Position numbers and translations under genes: made by a program. From the NCBI GenBank assembly GCA_026004795.1, contig BPJV01000002.1, forward strand, positions 434,001-498,000: a stretch of DNA of 64,000 bases. The letters are read 5' to 3'. The notes beneath the pieces are model-generated. The model worked only from the letters and a program-made list of their open reading frames with translations, did no database searches and was not told where the DNA came from. Positions 1 to 64,000 of this stretch are shown in pieces (within the stretch, counting starts at the first letter, position 1; every line of letters starts with the position of its first letter). This DNA is from Pirellulaceae bacterium (GTDB taxonomy: Bacteria > Planctomycetota > Planctomycetia > Pirellulales > Pirellulaceae).

Positions 1-678
1 GGCAATGGTCAGCGGGATGATCATGCAGCACAGACTGGGGATGATGAGCGAGCGCATCACTTCCACCGTGGAGATCTTGTTACCGATCCACAACATCGTC
101 GTCGTGACGTCACCGATCACCGTCCAGGCGCCACCGGCGTTGGCTGCCACAACGATCATGCCGCAGAAGAACAGTCGCGTCTGTCGATCCTTGATCAGCT
201 TCTTCATCAAAGAAACCATGACGATGGTCGTCGTCAGGTTATCCAACACGGCGGAGAGGAAGAACGTCAAGAAGCACACCGTCCACAGCAGCTTGACCTT
301 GTTCCGCGTACGGATCCGATCGGTAATCACCGAAAAGCCCTCGTAGGCATCGACCAGTTCGACAATGGTCATCGCCCCGAGCAGGAAGAACAAGATGTAC
401 GAGATTTCAGCGATTAGGTGAAGGAACTGACCGTGCACCGCATAATGAACCAGCAATTCATGCGGTTCCATCGCCGCACCATGAGCTGCCGCGTCCATCT
501 TGAACGTCTCGGGAATCTTGTCCGGTGCGAGGATCGAGTCGATTCCCAAGAGATAGAGCGCCCAGCACGCGGCGCCGATGAACAGCGCGGTTGCCGCTTT
601 GTCGATATGCAATGGATGCTCGAGGGCGATCACGATGTAACCGACGACGAACAGCAGGATGATAGTTGTTAGTAGCAT
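1..678 (-). CDS. nhaD: NhaD-type Na+/H+ antiporter, N-terminal part (cut by window edge)
   Basis: Reading the minus strand from ATG at 678 gives 226 codons that stay open to the window edge, so the C-terminal half lies outside. The protein is hydrophobic and starts directly with a membrane helix (MLLTTIILLFVVGYIVIALE), followed by further helices and the segment SAVLDNLTTTIVM, which is typical of the NhaD branch of the ArsB/NhaD ion transporter superfamily. Later it reads ANAGGAWTVIGDVTTTMLW, also as in NhaD. NhaD exchanges Na+ (or Li+) for H+ across the inner membrane; the family assignment is from these motifs. A purine-rich GAGAGAAT lies just upstream of the ATG. It follows sucAB on the same strand with a gap of about 310 bases, so co-transcription is possible but not shown. 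Confidence 0.85.
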   Translation of the reverse strand, partial: MLLTTIILLFVVGYIVIALEHPLHIDKAATALFIGAACWALYLLGIDSILAPDKIPETFKMDAAAHGAAMEPHELLVHYAVHGQFLHLIAEISYILFFLLGAMTIVELVDAYEGFSVITDRIRTRNKVKLLWTVCFLTFFLSAVLDNLTTTIVMVSLMKKLIKDRQTRLFFCGMIVVAANAGGAWTVIGDVTTTMLWIGNKISTVEVMRSLIIPSLCCMIIPLTIA

Positions 679-991
679 GGATTCTCTCGCTTTTAATACA
701 CCGTCGCCCGGTGGCCTAATCCTCAGCCGCCGGAGCCTGTCCGACCTCGATCCCTATCGGGCAACCCCACCATCTGAACCTTGCCATGGTGGAACGATTC
801 CTGCCACAACGGTTCAGTCAGTTGCCCTCCCCCTCCGCGGGGGGCGTCGCCTTCCAGATCGAACGCCGAATAGAAATAGCATACGGCTGGGGAGGGAAAC
901 CACTTGGGAATCGGTGCGCACTAACCAAATGGGTAAAACTACCCTCAGGTTAATGGTTGCATGGGATAGACCGATTGTGCGCATTAGATGT
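679..991. other. Intergenic region between sucB and nhaD
   Basis: No convincing gene. It contains short imperfect inverted repeats, for example GGGTA/TACCC at 931-944, too weak to call a terminator. It must hold the 3' end of the sucAB transcript and any separate nhaD promoter. Confidence 0.5.
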
Positions 992-2419
992 TCAGATTTC
1001 CAAGAACAGGCGCGCTGGATCTTCGCAAATCTCCTTGATGGTTCGCAAAAACGTAACGGCTTCACGTCCATCGATGATCCGGTGATCGTAAGTCAAAGCG
1101 ACATACATCATCGGCAGGATCACCACTTGACCGTCGACCGCCATCGGCCGTTCCTGAATGGCGTGCAATCCCAAGATAGCGCTTTGGGGCGGATTGACGA
1201 TCGGTGTGCTAAGCAACGATCCGTACACGCCTCCGTTGCTGATCGTGAACGTTCCTCCTTCGAGATCTTCTGGCATGAGGCGATTCTCCGCCGCCTTGGC
1301 CGCATAGTCGGCGATAGCCCGTTCGATGTCGGCAAAGGTCATCGATTCGCAATTGCGCAGGACAGGGACGACCAGCCCTTTACCGCCGCCGATGGCTATA
1401 CCGATGTCGTGATAGTATTTGTAAACGATATTATTGCCACGGATTTCCGCATTGACCGCCGGGAACCGTCTGAGCGCTTCCACGCTGGCCTTGACGAAAA
1501 ACGACATGAATCCGAGCTTCACGCCGTGCTTTTTCTGGAAGGCATCGCGGTACTTGTTGCGAATCTCGATAATCGGCTTCATGTTGATTTCATTGAACGT
1601 GGTCAACAAGGCGGCGTTATGCTGTGCCTGGACCAACCTGGCGGCGATCGTGCGCCGAATCATGCTCATCGGGCGCACCTCCTCCATGCGGGAGCCTTCG
1701 GCCAAGGAGCGACTCTCCGGCACCGCCATCCCCGTCTCGAGAACGGGAGGCTGAGCCGGCTTCGCGGCCGGTGCGGCGGACGCGAGCGGCGGTTGAGCAG
1801 CAGACGTAACCGTCGACGTCGGCCCACTGGCGTGAGCAGGCTGGTGTTCCCGAGCGGCGATCGCGGCCTGGACATCCTCCTTCAAGATGCGTCCGCCGGG
1901 TCCGGTGGGAGTGATCTCGGCAGGCGAAACATGATGTTCCTCCATCAGGCGGGAAGCGGCCGGCATCACATGGGGGGCATCCCCCGGTTTCACGCTGCCG
2001 TGTCCCGTACTGGACTGCCCAGAGTCGCGTTGGTCTCCCGCGCCGGCTGTAGGACTGGCAGCCGGTGCCGAAGTCCCCTTCGCTGCTGACGAGGCACTCG
2101 CCTTCTTCTCTGTCGCAGCACGTTGTTCGCTACCTTGCTCGGCTGCCGGTCGCGGCGACGCAGGGGACGACTCGGCCGGTGCCTCGGCTTCCTCGATCTC
2201 GCACAACACATCGCCTACCTTGGCGAACTCACCGGCCGGCAATCGGATGTTGCGTACATAACCGGCCGTGGGGGCGGGCACCTGGACGGATGCCTTCTCC
2301 GTTTCCAGATCGACCAAATTCTCATCGGCAGCGACCCAGTCCCCCTCTGCCTTGTGCCACTGGGCTATCTGCACTTCGCTAATCGATTCTCCGACGCTGG
2401 GGATGGTAACTTCGATCAT
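992..2419 (-). CDS. sucB: Dihydrolipoyllysine-residue succinyltransferase (E2 of 2-oxoglutarate dehydrogenase)
   Basis: 475 aa. E2 core of the 2-oxoglutarate dehydrogenase complex, which transfers succinyl from lipoyl to CoA in the TCA cycle. Residues 1-77 are a lipoyl domain with the lipoylated lysine in DLETEKASV (Lys42). A long Ala/Pro/Ser-rich linker follows, then a peripheral-subunit-binding domain at about 150-185 ([13 protein letters not shown]...[11 protein letters not shown]). The catalytic CAT-fold domain ends with [13 protein letters not shown], containing the active-site His and Asp, and the usual short C-terminus LFLEI. The gene lies about 150 bases downstream of sucA on the same strand, the normal order for a sucAB operon. 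The E3 gene is not in the window. Confidence 0.96.
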
Positions 2420-2567
2420 GATGTCTCTTTACTGAATCGAGAATCCGGGAATGATTGGGCGGCTTGTCTTAACCATGAGCTTGTGTATCTCCGCTTCCAT
2501 CCACTGGCCATCGCCAGGATGCGATAGCGCCGACGTCTCGGGCGGTCATCGTCCCCGTGGCGACCTG

Positions 2568-5375
2568 TCACTGAGGAAGATCGGCGAATGCTTCATCGAT
2601 GAGCTCTTCTTGTTCGAGCTTATGCGCACTGGCCGAACCCGTCGAGGGGCTTGCCGATTCCACCCGTGAAACGCGACGAATGCGGTAGCCGTGCGCGGAA
2701 AGATAATCGGCGTAGCGCGATTTCCAATAGCTCCATGCCCCCATGTTGGTTGGTTCTTCTTGTACCCACACGCAATCGGTCTCCGCCGCATACGGCTTGA
2801 GAGCGGCCAGCAGCACCTCGGGCTTCAAAGGATAGAATTGTTCGACGCGAATGATCGCTACGTTGTCATGACCGGCGGTGCGCCGTCGTTCCGCCAGCTC
2901 GTAGTAGATCTTGCCACTACACAGCAGGATGCGGTCCGTACGCTTGGGATCCTGCCGCGTATCGGGAAGGACGCGCAAAAAGCGGCCACTGGTAAAATCC
3001 TCCAGCGGCGACACGACGTCCGGGTGCCGCAGCAGGCTCTTGGGAGTCAACACAAAGAGCGGTTTGCTCCAGCGGCGTTTGGTTTGCTGCCGCAGGAGAT
3101 GAAAGAACTGGGCCGGCGTCGTCGGTTGCGTAACCTGGATATTGTCTTCAGCGGTCAGTAGCAGCAAACGTTCCAGACGCGCCGAGCAATGCTCTGGACC
3201 GGCACCTTCGAAACCGTGAGGCAAGAAGAGGGTCAAGTGGCTGAGCCGTCCCCACTTGTCCTCGGCACTGGTGATAAACTGGTCCACGATGACCTGCGCC
3301 ACGTTCCAGAAATCGCCAAACTGCGCTTCCCACACCACCAAGCCCTCGGGCATGTCGAGCGAGTAACCGTACTCGAACCCCAAGACACCGGCCTCGCACA
3401 GCGGGCTGTTGTAGATCTCGATGGGTGCTTGATTATCTCCTAAGTGCCGCAGCGGCATGAACGTGCGCCCTGCCACCTCGACATCGTACAGCACCGCATG
3501 TCGTTGGCTGAACGTTCCACGCCGCGAATCCTGACCGCTCATCCGCACCGGATGCCCTTCCAGGAGCAAACTTCCCATGGCCAATGCCTCTGCCGACGCC
3601 CAATCGACCGGCCGTTTTCCTTCCGACATCTCCACACGTGCTTTCAGGAACCGCACCAGCTTGCGATGAACGTTGAAATCCGGGGGCGTCGTCCCCAGTG
3701 AGCGCAGGATCGACTTTACGGTGTCCAGGTCGACCGCCGTATCCGGAATGTCGTCGTCTGGCTCGGGGCCTCCATAGAACCCTTGCCAGTGCCCGCCGAG
3801 TGTCTGCAGGTCTTCGACAAAGTCCTCTTGTTGGGCCAGTTCGAATTCGCGTTCCAGCTTCGCCTGCCGCACTTCGGCGATGGCATCGGCCTCTTGTCGA
3901 GTAATCTCACCGAGTTCCAGGAGCCGGTCGAGGTAGCTTTCCCGCACGCTTCGTCGCGAATCGATGATCTTGTACATCTCGGGCTGAGTGAATCGCGGCT
4001 CGTCTCCTTCGTTGTGGCCCCACTTGCGGTAACAGTACATGTCGATGACCACATCCCGCTGGAACTCGCGCCGGAAATCCATCGCCAGATTCACTACTTG
4101 GGCAACCGCCTCCGGATCCTCACCGTTGACGTGGAAGACGGGAATCTGCAGCATCTTGGCCACGTCGGTGGCGTAGGTCGTCGAGCGTCCCTCGGGCGGC
4201 TCGGTGGTGAAGCCAACTTGGTTATTGATGATCACGTGCAAGGTTCCGCCGACGGCGTAGCCCTCCAACTCGCTCATGTTGAGCGCTTCTTGCACCACTC
4301 CCTCCCCGGCAAATGCCGCGTCGCCGTGGATGAGCAAGGTCATATAGCGACTGTGTGCCTTATCGTTGGCCCGTTGCTGTTTCGCACGACAACGGCCTTG
4401 GGCGACCGTATTGACGAATTCTAAGTGGCTGGGGTTGAAACACAAAGAGATGTGCACCTTGCGACCGGTACTGGTCGTCCAGTCGCTGCTGTACCCGAGA
4501 TGGTACCGCACATCGCCGGCTCCACGATGCATGTCCGGCCGAGGATCATCGAAAGACCAGAAAATCGATTTGGCACGTTTCCCCAGGATGTTGGCCAAGA
4601 CGTTCAGCCGTCCACGATGGGCCATGGCCATGACCACTCCGTCGACACGGTGTTGACCAGCCTTTTCCAGAGCCAGGTCGAGCAGCGGGATCAGGCTTTC
4701 CGCCCCCTCTAACGAGAATGTTTTCGCCCCCACGAACTTGCGGCGCACGAACTCCTCGAAAATGGCGGCATCGGCCAGGCGGGTGTAGATGCGAACCTGC
4801 ACGTCACGGGATAACTCCAGCCGATTCTCGGTACTTTCCATCCGTTTCTGCAACCATTCGCGGATACCCCGGTTATCGATGTGCATGAACTGGACACCAA
4901 TGGTCCGGCAATAGGTATTGCGCAGTTTCTCGATGATATCGCCCAGCGTGCGGCCATTGACATACTCCAGCGTGGGACACGTGAAGGGGCGCTGCAGATC
5001 CTCAGGACTGAGGCCATAGAGTTCCGGATCCAGCTCGGGACGGGCCTGCCGCGGACGTCCCAGCGGATCGAGCTGGGCCATCAAGTGGCCACGGACCCGG
5101 AACTCCCGCACGAGGTTGTCGATCCGATGCTGCATCTCGGCCAGCCACAAGGCCTCGTCACGCAGTTTTCTCGCCGCCGCATCGGGTTGGTCGCCCACCA
5201 GGGACGCCAACCGGCCATTGTCTCCGGCCGCCATTTCGGCTTGCAGCGCCGTATTGGCTTGGGCCGCCAAAGAGAACTCCTCGAAGTACTTTCGCCATCC
5301 CGGCGAAACACTTTCCGGATTCTTGAGGTACTGCACGTACAGGTCGTCGATGTAATCCAAGCTGTAGCTATTCAT
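2568..5375 (-). CDS. sucA: 2-oxoglutarate dehydrogenase E1 component
   Basis: 935 aa, normal length for the thiamine-diphosphate E1 of 2-oxoglutarate dehydrogenase. The N-terminus SLDYIDDLYVQYLKNPESVSPGWRKYF is the E2-docking segment seen in SucA. The body carries AHRGRLNVLANILGK, HGDAAFAGEGVVQE, INNQVGFTT and YCYRKWGHNEGDEP, all E1 signatures; the C-terminus reads SRVESASPSTGSA. It decarboxylates 2-oxoglutarate and passes the succinyl group to the lipoyl arm of SucB, encoded directly downstream. The ATG at 5375 has an upstream CAGGATC that can serve as ribosome binding site. Confidence 0.97.
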   Translation of the reverse strand: MNSYSLDYIDDLYVQYLKNPESVSPGWRKYFEEFSLAAQANTALQAEMAAGDNGRLASLVGDQPDAAARKLRDEALWLAEMQHRIDNLVREFRVRGHLMAQLDPLGRPRQARPELDPELYGLSPEDLQRPFTCPTLEYVNGRTLGDIIEKLRNTYCRTIGVQFMHIDNRGIREWLQKRMESTENRLELSRDVQVRIYTRLADAAIFEEFVRRKFVGAKTFSLEGAESLIPLLDLALEKAGQHRVDGVVMAMAHRGRLNVLANILGKRAKSIFWSFDDPRPDMHRGAGDVRYHLGYSSDWTTSTGRKVHISLCFNPSHLEFVNTVAQGRCRAKQQRANDKAHSRYMTLLIHGDAAFAGEGVVQEALNMSELEGYAVGGTLHVIINNQVGFTTEPPEGRSTTYATDVAKMLQIPVFHVNGEDPEAVAQVVNLAMDFRREFQRDVVIDMYCYRKWGHNEGDEPRFTQPEMYKIIDSRRSVRESYLDRLLELGEITRQEADAIAEVRQAKLEREFELAQQEDFVEDLQTLGGHWQGFYGGPEPDDDIPDTAVDLDTVKSILRSLGTTPPDFNVHRKLVRFLKARVEMSEGKRPVDWASAEALAMGSLLLEGHPVRMSGQDSRRGTFSQRHAVLYDVEVAGRTFMPLRHLGDNQAPIEIYNSPLCEAGVLGFEYGYSLDMPEGLVVWEAQFGDFWNVAQVIVDQFITSAEDKWGRLSHLTLFLPHGFEGAGPEHCSARLERLLLLTAEDNIQVTQPTTPAQFFHLLRQQTKRRWSKPLFVLTPKSLLRHPDVVSPLEDFTSGRFLRVLPDTRQDPKRTDRILLCSGKIYYELAERRRTAGHDNVAIIRVEQFYPLKPEVLLAALKPYAAETDCVWVQEEPTNMGAWSYWKSRYADYLSAHGYRIRRVSRVESASPSTGSASAHKLEQEELIDEAFADLPQ

Positions 5376-5558
5376 GGTGATCCTGGCAACGAGTTGTTGC
5401 GGTCGACGTTCTCAACCCTTCCGTTTCCTCAGCCCCAAGGAGCCCCCTCGCCCGACGGACAACATCCTCCCGGTGTCCGCGCCGCCTCGATGTTCGCCGT
5501 CTGCCGTGGAGGACCGTCATCACTCTTGCCTGATTACGTCCCCCAGGCTCATGGTAGT

Positions 5559-6572
5559 TCAGCAGGTCAGGTGGTAGGCGCGATACCAATTGACGAAGTG
5601 GCGAATTCCTTCCTCAATGGGAGTCGCGGGCTTGAAGCCAATTACCTCCTCCAAATCGGATACGTCTGCATACGTGGCCACCACATCACCAGCTTGCAGC
5701 GGCAAGTAGTTCTTCTTGGCAGTACGCCCTATCGTCTGCTCGAGCACCTCGATAAATCGCGACAGCTCTTCGGGATGATTGTTCCCAATGTTGTACACCC
5801 GATAAGGCGCCTGACTGGTACCGGGGTCCGGATGCATCGGATCGAATTTCGGATCAGGTCCTGGAACCACGTCGACCAACCGCACCAACGCCTCGACGAT
5901 ATCGTCGATATAGGTGAAGTCACGCCGCATTTTGCCATGATTGTACACATCGATCGGCCGTTCCTCGAAGATGGCTTTGGTGAAGATATACAACGCCATA
6001 TCGGGACGCCCCCAAGGGCCATAAACGGTAAAGAACCGCAGTCCCGTCGTGGGCAGGCCATAGAGGTGACTGTAGGTGTGCGCCATCAACTCATTGGCCT
6101 TCTTGGTCGCCGCATAGAGGCTGACCGGATGATCCACATTGTCATGCACGGAAAACGGCTGCTTCTTATTGGAACCATACACGCTGCTGCTGCTGGCGTA
6201 CATCAGGTGCTCTACTCCATGATGGCGGCACCCTTCGAGCACATTGGTGAACCCTACGAGGTTGCTGTCGATATAGGCGTGGGGGTGGGTCAGCGAATAA
6301 CGGACGCCGGCTTGGGCAGCCAGATGCACTACCCGTTGGAAGCGATGCTGGGCAAACAGTTCCATCATGCCGTCTCGATCGGCCAAATCGAGCTCGACGA
6401 ATTCGAAGTTCGGTTTGCCAGCGAGCTGCTGGAGCCGATCTCGCTTCAGTTGCACGCTGTAGTAATCGTTGACGTTGTCCAGTCCCACCACGCGCTCACC
6501 ACGTGCCAACAGGGCTTGCGATAAATGGTAACCGATAAAACCGGCCGCGCCGGTAACCAGGATGGTGCGCAT
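5559..6572 (-). CDS. NAD-dependent epimerase, UDP-glucuronate 4-epimerase type
   Basis: 337 aa extended short-chain dehydrogenase. The N-terminal Rossmann motif is TGAAGFIGYHL; the catalytic pair is Ser in SSSVYG and the YxxxK in SLYAATKKANE. LRFFTVYGPWGRPDMALYIFTKAI and HGKMRRDFTYIDDIVEAL are the usual signature of UDP-glucuronate 4-epimerases (CapI/GAE-like), which make UDP-galacturonate for surface polysaccharides. The exact nucleotide-sugar substrate cannot be proven from sequence; other UDP-sugar epimerases are the alternative. It stands between sucA and the RNase E/G gene on the same strand and has no obvious functional link to either. Confidence 0.88.
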   Translation of the reverse strand: MRTILVTGAAGFIGYHLSQALLARGERVVGLDNVNDYYSVQLKRDRLQQLAGKPNFEFVELDLADRDGMMELFAQHRFQRVVHLAAQAGVRYSLTHPHAYIDSNLVGFTNVLEGCRHHGVEHLMYASSSSVYGSNKKQPFSVHDNVDHPVSLYAATKKANELMAHTYSHLYGLPTTGLRFFTVYGPWGRPDMALYIFTKAIFEERPIDVYNHGKMRRDFTYIDDIVEALVRLVDVVPGPDPKFDPMHPDPGTSQAPYRVYNIGNNHPEELSRFIEVLEQTIGRTAKKNYLPLQAGDVVATYADVSDLEEVIGFKPATPIEEGIRHFVNWYRAYHLTC

Positions 6573-6586
6573 CGATGCCCTTCCGC

Positions 6587-8185
6587 TTAGCTGTCCAATT
6601 CAAGGAATTTCAAGGGAACCTGATTGCCTTCGGAATCCCGACAATCCACCTCCAAGTGTTCTGGGTAGAGCGCTTCGCTGCCCAGAATCTGAATGGTCAC
6701 CCCATTCTGCTCTTCGATCTGAATCACCTCGCGACGTTTGCGGTTGTTCAAATAGGCGGCCACCTTGTCGTTAACCCGCACCGTCACTCGGGAGGCGCGC
6801 GGTTGCTGGCAAGCCATGATCAGGATCCGCACGACTTCGATAGCCATGCTCTCGGCCGTCTTCACGACTCCGCGCCCATCGCAACAGGGACAATCCTCGT
6901 AGACGCTGCGTTTCAAACTGGGACGAATGCGTTGCCGCGTCATCTCGATGAGACCAAAAGGACTGGTGCGGAGAATCTTCGTCCGCGCCCGATCACGGCG
7001 CATGGCATCACGCAATGCCCGTTCGACTTTGCGACGATGCGACTCTTTGCGCATGTCGATAAAATCGTTGACGATGACGCCCCCCAGGTCGCGCAGGCGC
7101 AATTGCCGGGCGATTTCCTTGGCCGCGGCCATGTTCAGTTGGAATGCCGTCTCCTCGGCCGATGAGTCGGTGCGGAACGAACCGCTGTTGACATCGATTG
7201 CCACCAACGCTTCGGTGGGATCGATGACGATCGATCCCCCTTCCTTCAACGGTACCACGCGGCGCTGAATCTTGGCGATCTCCCGCTCGAGATCGTATTT
7301 GTGGAACAACGGCTCCTTACCCTCGTAGAGCTTCAGGCGATTGACGTAGCGCGGCATCACCAACTGCAGAAACTCGCGAGCCCGTTCGTAGGCGGCCGCC
7401 TCGTCGACCAAAATGGCATCGATATCCTCAGTGAAAATATCGCGGATCGTGCGAATGATCATGTCGCTCTCTTCGTAGATGTCGCACGGCGCCGGCTGAT
7501 TCTTGATTCGCTTGACAATGACCTTCCACAGGCGCAGCAGATAGGCCATGTCGCGGGACAATTCCTTGCGCGTACGATCCTGTCCGGCGGTGCGGACGAT
7601 GAACCCCAGTCCTTTGGGCGGGTTGAGCTCCAACAATGTTTGTTTCAACGTCTTCCGCTGTTTCTCGTCCTCGATCTTCCGACTGACGCCGACTCGTCCC
7701 AAGGCGGGCATCAGCACCAAATAGCGTCCTGGAATGCTGATATAGGTGCTCAACGTGGGGCCCTTGGTTCCAATCCCCTCCTTGATCACCTGCACGACGA
7801 CCTCATCTCCCCGTTTGAAAATCTCTTGGATGGGGGGTTTAAACCGGGGGCGAGAACTGCGCATCGGCCGACGCCGCCGGTCACCATCTCCATTTCCTGG
7901 GGAACCGTTCCCCTCCATCACCTCCGCCGGATCGTAGCCGGCAAGTCGAAAATATTGGGGTTCCACGTCGCTGATGTGCAAGAAACCGTTGCGGCCGACG
8001 CCAAAATCGACAAATGCCGCCTGGATACTCGGCTCCAAATTGACGATCTTCCCCTTGTAAATATTGCCGGCATAATTGTTCTGGCTAGCCCGCTCGGTAT
8101 ACAGTTCTTCCAACACACCGTTTTCCAGAATCGCGATACGGCACTCCTCCGCTTGCGATACGTTGATCAACATTTCTTTGCGCAT
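6587..8185 (-). CDS. rng: Ribonuclease E/G family endoribonuclease
   Basis: 532 aa. An N-terminal S1 domain (about 35-135) carries a charged insertion near residues 85-110 rich in Gly, Asp and Arg. The catalytic DNase I-like part has both metal-binding aspartates in context: ALVAIDVNSGSF and GVIVNDFIDM. A Zn-link motif, CPCCDGRG, follows and would help dimer/tetramer formation. There is no long C-terminal scaffold, so the length is RNase G-like rather than that of enterobacterial RNase E. Expected role: single-strand, 5'-end-dependent cleavage in rRNA maturation and mRNA turnover. The DUF2344 gene lies immediately upstream (13-base gap), an association known in many bacteria. Confidence 0.94.
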   Translation of the reverse strand: MRKEMLINVSQAEECRIAILENGVLEELYTERASQNNYAGNIYKGKIVNLEPSIQAAFVDFGVGRNGFLHISDVEPQYFRLAGYDPAEVMEGNGSPGNGDGDRRRRPMRSSRPRFKPPIQEIFKRGDEVVVQVIKEGIGTKGPTLSTYISIPGRYLVLMPALGRVGVSRKIEDEKQRKTLKQTLLELNPPKGLGFIVRTAGQDRTRKELSRDMAYLLRLWKVIVKRIKNQPAPCDIYEESDMIIRTIRDIFTEDIDAILVDEAAAYERAREFLQLVMPRYVNRLKLYEGKEPLFHKYDLEREIAKIQRRVVPLKEGGSIVIDPTEALVAIDVNSGSFRTDSSAEETAFQLNMAAAKEIARQLRLRDLGGVIVNDFIDMRKESHRRKVERALRDAMRRDRARTKILRTSPFGLIEMTRQRIRPSLKRSVYEDCPCCDGRGVVKTAESMAIEVVRILIMACQQPRASRVTVRVNDKVAAYLNNRKRREVIQIEEQNGVTIQILGSEALYPEHLEVDCRDSEGNQVPLKFLELDS

Positions 8186-8198
8186 ACTCGTTCCTTAA

Positions 8199-8894
8199 CT
8201 ACGATCTTGTCTCTTCCTCATGGCGATCCGGAGCCGCTTGCAAATGAACCTCGGTGCGTTGCAACAATGCTCCGGCAGGTAGTAAATCATCCAATCCCAG
8301 CCACTCCAGGAACTCGCTTGGGCGAATCGAACCTTGAGCCAGATGGGGGAGCGTAAAGACCAACGCTCCATCTTCAATGGCCGCCCGCAGCCCGTCGTCG
8401 CCAACCGGGCAAACGATCGACTTGTTCTGGCGTTGGCACACCAACTGCGCACGACGCAACAAATCACTGAGCTTCTCCCGCACGGCATCGACCTTCTCGA
8501 CCGGCAACACAATACGGTAGGTCGCCCCGACGACTTTCCCCTTGTTGCGTCCCTGGGGCAGCGCTTCGATGGCTGTCAATTCCATGCCCTCAGGTAACTG
8601 CTGCACGATAGCCTGGCGGACCTGATCGATCTCGAACTTCCCTTCGATCTCCAACTCGACAATCTCGTCGAGCGCTTCGATCCCCAGGGCCAAGGCCGAC
8701 GGAAAACTAATCTTGGGCTTGGGGTGAAACCCCTCGCTAAAGGCCAAACGCAGCCCTGCCCGACGCAACAGCCGTTCCCACAATCGCGATAAGTCCTTAT
8801 GGCCGATCCAGCGCAGGTCACCTGCCTTGGTGAATCGTATTCGCAAACGCGTTCGTGCGACGCGTGATGATGTATCTGGCAGTTGTTCGTTCAC
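8199..8894 (-). CDS. DUF2344 / radical-SAM-linked protein (TIGR03936 type)
   Basis: 231 aa from the GTG at 8894. A longer in-frame reading exists upstream but would lie wholly inside ptsI; the chosen GTG overlaps the ptsI stop as GTGA, a standard translational-coupling arrangement. The sequence RTRLRIRFTKAGDLRWIGHKDLSRLWERLLRRAGLRLAFSEGFHPKPKISF (given in pieces here: RFTKAGDLRWIGHKDL, FSEGFHPKPKISF) matches the DUF2344 family. That family is often fused to, or encoded beside, a radical SAM protein and RNase E/G; its biochemical role is unknown. No radical SAM gene is seen in the window. The next gene downstream is rng. Confidence 0.85.
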   Translation of the reverse strand: MNEQLPDTSSRVARTRLRIRFTKAGDLRWIGHKDLSRLWERLLRRAGLRLAFSEGFHPKPKISFPSALALGIEALDEIVELEIEGKFEIDQVRQAIVQQLPEGMELTAIEALPQGRNKGKVVGATYRIVLPVEKVDAVREKLSDLLRRAQLVCQRQNKSIVCPVGDDGLRAAIEDGALVFTLPHLAQGSIRPSEFLEWLGLDDLLPAGALLQRTEVHLQAAPDRHEEETRS

Positions 8895-10651
8895 CGCGGA
8901 AGCACCTCGTGCTGTAATAACTCGGGGGCGGATTCCTGCAAAAACTCTTGGACCGAGCGTCGCACCTCCGATGCAGTCGATTGTTCCAAGGCTCGCTCGG
9001 CAACTTGACGACAATCCGCATGGCGGAGGTGGCGAATCGCCTGCTTGACATCCGGCAACGCACTGGGGGGAGCCGACAGATTCTCGATCCCCAGACCGAT
9101 CAACAGCGCCGCAGTAGCGGGGGAGGAACTCATCTCACCACAGACGCTGATCGGCACTCGATGGGCTTCCGCCACTTCAACGGCGCGGCGGATCAAGCGG
9201 AGCACGGCCGGGTCGAAGGGAGCATACAGGTCGGCTACCCACTCGTTGCTGCGATCGACGGCCATCGTGTATTGGATCAAGTCGTTGGTCCCGATGCTGA
9301 AGAAATCCGCCACGGGGGCAAATTTGTCCAACAACAAAATAGCGGCAGGCACCTCCAGCATCATTCCCAGCTCGATCGGTACCGCCGCCCGCCAACCGGC
9401 GCGCTCCAATTCACCCATCACCTCATCGACGATTGCCCGCGCCCGCCGCCACTCCTCCAACGTGGTGACCATCGGAAACATGATCCGCACCGGACCATGG
9501 GCTGCGGCGCGCAACATGGCCCGCAACTGACTACGCAGCAGGTCGGGATATCGCAGGGAAAAACGAATACTACGCAGGCCAAGCACGGGATTGCTCTCGG
9601 CCAACATGGGCAACCCCGCATTTACCTTATCCGCTCCCAGATCCAGGGTGCGCATCACCACCGGTTTTCCTTGGGCCCGCTCCACGACATCCCGATACAC
9701 CTCGTACTGCTCTTGCTCCTCCGGTGGTTGGGACCGTCCCAGAAATAAGAACTCCGTACGATACAATCCAATCCCTTCGGCGCCGCGTTCCAGCCCCAGC
9801 GTCGCTTCGGCAGGAAACTCGATGTTGGCGAACAAGGCAATGCGCCGGCCATCGCGAGTTTTCGCTGGCAGACTGCGCATCTTCCCCAACTGCAAACTTC
9901 GATCGCGGCGAAGCAGTATCTCCTCTTCGTAGCGCCGCAGGATATCCGGCCGGGGATCGATGAGCACTTTGCCGTGATAGCCATCAAGAACGACCAGGCT
10001 GTCTTTACCTATGCGGTGCAAAAAGGGGCCGACCGCCACAATCGCCGGCAGATCCATGCCGCGGGCCACAATGGCCGTATGCCCTCCCGGCCCTCCCGAT
10101 TCGGTGCAGAATCCCAACACGGTTTGTGGATCCAACTGCGCCGTCTCACTGGGCGTCAAATCGTGGCTCAACAGGATCGACGGCTCCTCCAGCTGGCCCG
10201 GCAATGCCACAGGCTGACCACCGAGAGCCTCGAGCAGCGTGCGCTCCACATCACGGATGTCCTCCACCCGCTCGGCCAACATGTCCGATCCGAATTGTCG
10301 GAAGGCTTGCGCAAAACGGTTCAACACGGTGGAAACGGCATATTCGGCACTGACGTGCTCAACACGAATCAACCGATCCCACTCGGAACGTACGACCGGA
10401 TCGAGAAGGAATTGCTGATGGGCAGCGAAGATCGCCCCTACCTGGCTGCCAGCCGTCCGCGTGGTCTGAGCACACCGCTGGTCGAGAAGGGAGATAGCCT
10501 GCCGAATCGCTTGATCCAAGCGTTCGCATTCCGCTTCAGAATCTTCCGGGCTGATCTCGGTGCGCGTGATTCGATAACCTTCACGGTCTAGAATCAACGC
10601 TTTACCGATGGCCACCCCCGGGGATACGGCAATTCCTGACAGCTCGAGCAT
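8891..10651 (-). CDS. ptsI: Phosphoenolpyruvate-protein phosphotransferase (PTS enzyme I)
   Basis: 586 aa. It takes phosphate from phosphoenolpyruvate and passes it to HPr. The phosphorylated histidine is in GGPGGHTAIVARGMDLPAIV; the PEP-binding barrel has LYRTEFLFLGR, VMRTLDLGADK, FFSIGTNDLIQYTMAVDRSN and the active-site cysteine in VCGEMSS. Typical EI reads CGEMAGD at the last site, so the loop after GEM is altered here. The C-terminus is slightly longer than usual. Together with ptsH and ptsN upstream it forms a regulatory PTS; no sugar-specific EIIB/C gene is in the window. Its stop overlaps the DUF2344 start by 4 bases. Confidence 0.95.
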   Translation of the reverse strand: MLELSGIAVSPGVAIGKALILDREGYRITRTEISPEDSEAECERLDQAIRQAISLLDQRCAQTTRTAGSQVGAIFAAHQQFLLDPVVRSEWDRLIRVEHVSAEYAVSTVLNRFAQAFRQFGSDMLAERVEDIRDVERTLLEALGGQPVALPGQLEEPSILLSHDLTPSETAQLDPQTVLGFCTESGGPGGHTAIVARGMDLPAIVAVGPFLHRIGKDSLVVLDGYHGKVLIDPRPDILRRYEEEILLRRDRSLQLGKMRSLPAKTRDGRRIALFANIEFPAEATLGLERGAEGIGLYRTEFLFLGRSQPPEEQEQYEVYRDVVERAQGKPVVMRTLDLGADKVNAGLPMLAESNPVLGLRSIRFSLRYPDLLRSQLRAMLRAAAHGPVRIMFPMVTTLEEWRRARAIVDEVMGELERAGWRAAVPIELGMMLEVPAAILLLDKFAPVADFFSIGTNDLIQYTMAVDRSNEWVADLYAPFDPAVLRLIRRAVEVAEAHRVPISVCGEMSSSPATAALLIGLGIENLSAPPSALPDVKQAIRHLRHADCRQVAERALEQSTASEVRRSVQEFLQESAPELLQHEVLPR

Positions 10652-10974
10652 GAATTCTCGTAGGGGGCGATGCCGACAAATGCAGCAATAGACTGACTGG
10701 CGCCGCCTTCATATCGCCCAACTGCGTTGGCGGTGGCGGCGCACCTGGCTCGGGAATTACCACGCGACGGTGCACCTTGCATCCGGTTCTCGCCGAACGC
10801 TCGGTTCCTCCTCGCCAGTGGTGCGGATCCTGGCCGCTGCGGTTGCGCCAATCAGTCATCATCGGCAATCGTCATCGCACAAAATGAGTTGTGGACGGGT
10901 CGTAACACGAAGAAACGCAACCGAAGCCGACAAAGGAGGAGCAGTGCCGGGAGAGCAGCGACCGTGGCTGCTCC
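10652..10974. other. Intergenic region between ptsH and ptsI
   Basis: 323 bases without a credible gene; small open frames here lack any protein-like pattern. A separate ptsI promoter may be present but no clear -35/-10 pair was found. Confidence 0.5.
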
Positions 10975-11280
10975 CTAACCAGAATGTTCCGCCGTGACTT
11001 CGGTGTCCGTTTCATCGAATCCATTTGCAAACATCTCGGCCAACACGTCCACTGCCCGTTCTGCGTCATCGCCCACAGCGCGGAGATTCAATTGCGATCC
11101 TTGACGAGCGCCGAGAGTCAAGATGCTCATGATGCTCTTGCAATCGACGACCTGCCCGTCTTTCTCCAGCTCGATCTTGGCCTGAAACTGGCCTGCAGCC
11201 CGCACCAGCATGTCCGCCGGTCGCAAATGCAACCCCATCGGATTCCGGACCGTTACCAGTTTTTCTACTATTGGCGACAT
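10975..11280 (-). CDS. ptsH: HPr family phosphocarrier protein
   Basis: 101 aa from the ATG at 11280; 23 further in-frame codons upstream are not conserved-looking and are left out. The phospho-histidine site reads NPMGLHLRPADMLV, with Leu where most HPr proteins have Ala after His (GLHARPA). The regulatory serine region CKSIMSILTLGA is kept, so both His15-type and Ser46-type positions exist. No HPr kinase gene is visible in the window. It lies between ptsN (upstream) and ptsI (downstream), consistent with phosphate flow EI to HPr to EIIA-Ntr. Confidence 0.9.
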   Translation of the reverse strand: MSPIVEKLVTVRNPMGLHLRPADMLVRAAGQFQAKIELEKDGQVVDCKSIMSILTLGARQGSQLNLRAVGDDAERAVDVLAEMFANGFDETDTEVTAEHSG

Positions 11281-11453
11281 AGGCAAAATCAATAGCTTGC
11301 CACGCTGGGCCACTCGACATCCCGACGGGAAGCCCCCTCGCGGAGACACCTACCGACTAGACCTAGCGTTCAATGCTCCCCGCAGTGAAAACGTGCGACC
11401 TATCCAATCACCTTTCTCACAGAACCTCGGCTCTGCGTACGTCTTCAACGCAA

Positions 11454-11930
11454 CTACGACACAAATTGGTTGTTATCGGCTTCCTCCAGCAATTGCAGAA
11501 TATCCTCTGCCGTCTTGCTTTGCTTGAGGAACCGACAAAAAGTATCATCGCGCAGTTGCCGCGAAATGTTTTCCAAAGCGCGTAAGTGATCCCCCGGACG
11601 ATCCGGAGGGGAAACCAGCAGGAAAAAGAGCTGCACTTTTTCTCCATCAAGGCTATCGAAATCCACTCCCCCTACGCTGACACCCACCGTGCCCACCAAC
11701 TTGTCCACACTAGGATGCTTGGTGTGGGGAACAGCAATCCCCCGACCAATGCCCGTGCTCCCCAGCTCTTCGCGCTTCATGATTGCCTTGATGATGTCAT
11801 CACGATCATCGGCGTTGATGTCCCCCGAATCCAACAGGGCGTCGACCAATTCAGCAATCACGCCCTCCTTCGAGTCCGCAGTGAGCTCCGCGCGGATGGA
11901 TTTCTGACTGATAAAATCCGAAAATTTCAT
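11454..11930 (-). CDS. ptsN: PTS IIA component, nitrogen-regulatory type (EIIA-Ntr)
   Basis: 158 aa, the normal size of a single-domain EIIA of the mannitol/fructose/Ntr class. The phosphorylated histidine lies in GIGRGIAVPHTKHPSVDKLVG. The N-terminus MKFSDFISQKSIRAELTADSKEGVIAELVDAL fits the PtsN family (given in pieces: SDFISQKSI, KEGVIAELVDALL). It probably acts as a phosphorylation-dependent regulator rather than a sugar transporter subunit, because no EIIB or EIIC is encoded nearby. It stands between hpf and ptsH, an order that echoes the rpoN-hpf-ptsN cluster of proteobacteria. Confidence 0.92.
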   Translation of the reverse strand: MKFSDFISQKSIRAELTADSKEGVIAELVDALLDSGDINADDRDDIIKAIMKREELGSTGIGRGIAVPHTKHPSVDKLVGTVGVSVGGVDFDSLDGEKVQLFFLLVSPPDRPGDHLRALENISRQLRDDTFCRFLKQSKTAEDILQLLEEADNNQFVS

Positions 11931-12044
11931 GACTCTCTACCTTTAGTACAATGAAAGCGAATCCTGCCGATCGTTCGCCCCCAGCCACTTGGCAGTGGAG
12001 ACGAAGGATGGAAGGAACGAGATTAGGACTGCTGCCAGCCAATC

Positions 12045-12383
12045 TCACTCCGGTTGATCGGCCGCCGGTATATGCTTGACACCCGGCGCTTTGTGTCCTG
12101 TCAACTTTTCTTTGAACTTCCGCAATTGCTGCTCAACCTTTTGAATCGCCCCGTCTAACGCAGAAAGGACGGTCGGTGCGCTAGCTTTTGCCACGAAATC
12201 CGGAGCATGTTCGGCCGAGACATTGATTTCGACCATCGTAGCCCCCTTCTGCTGGAAGTCGACAATGACCTCCACCGCGTTGACCCGGTCGAATAGCCGC
12301 CGAACCTTCTCAGCCTTCTCTTGGATGACCTGCTGGTCGTGCCCCGTTAACTCCCCGTGCCGAGCAGAAATGTTTACTTGCAC
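12045..12383 (-). CDS. hpf: Ribosome hibernation promoting factor (short HPF / S30AE protein)
   Basis: 112 aa starting with GTG at 12383, which has a GGAG eight bases upstream. Residues 1-95 match the S30AE (RaiA/HPF) fold: NISARHGELTGHDQQVIQEKAEK, VIVDFQQKGATMVEINVSA and the charged helix QKVEQQLRKFKEKL (first segment abbreviated as ARHGELTGHD). The length fits short HPF, which binds the 30S decoding centre and promotes 100S dimers or idling ribosomes. The C-terminal ten residues are lineage specific. Gene order hpf-ptsN-ptsH-ptsI suggests co-expression of ribosome idling and PTS signalling genes. Confidence 0.9.
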   Translation of the reverse strand: MQVNISARHGELTGHDQQVIQEKAEKVRRLFDRVNAVEVIVDFQQKGATMVEINVSAEHAPDFVAKASAPTVLSALDGAIQKVEQQLRKFKEKLTGHKAPGVKHIPAADQPE

Positions 12384-13050
12384 CCAAGTGACTCCATGTT
12401 GCGGTAGATTTCGGTTGTTCCTCTTGCCGTAGTGACACCAACCGCCTGCGACGATGGCAATTGTATCGCTGGCCGATCATCAGCCAAAGAGTGGTTGGGC
12501 CACTATCCTTAGATTGTGACAAACATTTCCAGATTCGGAATACCTTCTCTTGGTTCTCTAGCAAATGGACCGTGGCTCCCTGACAATCCTACTACCTGGG
12601 CTAGCCCTGTCCGGAATAGCCAATCATTTCACACGCCAAAATAAGTACAAATCGGGTGCACATTCGCTATCTTTCTACTCAATTCATAGCGTTCGCTGGC
12701 GTGGCTGTCCATTGAGAACGCAAGTCGACTGACGGCGCCTGCCCCAAGATTGCTATCCAGATGACGGCGTTTGTGAGGTATGATTAACCATCAGCATGCA
12801 GCACACAAGGTCGAGGCGGGCTACCAATCGTCGGCTTCTCGTAACGTCTCCGGATGCCAGTCCTCCGCGATGCAGCATTGGCCGCAGGCAACTCCCCCGC
12901 CCCACGGAAGCCGCTACAGAATGCTAGCCTACCTGCAGCGGTACCCGAGCTAGCCGCGCCGGCCACCCTCGCCCCCCCCAACGGAGCGGGCTGCCTGATT
13001 GCACCGTCCATTCAACTTTCAAGACGAGTATTGTCAAGGAAATCCGAAGC
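12384..13050. other. Divergent intergenic region, hpf / PIN-TRAM gene
   Basis: 667 bases between divergent genes, so it must contain both promoters. I see no credible protein-coding frame, tRNA or strong hairpin. Small open frames (for example around 12784-13063) have unnatural composition and were not accepted. Confidence 0.5.
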
Positions 13051-14079
13051 ATGGCATTGCTGATTTTACGAGTGGTATTCATTTGCGTGGCCGCGGGCAT
13101 CGCGACGTTGATGCTGCGCATCCCCTGGGAAGGCCCGCCTTACACCCCCTACCTGGTTATATTCGGGACCATTCTGCTGTCGCTGGGCGTTATCGCCATC
13201 GATATTTTTACCCCGCGGAAGCGAATCGAGGTCATTTCGGCGGTCTATTTTGGTTTGCTCGTGGGTGTCCTGCTGACCTATGTCTTGTGGATTGCTCTGG
13301 CACCGCTGATTCCCGACAGCCCCTACACGGCCCCATTCCAGCTGCTGATGGCAGCGGTCCTGTGTTATGGGTGCACGAGCCTTCTGTTGCAGACCAAAGA
13401 CGACTTTCGATTTGTCATTCCCTATGTGGAGTTCGCCCGCGATTTGAAAGGCATGCGTCCCATCGTGATTGACACCAGCGCCATCATCGATGGACGCCTG
13501 GCCGACCTGGCCGACACGAACATCATCGAAGGACAGTTGGTGATGCCCGGTTTCGTCTTGGCCGAACTACAAGCGATTGCTGATAGTAGTGACCGACTGC
13601 GCCGAGCCCGCGGCCGTCGCGGCCTGGATATCCTCAACCGCCTGCGCACTCACCCCAAGGTCGACTTTCAAATCTACGACCGAGAATTGCCCGAATTTGC
13701 CGGGCAGCCGGTGGATATGAAGTTAGTAATCCTGGCCAAACACCTCGAGGGAAAACTCCTTACCGGCGATTTCAATCTGAACAAAGTCGCCAAGGTGCAT
13801 AATGTCCCGGTGATCAACCTCAACGAAGTAGCCGCCGCGTTACGTCCCCAATTCCTACCGGGCGAATCTTTCGAGGTACGAATCGTCAAACCTGGCGAAG
13901 GGCCTGAACAGGGGGTGGGATACTTGGACGATGGCACCATGGTGGTTGTCGAAGGAGGACGCCATCGCATCAATGCGACGCTCAACGTGGTCGTCACTAG
14001 TACGCTCCAAACCCAGGCTGGTAGAATGTTGTTCGCCAAAGTGGACGAAACTACCCCTCGTGCCGAAATCAGGCGCTGA
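13051..14079 (+). CDS. PIN/TRAM domain membrane protein (YacL family)
   Basis: 342 aa. Residues 1-115 contain four predicted membrane helices; a PIN-type nuclease domain follows, with acidic residues in VIDTSAIIDGRL and LLTGDFNLNKVA; the C-terminus (about 275-335) is a TRAM-type beta domain ending TLQTQAGRMLFAKVDE. This is the architecture of YacL/PilT-N family proteins, which are predicted RNases anchored to the membrane. The start ATG has AAGGAAA upstream. Its stop codon overlaps the start of the Rrf2 regulator gene (TGATG), so the two are probably translationally coupled. Confidence 0.9.
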   Translation: MALLILRVVFICVAAGIATLMLRIPWEGPPYTPYLVIFGTILLSLGVIAIDIFTPRKRIEVISAVYFGLLVGVLLTYVLWIALAPLIPDSPYTAPFQLLMAAVLCYGCTSLLLQTKDDFRFVIPYVEFARDLKGMRPIVIDTSAIIDGRLADLADTNIIEGQLVMPGFVLAELQAIADSSDRLRRARGRRGLDILNRLRTHPKVDFQIYDRELPEFAGQPVDMKLVILAKHLEGKLLTGDFNLNKVAKVHNVPVINLNEVAAALRPQFLPGESFEVRIVKPGEGPEQGVGYLDDGTMVVVEGGRHRINATLNVVVTSTLQTQAGRMLFAKVDETTPRAEIRR

Positions 14080-14525
14080 TGTTTTCTCAAACTGTCGAGT
14101 ACGCCCTTCGCGCCATGGTACACCTCAGCTACGTGGCGCCGGAGTATTGCAGCACTGAAGATATGGCTGAGGTAACCCGTGTGCCTCGTGCTTACCTGGC
14201 CAAAGTTCTGCAATCGCTGCGACGCAGTGGCCTGGTAGAATCCCAACGAGGGCTGGGCGGTGGTATACGGTTGGCTCGGTCGGCCACCGATATCACCATT
14301 CTCGAAGTGGTCAACGCCGTGGAACCGATACGGCGCATCACGACGTGCCCGCTGGGACTAAAAGCCCATGGGGCGCGCCTATGCCCTCTGCACGGCAAAC
14401 TAGACGCAGCATTGGCACAAATCGAGAACAGTTTTCGAGAAACAAGCCTCGCGGACATCGTCGCCGCGCCCCACCATGGATCCAAGCCTTTGTGTGAGGT
14501 GTCGGAGGAATCGCCTTCGTCCTAA
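14079..14525 (+). CDS. Rrf2 family transcriptional regulator
   Basis: 148 aa. Winged-helix Rrf2 domain at the N-terminus (MFSQTVEYALRAMVHL, RVPRAYLAKVLQSLRRSGLV, GLGGGIRLAR). IscR-like sensors bind an Fe-S cluster through three cysteines near residue 90-110; here only Cys90 and Cys102 are present in that region (TTCPLG...LCPLHG), plus Cys24 in the DNA-binding part. So a cluster, if any, would need another ligand. The gene starts inside the stop codon of the PIN-TRAM gene. Target genes cannot be named from this sequence. Confidence 0.88.
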   Translation: MFSQTVEYALRAMVHLSYVAPEYCSTEDMAEVTRVPRAYLAKVLQSLRRSGLVESQRGLGGGIRLARSATDITILEVVNAVEPIRRITTCPLGLKAHGARLCPLHGKLDAALAQIENSFRETSLADIVAAPHHGSKPLCEVSEESPSS

Positions 14526-14717
14526 GCACCAAAGATGCGCACCGAGCATGCAGTGCTCGTATCCTAATCCCACTGCTGGGAAAGCCGCCGAAAGTCCGAT
14601 CGCCCCGCAACCAGGCCGCCCCTTGCGGCCAACCATCGACGGAAAGGCGGCTGCTGATCCTGCAGGCTTATCGCGCCCGCAAGTTCCCCGGAAGCAGTTT
14701 GACCGTGTCGGTACTGT

Positions 14718-14757
14718 TGAGGAACGCTATCCCCTGCTGAGGAACGCTATCCCCTGC
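14718..14757. repeat. 20-bp direct tandem repeat, two copies
   Basis: The unit beginning TGAGGAACGC and ending CCCCTGC occurs exactly twice, at 14718-14737 and 14738-14757. The second copy overlaps the last codons and stop of the small zinc-ribbon gene on the minus strand. Probably a local duplication. Confidence 0.9.
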
Positions 14758-14947
14758 CTCCTTCACAACACGTCTCGCAAATCGTATGACAACGACTGCA
14801 CTGGAGCTTGGCGCGAATCTCGATCAACGCGCCACCGCATACCGGACATACTGAGCAAGGCGCCCGCGCCCCCTGGTCGCTGGTGGGTTGACCGGAGCTG
14901 TCTTGCGTGAGGATCGGTCGTCGCTCTTGATGATTCCTTTCCGACAT
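14747..14947 (-). CDS. Small zinc-ribbon protein
   Basis: 66 aa. The N-terminal half is polar and probably disordered; residues 31-62 hold three cysteine pairs, CPVCGG, CSRCH and CETCCEGG, that look like one or two zinc sites. Short proteins with a nearly identical cysteine pattern (CPVCGG ... CSRCHTICETCCEGG) are, to my knowledge, recurrent in planctomycetes, which supports a real gene despite its size. ATG at 14947 is preceded by GAAAGAAGCGAG. Function unknown; a role in protein or nucleic-acid binding is only a guess. Its stop lies in the second copy of the tandem repeat. Confidence 0.72.
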   Translation of the reverse strand: MSERNHQERRPILTQDSSGQPTSDQGARAPCSVCPVCGGALIEIRAKLQCSRCHTICETCCEGGRG

Positions 14948-15000
14948 ACTCGCTTCTTTCGTTCGATGATTTCGTCAAGTAGCCAATGCGGCCGATCGCT

Positions 15001-16155
15001 TCATTCGCTTGGCGGATGTTCCGCGCGATCCTCGGCCGGGAACAGGATCGGCAGGGGTGGGGCAATGCGGGAATCCGCTGCAGTAAAATCTTCACCGAGC
15101 AAACCAGCAACGGTGGCCGCGATTTGACTTTGAGTAAACCGACCACCGGCGTCGACCCCCGATAGAGCGATACCTGCCCCCCACGCGGCTACCCAAATCG
15201 CGTCGCTCCCCGGAAGGTCCCGTCCGTGCGATTTCCATTCCTCTCTGCCGTCGCCTCGCCCGTGATCGGTCGTGATCACCAGGGCGGTACGCTGACGATA
15301 AGCAGGCAAACGCTGCGCCGTTTCCCAAATGCGGCGAATCAAAGCGTCATCGTAATGCGCGGACTCGATATAGCGATCGTAGCGCCCCATGTGCGCCCAA
15401 TCGTCCGTCTCCCCCAAAGCAACGTACAACACCCGTGGCTGCTCCGCCTGCATGGCTTCGATCGCCCCGATCGCGGTGAACACATCGTAGCGTACCGAAG
15501 CCCATTCGTGAAACAAGTTTTCGGCAGCCATGTTGATCAACGATAGCCGCTCCGAATCCTGGCCCACAGTAAGATCCATCCACCCGGCGTTCACCGGTAT
15601 CCCGCTACGTTGGTCATTGATGATGAACGGGAACACATCCCACGAACAAAAGGCCATCACGGGGTACCTCGCCCCTGGCCGGCGGTGCATCCATTCCAGG
15701 ACCGTAACCTCCGGATTGTACCTCTTGGCATTCGAGTCGATCGCCGGGCTGCCGAAACCGCACAATAGTTCGCTGTAACCGGGGTAGGAAAAGTAACGCC
15801 CATTGGTGACACGCACCTCGCTTCCCCGCTGTCGATCCCCGGCTATCCAGCCTCCCTTTTCGATCGACTCCCAAAGAAAGGGCATCAGTCGTCGTCGACG
15901 CTGCTCTGCCGTAGCCCCACCGAATCGCTCCAAGAAATCCTCCCGGTGCTTGACCCCCATTTCCGGTACGACCAGACGCTCGTCGATCCCGCCGAAAACC
16001 TCTTGGCACCTCAGCCCATCCAAGGTGATGAGGATAACGTTCTCCACTTTACCTTCTTGCGCCATGATCTTCGTGGACGCCGTGCGGTGGATCCCCAGGA
16101 GGATCCCTACCAGCGTCAATGCCGAAATGACGCGCCAGCGAAGCAACTTTCCCAT
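15001..16155 (-). CDS. Secreted alkaline-phosphatase-superfamily hydrolase
   Basis: 384 aa from ATG at 16155; an in-frame GTG at 16200 is an alternative start. The N-terminus (MGKLLRWRVISALTLVGILLG) is a signal peptide or anchor. The metal-binding pattern of the type I phosphodiesterase / alkaline phosphatase superfamily is visible: LITLDGLRCQEVFGG (Asp), the nucleophile region YFSYPGYSELLCG, ETDDWAHMGRYDRY (Asp/His), ITTDHGRGDG (Asp/His) and WKSHGRD (His). The usual Thr nucleophile position is occupied by Ser in FSYPGY by my alignment. The substrate is unknown. It may share a transcript with the esterase gene upstream (69-base gap). Confidence 0.82.
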   Translation of the reverse strand: MGKLLRWRVISALTLVGILLGIHRTASTKIMAQEGKVENVILITLDGLRCQEVFGGIDERLVVPEMGVKHREDFLERFGGATAEQRRRRLMPFLWESIEKGGWIAGDRQRGSEVRVTNGRYFSYPGYSELLCGFGSPAIDSNAKRYNPEVTVLEWMHRRPGARYPVMAFCSWDVFPFIINDQRSGIPVNAGWMDLTVGQDSERLSLINMAAENLFHEWASVRYDVFTAIGAIEAMQAEQPRVLYVALGETDDWAHMGRYDRYIESAHYDDALIRRIWETAQRLPAYRQRTALVITTDHGRGDGREEWKSHGRDLPGSDAIWVAAWGAGIALSGVDAGGRFTQSQIAATVAGLLGEDFTAADSRIAPPLPILFPAEDRAEHPPSE

Positions 16156-16224
16156 CGTTCTGGAAACCAGTGTGTCTCGGTACACGACCACCCCCTGCAC
16201 TTCAATGCACTAGCGGCGAAGAAT

Positions 16225-17250
16225 TCAGTCACTATTGCCCTGTTCCAAGCTCGGCGGTCGAACATCGAGCCATCCCAGGCGAGCTAAGAACTGATCGACC
16301 AACCCAAGGGTGCGATGGAAATAGCGATTTCCTGCGCGGCCATAATTGAAGAAGCCGTGGGGTTGGCCATCGAAAAGGTGCAACTCACTGTACACTCCCG
16401 CCCGGAGGCAAGTATCACGAAAACGTTTGGCCGTCTCCACTGGGATCAATTTATCCTCCGTGCCTAGAAATACGATCGACGGCGGGACGTCGGCAGAGAT
16501 ATTGTGCAGCGGTGAAAACTCCTTGTACCGCGCGCCCACCCGCTTGAATCCCCACCCTCCAGGCCCATTGTCGTACACGGGGTTGAACAGCAGTAGCGCA
16601 TCAGGTCTGGCAGAAACAGGGGATGGAGGAGCGTCAGGCGGAGCGGGCGGTTCGCCAATACAACTACCGAGATAGGCCGCCAGATGACCGCCCGCCGATC
16701 CACCGGCCGCAGCTATTCGCGTCGGATCGATCCCCAACCGCCGTGCGTGACTGCGAATCCAAATCATGGCATCTACCGCGTCGGCACAGCACTTCGCGGG
16801 CGGCTCCGTACCCTCACGGTCCAGCAACCGATACTCCACTTGAAAACAACACACCCCGCGATGGGCAAAGTATTGCGCATGACGGGCAAACTGTTGGGGC
16901 GTCCCCCCCACCCATCCTCCGCCATGAAAGAATACGATGGCGGGCCGACGATCACCAGGCTTCCAATCGCTGGGTCGCGTCACCTCAAGATGCAACTCCC
17001 GTCCTGCAATCCGCTTGTAAACAATCTTCTGCACTGGAAGCGAAATCACCGCATCGGCCGGATCGGCCGCCAGCGCCGAACTGGGGCGCCCTGCCCACCA
17101 TAGCCCGCAACTCATCACCAGCCACATGGCAGGCCACCAGATGCCTGGCAGGCGATGTACATAGCGCCCGCTACCAACTGGCGGACACACGCTCGGCCCG
17201 GCATGTGGTACGACACCGGGGATCAGATTTTGCGAAGATCTATGCCGCAT
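16225..17250 (-). CDS. Exported alpha/beta-hydrolase (HSL / BD-FAE type esterase)
   Basis: 341 aa from ATG at 17250 (a GTG six bases upstream is also possible). A hydrophobic stretch around residues 35-55 ending SSALAADP looks like a signal peptide with a long N-region. The oxyanion-hole motif FFHGGGW, nucleophile GGSAGGH, acid in LGTEDKLIPVET and base in DGQPHGFF form a complete Ser-Asp-His triad as in hormone-sensitive lipase / BD-FAE carbohydrate esterases. Such enzymes in planctomycetes often remove acyl groups from polysaccharides; the substrate here is inferred only from family. Confidence 0.86.
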   Translation of the reverse strand: MRHRSSQNLIPGVVPHAGPSVCPPVGSGRYVHRLPGIWWPAMWLVMSCGLWWAGRPSSALAADPADAVISLPVQKIVYKRIAGRELHLEVTRPSDWKPGDRRPAIVFFHGGGWVGGTPQQFARHAQYFAHRGVCCFQVEYRLLDREGTEPPAKCCADAVDAMIWIRSHARRLGIDPTRIAAAGGSAGGHLAAYLGSCIGEPPAPPDAPPSPVSARPDALLLFNPVYDNGPGGWGFKRVGARYKEFSPLHNISADVPPSIVFLGTEDKLIPVETAKRFRDTCLRAGVYSELHLFDGQPHGFFNYGRAGNRYFHRTLGLVDQFLARLGWLDVRPPSLEQGNSD

Positions 17251-17931
17251 CCTCACTGGTCGAGCCTCCCATGGTGTTGTCGGCGAAGGGACTACTGCGG
17301 TGGTTGCCGCGCGCCAGCAAACCGCAAACGCAACAGGGCCGCCAGAAAGGAACCCTCGTCTTGCGAAGCGCTACTTTGCCCGACCCATTCCCCCAATTTT
17401 AGCAGCCCGCGACTCCGTTTGGGGCAAACGATTCGCTGGGTGGACGAACAGGCAACCAGCCGAAAGAGCGGCGCGAACCTGAGTCTCGCTCTGTAATCGT
17501 CGGCTTATGCCCTGCAGTTCTCACCAGGCTTGCAGGCACGGCCAGGGAGACCAGGCAGCGCGCTTCGCAGTGGCAGGCCGCTAGCCGACCGATCTCGTGG
17601 TCGACAAGGTCCTCACGCCCGCCGCTGGGACCAGTCTGCGGGAGGTACTGTGAACAGGAGAAACCAGTCGAGCGAGCAACCGTTCCGCTCAGCGCCGTGA
17701 TGGGTGAAGGACGCTCCGGAGGGGCTTTGGTGGCGGGAACCATGGTGCCCGATTCGAATGTGTCAGCTCGCCGACCGAATACCTACCTAATTCGCCACCG
17801 ACACGGCGAACCTGCAAGTAGGGTAGCTTGCCCCGGCCCCATTCCGGCAATCCGCGCCATGCGAATGGGAGCAACCGCAGGTCGATTGCTCCCGTCATTC
17901 TTTGGTCACCGCTACGCCGCCCGCTGGCGCT
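17251..17931. other. Intergenic region, no gene seen
   Basis: About 680 bases between the esterase start and the end of the next minus-strand gene. Open frames on both strands (up to 121 codons) are Arg/Pro-rich and carry no motif; I accept none. No tRNA or strong hairpin was found. Confidence 0.5.
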
Positions 17932-19854
17932 TTACCGCAAGGAGATCTGCATCCAGCCTCCATCGGAACGCATGGCCGCAACTTGCACCGTCGGTGCTTG
18001 CGGAAAGATACCTTGTAGATCGATCGGTTCAATCTCCTGCCGCTCGGCAAGGATCTCGTTGAACTTCGCACGCAAGACTCCCCGCAGACTGGTGGCTTGA
18101 GTGGGACTGCGGACACTGGGAAGCTCAATATTCAAGTCGTCTTGACGTACCAAGACCCAGTGCTCCCCCTCCTGCTGCGGCAAGTAATCTGCTTGGATAA
18201 TCGCGTTGTTTACCGTTCGCTCCTTCCCAATCATTTGCGTGATTTGGATGGTAACCTGGATCCGGCCGTCGACGAAGGCGACGCGTACCGGATGCATGTC
18301 CGCAAAGGTGATCTCCCACGGGTCACCATCCACTTCTTGCTGCACCTCTGGCGGCACTTCGTCCCCAAATTGCAACGCAATGTTGTCGAGGTCGGTATTG
18401 CGGATGGTTCGACCGGCCAGCAACAACGTCAGCACGTTGTCGACCGCGGACTGATGCAGGCGGAGCACCAATCCAGAATCAGTTTGGGCCGCTTCGTCGT
18501 CCGGCGGCGGCGAAGTGGCAGCAGCCAACTGATAATCGGCAGCCGCAACGACGCTCACCTCCGCCGCATCGCTGGTGGAAGAAAGATGAAACTCGGGGCG
18601 TTCCAATCCCAACCGCACCAACTCGGGGCGAGGTCCTGACTTCAGTTGGGTATCCATTTCGTTCAACTGCTCGTCTACCTGCGCCGTAAACCGTCGATGG
18701 ATTCGGCTACGCAATCTCCCTTCGGCAATCGCGTCAGCCAGCGGCTTTTGCTGCGCCGCCTTCTTCTCGGCGATGCGCCGCACCAGACGCAAGCGATGAC
18801 AAATAGCATGAATCTGGGTCACCAGATCCGTATCCAGACACGACGCTTCTGTCTCCGCCCCCGTCTCGGCGATGCGAATCGTCGCCTCGGCGTGCACAGG
18901 CGAATGACCGGTAGTTCGTAGTACCACCCCGCGATTGAAGCCACGATTGATGCTGTCCATCGTCGCATCGAGCACAAGGTTGGCGCGCACAGCGTCGTCG
19001 GCAGGCAGCAAATCGATCTTCAAATCGCCGCGCAGGAAAGCATCGCCGACGACATGCGTGCCGAGAATGCATTCATTCACTGGACTGGGCTCATCCACTC
19101 GCCGACCAGCCACACGATTGGCAAACGTTTCAGAGACAACGAGATAAACATTCGGCGCGGCGAAATGTTCATGCAACTGAGCCAACGCGTCTGACGATTG
19201 GCCGCTTTCGTAAAGATAGGTCGCCACCCGCGTCAACGCCGGCTGCACCTCCGTCTCGAAAGAAGCGCCGCCAAGGAGCAGATCCCGCGCTTCGGCGATC
19301 CGCCTCTGAAATACTCGCTCCGTTTGTTCCCGATCGCGGCCGTACTTCAAGGCGTTTGCCCAGTGACGCAAACGATGACGCAACTCGACTACCTCGGCGC
19401 GCTCGAGACCAGGATAGTTTTGCCGCAAGTTCGACTCGATCTCTAGAATGCGCGAAAAACTGGGCTGGTCGGAACGCAATTGCTCGTGCAATTCGGCAAG
19501 CTTCATAAATTGCGCCCAGCGATCGCCATTGGGCGTCCCCAGGCGAATCAATCGCTCCACTTCCTTCAACTGCTGCCGCACGCCATCGCGAGCAGATTCC
19601 GGGTCCGGCAGCCGATCGAGATCGAGTTCTGCCAAAGCGCGATCTAATATCGCCACCAATTCGGACGCCCCGGCCGGCGACGCCTCCTGACTGACGAGCA
19701 CGTCTTGGGTAGGCAACGTGTCCCGTCTTACGGGTGTTGCGGAATCATTCCCCTTAACCATCATCGTCCCGATCATCGACCAGGCCAGCATGAATCCGCA
19801 CAGGGAGGCTCCTGAAATCCTCACTCTCACCATTGTCCGCCACCGTCGACTCAT
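17932..19854 (-). CDS. Large exported protein of unknown function
   Basis: 640 aa from ATG at 19854, which has GGAGG nine bases upstream; ATG at 19860 is the alternative, and the open frame continues to 20307 but that part looks non-coding. An N-terminal hydrophobic segment (ISGASLCGFMLAWSMIGTMM) suggests export. The rest is soluble, with a helical first half rich in Leu/Glu/Arg, and a C-terminal half containing HPVRVAFVDGRIQVTIQI and a regular beta-like pattern. I do not recognise a domain. The style (long, exported, no enzyme motif) matches planctomycete-specific hypothetical proteins. It is followed on the same strand by no close neighbour. Confidence 0.75.
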   Translation of the reverse strand: MSRRWRTMVRVRISGASLCGFMLAWSMIGTMMVKGNDSATPVRRDTLPTQDVLVSQEASPAGASELVAILDRALAELDLDRLPDPESARDGVRQQLKEVERLIRLGTPNGDRWAQFMKLAELHEQLRSDQPSFSRILEIESNLRQNYPGLERAEVVELRHRLRHWANALKYGRDREQTERVFQRRIAEARDLLLGGASFETEVQPALTRVATYLYESGQSSDALAQLHEHFAAPNVYLVVSETFANRVAGRRVDEPSPVNECILGTHVVGDAFLRGDLKIDLLPADDAVRANLVLDATMDSINRGFNRGVVLRTTGHSPVHAEATIRIAETGAETEASCLDTDLVTQIHAICHRLRLVRRIAEKKAAQQKPLADAIAEGRLRSRIHRRFTAQVDEQLNEMDTQLKSGPRPELVRLGLERPEFHLSSTSDAAEVSVVAAADYQLAAATSPPPDDEAAQTDSGLVLRLHQSAVDNVLTLLLAGRTIRNTDLDNIALQFGDEVPPEVQQEVDGDPWEITFADMHPVRVAFVDGRIQVTIQITQMIGKERTVNNAIIQADYLPQQEGEHWVLVRQDDLNIELPSVRSPTQATSLRGVLRAKFNEILAERQEIEPIDLQGIFPQAPTVQVAAMRSDGGWMQISLR

Positions 19855-20386
19855 CCTCATACACCTCCGTATTCCACGCTTCTGATTGCAAATTTCACCG
19901 GGCGTGTGTTTCGCGGGATTTTTTTTGGGGCCGATTCGACACCGGAACGCGACCAATGAAAGAATCGAGGTAGGCCGCCGGATCCCCTGGCCACCCCGGA
20001 AGGCCTTCGATACGGCCCGTCCTTGAGCTGGGAACAAACGCAAAAAGCGACTGCACGAACTCCCTATCCTTCCTAACACACGCAATCGGCAACCATTATC
20101 CATGCATACCAGCTTCCCCGTAAAGCCGAGTTTCGGTGAAATGGAGCGGATTATGCCAAGAATACGCCGCTGGCTTCCGCAAGGGCCGTTGCCAGTCCGC
20201 AGGCAGCCACCAGTCACTGAAGGCCCCACGACATCGAACCGGTTCACCTGCTGCACCGTGGCCGATCGCCTGCCACCAGACAGAGAGCGACAGGCAGGGG
20301 GCACCATGCTGCCGGGGCAGTGGGCAGGTCAGGCCGGCATTTCCAGCCAAGCCGCCCGTCTTAGACACGACAAAGATGAAGTCCGT
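19855..20386. other. Intergenic region, no gene seen
   Basis: About 530 bases between two minus-strand genes. It includes a run of eight T at 19919-19926 and the ribosome binding site of the 640-aa protein. No protein-like frame or RNA gene was recognised. Confidence 0.5.
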
Positions 20387-21034
20387 TCAATTCGGACGAT
20401 CATGAGCAAACTGGATTTCGATCCGCGTCCCGCGTCCCGGTGCCGAGTCGATGGTGAGCTGGGCTCCCAGCTGGCGAGCGCGATGCTCGATGCCACTTAA
20501 TCCGAAGTGCTGGGAGCGGTCGACCTCTTGGACGGAAAAGCCCCTCCCGGAGTCTACGATCGCTAAACGCAATTGGCCGTTCTCCGCCCATCCGGCAGAG
20601 ACCACGACACGGCATGGCCCTGCGTGTTGGATGGCATTGCGAATCGCTTGTTGGGCGATGCGCAGTACGTTCCAGGCACGATCCGCCGCCATCGGCGGCC
20701 AATCGGGATCCGGGCAAACGATCTCCAATTCCTGCCCGACAGCGTTCAACTGTGGCCGTACGCGCTCCAAAAAATCGTGCATCGCATCGCACAAATCGAC
20801 TTCGGGACGCGTTTTATCCGATTCGAGAAAGGCGATCAGATCGCGTCCTTCCTCCACACCGGATTCCAAGATGGAGCGAATCTGCCGCAACCGCTCAACC
20901 ATTTCAGGAGCCAGCGAGTTCGCCTCACTGAGAACGACCTCGAGGCTCATCTGTGCCCCAACCAACCATTGCAACAACCCGTCGTGCAGTTCGTACGCGA
21001 TCCAGCGATAATCGCCATCTGCTTCCGCTTGCAT
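20387..21034 (-). CDS. Minimal sensor histidine kinase (NarX/UhpB type, no sensor domain)
   Basis: 215 aa from ATG at 21034, which has AGGTGA at good spacing; a TTG at 21052 is less likely. The HisKA_3 phospho-acceptor reads YELHDGLLQWLVG (His17), the ATPase has NAIQHAG (N box), VDSGRGF (G1) and GTRIEIQF. There is no membrane segment or input domain, so it is a soluble kinase core of about 200 residues. It may receive its signal from a partner protein. No response regulator gene of the NarL class is adjacent. It follows the unassigned 257-aa gene after 27 bases, suggesting one transcript. Confidence 0.88.
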   Translation of the reverse strand: MQAEADGDYRWIAYELHDGLLQWLVGAQMSLEVVLSEANSLAPEMVERLRQIRSILESGVEEGRDLIAFLESDKTRPEVDLCDAMHDFLERVRPQLNAVGQELEIVCPDPDWPPMAADRAWNVLRIAQQAIRNAIQHAGPCRVVVSAGWAENGQLRLAIVDSGRGFSVQEVDRSQHFGLSGIEHRARQLGAQLTIDSAPGRGTRIEIQFAHDRPN

Positions 21035-21061
21035 TACCACGTCACCTGCCAACAGGAGAGC

Positions 21062-21835
21062 TTAAATACCCGATTCATCCAACTCGTCGATCAACCGGTC
21101 CAAATGCTCCCAATCTCGCTGATCGGCGTCATCGGAAGAATCGAACACATCTCGCTTCGATGAGTCAGGATGCCGCATCGTTCCCTTGTCATCGCTCAAG
21201 CCGCTGTTGTTCCTCTTATTTTTCGTAGGAACCACCGATGGTGGCCGCTCCGCCGCCTCCAATGCTGGAGAGGACCACCGATGCGAGGACGCATCAGCGC
21301 GGCATTGGGTGGCAGTGGGGGCTGGTTCCTCCGCAGCAGAGGCTGGGGCCACGGATTGCCGATCGACCGCGTGCTGCCTCCCCGGGGCAGCGAGCGTCAG
21401 TGGTACGACAGTGACCGACAAGGTTCGCTGCCACTCCTTGATCTTCGCCATTACCTGCGCGGTGTTCGACTGCGCAGTTAATTGCAAAAAAGCAATGGGC
21501 CGCTCGGTCTCCTGCGGCGAAGAGGCGTTGTCGGCAGCGTCGATGGGCGTCAACCGTCCGGACAGACCAAGCCGTCGCCAATGCTGCTTCGCTTCTTCAA
21601 GGGAACACCAACAAAGCAGCAAGCGTCGTCCGGCCGCATTCTGCAGGCAAAGACAATCCGTACTTTCCGATGTCATGCGTTCCAGCGGCCCGACCAGCGT
21701 CGCGTCGAGCCCGGCTGTCAGCATGATCTCGGTCAGCAATTGCTCCTCCAGTCGACTGGCCAGCGGATCCTGGGTAGACGACTGCGGCAGTAGAATGGTC
21801 AAGCGAGGTGCCACAGCAAGTAAGTTTCCGGTCAA
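21062..21835 (-). CDS. Hypothetical protein
   Basis: Up to 257 aa; the first codon at 21835 is TTG, and a GTG seven codons in is an alternative, so the start is uncertain. Residues 1-140 look folded (LTEIMLTAGLDATLVGPLERM, RRLLLCWCSLEEAKQHWRRLGL); the remainder is Ala/Pro/Ser-rich and ends with an acidic tail (DSSDDADQRDWEHLDRLIDEL). No known domain recognised. The first part resembles a small alpha/beta domain that could be a degenerate receiver, but no phospho-acceptor is clear. Directly upstream of the minimal histidine kinase, so the two may work together. Confidence 0.6.
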   Translation of the reverse strand: MTGNLLAVAPRLTILLPQSSTQDPLASRLEEQLLTEIMLTAGLDATLVGPLERMTSESTDCLCLQNAAGRRLLLCWCSLEEAKQHWRRLGLSGRLTPIDAADNASSPQETERPIAFLQLTAQSNTAQVMAKIKEWQRTLSVTVVPLTLAAPGRQHAVDRQSVAPASAAEEPAPTATQCRADASSHRWSSPALEAAERPPSVVPTKNKRNNSGLSDDKGTMRHPDSSKRDVFDSSDDADQRDWEHLDRLIDELDESGI

Positions 21836-21961
21836 AGGATGGGACGACAGTCACGCAAGGGCTGGTGGCGAGCCGACTTTTGGAGATCGGCACCGTTGCC
21901 CACTGACATCATTATCGTCCACCCGGCCGAATGGAACCCCCCGGCATCGGTGCCCACGACC

Positions 21962-23101
21962 TTAATTGCTTGCGGGATAACTCGGATAGGCGGGATAGGG
22001 CGACGTCGCCGCAGCCGGCGGTTGGTTGGAATAGACGGCACCGCCCGTGGTCGGCTGTGGACCGGACGCCGCCGCAGGGCCGGTCGGCGCGGGCATCGTG
22101 TAGCTGGCCGATTGTGCGGGGGCGGCCGATGCCATCGATGGCTGCTGGAAGACGGCAGCGTTGGCCGGTACCGTGGGCATAGCCAGTGTTTCGGCGGTGC
22201 GATACAGGTTCTGGGCAGTCTGCGCCGCGGCCAACGCGGACTGCGTCACCGGACTATTGACGATATTGTTCATCAAGTCGCGCGCCGGCTTGAGGTTGGG
22301 ATCGAGTTGCAACGCCAACTGCAAATGCTGCTGAGCAGCAGCTAGATTCTGCTGGCTGTAGTGCAGGTAGGCGACATTGTAGTTGGCCACCGCCGGTGGA
22401 AACACTTTTGACAACTCCGCCACCGCTTCGTCGGAACGCCCCGTGGCGACCAAGACCGCTGCCAGATTGTTACGATAGCGGGTGTCTTGTGGATCCGCGG
22501 CGATGGCTTGCCGAATCGCTTGAGCAGCTTGATCATGGCGTCCCAGTTGCTTGTAGGCCAATCCCAGCTCGTTGTACGTCGAAGCACTCGGATTGACCGC
22601 CAGCGCCTTCTGGAAAAACTCCACCGCCTGCTCATACTGCCCCTGGCGACCATACAATCGCGCGGTACTCAGCAAGGCAGGTTCGTTCTGCGGGTCCAGT
22701 TCCAGCGCTTTGGTATAATTGTCCATGGCTTTCGCGAAATTCCCCTTCGCCTCAAATACCTGGCCGTTGGTCACCCAGATTTCCGGCCCCAGGTTGGTGG
22801 GCATACTCGCCAGGCTCGTCGGGTCATTCGTTTCGACCTTTTCGGTGGAAAACGTCTGGGTCACCGCCCGCTTGGTCTTCGATAGCGCCGATCCCACCAC
22901 GCTGCCCATCGACTTGACTTGCCCGGTGATCCCCTTGCCTGCATTGGCCGCCAGGGAGGCGATCCCCGCCTGTTCACCGGAAGGGTTGGTATTATCCCCG
23001 AGCAGCGGTAGGGAAGTCTTGGTGGTGGCGCAACCACTCGTGCCCGCCACCGAAGCACCGAGGATCAATCCCAAGACGAGCTTATCGAATGTCCGTACCA
23101 C
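21962..23101 (-). CDS. TPR-repeat lipoprotein
   Basis: 379 aa starting with GTG at 23101 and GGAGGG upstream. The N-terminus MVRTFDKLVLGLILGASVAGTSGC ends in a lipobox (GTSGC), so the mature protein should be lipidated at that Cys. Tetratricopeptide repeats occupy about residues 108-260 (GNFAKAMDNYTKALELDPQN, GQYEQAVEFFQKALAVNPS, GRHDQAAQAIRQAIAADPQ). The C-terminus is Ala/Pro/Ser/Gln-rich. Likely a scaffold for protein interactions in the periplasm; the partner is unknown. Confidence 0.86.
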   Translation of the reverse strand: MVRTFDKLVLGLILGASVAGTSGCATTKTSLPLLGDNTNPSGEQAGIASLAANAGKGITGQVKSMGSVVGSALSKTKRAVTQTFSTEKVETNDPTSLASMPTNLGPEIWVTNGQVFEAKGNFAKAMDNYTKALELDPQNEPALLSTARLYGRQGQYEQAVEFFQKALAVNPSASTYNELGLAYKQLGRHDQAAQAIRQAIAADPQDTRYRNNLAAVLVATGRSDEAVAELSKVFPPAVANYNVAYLHYSQQNLAAAQQHLQLALQLDPNLKPARDLMNNIVNSPVTQSALAAAQTAQNLYRTAETLAMPTVPANAAVFQQPSMASAAPAQSASYTMPAPTGPAAASGPQPTTGGAVYSNQPPAAATSPYPAYPSYPASN

Positions 23102-23468
23102 AGCTTTTCTCCCTCCGTTGGGCGCTTATCGGGTCGGCAAAGTTTGGTTGGCCTGACCAAGCGGAGGCCGACAACCTTTACCCTGTTCATACAATCAGCA
23201 CCTTCGGCATTCTCGCCTCAGGCACTTTAATCCGAATCGCATGGTGACCTGCCGATCTCCTCGACTCCCACACCTCGACGCGTCGTCCTGGCGATCAGCC
23301 TGTTGAACGGAATCGAAAAAGCCGAGAAATGATCTATCCGCCGCGATTGACCATTACTTAGACTCCGATCAAGCCGGGGACGGATTCCCGCGGGCGAAAT
23401 GCCACGGGCTGGGCAACACCACCATCAGTTGTGGGAACGATCGAAAGTTGAGACAAGGAGTGTCGAGC
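23102..23468. other. Divergent intergenic region
   Basis: 367 bases between the TPR lipoprotein (minus) and the metallopeptidase (plus), so promoters for both should be here. No gene seen; a GGCCT/AGGCC inverted repeat around 23150-23172 is short. Confidence 0.5.
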
Positions 23469-24737
23469 ATGGAAGCTCGGAACATCTACCACCTCTTGGT
23501 GGGGATGGCAATCATTGCCACATCGCTGTGTCGTCCCGTGTGGGGGCAATTCGGTCACGCAAGGCAACATGTCGCTCACAGCGAAAACTTCATCGTCTTT
23601 GCCGATTCCCCTGCATGGGCCGCAGAGGTGGCGAAAGTGGCCGAGCAGCATCGTCGTGAACTGGCGATCTATTGGTTGGGGCACGAATTGCCCCCGTGGT
23701 CGGAACGGATTCCGGTACACGTCACCGCGCGACCGGACTTAGGGGCTGGCGGAGAGACGAGGTTTTCCTTGCTGCCTCAAGGTGTAGGAAATTGGATGAT
23801 GAGCGTGCAAGGAACACGTGAGCGGGTCCTCGACAGCGTCCTGCCGCATGAGATCACCCACACGATCTTCGCCACCCACTTCGCCCCGCTGGGCAAGTAC
23901 GTACCGCGTTGGGCCGATGAAGGCGCGTGTACCACCGTGGAACATGAAGCGGAGAAGCGCAAACACGCCTACTTCCTTCAGCAGTTTCTTCGTACTGGCC
24001 GAGGAATCGCGTTCAATCGGATGTTTAGCCTGAAGGAGTACCCCGATGACATTTTGCCGCTTTATGCTCAGGGACACTCGGCCGTGCAATTCCTGCTTGA
24101 TCAAGCGGGACCACGCACTTTCATTCGCTTTTTAGAGGATGGCATGCGGACCGAACAATGGGAAGCCGCCCTCCGCAAACACTATGCCTACGAGACCATC
24201 GGTCGCTTCCAGGTAAGTTGGAATCAGTGGTTGGCCGACGGCAGCCCAACCGATCTAACCGCCTATGCTCCGTTGCTTCAACGTGAAAAAACGCCTGACT
24301 CCGTTCCCCATACCGCCGCTCCGGTAACTTTGGCCGTAGGAGATACGGCGTCCCCCACCACCGCAACTCTGGCCAGCGCCGAGACGAGCGAGGGAAGCTG
24401 GTATCGTCGCCGATGGCAAGAAAGTAGCGGAGCAACACTCCCTCATCACGCCCCGACGACTTCTACTGCGCCCCCGATGGCCGACACCTCGTCCCCGGCG
24501 ACAGCCCTAGCCAACGCACCGTTAACGGACGCCTCGATGGCCCCCGCCGTCGTACCGCCACAACGCTCCAGCCTACCACCGGCACAAGGGGTCGCTCGAC
24601 CGCAACCGCCGCAATCCCCGGCAGTGCAGGTTCTCGACTGGGGCGCCTCTCAACCGATACCAGGCGTCGATACGGCGTCCAGGGGCCCCCTTCGCTCCCC
24701 CCAGGCGGCCGTCGAGATGGTACCGCTGTACCGTTGA
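23469..24737 (+). CDS. Secreted zinc metallopeptidase-like protein (gluzincin fold)
   Basis: 422 aa from ATG at 23469 (AAGGAG eight bases upstream). Signal peptide at the N-terminus (HLLVGMAIIATSLCRPVWG). The zinc-binding helix reads LPHEITHTIFATHF, with the third ligand probably in RWADEGACTTVEHE, the HExxH...E spacing of gluzincins (peptidase MA-like). Residues after 280 are a Pro/Thr/Ala-rich low-complexity tail. Probable exported protease; the substrate is unknown and activity has to be inferred from the intact HEITH motif. Confidence 0.8.
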   Translation: MEARNIYHLLVGMAIIATSLCRPVWGQFGHARQHVAHSENFIVFADSPAWAAEVAKVAEQHRRELAIYWLGHELPPWSERIPVHVTARPDLGAGGETRFSLLPQGVGNWMMSVQGTRERVLDSVLPHEITHTIFATHFAPLGKYVPRWADEGACTTVEHEAEKRKHAYFLQQFLRTGRGIAFNRMFSLKEYPDDILPLYAQGHSAVQFLLDQAGPRTFIRFLEDGMRTEQWEAALRKHYAYETIGRFQVSWNQWLADGSPTDLTAYAPLLQREKTPDSVPHTAAPVTLAVGDTASPTTATLASAETSEGSWYRRRWQESSGATLPHHAPTTSTAPPMADTSSPATALANAPLTDASMAPAVVPPQRSSLPPAQGVARPQPPQSPAVQVLDWGASQPIPGVDTASRGPLRSPQAAVEMVPLYR

Positions 24738-24798
24738 TCGCCAACCTCGGTCGCTGGCAGCAGATTTTGTGGCACAGGCCCACATTAGCCAGCTTACC

Positions 24799-25290
24799 TT
24801 ACCAGAACACACTGATGACGGCCTGCCATACCGAGCGCAGACTGGAGACTAGCAGTTGCTTGGTCCCCAGCTTATCACCGACCCCAGGGAACACGAGAAA
24901 CATGATTGCCAAGCAAACACACAGCCCAGCGAGAAGAACTGGGTCGGAATCGGTCTCGCGTCGGGGTTTCAGCGTCGCGGCCCAAGAGCGAGGCACACGG
25001 TGGCGCGTCGCGTCTTGCAGGCGTTCCAAGGTAACCCATGCGGCCACCTCGTCTCCATGGTACTCGGAGGTTTTTCGGACCAGCCACCTTTCTCCGTGAA
25101 AATCAAGGTAAATTGCCCGGCTGCGATCCAACCGGCCCACTTGATCCAAGGGAACGGAGACGACGAACTCGGTACGCGAAACCTCCCGCACGCGTATGGC
25201 GATGGTAAACCGCCCCACATGGAGCACCCCGGCCGACGATTCTAGTGGCACAAAACATCGATACGGCTTGTAACGGTCTTTGCATTCCAT
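24799..25290 (-). CDS. Hypothetical membrane-anchored protein
   Basis: 163 aa. Residues 1-100 form a beta-rich soluble part (LHVGRFTIAIRVREVSRTEFVVSVPL, RAIYLDFHGERWLVRK); a hydrophobic helix at about 117-135 (VLLAGLCVCLAIMFLVFPGV) anchors the C-terminal end. The beta region recalls PilZ-like domains, but the RxxxR signature is not clear, so I leave it unassigned. Weak ribosome binding site. Convergent with the metallopeptidase gene. Confidence 0.62.
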   Translation of the reverse strand: MECKDRYKPYRCFVPLESSAGVLHVGRFTIAIRVREVSRTEFVVSVPLDQVGRLDRSRAIYLDFHGERWLVRKTSEYHGDEVAAWVTLERLQDATRHRVPRSWAATLKPRRETDSDPVLLAGLCVCLAIMFLVFPGVGDKLGTKQLLVSSLRSVWQAVISVFW

Positions 25291-25600
25291 GGAAGATATC
25301 TCGACGGCAAGACCAAGGGCAACAACGGAAGCCGCTTCCTCTCATCGTTAATTCTAGGACCTGCCGACTGGTCAAAACGTTCAATTCCATCGGCCATCGG
25401 ACTCCTCCATCGCTCCACGAGAACAGTCGTATCGAATGTGCCGGATGGCACACGGATTGCACCGTAATCGCAGCACCAACCTACGACAAAATGACACCCT
25501 GGGGAAAATGACACCCTGGGGGCCAAAGCCAGAGGCGAAGTGCCAATCCCATCACCTCCATTTCTAACTTGGAAAACCTGTACCATAGGAAGGAACATCG
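25291..25600. other. Intergenic region with tandem repeat
   Basis: 310 bases upstream of the release-factor-like gene. Apart from the two-copy repeat at 25488-25521 and an AGGAAGG ribosome binding site before 25601, nothing was recognised. Confidence 0.5.
25488..25521. repeat. 17-bp direct tandem repeat, two copies
   Basis: The unit AAAATGACACCCTGGGG occurs at 25488-25504 and again at 25505-25521, about 80 bases before the start of the release-factor-like gene. Confidence 0.9.
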
Positions 25601-26758
25601 ATGATCACCAAAACGACTCTTGATCGCGTATTGAATCTCCACTCGCCGGTAGCACCAATCCTCAGCGTCTATCTGGACACGCATCCCAACAGTCCGCATG
25701 GCCCGGCCAAGTTGCGTTTGAAAAACTTGATCAAACAAGCCAAGGAAGCAACGCCGGTCGAGGACTTGGAGCACGATGCCAAATCCAGCTTTCGCCAAGA
25801 TCTGGAGAAGTTAGAAGCATTGGAGGAGCAGTTGGTGACTCCCCAAGCGCCAGGATACGCCATCTTCGCGTGTTCGGCTCTCGATGTACTGGAGGTGCTC
25901 CCCCTGCCACGCCGCGTGCGGGACCGCATCGTGGTCGACAGTGATGCCTACGTGCGTCCCATGTTGGCGATTCTCGATGAATACCGACGCTACTGCGCGG
26001 TGGTTCTGGATCGACGTCAGGCAGCGATTTACGAATTCTACATGGGAGAGCTCCTCGACACCGAGATTCGCATTAGCGAAGGAGTGCGCAAGAAGAACTT
26101 CGCCGGCTACTACGGCCTGAAGGAGCACAACGTTCGCAATCACGCCGAAGAGGTCGCCCATCGACACTATCGCGCCGTGGCCGCAGCGCTTTTCGATCGA
26201 TTCAAAGCGCATCACTATGATCTCTTGTTGATCGGCGGCCACGAAGAAACCAATGAAGAGTTCCAGCAGTTCTTGCATCCGTATGTAAGAGAGCGGGTGG
26301 CTGGAACATTTACCATCGATCCCAGTACGATGACGATGGGTGAACTGAAAGAGGCATGTGCGCGCCTCGAACGAGAATTCGAAGAAGCCGAAGAGCGCCA
26401 GTTGGTGCAGCAACTATTGGACGGGGCGGTGCACGAACGGCGCGCGGTGCTGGGAATTCAACGAACGCTCGATGCAGCCAATGCCGCGGCGATCGGTACC
26501 CTACTGATCCAAGATGGCGTGACGCGACCGGGTGCGATCTGCGACAACTGCGGCCATTTGGCGTTAGAGGCAACCGCTTGCCCGAACTGCCAGACCCCCA
26601 TGCGTGAAGTCCCCGACGTGCTGGATGAGTTGGCCGAGGACACGATCAACGAAGGGGGAAGCGTCGAGCACATCCGATCGGAAACGCAACTGAAGGAGCA
26701 TGGCGTCGGGGCCATGATTCGCTTTCCCGTGCCGGTGTTGAGCCAGGCGAGCTCGTGA
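25601..26758 (+). CDS. Bacterial eRF1-like (baeRF/Vms1-type) protein with zinc ribbon
   Basis: 385 aa. The layout follows the archaeo-eukaryotic release-factor-like families found in bacteria: an N-terminal domain with APILSVYLDTHPNSPHGP, a central RNase H-like domain (YCAVVLDRRQAAIYEFYMGEL), then EEVAHRHYRAVAAALFDRF and LLLIGGHEETNEEFQQFL, and a C-terminal pelota-like part. There is no GGQ; the corresponding loop reads NFAGYYGLKEHNVRNH. Residues about 310-330 carry a zinc ribbon, CDNCGHLALEATACPNC. Such proteins are suspected ribosome-rescue or peptidyl-tRNA-processing factors; function here is inference. Single-gene unit by spacing. Confidence 0.8.
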   Translation: MITKTTLDRVLNLHSPVAPILSVYLDTHPNSPHGPAKLRLKNLIKQAKEATPVEDLEHDAKSSFRQDLEKLEALEEQLVTPQAPGYAIFACSALDVLEVLPLPRRVRDRIVVDSDAYVRPMLAILDEYRRYCAVVLDRRQAAIYEFYMGELLDTEIRISEGVRKKNFAGYYGLKEHNVRNHAEEVAHRHYRAVAAALFDRFKAHHYDLLLIGGHEETNEEFQQFLHPYVRERVAGTFTIDPSTMTMGELKEACARLEREFEEAEERQLVQQLLDGAVHERRAVLGIQRTLDAANAAAIGTLLIQDGVTRPGAICDNCGHLALEATACPNCQTPMREVPDVLDELAEDTINEGGSVEHIRSETQLKEHGVGAMIRFPVPVLSQASS

Positions 26759-26809
26759 TGTGCCCCCAACCGATCGAGCACTTTCTTCGTTGGTAGTCCG
26801 TGGACGGGG

Positions 26810-26830
26810 ACGGCGTGCCCCACACGCCGT
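26810..26830 (+). terminator. Hairpin, possible terminator
   Basis: ACGGCGTG (26810-26817) and CACGCCGT (26823-26830) pair perfectly around a five-base loop, about 50 bases after the stop of the release-factor-like gene. No T-run follows, so an intrinsic terminator is only a possibility. Confidence 0.45.
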
Positions 26831-26911
26831 TCCGCATACCCCCGGCAGCAGGTGGCGGTGGGTTCGATCGCTACCGCCTCGCGCTGCTCGCCTGCCATCG
26901 CGTCTTACCGT

Positions 26912-26942
26912 CGCGGTACGATAAACCGGCGCGGTACGATAA
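26912..26942. repeat. 13-bp motif in two direct copies, third inverted copy elsewhere
   Basis: CGCGGTACGATAA occurs at 26912-26924 and 26930-26942 (18-base period), and its first 11-base core GCGGTACGATA recurs inverted at 39949-39959, upstream of the aldehyde dehydrogenase gene. All copies are intergenic. Confidence 0.8.
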
Positions 26943-27096
26943 CGTAGCAGCGACTAGGGGGTATGCTGGTTGCATCGCAGGGTCGTAGCTGACCTGCCAA
27001 GCCCTTGATTATAATTGGCGATCATGCCGTCTCTCCCACCAAATCCCTACGCCCCCGCGTAGCACACCGGCCCCCGCAATGAAAGGCAAATCGATC

Positions 27097-27990
27097 ATGA
27101 ATCCAGTCGAACCGCGGCGGAAGTTTCTTCAGTTCTGTGGCGGACTGACCGCGTGGGCAACTTCTGCCGCCGCATCTCGAACATTACTTGCCGCCCCCCC
27201 GATGGTGAAGATGCAGTTGGGCCTCGTCACCTATCAATGGGGAAAAGACATGGAGCTGGTGGAGTTGCTGGACGCCTGCGAACAGTCCGGGTTGCTGGGC
27301 GTGGAACTACGAACTGAGCATCGGCATGGCGTGGAACCACAGCTTACCCCCAAGCAGCGGGAAGACGTACGACGCCGTTTCGCCGACAGCCCCGTCGAGC
27401 TGGTCGGCTACGGTTCCAATTGCGAGTTCCATTCGCCCGATCCTGATCAACTGCAGGCCAATATGGAACTGGCCAAATCCTACATTCAATTGATGCACGA
27501 CTGCGGTGGCAGTGGCGTCAAGGTGAAGCCGAATGCGTTACCCCCCAATCGCCCGCCAGAAGCGACGATTGAGCAGATAGGCCGCGCGCTCAACGAGCTG
27601 GGGGAGTATGGCCAACGTTACGGGCAGAAAATCCGGGTGGAGGTCCACGGAAAGGAAACCAGCTCACTCCCCGTTATCCGCGATATCTTTGCGGTGGCCG
27701 ATCATCCGAACGTTTATGTCTGCTGGAATTGCAATCCAGAAGATTTGCACGGCGATGGCCTAGAAGCCAACTTCGCCATGGTGAAAGACCGCTTGGGGGA
27801 CACGATCCATGTGCGGGAGATGAACACTGACGCCTACCCCTACCCTCGCCTGATGCAGCTGCTGCTGGAAATGGATTACGCCGGTTGGGTCCTGTTGGAA
27901 GCTCGTACCAATCCACCGGACAAGGTGGCGGCAATGATCGAGCAGCGAACGTTGTTCGAGCGTCTTACTGGACGTCGTAGCGGACGGTGA
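27097..27990 (+). CDS. Sugar phosphate isomerase/epimerase-type TIM-barrel protein
   Basis: 297 aa from ATG at 27097 (ATG at 27079 is also in frame). The N-terminus RRKFLQFCGGLTAWATSAAA is a twin-arginine signal, so the protein is probably exported folded. The rest fits the xylose isomerase-like TIM-barrel family (AP_endonuc_2): QLGLVTYQWGKDMELVELLDACEQ (abbreviated), RVEVHGKETSSLPVI, NVYVCWNCNPEDLHGDGL and GWVLLEARTNPPDKVAAM. Metal ligands are plausible at the Glu/His/Asn positions of these segments. Substrate unknown. It lies upstream of, and parallel to, the microcompartment operon, but a hairpin and 446 bases separate them. Confidence 0.84.
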   Translation: MNPVEPRRKFLQFCGGLTAWATSAAASRTLLAAPPMVKMQLGLVTYQWGKDMELVELLDACEQSGLLGVELRTEHRHGVEPQLTPKQREDVRRRFADSPVELVGYGSNCEFHSPDPDQLQANMELAKSYIQLMHDCGGSGVKVKPNALPPNRPPEATIEQIGRALNELGEYGQRYGQKIRVEVHGKETSSLPVIRDIFAVADHPNVYVCWNCNPEDLHGDGLEANFAMVKDRLGDTIHVREMNTDAYPYPRLMQLLLEMDYAGWVLLEARTNPPDKVAAMIEQRTLFERLTGRRSGR

Positions 27991-27997
27991 AGCCCCT

Positions 27998-28022
27998 AAC
28001 CGGCAGATCGTACCTGCCGGTT
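27998..28022 (+). terminator. Hairpin after the isomerase gene, possible terminator
   Basis: AACCGGCAG (27998-28006) pairs perfectly with CTGCCGGTT (28014-28022) around a seven-base loop, eight bases after the stop codon. Only two T follow the stem within it, so termination strength is unclear, but position and stem length fit a transcript end. Confidence 0.55.
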
Positions 28023-28355
28023 CCGATGAGTCACCGGCCTTGTTGCTCCGCTGGCGTTGCCTCCGGATCGGAGGGAAGCCGGCGCTCGTCGTCACACCGA
28101 TTTGCATCGTGTGCCAGCGTCAACAGCGCTGCGTGCGCTTCCGTCGACAGCTCGTCGAAAACCTTCTTGGCTTGCGCCGAGCCGCCCCCGGCGCTGGCCG
28201 TTTTCTCCGCTCATCATCGCCCTGGCTCTCATGCCCATCAATGGCCGATGCACTTCGAGCGAGCTTCGCCCTCCCCCCGTCACGGTCAAAACCGGTAGGA
28301 TCGCTGACGTCGCTGCCCCGGCGGTCATATTCTCTATTTTTCCCAAGCCGCGATC

Positions 28356-28383
28356 TTGAACACGGCCCGTGCCGTGATAGAAT
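28356..28383 (+). promoter_or_regulatory. Candidate promoter and operator of the microcompartment operon
   Basis: TTGAAC (28356-28361) and TAGAAT (28378-28383) are separated by 16 bases, close to the sigma-70 consensus. The spacer contains a perfect inverted repeat, CACGGC-CCGT-GCCGTG (28361-28376), ideally placed for a repressor. The DeoR-type gene starts 54 bases downstream, so autoregulation is the simple reading. Confidence 0.55.
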
Positions 28384-28436
28384 TGCATCGTGGATTGGCT
28401 TAATTCGTTCACTGAAACGCGCGGTCGCGATCGCAA

Positions 28437-29261
28437 ATGAGCAGCATGACGACGGAACAGCGCCGTGAAAAGCTGCTTGAGCTGGTCCGAGCTCGCGGGT
28501 TCGTGGCGATTACCGATTTGCGCAGTGAGTTGGAGGTCAGCGAATCGACCATCCGCCGCGATTTGGATTCCTTGGAGTCCAGTGGCGAAGTACGGCGAAC
28601 GCATGGTGGCGTCTTTTACGCGGGGGGAGGAGCTGCGACTCGCATCTTCGCCGATCGCCGCGCCAATGCTTGGGAGCGGAAGCGGCAGGTGGCCCGAGCG
28701 GCCAGCGAGCTGGTCGAGGACGGAGATACGTTACTGCTCGACGGTGGCAGCACCACCTACGAGTTGGCGCGTCAGTTGGTCGGCCGACCGCTGCAGATCG
28801 TGACCAACTCCTTGCCGCTAGCCAACCTGTTTGCCACCAACGATCAAGTCGACTTGGTGGTGTTAGGCGGGTACGTTCATTCCCGGACCGGTGTCACCTT
28901 GGGTCCTTACGCCAATTCGATGCTCAACTCGCTCAACGTACAAAAGGCGTTTCTGAGCATCGCCGGAGCGGACACGCGGGGGTACTACAACAGCAATCTC
29001 CTATTGGTGGAAACCGAACGGGCCATGATGCAAGCGGCCGACCAGACGATCATCGTTGCCGACAGTTCCAAGTTTGGACGCAGCTCCCTGGCCCGGCTGT
29101 GCCAATTGCATGAGGTCGATGCTGTGGTCAGTGACAGCGGATTAAGCCGGCATTGGCAGCAGCGTTTGGGACAGGCGGGAGTGCGTTTAGTGCTCGCCGC
29201 GCCCCTTGAGCAGGAAGACGACCAGACGGAAGGAGCAGGAGCGCAAACCGTGGTCGAGTAG
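28437..29261 (+). CDS. DeoR family transcriptional regulator of the microcompartment operon
   Basis: 274 aa. N-terminal helix-turn-helix typical of DeoR: RREKLLELVRARGFVAITDLRSELEVSESTIRRDLDSLESSGEVRRTHGGVF (core: EVSESTIRRDLDSLE). The C-terminal sensor domain (DeoRC, phosphosugar-isomerase-like) has LLLDGGSTTYELARQL, VTNSLPLANLF and VLGGYVHSRTGVTLGP. DeoR proteins normally bind a phosphorylated sugar; here fuculose- or rhamnulose-phosphate is a reasonable guess because the operon encodes a matching aldolase. First gene of the block; the inverted repeat in the promoter just upstream is a likely binding site. Confidence 0.9.
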   Translation: MSSMTTEQRREKLLELVRARGFVAITDLRSELEVSESTIRRDLDSLESSGEVRRTHGGVFYAGGGAATRIFADRRANAWERKRQVARAASELVEDGDTLLLDGGSTTYELARQLVGRPLQIVTNSLPLANLFATNDQVDLVVLGGYVHSRTGVTLGPYANSMLNSLNVQKAFLSIAGADTRGYYNSNLLLVETERAMMQAADQTIIVADSSKFGRSSLARLCQLHEVDAVVSDSGLSRHWQQRLGQAGVRLVLAAPLEQEDDQTEGAGAQTVVE

Positions 29262-29385
29262 CGGCCCTGCCGCGCAGGTCGCGGGAACCAGAGCATCTGT
29301 CTCTCTGCGGCTAAACCGGCCAGCCAATACCCAACAATTGGCCCACACGAATCAACAAGTTCACCACGTGGTACACGAACCGAAC

Positions 29386-30090
29386 ATGGCAATGACGCAA
29401 ATCGATCGAACGCAGGTAGAGGCTTTGGTGCGGCAAGTGGTGCGGCGAGTCATCACCGCTGGCCCATCGGCAACGACGGCGTCAGCGAAACCGGAGCTGC
29501 GCGTCAGCATCTCCGCCCGGCATGTCCACTTGACCGACGAGCATGTCGAACAACTATTCGGCAAGGGCCATAAGCTGACGATCGCCAAACCGCTTTACCA
29601 AGACGGGTTTTATGCCGCCGAGGAGACGGTAATGATCGTCGGCCCGCGTCGGCGCATGCTTCCCGAAGTCCGCGTGCTGGGGCCCACGCGGTCGCACAGC
29701 CAGGTGGAGTTGGCCTTTACCGATGCCATTTCCCTGGGGATCAACGCCCCGGTGCGCCATTCAGGGGACATCGCTGGTACGCCAGGATGCGTGCTTGTCG
29801 GTCCGGCCGGTGCAGTGGAACTGACCGAGGGCGTCATTCGTGCCGCCAGGCACGTGCACATGAACGAGCAGGAAGCTGCTTACTTCGGCGTCGCCGACAA
29901 GGAGTTGATGACGCTGAAGGTTCACAGTCCACAGTGTAGCGTCGCCTTCGAGGATGTACTGGTGCGCATCGACCCTCGGGCCAAGTTGGAGGTGCATATC
30001 GATACCGATGAAGGGAACGCCTGCAACCTGCCGGCGGCTACGCAAGTCGAGCTGGTCAAGCAGCAGGCCTGCCAGTGCCACTCGAGTTAG
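29386..30090 (+). CDS. pduL: PduL-type phosphotransacylase
   Basis: 234 aa from ATG at 29386 (a second ATG two codons later); a longer frame from 29206 overlaps the regulator gene and is not used. Residues 4-22 (IDRTQVEALVRQVVRRVIT) form an amphipathic helix that looks like an encapsulation peptide, followed by a flexible linker. The catalytic duplicated barrel has the zinc-binding motifs SISARHVHLTDEHVE and AARHVHMNEQEAAYFG. PduL exchanges CoA for phosphate on an acyl group, so it regenerates CoA inside the shell and supplies acyl-phosphate to the kinase encoded further along. Typical size for a metabolosome PduL. Confidence 0.94.
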   Translation: MAMTQIDRTQVEALVRQVVRRVITAGPSATTASAKPELRVSISARHVHLTDEHVEQLFGKGHKLTIAKPLYQDGFYAAEETVMIVGPRRRMLPEVRVLGPTRSHSQVELAFTDAISLGINAPVRHSGDIAGTPGCVLVGPAGAVELTEGVIRAARHVHMNEQEAAYFGVADKELMTLKVHSPQCSVAFEDVLVRIDPRAKLEVHIDTDEGNACNLPAATQVELVKQQACQCHSS

Positions 30091-30270
30091 CGTCGGCGCA
30101 GGAGGTCACCTCCCCACAGGATGGCGCCATCGCTGGGAGCAGGGGCACCGGGTGGCCGATAGGGGCACCAACGCAACGCCGACAAGGGCGCGCATTGCCG
30201 AGTCAACTGTTCAACGAAAGGGGCCATAAAGGCCAAGTCAACCATGCCAAAAACGAGGAGTAAATCGAAG

Positions 30271-30558
30271 ATGGCACAGATTTCCGAAGCGCTGGGAATG
30301 ATCGAGACGAAGGGCTTCGTTGCTCTCGTCGAAGCAGTCGATGCCATGATGAAAGCGGCGAACGTCCAGTTTCTCGGCTGGGACAAGGTGGGAAGCGGTC
30401 TGGTTTCCGCGTTCGTCACCGGCGATGTCGCCGCCGTCAAGGCAGCTACGGATGCCGGAGCCAATGCCGCCGGCCGTGTGGGAGAGGTCGTCAGTGTCCA
30501 GGTGATCGCTCGACCTCACGAGGACTTGCCCAAGGTGCTCAAGGTCGGCACCAAGTAA
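30271..30558 (+). CDS. BMC-H shell protein (hexamer) 1
   Basis: 95 aa from ATG at 30271, preceded by GAGGAG; an in-frame ATG at 30244 is less well placed. It is a single BMC domain: [50 protein letters not shown], and VIARPHEDL (segments shortened), as in PduA/EutM-type hexamers that tile the facets of a microcompartment. It forms a pair with the next gene, which encodes a second BMC-H. The pore region (VGSGL) has the small residues typical of a metabolite-permeable pore. Confidence 0.95.
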
Positions 30559-30615
30559 TCTCCTTCCCGCAAACCGCATTTCGACATACTTCCATATTTA
30601 AAGGACATCACAGCT

Positions 30616-30885
30616 ATGCAACAAGCAATTGGTCTCATCGAAACCAAGGGGTTGTTGGCGTTGGTCGAAGCGACCGATGCCATGGTGAAGGCAGCCAGCG
30701 TGGAGATCGTGAAGCGGATCGACATTGGAGGCGGCCTGGTGACGACGGTTGTCAGTGGCGACGTGGGCAGCGTCCGCGCGGCAGTGGAAGCCGGCGCCAA
30801 CGCGGCCTCCCAGGTAGGCGAACTGGTCAGCAGCCACATCATTCCTCGCCCGGCGGAAGGTTTGGCGTCGGCTTTTTTCGGCTAG
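30616..30885 (+). CDS. BMC-H shell protein (hexamer) 2
   Basis: 89 aa, a second single-domain BMC protein: QAIGLIETKGLLALVEATDAMVK, IGGGLVTTVVSGDVGSVRAAVEAG, IIPRPAEGL (shortened). It differs from BMC-H 1 in the pore loop (DIGGGL against KVGSGL) and in the C-terminus, so the two hexamers probably have different permeability. GGACATCACAGCT precedes the ATG (AAAGGA at 30599-30604). No trimeric BMC-T gene is present in the locus. Confidence 0.95.
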   Translation: MQQAIGLIETKGLLALVEATDAMVKAASVEIVKRIDIGGGLVTTVVSGDVGSVRAAVEAGANAASQVGELVSSHIIPRPAEGLASAFFG

Positions 30886-30989
30886 TGCCTGCTAGCGGCG
30901 TCGCTACGGCGGCGCCCCGATCGGCAGTTTCCCACGCAACCGACATCCAGGGACAAGCTCTGTCTGCAGCCAGGAGGCATTCCAGGGGC

Positions 30990-32204
30990 ATGAAGATCCT
31001 CGTCGCGAATCTCGGGTCCACCAGCTTCAAGTACCGCCTGTTCGACATGGGGACTCCGGCGGTCGATGCGCCACGCCAGTTGGCTCGTGGTAGCGTCGAA
31101 CGCATCGGTGCCGACGTGAGCCCCTGCCGCGTGGAGATTGGCGACCAGGTCAGCCAGCTGGAGATGGCGGTTCCCCACCACGGCGTGGCCGTCGAAGCAT
31201 GCCTGCAGCAATTGACCGATCCCGAGCATGGATGCTTGAAATCCGCCGACGAAGTGGCGGGAATCGGCTTCAAGGCGGTGCACGGCGGTCGGCTATCGGG
31301 CGTCTATCGTGTCACCGAAGAGGTGCTGCAGGCGATGGAGGAGGTGGCGGAGGTGGCTCCTGCCCACAATCCTCCGTACATTGCCGCCATGAGGCAGCTC
31401 GCCCAGACGGTTCCCCAGATTCCCTTGGTGGCGGCATTTGAAACGGATTTTCATCGGACGATCCCCGAGCCGCGCCGTCGCTACGCGATCCCCCATCCGT
31501 GGGCCGAGGAGTTGCCGATTCGCAAATGGGGATTCCACGGTGCCAGCCACCGTTACATCGCCGAGCGGTCGGCACAGTTGATGGGACGCGAGGATGCACG
31601 GGTCATCTCGTTGCATCTGGGTGGATCGAGCAGCCTGTGCGCCATCGCCGCCGGTCAGAGTGTCGCCACGACGATGGGGATGAGCCCACAGTCGGGGGTG
31701 CCGCAGAACAATCGCGTGGGCGACTTCGATCCCTTCACCCTGCCGCTGATTATGCGGCATACCGGATTGTCGCTCGAACAAGTGCTGCACGAACTGGGCA
31801 CCAGTGGTGGTCTCCTCGGCTTGTCCGCCGGCGCCGGCCGCGACTTGCGCGATTTGCAACAGGCGGCGGCAGCAGGCAACGACGCGGCACGTCTGGCCAT
31901 CGACGTCTACGTGGAGGAGATTCGGCGCCATCTCGGTGGCATGCTGGTGGCCCTGGGGGGTGGCGATGCGCTGGTGTTCACCGGCGGCATCGGGGAGAAC
32001 GCGGCCGATATTCGCGCCGCGGTGTGTCGGGGACTGGAGCAACTGGGGATCGTGTTGGACGAACAACGCAATTCCCAGGTTCGCGCTGCGGAGGCGAGAA
32101 TCGACGCCCAGCGTGCCGGGGCCGTCGAGATCTGGGTGATTCCCACCAACGAAGAGCTGATTGTCGCTCGACAAACGGCGCAGGTCCTGGCGTCGACACG
32201 GTAG
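30990..32204 (+). CDS. ackA: Acetate kinase family enzyme
   Basis: 404 aa from ATG at 30990. The frame is open from a GTG at 30885 that overlaps the previous stop, but the extra 35 residues are not family-like. ASKHA-family motifs are clear: NLGSTSFKYRLF at the start, FHGASHRYIAERSAQL, HLGGSSSLCAIAAGQS and FTGGIGENAADIR. Acetate kinase converts acyl-phosphate plus ADP to a carboxylate plus ATP. In this operon its acyl-phosphate would come from PduL, so lactyl-, propionyl- or acetyl-phosphate are possible substrates. It has no apparent encapsulation peptide, so it may work outside the shell. Confidence 0.93.
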   Translation: MKILVANLGSTSFKYRLFDMGTPAVDAPRQLARGSVERIGADVSPCRVEIGDQVSQLEMAVPHHGVAVEACLQQLTDPEHGCLKSADEVAGIGFKAVHGGRLSGVYRVTEEVLQAMEEVAEVAPAHNPPYIAAMRQLAQTVPQIPLVAAFETDFHRTIPEPRRRYAIPHPWAEELPIRKWGFHGASHRYIAERSAQLMGREDARVISLHLGGSSSLCAIAAGQSVATTMGMSPQSGVPQNNRVGDFDPFTLPLIMRHTGLSLEQVLHELGTSGGLLGLSAGAGRDLRDLQQAAAAGNDAARLAIDVYVEEIRRHLGGMLVALGGGDALVFTGGIGENAADIRAAVCRGLEQLGIVLDEQRNSQVRAAEARIDAQRAGAVEIWVIPTNEELIVARQTAQVLASTR

Positions 32205-32251
32205 GTCGCTAGGCCGATTGGTAAAACTTTGCATCAGGTAGCAAGCAGAAC

Positions 32252-32578
32252 ATGTTCGTCGCGAAAGTAACCGGCTCCGTGGTGGCGACCCAAAAGGTGG
32301 CCACCATGCGCGGCCATAAGCTGTTGGTGGTCGAACCCTACCGGTTGGATCAACAGAACCGTCGTCAATTGACTACCACCGGACGAACCTTCGTCGCCGT
32401 CGACACCTTGGGAGCCGGCATCGGTGACTTCGTGCTGATCGTCCAAGGCAGTAGTGCGCGGTTCACCCCGGAAACACAACAATTGCCCATCGACTGCGTG
32501 GTGATCGGGATCGTGGATAGCGTCAGCGTCGACAAACATGCCATCTATCACCGCACCGGCGATTCGCGGGAGGAGTAA
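32252..32578 (+). CDS. BMC-P vertex protein 1 (EutN/CcmL family)
   Basis: 108 aa. Pentameric vertex family: MFVAKVTGSVVATQKVATMRGHKLLVVEPY (shortened to VTGSVVATQKV and GHKLLVVEP), FVAVDTLGAGIGDFVLIVQGSSAR and CVVIGIVDSVSV. These proteins close the corners of the icosahedral shell. It is the first of three BMC-P genes in the operon and lies 6 bases before the aldehyde dehydrogenase gene. Confidence 0.94.
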   Translation: MFVAKVTGSVVATQKVATMRGHKLLVVEPYRLDQQNRRQLTTTGRTFVAVDTLGAGIGDFVLIVQGSSARFTPETQQLPIDCVVIGIVDSVSVDKHAIYHRTGDSREE

Positions 32579-32584
32579 ACAACG

Positions 32585-34036
32585 ATGCAGGTAAATGAAG
32601 AGTTGATTCGATCGGTTGTTACCCAGGTTCTTCAGGAAGTACGCGGTCGTGCGACCAGCAGCGGTTCTGGTACCAGCACGCAAGCGTTCATAGGACGGTT
32701 CGGCCAGTTCGATTGTCCCGACGAGGCCGTCGCCGCCGCACGGCACGCCTTCGAACAATTGCGTGCTCGGCCACTGGAGGACCGACGTCGCGCCATCGAG
32801 CACATCCGTCGCATCTCCATCGAGCAGGCGGTAGAGCTGGGGACGATGGAGATGGAGGAAACGGGCATCGGTAGGCTCGAGCACAAAATTGAAAAACTGG
32901 AGACCTTAGGTCGGCTGACCCCCGGCACCGAGTTTCTCTCCACGCAGGCCTTCAGTGGCGATAAAGGGTTGGCGGTCATCGAACACGCGCCCTTCGGCGT
33001 GATCGGCGCTATTACCCCGGTCACCCACTCGTTGCCGACGATAACCGGCAACGCGATCAACATGATCGCTGCAGGGAACACGGTGGTGGTCAATCCGCAT
33101 CCCAGCGGCAGACGTGTTGCCGCCGAGGGGGTACGTCGTTTCAATCAGGCGATCTGCGACGACCTGGGAATCGATAACTTGATCTGCGTGATTCGGCAAC
33201 CTACCTTGGATACCGCCAACGCCATCTTCAAGCATCGTGACATCGCGTTGATTTGCGTCACGGGGGGACCGGCAGTGGGGCGAGCCGCCCTGCGCAGCGG
33301 CAAACGGGCGATCGTTGCTGGGCCTGGCAATCCACCGGTGGTGGTCGACGAGACGGCCGATCTGCCACGAGCCGCACGATGCATCATCCAAGGTGCTGCC
33401 TACGACAATAACTTGCTGTGCATTGCAGAAAAAGAGGTGTTCGTGGTCGAGCGCGTGTTCGACGATTTGGTCGATGCGTTGCGGATGGCTGGAGCCGTGC
33501 ACCTGGATCGCGGGCAGGTCCAGCGGCTGACGGCAGCCGCCATGCACGAAGTGGGAGAGGATCGTCATCTGGCGCCGACCAAGGAGCTGCTGGGGCAGGA
33601 TGCCGCCAAGCTGGCTCGTGCCGCCGGGATGAATGTCCCGGAAGAAACGGAGCTATTGTTCGGCGAGACGTCGTTCGAGCATCCTTTTGTGCAAGTCGAA
33701 CAGATGATGCCGTTCATCCCGCTGGTCCGGTGCCGGGATGTCGACCAGTGCATTGAACTGGCACGTCAAGCCGAGCATGGCTTCCGCCACACGGCCATCA
33801 TCCATTCGCGGGACGTACACCACATGACCAAGATGGCGCGAGCGCTGGATACCACGCTGTTCGTCAAAAACGGTCCCTGCATGGCTGCACTGGGAATCGG
33901 TGGGGAAGGCTACTTGTCGTTTTCCATCGCCGGACCGACGGGCGAGGGAGTGACCACGCCATTGACGTTCACCCGTGAGCGCCGTTGCAGCTTGATCGAC
34001 GACTTGTGGATTCTCGGCAGCCCCGACAACCGTTAG
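32585..34036 (+). CDS. CoA-acylating aldehyde dehydrogenase (PduP/EutE type)
   Basis: 483 aa. Residues 1-19 (MQVNEELIRSVVTQVLQEV) form an amphipathic encapsulation-type helix followed by a Gly/Ser/Thr linker. The ALDH body has GVIGAITPVTHSLPTITGN, ICVTGGPAVGRAALRSGK and the catalytic cysteine in YDNNLLCIAEKE (Cys279 by my count). This is the acylating branch: aldehyde + NAD+ + CoA gives acyl-CoA + NADH. In this locus lactaldehyde from the aldolase is the expected substrate, giving lactyl-CoA for PduL. It sits between two BMC-P genes. Confidence 0.93.
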   Translation: MQVNEELIRSVVTQVLQEVRGRATSSGSGTSTQAFIGRFGQFDCPDEAVAAARHAFEQLRARPLEDRRRAIEHIRRISIEQAVELGTMEMEETGIGRLEHKIEKLETLGRLTPGTEFLSTQAFSGDKGLAVIEHAPFGVIGAITPVTHSLPTITGNAINMIAAGNTVVVNPHPSGRRVAAEGVRRFNQAICDDLGIDNLICVIRQPTLDTANAIFKHRDIALICVTGGPAVGRAALRSGKRAIVAGPGNPPVVVDETADLPRAARCIIQGAAYDNNLLCIAEKEVFVVERVFDDLVDALRMAGAVHLDRGQVQRLTAAAMHEVGEDRHLAPTKELLGQDAAKLARAAGMNVPEETELLFGETSFEHPFVQVEQMMPFIPLVRCRDVDQCIELARQAEHGFRHTAIIHSRDVHHMTKMARALDTTLFVKNGPCMAALGIGGEGYLSFSIAGPTGEGVTTPLTFTRERRCSLIDDLWILGSPDNR

Positions 34037-34071
34037 CCGCCAGGCCCCTGGGGCGTAGAAGGAGATTGTCT

Positions 34072-34371
34072 GTGCAGATCGCGCTGGTGGTAGGTCATGC
34101 TACCGCAACCGTGAAACATCCGACTCTCGAAGGGCAAAAACTGCTCGTCGCTCAACCGCTGATGAGGGACGGTTGTTCGGCGGACGGCCCTCCGTTGTTG
34201 GTCGTTGATCGCCTGGGCGCTGGGATTGGTGATCAGATCGTCATCACCAGCGACGGCCGCGCGGTCCGGGAACTCTTTGGCTTGGAGAATTCTCCCATCC
34301 GCTGGACCGTGCTCGGCATGGCCGATCGTCCGGATTGGCAGAGAACCAACGAACTTAGCAAAGACGAGTAG
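34072..34371 (+). CDS. BMC-P vertex protein 2 (EutN/CcmL family)
   Basis: 99 aa from GTG at 34072, supported by AAGGAGA seven bases upstream; the longer frame from 33985 runs back into the dehydrogenase gene. Family pattern: VGHATATVKHPTLEGQKLLVAQPL, LLVVDRLGAGIGDQIVITSDG and WTVLGMAD. It differs in loop length from the other two BMC-P proteins, which is expected if the three occupy distinct vertex roles or have non-redundant gating. The next gene starts 3 bases later. Confidence 0.92.
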   Translation: MQIALVVGHATATVKHPTLEGQKLLVAQPLMRDGCSADGPPLLVVDRLGAGIGDQIVITSDGRAVRELFGLENSPIRWTVLGMADRPDWQRTNELSKDE

Positions 34372-34374
34372 AAC

Positions 34375-35094
34375 GTGAGTTCCTCGAACGTAACCACAGA
34401 AATCGAATCGATCGTGCAGATCGTTTTGCAGCGATTGCAGGAGCAGTTCCGCGCCCCGGGGGAGATGTCCCACCGCCCCTGGCGAACGGACCAGGCGGGA
34501 GCTTCGGCGGCGGGAGGTGAACCCCATCGCCTGACGGGAGAAGGTACCGCGGGGGGACGCGTGAACCTCCATTGCCGCGTGTTGGCGTTGGCGACGTTGC
34601 GGGAGGTTCCCCCCGATACGACCGAGTTGGTGGTTCCCGCGCGATGCGTGGTAACCCCTGCCGTGATCGATGAATTGCGCCAGCGGGGATGGAAGCTCAC
34701 GCGACGTGCTGCCGCTGTTGCGGGAGGCCATCAGGTATCGCCATACGCCGGGCTATTGCTCAGCGATGGAGGCGCTCACAACGTAGCTTGGCCAGGAGAA
34801 CGACTCCAGGGATCGGGAGACATCCCGGCCGACGTTCGTCGGGTCACGGCACACTTGGCCGCAGGTGGTCAATGGGCGGTTTGGTGGACCAGCCGCCCCT
34901 TTGCCGCGATGCACAACCTGGTTAGGGCGCGCGACACCCGGCCAGTGATGTTGCCCCGTCTGGACGACCTGGCACGGGCTGAACATCAGACGCAGCCCAA
35001 CGTGTGGGTGATCGACCGGGAAACCTGGACCGGAGGTCAGGTGGAGCGACTGGGCCACTACTTGTTCACGCCAGCAACGGAGAATCGAGGATGA
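34375..35094 (+). CDS. Unassigned microcompartment-associated protein with encapsulation-type helix
   Basis: 239 aa starting with GTG at 34375, three bases after the preceding stop. Residues 6-25 (VTTEIESIVQIVLQRLQEQF) are an amphipathic helix followed by a disordered Gly/Pro/Ala linker, the layout of an encapsulation peptide. The folded part begins with LVVPARCVVTPAVIDELRQRGWKL, which resembles the short domain at the start of EutT/PduM-type proteins. Then SPYAGLLLSDGG, GGQWAVWWTSRPFAAMHNLVRAR and NVWVIDRETW. No catalytic motif recognised. Its stop overlaps the next BMC-P start (ATGA). Probably a lumen protein; function unknown. Confidence 0.85.
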   Translation: MSSSNVTTEIESIVQIVLQRLQEQFRAPGEMSHRPWRTDQAGASAAGGEPHRLTGEGTAGGRVNLHCRVLALATLREVPPDTTELVVPARCVVTPAVIDELRQRGWKLTRRAAAVAGGHQVSPYAGLLLSDGGAHNVAWPGERLQGSGDIPADVRRVTAHLAAGGQWAVWWTSRPFAAMHNLVRARDTRPVMLPRLDDLARAEHQTQPNVWVIDRETWTGGQVERLGHYLFTPATENRG

Positions 35095-35399
35095 AGATCC
35101 ATCGCACCATTGGCCATGTCACCCTCAACCGTGCGCACCCCAGCTATCAAGGGGCGCGGTTGGTGCTGGCCGAACCGCTGGGCACGGAGATGGTTGGGGG
35201 ACTGTCGGAAAGCGAACCGGAGCTGATTGCCGTGTGGGACGACCTGGGAGCCGGGCCGGGCAGCGTGATCGCCGTCAGCGATGGAGCGGAAGCGGCACAG
35301 CCTTTCCGGCCGGAACTCAAGGCCGTTGATGCCTACTGCAGCGCGATTTTGGACTTCGTGCATATCGATGAAAAGGTGAAACAACGCATTCGTTGGTAA
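35091..35399 (+). CDS. BMC-P vertex protein 3 (EutN/CcmL family)
   Basis: 102 aa from ATG at 35091, which overlaps the stop of the previous gene by four bases; the longer open frame from 35004 is inside that gene. Family features: TIGHVTLNRAHPSYQGARLVLAEPL, LIAVWDDLGAGPGSVIAVSDG and SAILDFVHIDE. The C-terminal tail (KVKQRIRW) is basic. With the other two BMC-P proteins the operon has three vertex paralogues and two hexamer proteins. Confidence 0.93.
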   Translation: MKIHRTIGHVTLNRAHPSYQGARLVLAEPLGTEMVGGLSESEPELIAVWDDLGAGPGSVIAVSDGAEAAQPFRPELKAVDAYCSAILDFVHIDEKVKQRIRW

Positions 35400-35419
35400 T
35401 TCGAACCGAGGGGTCGGAA

Positions 35420-36289
35420 ATGGAAAATATCTTCAAGATCAAACAAGATATCTGCGATATCGGCCGGCGCATCTACAACAAAGGGTTTGCGGCCGCCAAT
35501 GATGGCAACATCACGGTACGCGTGGGGGAAAACGAGGTCCTGTGCACACCGACGATGCACTCCAAAGGTTTTCTCAGACCGGACGACATCTGCACCATCG
35601 ACATGGAGGGAAATCAAATCGCCGGGCGCAAGAAACGAAGCAGCGAAGCGCTGTTGCACCTGGAAATCTACCGGCAGCGCCCGGATGTCAAGTCGGTGGT
35701 GCACTGCCATCCCCCCCACGCCACCGCCTTTGCGGTGGCCCGCGAACCGATCCCACAATGTGTGCTTCCCGAGGTAGAAGTTTTCCTCGGCGACGTCCCC
35801 ATCACGCGCTACGAAACACCGGGAGGAAAGGCGTTTGCCGAAACCGTCATTCCCTTCGTCCACAAATCGAACGTCATCATTCTGGCCAATCATGGCACCG
35901 TCAGTTTCGGGGAGAACGTGGAGCGGGCCTACTGGTGGACGGAGATCTTGGATGCCTACTGTCGCATCCTCATGCTTTCCCGCCAACTGGGGCGGGTCAA
36001 TTACTTGGACTATGAAAAGAGCCGAGAGTTGTTGGAGCTGAAAAGCAAATGGGGCTTTAGCGACCCACGATTGAGTGAGGAATACAAGAATTGCGATATC
36101 TGTGCCAACGACATCTTCCGCGAAAGCTGGACAGAGTCAGGCGTGCAGCGCCAGGCGTTCGAGCCGCCGCCCCCGATGCGCCCGGTCAGGACCGAGGCGG
36201 GGGAGCAAGCAGCGCGTGCTGGCTCCTTGGATGAAGAGCGTCTCGTGCAAATGATTACCGACCAAGTGATGAAGCAGTTGGGAGCGTAA
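35420..36289 (+). CDS. Class II aldolase (fuculose/rhamnulose-phosphate type) with encapsulation-type tail
   Basis: 289 aa from ATG at 35420. Class II aldolase/adducin fold with zinc-binding histidines in VVHCHPPHATAF and LANHGTVSFG, and the catalytic-loop region RSSEALLHLE. The AANDGNITVRV segment binds the phosphate. It would split fuculose- or rhamnulose-1-phosphate to dihydroxyacetone phosphate and lactaldehyde. After the catalytic domain (about residue 235) a Pro-rich linker leads to a C-terminal amphipathic helix, DEERLVQMITDQVMKQLG, which looks like an encapsulation peptide. The sugar isomerase and kinase needed upstream are not in the window. Confidence 0.92.
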   Translation: MENIFKIKQDICDIGRRIYNKGFAAANDGNITVRVGENEVLCTPTMHSKGFLRPDDICTIDMEGNQIAGRKKRSSEALLHLEIYRQRPDVKSVVHCHPPHATAFAVAREPIPQCVLPEVEVFLGDVPITRYETPGGKAFAETVIPFVHKSNVIILANHGTVSFGENVERAYWWTEILDAYCRILMLSRQLGRVNYLDYEKSRELLELKSKWGFSDPRLSEEYKNCDICANDIFRESWTESGVQRQAFEPPPPMRPVRTEAGEQAARAGSLDEERLVQMITDQVMKQLGA

Positions 36290-36355
36290 GCGGCAGGCAA
36301 GGGCGCACGCGGGGGAGATAAAGCAGTTCGGTGGCAATACGTTTGGGGAAGGTGC

Positions 36356-37300
36356 ATGGCGATGAAGGTCAGTATCATTGGTGGTGGAGGTTTAGTTGGC
36401 TCTTGTGCTGGTTTTGCGCTGCAGTGCGGCGGTATTGCCCGCGAGATCGCGTTGATCGATGTGAATGCGGAACTGGCTGCAGGCCAGGCGCTCGATCTGT
36501 TGCACGGCACACCGAGCGTCGCCGATCAGAGGATCACCTCAGGATCCTACGAACACATCCCCAGCAGCGACATCGTCTGCATCACCGCGGGCCTGCGTCG
36601 CAAACCGGATGAGACGCGGCTCGATCTGATCAATCGCAACACCGATTTGTTTGTGCAGATCTGTCGTGATGTCCGAGCCGCCGGCTTGAAACCGTCGGCC
36701 AAGGTGCTGGTGGTGAGCAACCCGGTCGATATTCTTACCTACGTCGCCGCCCAGACGCTCGACCTGCCGACCAATCAGATTCTCGGGTTGGGGACACAGT
36801 TGGATACCATTCGCTTTTGCAGCCTGATTGCCGACCAAATCGGTGCTCCTCCGACGCAGGTTCGCGCGCTGATTTTGGGAGAGCACGGCGATAGCATGGT
36901 GCCTATCTGGTCCAGCGCGACGGTTGCGGGGTTGCCATTGGAGAAGCACCCCGGCTGGAACCACCAACTGGCCAATCAGATCTTCCAACGCACCAAGGGG
37001 TCGGGGGCCGAAGTGATTTCAAAGAAGGGTGGAGCGGGCTTCGCCGTGGGGATTGCTATCCGCGACGTCCTCGATGCGATCATGCTCGATCAGCGCCGCA
37101 TCTTGCCAGTCAGCTCCGTGCAAGACGGTTGTTACGGGATCCGTGACGTGGCGCTGTCGGTCCCCACCGTCGTTGGTGCGGAAGGGGTGTTGGATCGCCT
37201 GGAAATCGACTTGTGGCCGAAGGAGGTGCAAGGATTGCGCCGCAGCGCTGCCGCACTGCGGCCCACCCTGACCAGCGTGCTACAACGCATCGGATTGTAG
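36356..37300 (+). CDS. Malate/L-lactate dehydrogenase family oxidoreductase
   Basis: 314 aa. NAD-binding motif IIGGGGLVGSCAGF at the N-terminus, Asp of the adenosine pocket in ALIDVNAE, catalytic Arg in LGTQLDTIRF and catalytic His in ILGEHGDSMVP. The substrate-specificity loop reads AGLRRKPDETRLDL: the position that is Gln in L-lactate dehydrogenases is Arg82 here, as in malate dehydrogenases. In the locus it probably recycles NADH to NAD+ for the aldehyde dehydrogenase. The natural substrate (pyruvate, oxaloacetate or another 2-oxo acid, or lactaldehyde) cannot be settled. Last gene of the operon; about 65 bases after the aldolase. Confidence 0.88.
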   Translation: MAMKVSIIGGGGLVGSCAGFALQCGGIAREIALIDVNAELAAGQALDLLHGTPSVADQRITSGSYEHIPSSDIVCITAGLRRKPDETRLDLINRNTDLFVQICRDVRAAGLKPSAKVLVVSNPVDILTYVAAQTLDLPTNQILGLGTQLDTIRFCSLIADQIGAPPTQVRALILGEHGDSMVPIWSSATVAGLPLEKHPGWNHQLANQIFQRTKGSGAEVISKKGGAGFAVGIAIRDVLDAIMLDQRRILPVSSVQDGCYGIRDVALSVPTVVGAEGVLDRLEIDLWPKEVQGLRRSAAALRPTLTSVLQRIGL

Positions 37301-37386
37301 CGTCCATCGATCTGCCCTCTCCCAGGGCGAACCGCCCGATGCCTGATCACCACCGATCGCCCGCGGCATGGACGTCACGGGAGAGG

Positions 37387-37698
37387 CTAGATGTTGCTCT
37401 CCTCGGTCGACGGTTTGGCAGTGCGCCGTCGACGCTTGGTTTTCTTACTGGCCCATTCCTTGGACATCAGCTCGAACACCTCGGGGGATTCGTATCGCAC
37501 GATGTTCTTTCCCTCCGGGATCGGACCGATCAGTCCGCGAAAAACGGGCATCCCTCGCAACGCCAAATCGGCGCTGCTGTCATCGACTCCTATCTGCGTG
37601 TGCATTTTCAGGAGCGGTTCAGGGCTAGGGAAATCGCGAATGCGGAGCGTACCGTCCGCAGCTCGAGTGACGATGCGAAAGGTGTCTTTCTTGCTCAT
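37387..37698 (-). CDS. Hypothetical small basic protein
   Basis: 103 aa from ATG at 37698 with AGGAAAG five bases upstream; the open frame extends further upstream but without a ribosome binding site. Sequence starts MSKKDTFRIVTRAADGTLRI and ends in a strongly basic tail, SKKTKRRRRTAKPSTEE, which could bind nucleic acid. No known family recognised. It converges with the microcompartment operon (86-base gap) and is divergent to the ribbon-helix-helix gene. Confidence 0.68.
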   Translation of the reverse strand: MSKKDTFRIVTRAADGTLRIRDFPSPEPLLKMHTQIGVDDSSADLALRGMPVFRGLIGPIPEGKNIVRYESPEVFELMSKEWASKKTKRRRRTAKPSTEESNI

Positions 37699-38193
37699 GG
37701 GTACTTTCCTGGAATTGGGATGGTACTCGAAGGCGACGAGTGCGTAGGTGTAGATTCGACGCATTCGCGCGAGTGACACCAGAAATTGATCTCACGCCCA
37801 TACGCCTGGAAAAACTCGTACATCACCCCCGATGTTGGCAGTCCCCACTCACCGCCCCACCTGGCCACCCCTGACTGCCGGCGCTGGCTTCGGCAGCAAA
37901 ACAATTGCCATCTTTTTTTCCGCACCACCGCTTGGACACTTGGTATCTGAACACCCCACGCCTGCCTATTTTTTAGGCAGGCGCGACATGCCTGAGCCCT
38001 AAGCACCCGCTGCGCGCCGTTTAGGCAACCACGAAAATCCTGCCTAACTGCTAGCATTCCATGGGGTTGCGACAATGGCTTTGCTTGCGATCGGACAATG
38101 GGACAGCCATCGGCAATTGCTGTCGATGGGCTCAGTGGAGTTCCGGCGATAGAAACCTGTTGACCGATTACCAGTAAGCAAAAAGGGAATGTG
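37699..38193. promoter_or_regulatory. Divergent intergenic region with palindromes built on TGCCTA/TAGGCA
   Basis: 495 bases between the basic small protein (minus) and the ribbon-helix-helix gene (plus). It contains a perfect 10-bp hairpin, CGCCTGCCTA at 37959-37968 and TAGGCAGGCG at 37974-37983 around a TTTTT loop, and a second inverted pair, TTAGGCA at 38021-38027 with TGCCTAA at 38041-38047. The same core therefore occurs four times within 90 bases, a pattern typical of operator arrays. No gene seen. Confidence 0.6.
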
Positions 38194-38982
38194 ATGGAGT
38201 ACGGATCTGCTTTTCGAGTTCAGGGGCACGGGGCAGAGCGGCCAGACCAAGGCGACCAACGGCGTGGGGACGCGGCGCCAGCACCCACGGCCAGTAAGCC
38301 ACTAATGGCGTCCGGCGACCAAGCGGAAACGGCGCAGTCGTCGCCGTCAGATGCGGCGATCGCCACGTCCCCGGTCGGTGGAGCGACCACTGCGCCGGGC
38401 GACGATGAGGCCAACCGCAGCAAGCTGGCAGTCGAGCTGGAGCAGTTCAATCGTTTGGCTGCGCAGATGCGTCGCGACTTGGCCCCCAAGGCGTCGTATC
38501 AGGATCGCTGCCTGCAGGCATTCGACATTGCCAACGATCTGTTCGGTCACGCCCCGACATGGGTATGCTTTTATCGGGAGCTGATGGGGACCGACGGATT
38601 CATCCGCCGTTTATTCCCGGACGACAACGAGTTCGGCAGCTTCCTGCGTTCCGACCAATACCATCAGATTCAACTGATGCTCACCGCCCTTCGCGGACGC
38701 GACTTGCCGGAGAATGACCCCCATGATCCGCAGCGGATGATCACCGTCCGACTGCCCAAGAGTCTTCACGAAGCGATGTGCGAAGAGGCGGAGCGACTGA
38801 ACATCTCCGTAAATCGGCTGTGCATCACGCGCATGCTTCAATTGCTCGACCCGAAGATGGTTCCGAAGAACACGTCCAAGCCGCGCGGTCGCAAGCCGCG
38901 CAAACGGACCGGCCGCAGTGGGACGACGACGGCGGCGGAAGCACCGGCCTCTGCACCGACCGGCTCGACGCCTCGGCAGTAA
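38194..38982 (+). CDS. Protein with C-terminal ribbon-helix-helix domain
   Basis: 262 aa from ATG at 38194 (a GTG directly before it is in frame); AAAAGGG upstream. Residues 1-75 are low-complexity Ala/Pro/Thr. A helical middle part (LEQFNRLAAQMRRDL, FGHAPTWVCFYRELMG) is of unknown family. Residues about 187-222 match the Arc/CopG/HicB ribbon-helix-helix fold: RMITVRLPKSLHEAMCEEAERLNISVNRL (shortened). A basic, AT-hook-like tail KPRGRKPRKRTGR follows. Probable DNA-binding regulator; the palindromes just upstream are candidate targets. No toxin partner gene is visible, so it does not look like an ordinary antitoxin. Confidence 0.72.
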   Translation: MEYGSAFRVQGHGAERPDQGDQRRGDAAPAPTASKPLMASGDQAETAQSSPSDAAIATSPVGGATTAPGDDEANRSKLAVELEQFNRLAAQMRRDLAPKASYQDRCLQAFDIANDLFGHAPTWVCFYRELMGTDGFIRRLFPDDNEFGSFLRSDQYHQIQLMLTALRGRDLPENDPHDPQRMITVRLPKSLHEAMCEEAERLNISVNRLCITRMLQLLDPKMVPKNTSKPRGRKPRKRTGRSGTTTAAEAPASAPTGSTPRQ

Positions 38983-39002
38983 ATCCTACCGGCAGAACGG
39001 GA

Positions 39003-39755
39003 TCACCCTTCTTCCTGGAGCATTTCCTGCGGCCGGATGCCGGTCTGCGACCGAACTAGACCGGACTCCAGCGCGTGCAGAAATGCTCGGGAAGGCAGGA
39101 TGCTGTGCGCGTTGCACCGCGGAAACGTGGCGTCGTCGGGAGCTGGGCAGTTGAGGAACTCGGCCAACCGGCGATAGCCGCACTCATCGAGCATCTCCGT
39201 ACTCTGGAACGTGAGCAGATCAGACGCTCGCTGGGAAAAATACGCGTCAACACGCTGTTGGTACTCGAGGTAGGCCTGCCGATACCGCTCCGCATCGAAT
39301 TCGGCATCACCGAAGGTCAAGCGGCGAAACCCGCGCATGGCTTGCATGAACGCCCGATCTTCAGGTGACGCAGCGTGGCCTTCTTTAATCAACTGCAATC
39401 CTACGAATTGCCGCTCCACCGATTGCAGCCAACGCTGCACACTGTCATCTCGCCGCACGTTGATGAAAAGACTGCCCGGGTACTCGCGATCCAGCTTCTC
39501 CAGCACTTGCCAGCTACAGGCCGGATAGTCGGCCAGACCACGACAGTGCTCTAGCAAGGGCAATCGATAATCGCCACGTTCGATACGGCGGTACATGTCG
39601 ATCAACCGCGCGGCATGGTGATGGTCAACCGACGCTTCACCGAAGAGCTTTCCCAGGTGCGCCGTGGGAACACCGAGCATTCCCAATGCTTGCCACATCG
39701 ATACCGTGGCACAGCGTGGTAAAGCGATGACGAAGATTTTATTGAACTTGCGCAT
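39003..39755 (-). CDS. Sulfotransferase-like protein
   Basis: 250 aa. N-terminal KIFVIALPRCATVSMWQAL is a 5'-phosphosulfate-binding loop like that of PAPS-dependent sulfotransferases, and LFINVRRDDSVQRWLQSV resembles the 3'-phosphate-binding segment. A helical C-terminal part ends near LNCPAPDDATFPRCN. This is the P-loop-like sulfotransferase family (Sulfotransfer_4-type by pattern). The acceptor is unknown; a polysaccharide or lipid are possible. It converges with the ribbon-helix-helix gene, the two ends 20 bases apart. Confidence 0.78.
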   Translation of the reverse strand: MRKFNKIFVIALPRCATVSMWQALGMLGVPTAHLGKLFGEASVDHHHAARLIDMYRRIERGDYRLPLLEHCRGLADYPACSWQVLEKLDREYPGSLFINVRRDDSVQRWLQSVERQFVGLQLIKEGHAASPEDRAFMQAMRGFRRLTFGDAEFDAERYRQAYLEYQQRVDAYFSQRASDLLTFQSTEMLDECGYRRLAEFLNCPAPDDATFPRCNAHSILPSRAFLHALESGLVRSQTGIRPQEMLQEEG

Positions 39756-40078
39756 GCAAATCGGTGGGCATCTTGTTGAAAAGTAGCCATGATGGCACCC
39801 CGCCGTGGGGAACTACTGCACACGGCACCATGATCCCTTATCTCCATCGTTTATCTCTGGCAGGCCAGCGGTGGCGGCTACAAACTGGATTGCGGTGCAT
39901 CCGTTGAACGACCAGCCCCTCTACTCGTAAGCCGCCGGACGATGATGCTATCGTACCGCACCCGCAGGGGCGGTTGAAGCAGGCTGTCGCCGGCGCCTAC
40001 AATTGAGAGCAGCGCCTGCACGAACAAGCGTCAAGTCCGCAACACTTCTTTGTTCTCATCCGATGTTGAGGTGAACCA
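39756..40078. other. Divergent intergenic region
   Basis: 323 bases between the sulfotransferase-like gene and the aldehyde dehydrogenase gene. It holds one inverted copy of the GCGGTACGATA motif (39949-39959) and a GAGGTGA ribosome binding site before 40079. No gene seen. Confidence 0.5.
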
Positions 40079-41566
40079 ATGGCAACAGCGACCCCCAAAG
40101 CAATTCAACCACCCCCCGTGCGTCACACGGAATGTTTCATCGATGGTAAATGGCTACCGGCAGCCAGTGGCAAGACGTTCCCCACGATCAACCCGGCCAC
40201 CGAGGAGGTGATCGCGGAAGTGGCCGAAGGAGACGCCGAAGATATCAACCTGGCCGTGGAAGCAGCGCGGCGTGCGTTCGAGTCGGGGCCATGGAGCCGC
40301 ATGGATGCCCGTGACCGTGGTCGGCTGCTGAATCGCTTGGCCGATTTGATCGAACAGGAGATCGACGAACTGGCCGCTTTGGAAAGCTTGGATAACGGCA
40401 AGCCGATTCGTGACGCGCGCCATGCCGATCTGCCCCTGGTGATCGATTGTTTGCGCTATTACGCCGGCTTTGCCGACAAGATTCATGGTAACACGATCCC
40501 GGTGCGTGGAAACTATTTCACCTACACGCGGCGGGAGCCGGTGGGAGTCGCCGGACAGATCATTCCGTGGAACTTCCCCATGTTGATGGTCGCCTGGAAA
40601 TGGGGACCAGCATTGGCCGCCGGCTGCACCATCGTCATGAAACCGGCCGAGCAGACTCCGTTGACATGCCTGCGGATGGCTCAGTTGGCACAAGATGCCG
40701 GGTTTCCCGACGGGGTGATCAATGTCGTACCTGGATATGGTCCGACAGCCGGTGCCGCACTGGTTCGTCATCCGGGCGTCGACAAGATCGCCTTCACCGG
40801 GGAACATCGCACGGCACAAATCATCATGCGAGAAGCGGCCGACACGCTCAAGCGATTGACGTTCGAGTTGGGCGGAAAGAGCCCCAATGTCATATTGGCG
40901 GATGCCGACTTGGATGCGGCCGCGGCAGGAACGCATTTCGGTTTGTTTTTCAACCAAGGGCAATGTTGCTGTGCCGGCAGCCGCGTGTTCGTCGAAGAGC
41001 GCGTGCACGACGAGTTTGTTGAGCGGTTGAAGGACTTGGCGGTCAAACGACGGCTCGGCCATCCCCTCGACCCCGAAACCGAACAAGGCCCGCAGGTCGA
41101 TCAGGCCCAGTTCGAAAAGATCATGTCTTACATCGAAAAGGGGAATGAGGAAGGAGCCAAGTGCATCGTGGGGGGCAAACGGTTCGGCGAGAAAGGATAC
41201 TATGTCGAACCGACCATTTTCGATGAGGTGAGCGATGACATGTCGATCGCGCAAGACGAAATCTTCGGTCCGGTGATGAGCGTGCTGAAGTTCCGGGACT
41301 GGGATGAGTTGATCGACCGCGCGAACAAGACCTTCTATGGCTTGGCGGCCGCCGTATGGACGCGGGACGTGGCCAAAGCTCATGATTTCGCCCGCCGCGT
41401 GCGAGCTGGTACGATCTGGGTCAACTGTTACGATGTGTTCGACGCAGCCGCTCCGTTCGGCGGCTTCAAAATGTCGGGTCAAGGACGCGAGCTTGGTGAG
41501 GAAGGTCTGCGCGCCTATACCGAGACGAAGACGGTGACGATCAGTCTCGATCAACCGCGGCGTTAA
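40079..41566 (+). CDS. NAD(P)-dependent aldehyde dehydrogenase
   Basis: 495 aa, full-length non-acylating [31 protein letters not shown] (shortened) is the coenzyme-binding region, the general base Glu is in [12 protein letters not shown] and the nucleophile Cys in [13 protein letters not shown]. The loop that is usually FTGSTEVG reads FTGEHRTAQ, so the Ser that contacts the coenzyme is replaced by Glu. ATG at 40079 has a good GAGGTGA. Broad-specificity aldehyde oxidation is likely; no pathway is implied by the neighbours, and it is distinct from the acylating enzyme in the microcompartment operon. Confidence 0.92.
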
Positions 41567-41615
41567 ATCCTTGTCCACCTTCTCGCCATCACTCAGGCAA
41601 TTGGGGACATGCAGC

Positions 41616-42923
41616 ATGCCGAATCGAGCGTGTGACGCCAGCGGTCTGGCCACCGGAGTACGCCGATCCTGCCCTCGCCGCGGCATTCAGGGCGGGGGGA
41701 GGCGATCGCGTGGGATGGGGACGATCCTGGCAATGGTACTCGGAGTAGCGGTCTGGTGTTGGAACTCCCTCGGTGTAGGCCAAGAGCACGACCGCCCGCA
41801 GGCAGCGCCCGCTGGAACTGCCGCCGCGCTGCCCGCATCCCCATCGCAGCTCCATGCCGATCCCCTCTTACAGCCGGAGGAAATTGCCCGCGCAGTGCAA
41901 ACCCATGAGCGGGCTGTGCTCATCAAGAGCGGGTGGATTCGCGATCCGTATATTACCTTGGGCCCGGATGGACTGTACTACTTGACCGGCACGCAGCCGA
42001 ACGCGGGAGATCCTCGCGAGGCCACGGATCCCTACAACATTGGTTTGGGGGCGGATAGTATCGTGGGGGAACAGGTGCGTGTCTACCGCAGCCCCGATCT
42101 GATTCACTGGGAAACTATCGGGACGGTCTTCACGGTCGACGATACCTACGTGGCGCAGCAAGGAAAGAAGATCAAGCGGCGTCTCATCTGGGCTCCCGAG
42201 GTGCACTGGGTTGCCGAGCATGGGTGTTGGGCACTGGTCCACTGTCCGCAATCGCATTCCAGCTTGGCGTTCTCCGACGGCGCCGAGCTGCGCGGCCCCT
42301 GGCGGCATCCCATGGAGGGGCGACTGGGGCATCGCCACGATCCATCGTTGTTCCGTGACGATGACGGTACTTGGTACCTGTTGTGGGGCAACACCTGGAT
42401 CGCTCCATTGCTGTCGGACTTCCGTGATTATGCGGCGGATCCCGTAAGAATCGATCCGGCCGGTTCACGCCCTGGGCCAGACGGCAAACCGTTGCGCCAG
42501 ATCGGTCATGAAGGGGCGACGATGCTTAAGATTGGCCAGAAGTATGTGCATGTCGGTACCGCTTGGTCGACCGATCGCATGCGCAAGGGATCGTATAACC
42601 TCTACTATTGCACGGCCGATCGCATTACGGGACCGTATGGCCCGCGACGATTCCTTGGTCGGTTTCTGGGGCACGGTACCCCGTTTCGTGACAAACAGGG
42701 GAGGTGGTGGTGCACTGCCTTTTTCAATGCCAACGTTCCACCGTTGCCTCGTGAGGGCATTGAGTCGCGTGATTTGAGCGAGGAAGCGCAAACCATCAAT
42801 CCCCAAGGGGTAACCATCGTTCCGCTGGAAGTTCGCATTCTTTCCGATGGCGAGGTGAGCATTCGTCCCAAGGATCCCGCTTACGCGACACCGGGGCCGG
42901 ACGAGGCGCAGCCGTTCGATTAG
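41616..42923 (+). CDS. Secreted GH43-like glycosidase
   Basis: 435 aa from ATG at 41616; the open frame begins at a TTG at 41571, and ATG at 41715 is an alternative close to the signal sequence (MGTILAMVLGVAVWCWNSLG). Five-bladed beta-propeller signatures of family 43/117-like glycosidases: SGWIRDPYITLGPDGLYYLTGT with the catalytic-type Asp, IWAPEVHWVAEHGCWALVH and RHDPSLFRDDDGTWYLLWGN. Exported enzyme acting on a plant- or algal-type polysaccharide, precise substrate unknown. Directly follows the aldehyde dehydrogenase gene on the same strand (50 bases). Confidence 0.84.
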   Translation: MPNRACDASGLATGVRRSCPRRGIQGGGRRSRGMGTILAMVLGVAVWCWNSLGVGQEHDRPQAAPAGTAAALPASPSQLHADPLLQPEEIARAVQTHERAVLIKSGWIRDPYITLGPDGLYYLTGTQPNAGDPREATDPYNIGLGADSIVGEQVRVYRSPDLIHWETIGTVFTVDDTYVAQQGKKIKRRLIWAPEVHWVAEHGCWALVHCPQSHSSLAFSDGAELRGPWRHPMEGRLGHRHDPSLFRDDDGTWYLLWGNTWIAPLLSDFRDYAADPVRIDPAGSRPGPDGKPLRQIGHEGATMLKIGQKYVHVGTAWSTDRMRKGSYNLYYCTADRITGPYGPRRFLGRFLGHGTPFRDKQGRWWCTAFFNANVPPLPREGIESRDLSEEAQTINPQGVTIVPLEVRILSDGEVSIRPKDPAYATPGPDEAQPFD

Positions 42924-43098
42924 GCTGCTGCCCCCGTTCCCCTCTCGGACTCCTTGGTGTTCACCGGGGGGGACCAACCACCACTTTCACGAACGCCGAA
43001 CCGTGCCAGGACTCTGGTAGCCGATCTGGCGCTCGGGGCGCGAAGGCATTACCCAAGAACACGATGTCCCGCGCGCAGCAAATTGCGGTTGTTCCCTG

Positions 43099-44508
43099 CT
43101 ACGCGATCAACTCGCGGATCACCTGCCCACCGAATTGGCTCAGCTGCTTGAAACGACCGGCGTGGAAGTAGGTGAGCTTGTTGTCGTCCAGCCCGAGCAG
43201 GTGCAGCAAAGTGACATGCAGGTCCCGAATGGGATGGACGCACTCGACCGCCGTGGCTCCAATTTCATCGGTGGCCCCCACAATGGCACCTTTCTTTACG
43301 CCACCGCCGGCCAACAGCATGGTCATCGCGTCGGCATTGTGTCCTCGGCCCAACGAATAGACACCACCGCGTCGGTTGTTATCTGGCGTCCTGCCGAATT
43401 CACCTGTCCAGATGACCAATGTTTCCTCGAGCATCCCTCGAGCTTTGAGGTCACGAATTAGTGCGGCCATCGGCTTGTCGACGCTCTTGATGCGCGCCGA
43501 ATGGCCGCGTTGGAGGAAATCATGGCTGTCCCAACCACCGCTGAAGATCTGGACGAACCGCACGCCGTTTTCCACCAGACGTCGCGCCATGAGGCACTGA
43601 CGGCCGAACGCTTGGGTATCGGGATCGTTCAACCCATACATCTCATGGATGTAGGCGGGTTCTTGGTTCAGATTGAGAACGCCCGGCACGGACATTTGCA
43701 TCCGAAACGCCAGTTCATAGTTCGCCATACGAGCGGCCAGATCGTCGTGCTCGGGATGGCGCAGACGATGCTGTTCGTTCAATGCGTTCAGTTCATCTAG
43801 GAAGCGTCGTTGATGCTCGCGCGTTCGATAGCGGGGAGGTTGTAGGTCCAGAATCGGGCTCCCCTCCGGTCGCAAACGCGTCCCTTGATAATAAGCGGGG
43901 AGGAAGCCATTGCTCCAATTCGCCGGGCCACCTTGGGGCAATGCCAGTTCCGTCATCACGACAAACCCGGGGAGATCCTGGTTTTCCGTCCCCAGACCGT
44001 AGGTGACCCACGAACCGACGGCCGGGTCGCCACCGAGACGGCTACCGGTATTCATATGAAACAAGGCTTCCGGATGGTTCAACGACTCCGCAGTGCAGCC
44101 ACGGAAATTGCACCATTCATCCGCCACATCGGGATGGGCAAGGTGTTGCCATTGGTCGCACATGTCCAACCCTGACTGACCGACCTGGCGAAACTTGAAA
44201 GGACTGCCGACGAAGAACTTGAAGCCTGTCTCCAGTCCCCGCGTCAACTTCGATTCGGTTTTGTGCAAGCGATTGAGCTGGGGTTTCGGGTCGAACGTAT
44301 CCATGTGGCTGGGCCCGCCTTCCATGAACAACATGATCACCGCCTTAGCCTTGGGTGGGTGCATCGGTTTCTTCGGTGCAAATGGGTTCGCTGCCCGATC
44401 CGAGGCGCGGGATTGTTCCTGGCGGAGCAGCGCAGTGAGCGCTACAGCTCCCAAGCTGGACCCCAGACCGTACAAAAAGTTACGTCGACCTAGCAGGTTT
44501 GTATTCAT
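43099..44508 (-). CDS. DUF1501 family exported protein
   Basis: 469 aa from ATG at 44508 with AGGAGC seven bases upstream; extra in-frame codons upstream overlap the previous gene. Twin-arginine signal GRRNFLYGLGSSLGAVAL. DUF1501 pattern: AVIMLFMEGGPSHMDTFDPKP, SFGPSSWVTYGLG-like SWVTYGLGTENQDLPGFVVM, VIWTGEFGRTPDNN and GRGHNADAMTMLLAGGG. The fold is of the alkaline phosphatase/sulfatase superfamily, but catalytic function is unknown. It is encoded 34 bases after the DUF1549/DUF1553 protein, the usual planctomycete pairing, and belongs to a four-gene operon starting with an ECF sigma factor. Confidence 0.93.
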   Translation of the reverse strand: MNTNLLGRRNFLYGLGSSLGAVALTALLRQEQSRASDRAANPFAPKKPMHPPKAKAVIMLFMEGGPSHMDTFDPKPQLNRLHKTESKLTRGLETGFKFFVGSPFKFRQVGQSGLDMCDQWQHLAHPDVADEWCNFRGCTAESLNHPEALFHMNTGSRLGGDPAVGSWVTYGLGTENQDLPGFVVMTELALPQGGPANWSNGFLPAYYQGTRLRPEGSPILDLQPPRYRTREHQRRFLDELNALNEQHRLRHPEHDDLAARMANYELAFRMQMSVPGVLNLNQEPAYIHEMYGLNDPDTQAFGRQCLMARRLVENGVRFVQIFSGGWDSHDFLQRGHSARIKSVDKPMAALIRDLKARGMLEETLVIWTGEFGRTPDNNRRGGVYSLGRGHNADAMTMLLAGGGVKKGAIVGATDEIGATAVECVHPIRDLHVTLLHLLGLDDNKLTYFHAGRFKQLSQFGGQVIRELIA

Positions 44509-44542
44509 GTTGTTTGCTCCTGAACGAGATTTTGCGAGACGC

Positions 44543-47500
44543 TCAATAGACGTAGAGAAACTCGTTGCTGTTGAACAGCAGCAAGCAAAAATCGGCCAAG
44601 GCACGCGTCTCGGCAGGGACATCCGCGGGTTTGGTATCAGGGACATAGTTCTCGAAGACGGGAAGGATTTCCTCGTAATCGAACGGTCGTCCGGAAAACT
44701 CTTCCACCAGCGAGCGTGATACTCGCGTCGGATAGGTGGTCACTTCAGGCGCGACCTGTCGATGGTAAGTTTGCATCTCCTGGACGTAGGCGACGAGCCG
44801 CTGCAGTTCTTCTCGACTGGGCTGGCGCCCTAAGGCCAATTGGAAACCACGCCGTACCTGCTGGTCGGTCGTCGCCGCTTCGGCCTGCAAGCGTTGCGCC
44901 ATGGCGATCGCCCGGTCGGTGCTGACGTCGCTGTTCATCAACGTAAAGGCTTGTGGAGTTACCGCAGCGAAATCTCGCCTCTCACAAGATTCGTTGGGGT
45001 TCGGCAGGTTGAACACTTCCATGAACGGATCTGCCTGGCCGCGCACGCGGTAGGCATAGATACTGCGCCGATTTCGCTGGTCGGGAGTGCGCGAGGGCTG
45101 GTAGGCCGGCGCCAAGGAGAACTGGATCATCCTCGGTTGCAAAGCGACCTCCATGTTGATCTCTGGCATGACCGGTAGCCCACCGACCATGGGATTCAGC
45201 TCTCCGGTTATCCGCAGCAGGCTGTCGCGTATTTCCTCCGCCGTCAAGCGGCGAATCGGGAAGTAGGCCCACAAGTCGTTATTCGGGTCGATCGTCCGCA
45301 GATGCTCCAGTTGAGGATGCTGTGACGCTTGCCGATAGGTCTGCGAGGTCATGATCAGGCGGTGCAGACGTTTGATCGTCCAGCCATGACGAACGAAATC
45401 GGCCGCCAACCAGTCCAATAGTTCCGGATGGGTCGGCTTGGCTCCCTTGACGCCAAAGTTGTTGGCGGTGGCAACGATCCCTTTCCCAAAATGACCTTGC
45501 CATATCCGATTGACGATCGAACGGGTAGTCAACTGATTCTGCGGATGGGCGACCCATCTGGCGAATGCCAGTCGTCGACCATCCATGCCTGCATCGATGA
45601 GGAACGGATCCTCGGCACCGGGATGCACCGGCAGCCCCAAAGCGCTCAACACTCCTGGTTGGACTTCATCGCCCGGTGCCTGCAGCGAGCCACCCAATAA
45701 GAGGTACGTCGGTTCGAGGGCATGTTTATCGATTTTGGCTGGCATCCGCAGTTTGCGAGCATGGAGGAACTTCGGTGTCGGGCCGTTGTAGACGCTTTGC
45801 ACCATCGGTTCGTAACGTTCCAATCGGCGCGTCCAGATCCATTCGTCCTGCTCGCGGACCTTCATCCGCCCTTCGTCGACATGGTCGAGACCGTAGTGGC
45901 GCGGCGGTTTCGCCTCATCGGGCAGATCCTTACGCTCTTCGTAAGGAACGTACTCCAAGCCCCGTTCCTCATACCAAGCTCGGGCAGCCTGCTCGCGTTT
46001 CTCGTAGATCGCCAATTTCCGCTGCGTGGCGAAATCGAGCAGACGTTGCACCATCGCGCGACCTTCCTCGAATCCCGTCTGATTCTCCTCCGGTAAAAAT
46101 GGCGCCGGCCGCTCCGCCAATTGCGTATGGGCGAAGACGGCATAGACCCGGTAGTAGTCCCGAGTGGGAATCGGGTCGAATTTGTGATCATGGCATTTGA
46201 CGCACCGCAACGTCGTCGACAAGAAGGTCTGCCCTACGGCGTTGACCAAATCGTCGAGGTAGATTTGTCGCGCTTCGTCGTTCTTCACCATCGCCGGATC
46301 CCATGGACCGAGGCGGAGGAACCCAGAGGCAATGAGCAGTTCTGGATCCTTCTTCTCTTCGGGCTGCTCCTCCCAGAGTTCGTCTCCGGCCAGTTGTTCG
46401 ACGACGAATCGGTCATAGGGCTTGTCTTGATTGAACGCGCGGATGACGTAATCGCGATAGCGCCACATGTTGGACCGTTCGTAGTCGTTGGAGTATCCGC
46501 CGGTGTCCGCGTAGCGTGTTACGTCCAGCCAGTGTTGTGCCCACCGCTCGCCATAATGCGGACTGGCCAACAATCGATCAAGCAATTCGTTCCATGCCGC
46601 TTCAGGGTCCAGTTGCCAAGCTGCGAGGAAGTCGGCCGTTTCTTCAGGAGTAGGTGGCAACCCCCACAGGTCGAAAGTAGCACGCCGCAGCAAGGTGACC
46701 GGGTCTGCCATCGGGGCAGGCTTCCCCCCTTTTTCGTCGAGCTTGCGTTGGACAAAGTAATCGATCGGATGGACGCCGGTAGGAATCGCCGGCGGCTGAA
46801 CCGGCCGGAAGGCCCATAGATCATCCGGCCGGTAGCGGCGGTAGGTCCAACTGTCACTCAGACCACCACTGGTACTGATCAATATCCCATCGGCCGTTTC
46901 GGTTTCGGCCCATTCCGCACGCGTCAACTCCGCGCGCTGGTGTTCGTCGAGCCACGGTGCTCCACCAGCGATCCATGCCTCGATGGCCGCAATCTGTTCG
47001 GCGGTCAAGCGATCGTCCTCCTTGGGAGGCATTTCCAAGTCCTCCCAGCGAATCGCGCGCACCAACAGGCTGCCGTCCACATCCCCCGGCACGACTGCGG
47101 CCTCTTCCGAATCGCCTCCGCGAAGCAGCGATTCGTAGGAGCTGACGTCAAGTCCGCCTTGAATGTCCTGCGGGTCGTCGCCATGGCATCCGAAGCACTT
47201 TTCTTCGAGAACTGGAAACACCTTCAGGGCGAACAAACGTCTAACTTCCGCGGCGCCGGCCGCCTGCTGGCTGCCTGGCTCCTCGGTTCCTTCGGCCCGC
47301 GACAGGCCCGGGAGACTTACCGCCCACGCTATCAGCACCAAGCCCAACCACCGAGCTGGCATCGCCAGCCAAGCTCGCGTCTCCTGATCTGCCCTACCTG
47401 CAGTGGCCAGGCATCTTGCGGCCGAAGTTCTCCGGTCGGCAGAAAACACCACCGACCAACGATCGACGTGTGCTGCTGACATGATCGACTTTTGTCTCAT
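44543..47500 (-). CDS. Planctomycete cytochrome C / DUF1549 / DUF1553 protein
   Basis: 985 aa from ATG at 47500; ATG at 47362 (MPARWLGLVLIAWAVSLPGLSRAEG, signal peptide) is a plausible alternative. The N-terminal domain (PSCyt1) has a heme-binding CxxCH, EEKCFGCHGDD; DUF1549 (PSCyt2) follows with WLDVTRYADTGGYSNDYER and a second CxxCH, LRCVKCHDHKFDPIPTRDYY; DUF1553 (PSD1) is C-terminal with STRSIVNRIWQGHFGKGIV and LPNPNESCERRD. These proteins are expanded in planctomycetes and their role is unsolved; extracytoplasmic electron transfer or polymer degradation has been suggested. Paired with the DUF1501 gene downstream. Confidence 0.94.
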   Translation of the reverse strand: MRQKSIMSAAHVDRWSVVFSADRRTSAARCLATAGRADQETRAWLAMPARWLGLVLIAWAVSLPGLSRAEGTEEPGSQQAAGAAEVRRLFALKVFPVLEEKCFGCHGDDPQDIQGGLDVSSYESLLRGGDSEEAAVVPGDVDGSLLVRAIRWEDLEMPPKEDDRLTAEQIAAIEAWIAGGAPWLDEHQRAELTRAEWAETETADGILISTSGGLSDSWTYRRYRPDDLWAFRPVQPPAIPTGVHPIDYFVQRKLDEKGGKPAPMADPVTLLRRATFDLWGLPPTPEETADFLAAWQLDPEAAWNELLDRLLASPHYGERWAQHWLDVTRYADTGGYSNDYERSNMWRYRDYVIRAFNQDKPYDRFVVEQLAGDELWEEQPEEKKDPELLIASGFLRLGPWDPAMVKNDEARQIYLDDLVNAVGQTFLSTTLRCVKCHDHKFDPIPTRDYYRVYAVFAHTQLAERPAPFLPEENQTGFEEGRAMVQRLLDFATQRKLAIYEKREQAARAWYEERGLEYVPYEERKDLPDEAKPPRHYGLDHVDEGRMKVREQDEWIWTRRLERYEPMVQSVYNGPTPKFLHARKLRMPAKIDKHALEPTYLLLGGSLQAPGDEVQPGVLSALGLPVHPGAEDPFLIDAGMDGRRLAFARWVAHPQNQLTTRSIVNRIWQGHFGKGIVATANNFGVKGAKPTHPELLDWLAADFVRHGWTIKRLHRLIMTSQTYRQASQHPQLEHLRTIDPNNDLWAYFPIRRLTAEEIRDSLLRITGELNPMVGGLPVMPEINMEVALQPRMIQFSLAPAYQPSRTPDQRNRRSIYAYRVRGQADPFMEVFNLPNPNESCERRDFAAVTPQAFTLMNSDVSTDRAIAMAQRLQAEAATTDQQVRRGFQLALGRQPSREELQRLVAYVQEMQTYHRQVAPEVTTYPTRVSRSLVEEFSGRPFDYEEILPVFENYVPDTKPADVPAETRALADFCLLLFNSNEFLYVY

Positions 47501-47527
47501 GGGATCTCACCGATTAGATCTTGTGGG

Positions 47528-49237
47528 TCACGGACGACTACGTTCGTAGATGTCGAGGATTTCCTCATCGCGCAACGGGGCTGCCAGTAGCATGAACTCG
47601 TCGAGGCTGCCATTGAGATTGCGAATGGCGAAACGTGGCTGATCGCGTTCAGGCAGGCCCCAATTGCAAATCGATGCATTATCAATCCGCACTTCCTTGA
47701 CCACATACTCTTCCGGAATCGCTTCGCGGCTAAGCACCTGGCCATTCAAGTAATGCGTCACCTGCATGCGTGGCACATCGTAAACGGTGGCAATCATCAG
47801 CCACCGCCCGCTCAGCTCCGGCTTCCAAAATGGCGGCGAGTAGTAGACGTGCTTGTCCAGCTCTCCCTTGCTGCGGTCGAAAACATCCCGTTTCTTGACA
47901 GAGAAGAACAAGCGTCCGTCATCCATGATCTGCCAATGCGGTTCCCCCTGCTCATGGCCGTCGGTGAGGAACAACGAGTTGTACCAGCGATCGAGCGAAT
48001 TGATTTTTACCCAGCAAATGAGCGACAGGGACTGATGAATTCCCGGCACGTTGACGCGCACACGGCTGCCGGCCGGGCTGAAATCTAGCGCTGCGTTGGG
48101 CCGTCCCCAGCGATCGGAGGAAGGCGTAGCGGCCACCACAGCTCCGTCGCTCGCGCGACGGTTCGCGCAGCGATTGTGCAGCCGCCGTTTCTGCACCGAC
48201 GGCGCATCGGTGCGCAGGTACAACAGCATCCGCGGATCCTGACGCCAGGTTTCCGCAAACTCCTCCCACTGACGCAACCTTCGTTGCCGGGAGCCTTGCG
48301 CTAACTCGCGCATCTCATCCACACCGATAAATTCACCGCTGGTCGTCGCCGTCGGCAAGCTTCCGGCACGCTGCCCCTGGCCCAGCCGTTCGGCTTGCCC
48401 CTCACGCGGATGCCATTCGACCTCGCCGTCGATCACCACGACCGATGCCCCATCATCCTCGGCATCCACGGCGAATTCCGTCCCCAGGTCGACCACCTCG
48501 CCGGCTCGGGTCAACAACCGAAACCCCTGCGCTGGCTCTGGCACGCGGGCTCGCACCTTCCCTCGTTCCACCCGAACTTCCATCGGCGAAAGCACTTGAA
48601 ACCGGCTTTCACCTTCGATCACCAACGAAACGCCGCTGAATAGATCAAGCTGCACCAGCCCCGACTGCAGATGCAATGGCTGGGCCGGGAGTAGACTGCC
48701 GTCCTGGAGCATCACCTCGCCTCCCCAACGCGCGTCGAGCTGATGGGCGATCACACCGTAACCGACGATCGCCAGTTCCCTTTCGTTGCGCTCTCCCGAT
48801 GAAGACGGCACGGTCGGGGCCACTCCCATGGTCTCCTGCCACGATTGAGCACCGCCAGAGCGAGGCGACAATCGCCATCGCCAAGCCATCCAACTGCCAC
48901 TGAGCGCCAGAAGGACAGCGGCGGCCATCGCCAGCCACCGATGCCAGGCAGGTCGCTCTCCCGCTCCACGGAACCGACCTACTCTGGACGCGAGCGGCCC
49001 GCCCACTGTCTCCTCGGCGCCATCGGTCGGTGGGCTGTCGGCCAAGGCGCCAATCCCGGCATGAGCCTGCGGCTGCCCCCAAGCCGCCAACAGAGCGTCC
49101 AACCGCGCCCGATGGTAGTAGATCTTTCGCGCTTCCTCGTCGACCAACAACTCGGCTTCTAGCCGCAGCCGATCCGCATCGGAAATCAGCCCGTCGAATA
49201 GGGCATCAATCAACTGCTCCAAATCCTGCCGCTTCAT
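47528..49237 (-). CDS. FecR-like anti-sigma / LamG-domain membrane protein
   Basis: 569 aa from ATG at 49237, overlapping the stop of the sigma factor gene by four bases. Residues 1-50 (KRQDLEQLIDALFDGLISDADRLRLEAELL, shortened) look like a sigma-binding segment. A membrane helix (WLAMAAAVLLALSGSWMAWRW) crosses the membrane, then a FecR-type domain (LVQLDLFSGVSLVIEGESRFQVLS, FRLLTRAGEVVDLGTEFAV) and a C-terminal LamG-like domain (SLSLICWVKINSLDRWYNSLF) face the periplasm. Likely the membrane regulator of the adjacent ECF sigma factor, with LamG as a ligand-sensing part. Confidence 0.9.
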   Translation of the reverse strand: MKRQDLEQLIDALFDGLISDADRLRLEAELLVDEEARKIYYHRARLDALLAAWGQPQAHAGIGALADSPPTDGAEETVGGPLASRVGRFRGAGERPAWHRWLAMAAAVLLALSGSWMAWRWRLSPRSGGAQSWQETMGVAPTVPSSSGERNERELAIVGYGVIAHQLDARWGGEVMLQDGSLLPAQPLHLQSGLVQLDLFSGVSLVIEGESRFQVLSPMEVRVERGKVRARVPEPAQGFRLLTRAGEVVDLGTEFAVDAEDDGASVVVIDGEVEWHPREGQAERLGQGQRAGSLPTATTSGEFIGVDEMRELAQGSRQRRLRQWEEFAETWRQDPRMLLYLRTDAPSVQKRRLHNRCANRRASDGAVVAATPSSDRWGRPNAALDFSPAGSRVRVNVPGIHQSLSLICWVKINSLDRWYNSLFLTDGHEQGEPHWQIMDDGRLFFSVKKRDVFDRSKGELDKHVYYSPPFWKPELSGRWLMIATVYDVPRMQVTHYLNGQVLSREAIPEEYVVKEVRIDNASICNWGLPERDQPRFAIRNLNGSLDEFMLLAAPLRDEEILDIYERSRP

Positions 49238-49791
49238 GGCACCACGTCCCCCTGATCGGCTTCTCTGCGCAGGCACTGGGCAACCAAGCTCCGCAATCGG
49301 TGCAGCGTCACGCGCATTCCATCAGCACTTCGCCCCACTTGCTGGGCCATCTGCGCGATCGTCCACTGCCCGGAGTAGCGCTGCATCAATAGCTCGCGCT
49401 GCCGAGGCCTCAACTTCTGCAAACATCGGTGCAACGCTTCCAAATGGCCAGATTCCACAGCCCCGTGCTGCTGCATCTCCTCGGTGACCAACTCCTCCAA
49501 TTCCTCACTGAAGTACAACTGGCGATCACGCGCCTGCTGCTTGCGATGATTCAACACCTCAAATCGGGCGATGGCAAAAGCCCACGCTCGGAAGTTGGTT
49601 CCCAGGCAGAACTCTTGCCGCTTCTCCCAAATCCTCATGCACGTCGCTTGCAGCACGTCTCCCGCCGCTGGATCGCCGGGCAACAACGAACGGATGTAGG
49701 CCGACAGCGGCAGCTGCTCGGCGACGAGCAGACGGACGATCTCGGCGTCGAATCCCTCGTTTGCTTTGTTCGCATGGTTCGCTGCTTCCAT
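49234..49791 (-). CDS. ECF sigma factor
   Basis: 185 aa from ATG at 49791 (upstream in-frame codons look non-coding; GGAG nine bases away). Sigma region 2: LPLSAYIRSLLPGDPAAGDVLQATCMRIWEKRQEF and FRAWAFAIARFEVLNHRKQQARDR (shortened); region 4: LRPRQRELLMQRYSGQWTIAQMAQQVGRSADGMRVTLHRLR. Matches the planctomycete-type RpoE-like ECF group that stands beside FecR/LamG genes. Heads a four-gene operon: sigma, FecR-LamG, cytochrome/DUF1553, DUF1501. It probably drives its own operon under control of the FecR-like partner. Confidence 0.93.
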   Translation of the reverse strand: MEAANHANKANEGFDAEIVRLLVAEQLPLSAYIRSLLPGDPAAGDVLQATCMRIWEKRQEFCLGTNFRAWAFAIARFEVLNHRKQQARDRQLYFSEELEELVTEEMQQHGAVESGHLEALHRCLQKLRPRQRELLMQRYSGQWTIAQMAQQVGRSADGMRVTLHRLRSLVAQCLRREADQGDVVP

Positions 49792-50072
49792 ATTTCTAAA
49801 CTCCGCAGCAGCTCTCAACGTTAACGCAGATTCTTGGCAAACTTTTGGGCCCCTCCGGCTATCCACCGAATAGGGGGGAAGCAAAGAGGGTTGGTGAAGG
49901 CAGGAGTCCTGGGGAAACAACAGGAGAGGTAGCTTCCATAGGGGTCAACATGCGGAAAGATCTTTGTTTTTCAAGCAAATCAAGGCCGTGTAGGTTGAGC
50001 CCGCGAATTGCCTAGGTTACGTTTCTTCGGTAGGTTAATTGGACCTTGCCCAATTCCAGGAGGAGACGTCCC

Positions 50073-50609
50073 ATGTGTGAGTTGATGTTTTTCGAAGATC
50101 TGCAGCCGGGGATGGAATGGAAGAGCCCCGGGAGGACGATTACTGAGGCGGACGTCGTATCCTTTGCGGGCTTGACTGGCGATTACAATCAGATCCATGT
50201 GGACCACGAGTTCGCGGGCACGACGCCTTATGGTAAACCGATCGCCCACGGACTGCTCGGCCTCTCCTACCTTGCTGGCTTGTGCAGTCATTATCCTTCA
50301 GTACGGACGATTGCCTTGGTCCGATTGCTTGATTGGCGATTCGAACGGCCGATCTTCATCGGTGACACGATTCACGTCTTGTCGGAAATCGAATCGTGTT
50401 CGCCGAAAGGACGAAAGAGTGGTGAAGTGGTCTGGCACCGGCAATTGCTCAATCAGCGTGGAGAAATCGTGCAGGCCGGACGGATGGTCACCTTGGTAGC
50501 GGCTCGAGAATTTATGCCGCGAAAAAGTCGTGCGCGAATCGACACCGGCACGATCGACGATTCGGTTTCCGAGAAACTCAACGGGACGGCAGCGCTACCA
50601 TCGCGTTAA
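50073..50609 (+). CDS. MaoC-like hydratase
   Basis: 178 aa from ATG at 50073 with AGGAGG upstream; nine in-frame codons before it are not needed. Hot-dog fold with hydratase-2 motif GLTGDYNQIHVDHEFA (catalytic Asp and His) and GKPIAHGLLGLSYLAG. Enoyl-CoA hydratase or dehydratase of an acyl-CoA is the likely reaction; MaoC proteins also act on mesaconyl- or (R)-3-hydroxyacyl-CoA. No linked acyl-CoA genes nearby. Confidence 0.9.
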   Translation: MCELMFFEDLQPGMEWKSPGRTITEADVVSFAGLTGDYNQIHVDHEFAGTTPYGKPIAHGLLGLSYLAGLCSHYPSVRTIALVRLLDWRFERPIFIGDTIHVLSEIESCSPKGRKSGEVVWHRQLLNQRGEIVQAGRMVTLVAAREFMPRKSRARIDTGTIDDSVSEKLNGTAALPSR

Positions 50610-50705
50610 GCGCTATTCGTGGGTACCCTACCGATACTCGCTTTGGACTCGGGGGATCCAGCCGGGTCCCCTGGCAGGTAGGAGGTGGAGCACGTTGGCC
50701 TCCGC

Positions 50706-51863
50706 TCACTCGCCTCGCAATCGCCTGGCCTGTTCACCGATCGCCGCGGCCGCATGCTGCACGTCTTCCTGCTGAGTCTGCCATCCTACGGCGAGCTGCA
50801 ACGTCTGTGCCGCGCGCCGGGCATCCCATCCCATGGCCGCGTAGATTCTGTCCACCACACAATGCACCGTGTGATCATCAACCTGATCGCGGAACAAGGC
50901 TGGTGGACCGAGGCACAGATGCGCCAAATCGCGTCGGAGTGTGAGGGTATCGACACCGGGCTGTTCCAAGCTGATGATTCCGGGCCAGTTTTCGCCGCTG
51001 CCGGTATGCACGACCGGCTCGAATCCTGCTGCCTGGTGCAAATGAGCCAAAAACGCATGGCGCAGTTCTCTGGCGTACTCCATGGCCACTTCGATCCCAG
51101 AGGCGGCCAGGTGAGCAGCAGCCCCTAACGCCACAATCGCTGGGATGGATGGCATGCCACTGCGGAGTGTCCCCACCCTACTGGGCATCAAGGGGGCTAG
51201 CTGGGTGCCTGTACGGATGAACAACGCCCCAGCACCGGGAAGACCATGCATCTTGTGGCCACTAATACTCAGTAGGTCGATATCCGTTTGCGACAGGGAA
51301 ATCGGCAAGCGTCCAACCGCCAGGCACGCATCGACATGCAACCGGACGTCATGACGCTGGCAGAGGGCAGCGGCTTCTTCGATCGGCTGCACGGCTCCCG
51401 TTCGCGGGTTGAGATACGGCAGCGATACCAAACGCGTCTGGGAGTCCAAAGCCCGCTGGAGATGCTCCACCGAGAAGGTACCGTCGGAGTGGCAGTCGAG
51501 GAGCGTCGTGCGCCAACCTTCTTGCTCGAGCTGGGCGACGCAGTCGAGTACCGCGTCATGGTCGATGCGCGTGGCAATCAGATGGCACGGCCGCCGTTCT
51601 GGGGGAATCACGCGCGCCGAGCCAAGCAGGGCCAAGTGGATGGCCTCGGTGCCACCGGATGTGAACACGACTTCCGATGGATGGCACTGCAGCAGTTGTG
51701 CTACTGCGGATTTCGCATCCTCGATCGCTTCGCATGCCACCCGTGAATGCCAGTGCTCTCCGGCCGGATGACCGCAGCAGTGGTCGATATAATCAAGCAT
51801 CGCGGCGCGAGCGGAACTGGCCACCGGGGTCGAGCTGCAGTGATCCAGAAAGATCGTTCGCAT
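50706..51863 (-). CDS. Cysteine desulfurase-like aminotransferase (class V), catalytic Cys loop absent
   Basis: 385 aa. NifS/IscS-type fold: start LDHCSSTPV, EVVFTSGGTEAIHLALLG, His102 and Asp178 (HVDACLAVGRLP) for PLP, and Schiff-base Lys204 in LSISGHKMHGLPGAGALF; RVGTLRSGMPSIPAIVALG is the usual substrate-binding segment. The mobile loop that should carry the persulfide cysteine (SGSAC type) is replaced by LAHLCLGPPALFRDQVDDH, which does not align a Cys. So the protein may be a PLP enzyme with a different reaction, such as a lyase or desulfhydrase-like activity, rather than a sulfur donor. Confidence 0.82.
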   Translation of the reverse strand: MRTIFLDHCSSTPVASSARAAMLDYIDHCCGHPAGEHWHSRVACEAIEDAKSAVAQLLQCHPSEVVFTSGGTEAIHLALLGSARVIPPERRPCHLIATRIDHDAVLDCVAQLEQEGWRTTLLDCHSDGTFSVEHLQRALDSQTRLVSLPYLNPRTGAVQPIEEAAALCQRHDVRLHVDACLAVGRLPISLSQTDIDLLSISGHKMHGLPGAGALFIRTGTQLAPLMPSRVGTLRSGMPSIPAIVALGAAAHLAASGIEVAMEYARELRHAFLAHLHQAAGFEPVVHTGSGENWPGIISLEQPGVDTLTLRRDLAHLCLGPPALFRDQVDDHTVHCVVDRIYAAMGWDARRAAQTLQLAVGWQTQQEDVQHAAAAIGEQARRLRGE

Positions 51864-52041
51864 GAGGATCTCAAGGGATGGGAGATGGAATCTGGTGTTG
51901 AGCTACGCCGTGTCGGTTATCGATTGCTCACCTTCTTCGATTGAAATCACGAACACCGAGGGTACAACCTGCAGCGACCGGCGCCATCGCGAAGGACCAC
52001 GTTTTTTTCAGGGGAACGACCTGTTGTGACGTTCATTCCGC

Positions 52042-54072
52042 TCAGCGCGGAGCACGGGGTTGGTCGGCATGAGGATCGGCCGCCATGACCGCGTAGCCGT
52101 ACATAGGGAGGTACCGGTAATAGACCTCTAAACACATGCAACACATGGCTGTCGAATAGACGCGGCCTCCATATCCGCCCCACAGACCATCCGGCTCCCA
52201 ACTTCCTGCGGCGGCTCCCGTATGCACTTGGGTACGAACCAAATGCGGTTTGAGCGCTGCATTCCACTGCCGCCAACTCGGCTCCTGGAGCTGAAACAGA
52301 CCTACCGTCGCATAGTACCAGAAGTAAACATTATCCTCCGACTGGCCGGGTAAATGGGCCAAGATCATGCGCACGGCTTCCTCGCGTGCCGCCGTGTTCA
52401 TCGGCTTTCGCATCATCACATGACACACCAGTGCTTCCGCGGTCATGGTAGGCGTAGGCCGCCCCTCGCGTGGCCGATAACGGGCCAATCCCCCATGCGA
52501 CCCTGTCATGCACGATTCGAGAAAGCGAAGCATCCCGGCGCGCGTCGGGCCAGGAATGACAACGCCATTGCCCTCGGCGCTAACCAACGCCATTGCTTGC
52601 CATCCGAACTGACTCAAATCGCCGGGATCGCCAGGCATATATCGCCATCCGCCACCGCGAGCATCCTGCGCCCGCACTGTATAATCGCAAGCTCTCCTCA
52701 GCGCCGGCAGAATCGCGGCATCACCACTCAACGCAAACGCTTCCGCCAGGGCCAAGGTGGCGATGCCATGGCAGTACATGCGCGCGTTGAGGACTACCGG
52801 CGCCCGACCTATTTGCTTCGGTCCCGATAGATCTCCCGACGGCATTTGCGCCGCCAGCAGGTACTCCAGGCCACGGCGTACCGTCGCCGCGTAATCGCCC
52901 ACTTGGTGCGTGTGCCCTGCTCCCAGAAATGCCAACAGCGCCAACCCGGTGACACCGGTATCGGCGTACTTACCCGTGCCGTAGCGGTGCTCTCCATAGG
53001 CGAAGGTTTCCGTTCCGCCGCCATGTTCGGCAGCCACCCAACTGCCATCGGCACTCTGATTTTCGGCTAGCCAGCGGAGCGCCGCCGCAACCGCCGCCTC
53101 GGAATCCTCGTCGGCACCGTAGGCTTGGGCCACCTGCCATCGCTGCGGTGACTGCCTCAAGCGGTAGGGATGTGGAATGGATTGAAGCCGCGCGGTGGAC
53201 ACCTGTGGCCAACGGTGACTCCCTTGCGGAAAAGGGTCCGGTGGCTGTGGAACCGAGGTCCCCGCAGGGGGCGTGGTGGCGATCGCGGGACTCAGTTGCT
53301 CCCCATCTCGCTCGGCTGGAAAGGCCTCCAGCGGCCCATCATTCCGTGGGGGCATTACCATCGACGGCTCGCTGTCGGAGACCGGAGGCAATACGGGATC
53401 GATCGGGGCGGCCACCTCGGACACATCTTGCAGGTCCGGAGCCAGGTCAATCGTCGGCGGTAGAACTGCCAGTTCCCGTTCCGCAGCGACGGCAACTGCA
53501 ACCTCGCTTCCCCCGTCATGGTCCTGCGGAACTGCCTGCGGGAATTCGGACGGATCTGCCGCCGTCTCTAACGGTTTTTCGTCCTCGGAAGAAGGGTCGC
53601 CAGGATCGGTCGGACGTGGCACCGGAGGCGCGGCGATGGGCACATCGAGCAGTTCCGGGATCGGCAAGGCCTCTGGTGGGGGCGCGGAATTCCCGTCGTC
53701 ATCGTCCTCAACGACCGCATGAGCGGCAGCCTTAGCTTCCATCGACGTCTCACCTACCTCGGCCTCCTCGTCCTCGGGCGCCGTATCCGACGCGGGATGA
53801 TCCGGCGGCACAAATTCCACCGCGATGGACACCTGCCGCTCGGTGCCGTGCCGGTCACCCTGGGGTAAAAGCGGGCGCGTTCCCAAGGCGTACATCAGCA
53901 ACCAGACGTGCAGCACGACACTGATGACACTGAATTTGGTCAGCGGCTTTGCTCGCCCCCAACGCGTCCGTGACACGATGAGCAAGATGATCGTCACCGC
54001 CGCACAAAGAACGCCGAGAACAACCGCCAACCACTGTCCAGAAGTCCATTGGTGCCAAATGTTCCCAGGCAT
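52042..54072 (-). CDS. Membrane protein with squalene-cyclase-like (alpha/alpha toroid) domain
   Basis: 676 aa. Two membrane helices at the N-terminus (WLAVVLGVLCAAVTIILLIVS, FSVISVVLHVWLLMYALG), a long acidic Pro/Glu/Asp-rich stretch (about 85-290) and a C-terminal cyclase-fold domain with repeats of the QxxDGSW type: WLAENQSADGSWVA, GVTGLALLAFLGAGHTH, GLEYLLAAQMPSGDL. Such proteins are recurrent beside ExbB/ExbD genes in planctomycetes. By position and topology it may stand in for TonB, transmitting proton-motive force to the periplasm, but this is an inference. Followed downstream (upstream on the strand) by exbD and exbB. Confidence 0.82.
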   Translation of the reverse strand: MPGNIWHQWTSGQWLAVVLGVLCAAVTIILLIVSRTRWGRAKPLTKFSVISVVLHVWLLMYALGTRPLLPQGDRHGTERQVSIAVEFVPPDHPASDTAPEDEEAEVGETSMEAKAAAHAVVEDDDDGNSAPPPEALPIPELLDVPIAAPPVPRPTDPGDPSSEDEKPLETAADPSEFPQAVPQDHDGGSEVAVAVAAERELAVLPPTIDLAPDLQDVSEVAAPIDPVLPPVSDSEPSMVMPPRNDGPLEAFPAERDGEQLSPAIATTPPAGTSVPQPPDPFPQGSHRWPQVSTARLQSIPHPYRLRQSPQRWQVAQAYGADEDSEAAVAAALRWLAENQSADGSWVAAEHGGGTETFAYGEHRYGTGKYADTGVTGLALLAFLGAGHTHQVGDYAATVRRGLEYLLAAQMPSGDLSGPKQIGRAPVVLNARMYCHGIATLALAEAFALSGDAAILPALRRACDYTVRAQDARGGGWRYMPGDPGDLSQFGWQAMALVSAEGNGVVIPGPTRAGMLRFLESCMTGSHGGLARYRPREGRPTPTMTAEALVCHVMMRKPMNTAAREEAVRMILAHLPGQSEDNVYFWYYATVGLFQLQEPSWRQWNAALKPHLVRTQVHTGAAAGSWEPDGLWGGYGGRVYSTAMCCMCLEVYYRYLPMYGYAVMAADPHADQPRAPR

Positions 54073-54101
54073 GGCATGGTGGCCTCACGATGATGGTTTC
54101 C

Positions 54102-54527
54102 TTACCGCAATCGAGGCGTGTCGGCCTGTACGGCGATGCTCAATTGCTTGATGCCTGCTTGGCTCACCACGGCATACACCGCCGCTACCTGTTGATGGGT
54201 GGCGCGTCCGTCGGCGCGCACCACCACTTGCGTATTTCGCTGGTTGGCAGTTTGAGTTCGCAAATGACTCCTTAGTTGTTCCAAAGTCAATGCCGTTCCA
54301 TCCAGTAGGACCACGCCATCGGCCAACACCTCGATCGTGTGGCGGCGGGGAGGCGATGCATTGTTGCCAGCGGCGCCGACACTGGGCAGAGCTACATCGA
54401 TGTGCCGTTCGTCGTCGGCGAACTGCGTCCCCACCATGAAGAAGACGATCAGCAGGAAGACGACGTCGATCATGGGCGTCAAATTCACGCTGGGCAGTTC
54501 ATCATGGATACTTGTTTTCAATGCCAT
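54102..54527 (-). CDS. exbD: ExbD/TolR biopolymer transport protein
   Basis: 141 aa. One membrane helix near the N-terminus (LTPMIDVVFLLIVFFMVGTQF) with the functional Asp in PMIDV, then a periplasmic domain (LRTQTANQRNTQVVVRADGRA). Works with ExbB/TolQ as a proton-driven motor in the inner membrane. The gene ends 29 bases before the cyclase-fold gene and follows exbB after about 85 bases, so the three form one likely transcript. Confidence 0.93.
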   Translation of the reverse strand: MALKTSIHDELPSVNLTPMIDVVFLLIVFFMVGTQFADDERHIDVALPSVGAAGNNASPPRRHTIEVLADGVVLLDGTALTLEQLRSHLRTQTANQRNTQVVVRADGRATHQQVAAVYAVVSQAGIKQLSIAVQADTPRLR

Positions 54528-54613
54528 GCCGCTGAAACGTTGAACCTGTGCCTATAAAATGAATGTGAAGACGATTCTGGTTGTTCCCACCTCAGGGTCT
54601 TACCTATACACCG

Positions 54614-55576
54614 CTATGCTGCCTTGCGCACGCGACTTCTCTTTTTACCCGCCCCCAGCGCTTCGGCACTGATCAAATCGACGACATCTTGCCCGAGGCT
54701 GTCCATTTCCAGGATGAGACGATCGGTTCTACCCACGAAGAAGGCATAGGCGGCATAGGCGGGGATTGCCACACACAACCCGGCCGCCGTGGTTAGCAAC
54801 GCCGCACCGATGCCACTGGCCAGCAACTCGGGACGCCCCATGGCATCGGCCTGAGCAATCGCATTGAACGCATCGATCATCCCCAGAACGGTACCCAGCA
54901 ACCCGAGCAGTGGAGTCAAGTTGCTGATGGCACTGAACAACCGCAAATACTTGCGCAAGTCGCAAGTGATGCGTTCGCCAGCATCGAGAATCGCTTGTTC
55001 AACCTCGACTGCCGGTCGCCCCCACTTGCGCATGGCAGCGGCGAACAGGCGAGCGATCGGACTGCGGTTCTGTTCGCACAACTCCAATGCTTCCTCCTGC
55101 GTGAGCGTCTGCTCCTCGAGCTGTTCCATCACGCCGCGGACGAATGGATGAGGAATCACGTTGCCACGCCGGAGGTAGAACAGGCGTTCGAGCACAAAGA
55201 TCAGCAGAACGATGGAACAGCCCATGATGGGCACCATCAGCATTCCCCCCTGCTGAATGGCGGCCCACATGCCGCTGGCGGCGATCGCCGAATCGCCCCC
55301 GAGGGAGTTTTCCTCCGCTGGTGCTCCTCCCACCGATGACAGCGATGCAGGATCAGCCGGCATCTGCCCCACGTCATTGGCTGCTGCGATTCGCGCTGCA
55401 GGCTCTCCCGACGCCGAAGAAGCAGCTCCGGTCGCAGGAACAGCAAACCTGACCGGCGGCGGAGCTTGCGCATGGAGCAGTGCCATGGGCAATATCACCC
55501 CAGCAACGGCAGCGCTAAGAGGCAACGATCCTCGTTGTGAGACAAATTGTAAAAAGCTTGCGGGTCTAGGCTTCAT
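54614..55576 (-). CDS. exbB: MotA/TolQ/ExbB proton channel family protein
   Basis: 320 aa from ATG at 55576, with GGGAAG upstream; the open frame extends to 55747 but without support. N-terminal signal-like helix (LSAAVAGVILPMALLHAQA), a periplasmic segment, then the ExbB membrane core: MVPIMGCSIVLLIFVLERLFYL, LTPLLGLLGTVLGMIDAF and GLCVAIPAYAAYAFFV. Those helices form the proton-conducting complex with ExbD. C-terminal basic tail GAGKKRSRVRKA. The N-terminal extension of about 95 residues is longer than in canonical ExbB. Confidence 0.92.
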   Translation of the reverse strand: MKPRPASFLQFVSQRGSLPLSAAVAGVILPMALLHAQAPPPVRFAVPATGAASSASGEPAARIAAANDVGQMPADPASLSSVGGAPAEENSLGGDSAIAASGMWAAIQQGGMLMVPIMGCSIVLLIFVLERLFYLRRGNVIPHPFVRGVMEQLEEQTLTQEEALELCEQNRSPIARLFAAAMRKWGRPAVEVEQAILDAGERITCDLRKYLRLFSAISNLTPLLGLLGTVLGMIDAFNAIAQADAMGRPELLASGIGAALLTTAAGLCVAIPAYAAYAFFVGRTDRLILEMDSLGQDVVDLISAEALGAGKKRSRVRKAA

Positions 55577-55979
55577 GCCACTTCCCAAAATTACCCAGTC
55601 GGTCCGCAAATCAGTAGGGACAACCGTCATACCATCCTGGCACGGCAATGCCCCGGAACCGATCCAGCTACACCAGCTCCCTCCTTGCCGCATCACCACC
55701 GCCATCGGTGGCCGAACATGCGGTTCGATCCACGGTGCATCGGCCACACCTACCTTCGTCTTTTAGCGGACAAGGCGTTGAGCAACAAGACAGAATGTCG
55801 GGAGCTAGCAATTGAGCGGCATCTTGCGACTCGGCACCTCGCATCCCCTGGGCAACCACTTTCGGTGCGGCAAACATTACCGAAAATGCTGTCCATAACT
55901 CGTGGTATCCACGTGGTATCGCCGCGCGGGGATCTGGACCTCCCCTAGATTGGCGAACCTCCCGCTCGCGTCGCCCCAC
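55577..55979. other. Intergenic region, no gene seen
   Basis: About 400 bases between the ExbB gene and the end of the response regulator gene. Upstream frame of ExbB (55577-55747) looks non-coding. No promoter or hairpin strong enough to call. Confidence 0.5.
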
Positions 55980-56360
55980 CTAACCGGCGAGCGCCTTTTC
56001 CACCAAGGGTAGCAATCGACCAACATCGATCGGTTTGGGCAGCACAGGAAAACGGAGATCCTGCGCCCGGTCGGGAAACTCCGAGCTTCCTAGGTGCGCG
56101 GTGATCATGATGGGGACCGCCTCCGGACACAGATGTTGCATCTGTTCCACCAGACGGACGCCGTCCATTCCCGGCATGCGAAAATCAACCAGCAAAACCT
56201 GATACCGCCGAGACCGAGCCAACGTGAGCGCTTCCTGCGCATCTACTGCCGTGTCGATGGAGAACCCCAGGTCTTCGAAGATATCGCGCAGGTTGATGCG
56301 GATATCGGGATCGTCGTCAACGATCAACAGATCACGGATACCGGAAGGTTGTCTTTCCAT
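55980..56360 (-). CDS. Single-domain response regulator (receiver only)
   Basis: 126 aa CheY-like receiver: acidic pocket LLIVDDDPDI, phosphorylation site Asp59 in LLVDFRMPGMDG, Thr87 in IMITAHLGS and Lys109 in VLPKPID. No output domain, so it must act by binding a partner or in a phosphorelay. It lies 251 bases downstream of the FixL-like kinase on the same strand, the obvious candidate phosphodonor. Confidence 0.92.
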   Translation of the reverse strand: MERQPSGIRDLLIVDDDPDIRINLRDIFEDLGFSIDTAVDAQEALTLARSRRYQVLLVDFRMPGMDGVRLVEQMQHLCPEAVPIMITAHLGSSEFPDRAQDLRFPVLPKPIDVGRLLPLVEKALAG

Positions 56361-56611
56361 GTGATATCACTTTTCTCCACGGCCACCCATCGCCACGTTC
56401 TCTGCTCTGCCGATGCTCCTTCGCAGCTCCTTCGCGGTTTCTCCGCCGGCTAACAGCTTAGCATTCCTAGCGGTATCTACCAACTGGATTGTCGAACCGT
56501 CTTGCCACGCAACGACTCCGCAAAGATTGTTCTGCAGAACCACACAGGCTCACGAAGTGAGCACCAGTCGGCCAGCGGCTTTGATCCATCGAGCGTCGGT
56601 TCCATCACCGC

Positions 56612-57739
56612 TCACGACTCGACGGGAAAAACGATGCGAAAAGTGGTTCCTTGGCCTGGGACGCTGTCGAAATCGATATGGGCACCGTTTCGTTGGACGA
56701 TGGCGTAGGAGACGGCCAGCCCCAACCCCATCCCGCGTGCCTTGGTGGTGAACATCGGTTGGCCAATGCGCGGTGCCGCTTCCGAGGAAATGCCAATTCC
56801 GGTATCGGAGATGGAAACGGTGACGCTCTCCCCATCCGCATGACCGTCAATGCGAAGCATCCCGCCTTGTGGCATCGCATCCCGGGCATTGCGAATGATA
56901 TTGCGAAAAACGATCGTCATCTGTTCGGCATCCACAGACACGCAGGGCAGCTCGGCGAGCGACGCTTCGAGGACTACCTCGATCGATGACGGCATCTCCG
57001 TCGTGGCGACGATGGATTGGAGCAACGGGGCGAGAGCCACGGCTCGGCGTACCGGCGTGGGCATACGAGCCACATCGGCGAGCGCCGAGATCACCGCATT
57101 GATCAAATGAACTTGGCGATCGATGCGCTGGAGGTGCTCGTGGCGTTTTTCCTCAGTGGCCGTGCGGGCGTTCAGCAGGAAGAACGTCGACGTTTTGATC
57201 ACGTTCAAGGGGTTGCGAATCTCATGCGCAATCCCTCCGGCAACTTGCCCCAACATGGCCAGTTTCTCTTTCGCGATCAACAGCTCTTGCGCGCGCTCGA
57301 GCGCGGCCGTCCGTTCGGCTACCCTTTCCTCCAGCTCTTGATTCAACCGCTGCAGTTCGTCCTGCGCCTGTCGCAAGTCCGAGATATCCCGAATGATCCC
57401 GGCAAACTTCCTCTCCCCCTGTTCGTGAAACTCGCTTACGGCTAAGTGAATAGGAAACTCGGTTCCGTCCTTGCGGCGCCCCATCGTTTGCCGACCGATG
57501 CCAATTATTTTCTTGACGCCGGTGCGGAGGTAGGTTTTTAAATACCGATCATGCTCCTCCCGGTACGGCGAGGGCATGAGGATGGAGACGTTGCGTCCAA
57601 GCAATTCGTCCGACGCGTACCCGAACATCCGTTCGGTAGCCGGATTGACCATTTCCATGCGCCCACGCGAGTCGATGGTGATGATGGCATCCACGGCAGT
57701 CTCCATCACCGCCACAAAGCGATTGAGTTGCTGTTCCAT
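56612..57739 (-). CDS. FixL-like PAS-domain sensor histidine kinase
   Basis: 375 aa from ATG at 57739. The PAS domain (residues 4-122) is close to the FixL type: DAIITIDSRGRMEMVNPATERMFGY, SILMPSPYREEHDRYLKTYLRTG, KKIIGIGRQTMGRRKDGTEFP. His63 (in EEHDRY) and Arg83 (in GIGRQ) align with the proximal heme ligand and the distal arginine of FixL; FixL's Arg206 position is Thr69. A coiled coil (about 122-155) leads to HisKA with the phospho-acceptor His172 (GGIAHEIRNPLNV) and a full HATPase domain. A soluble oxygen or redox sensor is likely if heme is bound. Upstream ABC genes may share its transcript. Confidence 0.88.
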   Translation of the reverse strand: MEQQLNRFVAVMETAVDAIITIDSRGRMEMVNPATERMFGYASDELLGRNVSILMPSPYREEHDRYLKTYLRTGVKKIIGIGRQTMGRRKDGTEFPIHLAVSEFHEQGERKFAGIIRDISDLRQAQDELQRLNQELEERVAERTAALERAQELLIAKEKLAMLGQVAGGIAHEIRNPLNVIKTSTFFLLNARTATEEKRHEHLQRIDRQVHLINAVISALADVARMPTPVRRAVALAPLLQSIVATTEMPSSIEVVLEASLAELPCVSVDAEQMTIVFRNIIRNARDAMPQGGMLRIDGHADGESVTVSISDTGIGISSEAAPRIGQPMFTTKARGMGLGLAVSYAIVQRNGAHIDFDSVPGQGTTFRIVFPVES

Positions 57740-57779
57740 GCCACATCCTCCACCCACGTCGGATTACCAATACTTTCAC

Positions 57780-58562
57780 TTACCGCTGCGATTCGAATTC
57801 CTGTGCCGTCGACCAACGGGCGAGCAAATTGTCACACAATAGATTGACGATACTCAGCAAGGATATGCCGAGAAGGGTGCTAGCGACGATCGCCCCCATC
57901 ACCGCATCGGTGCGGGCCATGCGCTGCCAGGCACTGATCAAGGTGCCCAAACCAGCGAAACGATTGACCGCATCTCCCACGAACAATTCCCCCACAATGG
58001 CGCCAATGATGGCCAGTCCCGTACTGACGCGAAGCCCCAAGACCAGGTAACGAATCGCATGGGGAATCCGCAATTTCACCATGATTTGCCAGCGACTGGC
58101 ACGGTGAACGCGGAAGACGTCCAACAGCAACGGATCTATCGAAATCAATCCGCTGGTCACGTTCGAGACGATGGGAAACAGACTGATAATACTCGCTACC
58201 AACACCACGGTGCGAAAACGATAGCCAAACCAGGTGGTCAACAGCGGGGCGATGGCAACGATAGGTACCGTCTGAAGAAACAACACATAGGGGAATATCG
58301 CCGCACGCAACCACCGCGATTGGGACAGCAGCAGCGCGACGATCGAACCGACCAGGAGGCTCAGCAACAACCCGAGCGCCGAAGCAGCACAAGTGGCAGC
58401 CACCCCGACGCCCAACGCCGCACGCTCCTGCCACATCGTCGTGGCGACCTGCACGGGACCGGGCAGCAGGATGGGAGGCAAATCGCTCCACCAAACAATC
58501 GCCTGCCACAAGAGCAGCAGTACCACCAGACCACCGATGGTGGGAATCCATTGACCTCTCAT
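57780..58562 (-). CDS. ABC transporter permease, NitT/TauT/SsuC type
   Basis: 260 aa from ATG at 58562, overlapping the ATPase gene stop by four bases. About six membrane helices (IPTIGGLVVLLLLWQAIVWW, GLLLSLLVGSIVALLLS) and the inner-membrane EAA-like loop region (LLLDVFRVHRASRWQIMVKLRIPHAI). The family (BPD_transp_1, SsuC/TauC) imports nitrate, taurine, alkanesulfonates, thiamine precursors and similar. No periplasmic binding protein gene is adjacent, so specificity is open. Confidence 0.9.
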   Translation of the reverse strand: MRGQWIPTIGGLVVLLLLWQAIVWWSDLPPILLPGPVQVATTMWQERAALGVGVAATCAASALGLLLSLLVGSIVALLLSQSRWLRAAIFPYVLFLQTVPIVAIAPLLTTWFGYRFRTVVLVASIISLFPIVSNVTSGLISIDPLLLDVFRVHRASRWQIMVKLRIPHAIRYLVLGLRVSTGLAIIGAIVGELFVGDAVNRFAGLGTLISAWQRMARTDAVMGAIVASTLLGISLLSIVNLLCDNLLARWSTAQEFESQR

Positions 58563-59332
58563 CGCTTCACCTCGGCCTCCGCCGCCGTCCACAGCAGCTC
58601 ACTGATCCGTTGATACACCTCAGCGAACTGCGTGCCGGCACGGCTATCGAGGCTACGAGGCCACGGCAACGGATTATCCACGTCAGCCACGAGGCGCCCT
58701 TTGACCATGATCACGATGCGATGGCTCATCAACACCGCTTCGGCCAAATTGTGCGTCACCAACAATGTCGTGCGACGACGCGTCTGCCATAGTTCCAGCA
58801 CCAGTTGATTCATCTGAGCACGCAGCATGTCATCCAGCGCCGCAAACGGTTCATCCAGCAACAACATGCTGGGATTGGTGACCAATGCTCTGGCCAGACT
58901 GACGCGCATCCGCATGCCGCCAGAGAGCTGGCGGGGCAGTTTCCCCCAATCCGCTTGTGCCAAGTGTACTGCGCTCAACTGTCGCGCCACCTCGTCGTCC
59001 ACCGCTGCTCTGCCGCCCCGACCGCGCAACTCCAAGGGAAGACGTACGTTTTCCCAGACCGTGCGCCACGGCAGCAGCGCGGGCTCCTGAAACACAACGC
59101 CCACTTCAAGCCCCGCGCCGCCTCCCGCAGAGGTTACGGTACGCACGCGTCCTTCTTGCGGTTCCACCAGCCCCGCGATCGTGCGCAGCAACGTGGTTTT
59201 TCCACACCCGGAAGGCCCGATCACACTCACGATTTTCTCCGGGGCCAGGTCCAGGCTTAGCGAATCGAGCACCGGAGGATGGTCGCCAAAACGCACGACG
59301 ACGTCCTGCAGCGAAATTCTCGATAGCATCAT
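58559..59332 (-). CDS. ABC transporter ATP-binding protein, NitT/TauT/SsuB type
   Basis: 257 aa from ATG at 59332 (a second ATG follows at 59329); the longer open frame upstream is not family-like. Walker A in GPSGCGKTTLL, Q loop FQEPALLPWRTVWENV, signature LSGGMRMRVSLARAL, Walker B MLLLDEPFAALD and switch His in LLVTHNLAEA. All sites are intact, so ATP hydrolysis is expected. Forms the transporter with the overlapping permease gene. Confidence 0.93.
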   Translation of the reverse strand: MMLSRISLQDVVVRFGDHPPVLDSLSLDLAPEKIVSVIGPSGCGKTTLLRTIAGLVEPQEGRVRTVTSAGGGAGLEVGVVFQEPALLPWRTVWENVRLPLELRGRGGRAAVDDEVARQLSAVHLAQADWGKLPRQLSGGMRMRVSLARALVTNPSMLLLDEPFAALDDMLRAQMNQLVLELWQTRRRTTLLVTHNLAEAVLMSHRIVIMVKGRLVADVDNPLPWPRSLDSRAGTQFAEVYQRISELLWTAAEAEVKR

Positions 59333-59393
59333 GCAGCTTTCCCGCGAGAGAACCAATTTCCCGGACGGTCTTCGTGTCCTGGCCGAAAACTTT

Positions 59394-61055
59394 CTAATCA
59401 TCCGTCCCATCGGTCGCCGGAGAAACCAGGTGGACGACGATTTGGCCATCAAGCACATCGCGCAGGCGATGGGCCGACCGCACCACCTCCAACAACTGTT
59501 CCGCCAAGGCAAGTTGTGCCTTAAGTTCTTCGCGCCGGGATTTCGCCAGAGCCTGCACGGACCGGTGCCCTTCCCCCGCGGCTACCTTCATCTGCTCGGC
59601 CAGCATACCCAGGGATCGGTGGGTGGAATCCAGGTGCATTTCCAAGCGTTCCAACCACTGGGACGCCAACGGCAAACGGACTGCAGGAAACATCGCCGAT
59701 GTCGCCTCCAGCCGAAATTCGATCGTATCGTGGCGTCCTCCCACCAGCCGGGCATGCAAGCGCACCATGGCATCCGCTTCCCCGGCATCTTCCCTCGCCA
59801 GCAACCATAATGCCGGTTGGCGACGGGTAATCAACTGACCGTCCGGGGGAGCGATCCGCACTCCTTCCACCGCACGCAGTGTCGCCATCCACGCACCGCC
59901 CCCCACGGGGTGCTGCGGTGAAGAGGCCGCCTCGATCCTTATTCGATGGACGAATTTGTCCATCGGGAGGATCACTTCGGCACCTTGCTCTCCCGTCGTC
60001 CCGGCGACCGTTGATGTTGGCGACGTCTTCTCTTCATCCCGCTGAATCTGGCTGGTCAAATCGGCAATCTGTTGCATGGGATCGACGGTCCCATGCTCCT
60101 GGTCAGTAGCTTGTGGTGTCGGCCCGATTGCCACCGACACGTCCGTGCCTGCCGTTTCAGCCCCCTCCCCGGCGGCTGTCGCAGTAGCTGTTGTTAACGG
60201 AGGAGCAACCGCCACCGCACGGGGATCCGCTGCGGTATCGTGCTCCCCCGCGCCGGGGAGATCAGCGACGTCCACCGCCGCCAGGGCCAGCTCCATGTTT
60301 GTCCCCTGCCCGTCCATCGGAAAAGCCGTCGCCTCAATGTCGGTCGACTCGGACATCAGCACCGTTTCGTGACTCTGCCCAGACGCCCCTTCTTCGTCCC
60401 TGCCCCCCGCAGGAGGCCAATCGCCCTGTCGAGCGGACTTGCTATCCAGCGTCACGAGGTTGCTACTGGAGCTCTCGCGGTCACTCTCCGGTCCGCTCTC
60501 GCTCCACCGACCAACGAGGAACACCGCAACGGCTCCCCCCAAGGCCAATCCGGCTCCAAGCAGCATCGGCATCCGCCGACTCTTGGGCCGCTGCCCCTTG
60601 CGGCGTCCCCTGGCGACTCCGGAAGATGCCCAGTCAGAAGGAGCCAACCGAGCTTCCTCCCCAGCAGGCTGATCGTCAGTCGTCTGACAGGAAGGCTCGA
60701 GGGGAGCCGCGTTGTCTTGGGGCAGGCGGGAATCGGCAACCGTGTCGTTTGCATCGGCTTGCCCCACGGCATCTGCCAGCCAGCGGCGCAAATCGTCGCG
60801 CAGGCGTCGAAGCTCAACGGGCTCCCGCAACGGACGTTGAGGAATCAAGTGCCCCGCGCCGTCAACTTGAAACTCGGCCCAACTCCACGGTGCCGCCTCT
60901 CCCGCCTCTCCATGGTCGGGAGTCGACGTACCGCGGAGGGCATCTTCCCGAGCCGCTGCAGCAATCAACCGTTGCAATTGAAGCTCCCAATCCCGGCACA
61001 CCGCCGCGGGCGGAGGCCCCAATCGGTCGATCAGCTCTTGCACAGAAGGGCTCAT
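59394..61055 (-). CDS. Hypothetical single-pass membrane protein
   Basis: 553 aa. The N-terminal 90 residues may be a cytoplasmic regulatory domain (MSPSVQELIDRLGPPPAAV, LRDDLRRWLADAVG); a basic stretch and a membrane helix follow at about 165-182 (MPMLLGAGLALGGAVAVFLVG). A long low-complexity Ala/Thr/Glu/Asp region then leads to a C-terminal beta-rich and helical part (WLERLEMHLDSTHRSLGMLAEQM, LALAEQLLEVVRSAHRLRD). No known domain. Encoded just upstream of the ABC genes (61-base gap), which suggests linked expression; function unknown. Confidence 0.72.
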   Translation of the reverse strand: MSPSVQELIDRLGPPPAAVCRDWELQLQRLIAAAAREDALRGTSTPDHGEAGEAAPWSWAEFQVDGAGHLIPQRPLREPVELRRLRDDLRRWLADAVGQADANDTVADSRLPQDNAAPLEPSCQTTDDQPAGEEARLAPSDWASSGVARGRRKGQRPKSRRMPMLLGAGLALGGAVAVFLVGRWSESGPESDRESSSSNLVTLDSKSARQGDWPPAGGRDEEGASGQSHETVLMSESTDIEATAFPMDGQGTNMELALAAVDVADLPGAGEHDTAADPRAVAVAPPLTTATATAAGEGAETAGTDVSVAIGPTPQATDQEHGTVDPMQQIADLTSQIQRDEEKTSPTSTVAGTTGEQGAEVILPMDKFVHRIRIEAASSPQHPVGGGAWMATLRAVEGVRIAPPDGQLITRRQPALWLLAREDAGEADAMVRLHARLVGGRHDTIEFRLEATSAMFPAVRLPLASQWLERLEMHLDSTHRSLGMLAEQMKVAAGEGHRSVQALAKSRREELKAQLALAEQLLEVVRSAHRLRDVLDGQIVVHLVSPATDGTDD

Positions 61056-61803
61056 GGCGTCGCCAGATGCGCGAGAAAGAGAAGCACAGGACTTGCCCAG
61101 AAAGGCTTGTATCGATCGTCTACCAGTCTCCGACCATCATAGCAGTAGCCCTGGTCCGTGCCTACGCACGGCGCCATGGAGCGGTTGCATCACGCTGGCG
61201 CTCTCTAGCCCGCGTCCCGTGGCCCGCGGCCACCCCTACTCATCCTTTCGCCCGAGTGTCTCGAACTGATGCCAGCCAGTCCACGACAGCCCACTACTCG
61301 ACGATCCGTCGATTGCTTCCATCGCTCTATGTCGGTAAGACATTGACGGCAACCCCATGACTGGATTGGACTTGCTGCATCCCTCCGTCGACCGACGGGG
61401 AACGTCCCCCCAGGCATCCGACACGTTTTCAACGCCACCTCGACTCGGCACCAGCGCGTCTGGCGGGGGTCGGCCCACCGTCAAAATATTAGTTTTCTCT
61501 TAAATCTTCGGCATCAGATCGGAGCACTCGGCATCCTCTGCCGTCCGAGATGCGGATCGAAGTTTGACATGGATGCTAGCAAAACTACAATCGCCGCTCA
61601 CTCATGACCGGAAGGCCTCGATGAGCGGCCTAACGGTTAGGGAGTGGCACGACGACGACGTTCGACTGGAATCTTGGCAGTCCCTTTTCAGCCTAGGAAC
61701 GTCGAGGAAGTACGCAGCAAGGTCTGCTGCGGGCGTCATTGGTTTCGGACTACACGCCGCCCAATGGGGTGGTGGCCAACAGCGATAGGAGCTCGCGAGG
61801 AGC
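61056..61803. other. Divergent intergenic region upstream of dnaA
   Basis: 748 bases. It has an AT-rich patch at about 61489-61507 and a good promoter for dnaA (61564-61591). I found no cluster of TTATCCACA-type DnaA boxes, so I do not call an origin here. No gene accepted; small frames look non-coding. Confidence 0.55.
61564..61591 (+). promoter_or_regulatory. Candidate sigma-70-type promoter of dnaA
   Basis: TTGACA at 61564-61569 and TACAAT at 61586-61591 with a 16-base spacer; the -35 is a perfect consensus. The dnaA ATG lies about 210 bases downstream, giving a long leader. Confidence 0.6.
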
Positions 61804-63544
61804 ATGGCACACGACGTGAACCTAAGCGAACAGGAGGTCGCTGTAGAATTGCCGCAGGCAGTCAAGGAATCGATCGGTGAAGAACGTTATGAATTATGGC
61901 TGGGTGAAGCACAGCGATGGAAGATCGAAGGGGGACGTCTTGAAGTCACCTTTCCGAACGAGTTCGCCGCCACGTTGGCCACCAAACGCGTGCTGGAAGA
62001 CGTCACTCGTGCCGTAGAAGCGTGGCGCGGCCACCGAATTGAAGTCTGCTTCGCCGCCGAGGCACGGCTTCCTGTCACCCTCGCCAACCGCCCCATCGTC
62101 AGCCCCCAGCCGTTCACCGACCGTCCCTGCTCCCATCGCGAAGAAGTTGTCGTCCGCATCGGAAAACGGCATCGCACCGTCGTTCGCGGACGGTTCGCCA
62201 ATCGCTTCACCCCATGCTACCGATGCTGCTGAACATGCCCATTCCCATAGCCATGATCGGGCGCAGACCGGTGTGGAGCGGCTCGCGCAACGCAGGCAGA
62301 TCTTGACGGCAGAGCCATCATCCGCAAAAGACAGACAAACCGAGGGCAATGAAAAAGCTGGCAAAAACAGGAAAGACAAACAAAGAACAACCGGCGTGGA
62401 AGTTGGTAGGTCCACTTCCGGAGCGGGCAGCGATTGTGAGCCAACGGTACCAAGAGGTATAACTACAGGCGGTTCAGGAGTGGAGACCGGCTTCGCTCCA
62501 TCAAGTTCTTCGCCGCCTGCAGCGACCGAATCGGTTTTAGTCGTGAGTGAGTGCAATCAACTCGCCTGGTCGACCGCCAAGCTAGTGCTGGGAGAACCGG
62601 GACGCTACAGTCCGGTACTCTTCTTCGGTCCCAGCGGCTGCGGAAAATCGCTGTTGATGGCCACGGTAGCATCACAGCTTCGGCGGCGTTGTGGGATGCG
62701 ACGTGTGCAGGTGGTGACCAGCGAACAATTTACCAATGATTTCACCAGCGGGTTGTGTGGGCGACAGTTGCCGATGTTTCGCGACAAGTACCGTGGCGTC
62801 GATGCCCTGCTGGTCGAAGATGTGCAATTCTTGATGGGCAAGCGTAGTACGCTCAACGAATTCCGGTACACCATCGACAATCTGGTGCGTCGTGGAAAAC
62901 AGGTCGTATTGACCGCGGATCGTCCTTTATCCGAGTTGCACGGTCTGGGCAAGCAGCTGGTGGGGCGTCTGCAAGCCGGATTGACTGCCCCTCTATTGCC
63001 GCTCGATGAATCGGCGCGGCGGCGAGCGCTGCAGCACATGCTCGACGGTAGCCAGGTTCGGCTACCAGCAGACATCGTGGAACAATTGGCGGCTCGTGCC
63101 TCCGGAGACGGTCGCGTGCTCAGCGGCATTGCCAAACGGTTGATCGCCCACGCACGACTTTCCACTCAACCTTTGACCTGGGAGGCGTGTTGGGAAGCGG
63201 TGGCGGATCTGGTGCATGCGGTGCAACCGGTGGTTAAGATCAAGGATATCGAACGGGCGGTATGCTCGGTTTTTGGACTGGAACCGGGCAGTTTGCAGTC
63301 GCAGAGCAAGACGCGCCGCGTTAGCCAACCACGAATGATCGCCATGTTCCTGGCCAGAAAGTACACCCCGGCAGCTTACAAAGAGATCGGTCAGTACTTC
63401 GGCAAACGTCGACACAGTACGGTGATCGCGGCCCAGCGTTCCGTGGAACAATGGTTGCAAGAGAATGCCCCGCTGGAATGCGCGGGCGGGTTGCCGGTGC
63501 GCGAGTTGCTGAGGCATACCGAAGCGCATCTGCAGGTGAGTTGA
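61804..63544 (+). CDS. dnaA: Chromosomal replication initiator DnaA, split by an apparent frameshift
   Basis: Domain I is encoded from ATG 61804 in one frame (AVKESIGEERYELWLGEAQRW, LEVTFPNEFAATLATKRVLEDV) and that frame stops at 62230-62232. The AAA+ domain III and DNA-binding domain IV are in the frame one base forward, open from 62018 to the stop at 63544: Walker A FGPSGCGKSLLM, Walker B ALLVEDVQFLMGK, and IAMFLARKYTPAAYKEIGQYFGKRRHSTV. The shift must lie between 62018 and 62232, in the variable linker (domain II), perhaps near a run of C around 62101. It could be an assembly error, a true disruption or programmed. If real, domain III/IV could start from TTG 62039. Confidence 0.85.
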
Positions 63545-63549
63545 TCGCC

Positions 63550-64000
63550 ATGGCACACCTCACCTCCAGGCTGATCGCCGCAGGCGGCTTGATCGTCTTC
63601 ATCGCGCTGGCCTGGTTGATGAGTTCCAACCGCCGCCGATTCCCCTGGCGCATCGTCCTCGGGGGACTGGGCCTGCAATTCGCCTTGGCGGCGCTCGTCT
63701 TACTGACGCCTCAGGGACGCCGTCTATTCGAGACGGCCAACCGCGCGGTGGACCATTTTCAGACCTTTGTCCTGGCCGGAAGCCGGTTTATCCTCGGCAT
63801 TTCCCCCTCGACCGCTGATGCCGTGGATGGGAATACCGACTTCTTCCTCTCCCCCTTCGTATTCGGAGTACTGCCGACCGTCATCGTCTTCTCCAGTCTG
63901 ATGGCCGTCCTGTACCACGTAGGCATCATGCAACTTATTGTCAAAGGGGTCGCATTGGCGATGCAACGAACGTTGGGGACAAGTGGTCCGGAAACGCTAG
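63550..64000 (+). CDS. Concentrative nucleoside transporter (NupC/CNT), N-terminal part (cut by window edge)
   Basis: 150 codons from ATG at 63550, five bases after the dnaA stop, running off the window end. Hydrophobic helices (AAGGLIVFIALAWLMSS, FGVLPTVIVFSSLMAVLYHVG) and the pore-region motif LPTVIVFSSLMAVLYHVGIMQ followed by GTSGPETL match the CNT family, which co-transports nucleosides with H+ or Na+. The rest of the gene lies outside. Confidence 0.88.
   Translation, partial: MAHLTSRLIAAGGLIVFIALAWLMSSNRRRFPWRIVLGGLGLQFALAALVLLTPQGRRLFETANRAVDHFQTFVLAGSRFILGISPSTADAVDGNTDFFLSPFVFGVLPTVIVFSSLMAVLYHVGIMQLIVKGVALAMQRTLGTSGPETL

Follow-up and report, generated by a model that had tools for sequence, protein, structure and literature searches.

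A BMC locus at positions 28437-37300 of the window (the whole 64,000-nucleotide stretch of Pirellulaceae DNA analyzed here) probably encodes a PVM (Planctomycetes/Verrucomicrobia)-type metabolosome, most likely fed by L-rhamnose, in which the product of a gene at 34375-35094 would act as a shell-cargo linker. The probability of this reading is put at about 0.75.

The locus and its type

The locus consists of 12 genes on the forward strand. BMC-P genes outnumber BMC-H genes (3 vs 2), and there is no BMC-T within 28437-37300, just as the initial annotation had it and in agreement with the Pfam profiles. One lone tandem-BMC gene lies elsewhere in the genome, on another contig. The genes, with the parts of the predicted linker, are as follows.

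28437..29261, +, DeoR-family regulator (PvmA type); DeoRC 1.1e-48, HTH_DeoR 2.3e-15
29359..30090, +, PduL phosphotransacylase; PF06130 6e-74; start uncertain, either GTG 29359 or an ATG further in
30244..30558, +, BMC-H with KAAN and ARPH motifs (basal type); PF00936 2.9e-26
30616..30885, +, second BMC-H; PF00936 2.4e-27
30990..32204, +, acetate/propionate kinase family; TIGR00016 333 bits, cut-off 293
32252..32578, +, BMC-P 1; PF03319 2.3e-29
32585..34036, +, acylating aldehyde dehydrogenase; NF011927 626 bits, cut-off 403
34057..34371, +, BMC-P 2; PF03319 7.7e-20 (genome scan)
34375..35094, +, predicted shell-cargo linker, GTG start, 239 aa; overlaps the start of BMC-P 3
34384..34449, +, linker encapsulation-type helix, aa 4-25; AlphaFold2 helix, alignment A3
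34558..34713, +, linker module, about 50 residues, aa 62-113; HMM tests with decoys, reciprocal HMM, hhalign
34810..35076, +, linker RpiB-like tail without CG(S/T)G loop, aa 146-234; Foldseek, hhalign
35085..35399, +, BMC-P 3; PF03319 4.2e-14
35420..36289, +, class II aldolase, signature enzyme; PF00596 4.1e-49
36356..37300, +, lactate/malate dehydrogenase; TIGR01771 and PRK06223 matches, both below cut-off

The initial annotation had listed ten enzyme and shell genes and one regulator. The genes that it named, including PduL, the acylating aldehyde dehydrogenase, the acetate-kinase homologue and the class II aldolase, are backed by Pfam and NCBIfam profiles, and PF03319 is over cut-off for all three BMC-P proteins in the genome scan; the count fell short because 34375-35094 had been overlooked. 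The dehydrogenase was also placed in the right family, with scores that lie under the LDH as well as the MDH cut-off.

The aldolase is the signature enzyme of the PVM locus, and the aldehyde dehydrogenase, PduL, acetate kinase, DeoR regulator and lactate/malate dehydrogenase occur together with it in one locus, as the PVM type requires (defined in the available portions of PMC4207490, PMC8217296 and PMC11958385). The order of the locus is kept in 80 of 80 named relatives, for the genes present on the contig. Because this order recurs across loci and BMC domains are found in 239 of the 297 genomes of the class, the locus is not a product of chance. Its gene content, gene order and active-site markers make it an ordinary member of the already described PVM type, and the earlier assignment to the fucose/rhamnose compartments, in which an aldolase makes the aldehyde, stands. 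The pvm cluster of Planctopirus limnophila, compared here by gene count only, has 13 genes (pvmABDEGHIJKLMNO) in the accessible part of its description, vs 12 here. Promoter and terminator scans gave sites no more numerous than in shuffles.

Several residues and motifs bear on the function of the compartment. In PduL, Phe stands where rPduL has Gln77, by alignment to 5cuo and by the family alignment (rPduL numbering from PMC4784909); Tyr or Phe at this position is the majority rule for lactaldehyde compartments (PMC4784909), and the position is aromatic in 17 of 21 members of the family alignment. The aldolase metal ligands E76, H95, H97 and H158 are invariant (20/20), and the dehydrogenase has Arg at the LDH Gln102 position (65/65). 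The KAAN and ARPH motifs are read as those of a basal-type BMC-H, following the portion of PMC8217296 consulted. A hydrophobic-moment scan did not set cargo apart from other proteins, and encapsulation peptides were therefore assigned by eye: helices of this type were seen at the N-termini of PduL and the aldehyde dehydrogenase and at the C-terminus of the aldolase, and none was seen in the acetate kinase homologue.

The predicted linker and its RpiB-like tail

The gene at 34375-35094 sits between the second and third BMC-P genes, and its product consists of an encapsulation-type helix, followed by the module and then by the RpiB-like tail. In the AlphaFold2 model, block pLDDT is 62-80 for the helix and 91-97 for residues 141-230, and the module is built with strands plus helices. 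Taken alone, the protein had no match among the NCBIfam models (E 0.1), and its one Pfam match, to HTH_39, falls below the cut-off. A PDB profile search returned weak matches, the best to a Pumilio protein (E 0.0072), with RpiB at 0.29.

The module is present in all 76 named loci that have both flanking BMC-P genes, and 33 of these loci lay outside the set from which the HMM was built. The tail is patchily absent: 14 of the 76 loci lack it and retain the helix and module, as short forms of 81-145 residues with one encapsulation helix and the module (the AlphaFold2 model of a short form is weak, pLDDT 69). Tail presence changes six times on the tree, a quick tree on which change counts cannot separate gain from loss. 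Locus L113 was excluded from the short forms, since its tail lies in a separate ORF, probably through a frameshift, and this lowered the changes from seven to six. L146 was retained in spite of a very long branch, and L133, a short form without a full aldehyde dehydrogenase, is absent from the tree. In three of 20 loci from the wider class (L059, L061 and L062) there is no room for the linker gene, and some PVM compartments thus do without it.

The tail has an RpiB fold (AlphaFold2 model, Foldseek), and hhalign relates it to RpiB at 93%, vs 0.1% for the reversed sequence; the module is not supported as a further piece of RpiB (hhalign 0.2%). The CG(S/T)G loop, the catalytic loop in the active site of RpiB, is replaced in the 34375-35094 protein in the profile alignment. 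This replacement, and the patchy absence of the tail, led to rejection of the tail as an active RpiB. One might still read the whole protein as an encapsulated, working sugar-phosphate isomerase rather than a linker, given its fold and profile similarity and given that SPU loci also contain RpiB-type isomerases (PMC4207490, in the part available). That reading is very improbable, however, in view of the replaced loop and of the 14 loci and six tree changes in which the tail varies with helix and module kept. The resemblance to SPU compartments is also limited: in the accessible description, the SPU proteins are 48-53% identical to real RpiB, whereas the PVM tail is remote from it and has no CG(S/T)G loop.

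A module with matches in other BMC types

Matches to the module lie at the N-terminus in EutQ and EutT and at the C-terminus in PduM and in a TIGR02536-like protein. Scores with the module HMM are 31.0 bits for the TIGR02536-like protein, 20.1 for a EutQ-like cupin, 13.7 for K-12 EutT (aligned at 16-47 only), 13.3 for E. coli PduM (L181, identified by NCBIfam) and 12.8 for K-12 EutQ, vs 6.5 and 7.0 bits for the best decoys among 702 ORFs and 1,097 reversed sequences, respectively. An Ilyobacter homologue falls under the threshold (E 0.28). A reciprocal HMM was made from six non-PVM segments, chosen partly with the first HMM. Run against the 8,761 ORFs of 100 PVM loci, it returned 83, every one of which belongs to the 92 module ORFs (9 were missed), and it ranked the 34375-35094 protein first of 418 ORFs. 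In this reciprocal test, hhalign gave 97.5% (E 6.7e-12).

The N-terminus of EutQ is a linker, with residues 9-41 assigned to the shell side (PMC12487888). The module aligns with residues 2-48 of K-12 EutQ and so spans the segment assigned to shell binding, and on this basis the 34375-35094 product is predicted to be a shell-cargo linker. The two proteins differ in layout: EutQ starts with the module, and its cargo-binding helices lie behind it, whereas the 34375-35094 protein begins with its helix. The EutQ cupin is replaced in the PVM proteins by the RpiB-like tail or by nothing, and no cupin is among the matches listed for the 34375-35094 protein. The EutQ N-terminus has also been described as four helices (PMC12487888), in contrast to the strands plus helices modelled in the PVM module. 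PduM takes part in core-shell association, according to the available text of PMC9132943, and it likewise has an N-terminal signal helix, according to that of PMC12108088; it carries the module C-terminally (residues 120-162 of 163 in E. coli PduM). The PduM models found no match in the 34375-35094 protein; 9 of 44 linker-family members match the NCBIfam PduM model weakly, none over cut-off where bits are shown.

These similarities tilt the balance slightly towards one shell-docking module of about 50 residues that would be common to at least four BMC types in differing domain orders (EUT, in EutQ and EutT; PDU, in PduM; GRM, in the TIGR02536-like protein and the EutQ-like cupin; PVM, in 34375-35094). 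The PVM version would be the shell-cargo linker, and helix plus module, in 81-145 residues, its minimal form. No earlier account of such a shared module was found in the literature consulted. Somewhat doubtful, by comparison, is the idea that EutQ, EutT, PduM and the 34375-35094 protein have the module in common as an enzyme-side or structural element with some other role, for instance in dimerisation or cofactor handling, and that it does not bind the shell. In favour of this idea, one carrier of the module, EutT, is an adenosyltransferase, and another is the TIGR02536-like protein, for which no linker role was found described; against it, the EutQ residues assigned to shell association fall within the aligned region, and PduM is involved in core-shell binding.

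Substrate and proposed pathway

The initial annotation had noted that the sugar isomerase and kinase are missing from the locus. They are indeed absent there, and the genome search that it proposed found candidates for both elsewhere. RhaA (L-rhamnose isomerase) is on contig C4 (TIGR01748, 651 bits, over the cut-off of 585), and a kinase that scores best as RhaB lies on C2, about 58 kb outside the window, with 471.8 bits (below the equivalog cut-off of 528) vs 104.8 bits with the fuculokinase model. Neither the fucose isomerase C-domain (PF02952, the domain searched) nor GH29 had a match in this 96.8% complete genome. With RhaA and a RhaB-like kinase present and no match to PF02952, L-rhamnose appears from the sequence to be a likelier substrate than fucose, and the original fucose/rhamnose assignment can be narrowed to that extent. 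Fucose as the likelier substrate was rejected on the missing C-domain match.

The same compartment might nonetheless serve mainly L-fucose or another sugar 1-phosphate through a promiscuous aldolase, with RhaA and the RhaB-like kinase belonging to another route. In the available portions of PMC4207490, PVM compartments process fucose and rhamnose alike and class II aldolases are generally promiscuous. This is unlikely, however, given the lack of PF02952 and GH29 matches and a RhaA that exceeds its cut-off. For the preferred L-rhamnose route, GH78 (PF17389) and GH106 also had no match in the genome, and the route would therefore depend on sugar that is supplied free or through another enzyme. 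An operator common to the pvm and rha genes was looked for in the promoters, and none was found.

The inferred fluxes would begin with RhaA and the RhaB-like kinase, encoded outside the locus, which would generate L-rhamnulose-1-phosphate. The encapsulated class II aldolase would cleave this to DHAP and L-lactaldehyde, and the encapsulated aldehyde dehydrogenase would convert the aldehyde into lactyl-CoA. PduL would then form lactyl-phosphate, from which the acetate-kinase homologue would produce lactate and ATP. Judging by its Arg102-type residue, the malate/lactate dehydrogenase would recycle NAD by a malate-type reaction and not by lactaldehyde reduction. The N-terminal helix of the linker would join the cargo and its EutQ-H1/H2-like module would dock on the shell, while the RpiB-like tail would be a dispensable pseudoenzyme.

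Significance

The predicted linker matters because no gene for holding cargo to the shell in PVM compartments was found assigned in the available parts of the PVM literature, and because a shared module would point to a common cargo-loading rule. The natural versions of 81-145 residues would be ready-made minimal linkers for tests and for compartment engineering. PduM is stated to have no relatives outside PDU in the accessible portion of PMC12108088; if the shared module is real, PduM does have such relatives, contrary to that statement, and the module would represent a common rule of cargo loading across compartment types.

Gene content and conservation of the locus

The initial annotation had placed a metabolosome of the planctomycete fucose/rhamnose type in the window. 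The locus is indeed an ordinary compartment of the PVM (Planctomycetes/Verrucomicrobia) type, rightly recognised, and all the features by which the literature defines that type, for which PMC8217296 counts 285 representatives, were found in it.

28437-37300, + strand, contig C2 of the source genome G000: twelve collinear genes
Genes 1-6, + strand: DeoR regulator, PduL, BMC-H, BMC-H, acetate-kinase homologue, BMC-P
Genes 7-12, + strand: aldehyde dehydrogenase, BMC-P, 239-residue protein (34375-35094), BMC-P, class II aldolase, lactate/malate dehydrogenase (36356-37300)

Eleven of the twelve genes had been named before; the gene for the 239-residue protein had been left out. When named genomes were searched with an aldolase profile, at least 594 stretches matched, at least 580 of them relatives, and the best 80 were kept; the nearest named loci are mostly from Pirellulaceae, Planctomycetaceae or unclassified Planctomycetota. 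As far as genes are present on the contigs, many of which end early, the order is that of the window in all 80 of these best matches; all eleven other genes are present in 44, and one extra dehydrogenase ORF lies downstream in five (in locus L152, perhaps one split gene). The same order recurs in 20 loci sampled across the class, among which L059-L061 have a third BMC-H, L053 and L054 yielded no dehydrogenase, and L063 yielded just the first four genes. A BMC domain occurs in 239 of 297 class genomes.

Substrate and enzyme chemistry

The best reading of the substrate is rhamnose, probably taken up as the free sugar. The sugar isomerase and kinase had been described as missing, which is true of the locus itself; a search of the genome (96.8% complete) found an L-rhamnose isomerase on contig C4, scoring above cut-off, and a kinase on C2 for which rhamnulokinase is the best model, with a score under that model's cut-off. 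The remaining two FGGY kinases are of the xylulokinase and glycerol-kinase types. The fucose isomerase C-domain has no match in G000, nor do the GH78 domain PF17389, GH106 and GH29, and a search for an operator common to the pvm and rha genes found none. Directly after the rhamnose isomerase lies a transporter gene, a possible candidate for rhamnose uptake, whose match to cytosine-permease is weak; the two genes together span 6973-9766 of L013, a stretch of C4. Just upstream of the locus, window 27079-27990 holds a gene named by eye as sugar-phosphate isomerase/epimerase-like, with a signal-type start.

Aldolase residues Glu76, His95, His97 and His158, presumably the metal ligands judging by fuculose-phosphate aldolase, are kept in 20 of 20 aligned sequences. 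The window dehydrogenase scores under both the LDH and the MDH cut-offs; it and 64 relatives (65/65 PVM dehydrogenases) have Arg at the LDH Gln102 position, which we take to be the malate type, and this residue suggests a malate-type rather than a lactate-type substrate. At the position of rPduL Gln77 the window PduL has Phe (Phe 13, Tyr 4, Asp 3 and Glu 1 among 21 aligned); most pvm PduLs are described as having Tyr or Phe there, in connection with lactyl-CoA (PMC4784909).

The 239-residue protein and its tail

The 239-residue protein has no Pfam or NCBIfam match at E 0.001. A protein search detected homologues in 42 of the 297 genomes of the class, with 31-38% identity even inside the genus. 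An alignment of the family (44 rows) resolves an N-terminal encapsulation-type helix (residues 4-25 in the window protein), a linker, a module of about 50 residues (62-113) and a variable tail (146-234). The AF2 model has a mean pLDDT of 81.5, with blocks at 91-97 over residues 61-110 and 141-230. A Foldseek search of the PDB lists 40 ribose-5-phosphate isomerases and four related sugar isomerases as its first 44 hits, the best (E 4.7e-4) being the sole one below 0.001 and TM-scores running from 0.3 to 0.7. Residues 146-234 match a profile of 28 RpiB sequences from relatives at 93% (E 3.4e-7; reversed profile 0.1%), with the RpiB CGTG loop replaced. Pfam LacAB_rpiB matches eight family members, and a PF02502 scan of 40 relatives gave four weak extra matches, three on contigs with PVM genes (G263:C30, G046:C15 and G109:C18).

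An HMM of the module found the gene in all 76 named loci that have both flanking BMC-P genes, 43 of which were used in building it and 33 not. A tail follows in 61, and 15 forms look short; one of these, L113, probably reflects a frameshift, so that 14 short forms remain. Sixteen of the 20 class loci carry the gene, all with the tail; L059, L061 and L062 have no room for it, and L063 showed no BMC-P. A quick tree of the aldehyde dehydrogenases from 70 loci requires 7 changes to account for the short form, 5 of them forced by starred branches, where shuffles average 13; removing L113 leaves 6. The tree by itself does not separate gain of the tail from loss, and the short forms are read as losses because loci of the wider class have the tail. 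The tail thus looks dispensable, with helix and module retained.

A module shared with other compartments

The module HMM was searched against 342 ORFs from four other BMC regions. It matched the C-terminus of a Rahnella TIGR02536-like protein (31.0 bits) and the N-termini of an Enterococcus raffinosus EutQ-like cupin (20.1 bits), K-12 EutT (13.7 bits) and K-12 EutQ (12.8 bits); the next match was an Ilyobacter homologue (E 0.28). E. coli PduM, identified by NCBIfam scan, matched over residues 120-162 of 163 (13.3 bits). The best decoys reached 6.5 bits among 702 other ORFs and 7.0 among 1,097 reversed ORFs.

NCBIfam models at E up to 0.1 match members of the 44-row family in turn (TIGR02536 17, PduM models 9, EutQ 5, RpiB-type models 4-5), the window protein by itself having no match. 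Where positions were displayed, the TIGR02536 and PduM matches fall at the models' C-terminal ends, save two at the PduM N-terminal end. A reciprocal HMM, built from six non-PVM segments, was run on 8,761 ORFs from 100 PVM loci; with E up to 1 it returned 83 ORFs, all inside the 92 module ORFs of the first HMM, and missed nine; this test is not fully independent, because the first HMM helped to pick the six segments. Among the 418 ORFs of the window, the 239-residue protein is the top match (E 8.6e-4; runner-up 0.5), and hhalign joins the two HMMs at 97.5% (E 6.7e-12). As a separate observation, NCBIfam's EutA model PRK10719.1-1 matches residues 6-92 of K-12 EutQ (L177, 19303-20004; E 1.6e-9), so that model may include an EutQ-type N-terminus.

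A putative shell-cargo linker

Salmonella EutQ 1-99 is described as a link between shell and cargo, with helices H1/H2 (9-41) on the shell side, H3/H4 on the cargo-peptide side and a cupin that is unnecessary for assembly (PMC12487888). PduM sits between core and shell (PMC9132943), and is said in PMC12108088 to have no known sequence homology beyond PDU compartments; a word search of PMC12487888 finds PduM named nowhere. Because the module aligns with EutQ 2-48, and given these roles of EutQ and PduM, we predict that the 239-residue protein is the PVM shell-cargo linker, whose N-terminal helix would bind cargo and whose module would bind the shell. Two points differ from the account of EutQ in PMC12487888: Gram-positive EutQ (E. 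faecalis, L. monocytogenes) is described there as lacking the first three helices, whereas the E. raffinosus EutQ-like cupin carries the module; and the EutQ N-terminus is predicted to be helical, whereas the AF2 model of the PVM module is mixed strand-helix.

One lone tandem-BMC gene of the BMC-T type lies far from the locus.

L008 (a stretch of contig C5 of G000) 9135-9899, about 271100-271900 of C5: tandem-BMC gene

At E 1e-30 it has relatives in 34 of the 297 genomes of the class, and in 17 of 42 genomes of the family (counted from tables). By eye, its neighbours seem unrelated to the pathway, which is why we regard it as a satellite shell gene. EutQ reportedly binds between a BMC-T and a BMC-H protein, so the tandem-BMC protein may be an optional partner. 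Elsewhere in the window, 62039-63544 was named by eye as encoding DnaA-like ATPase and DNA-binding domains.

The part of this locus worth pursuing is the gene for the 239-residue protein, together with the module that it shares.
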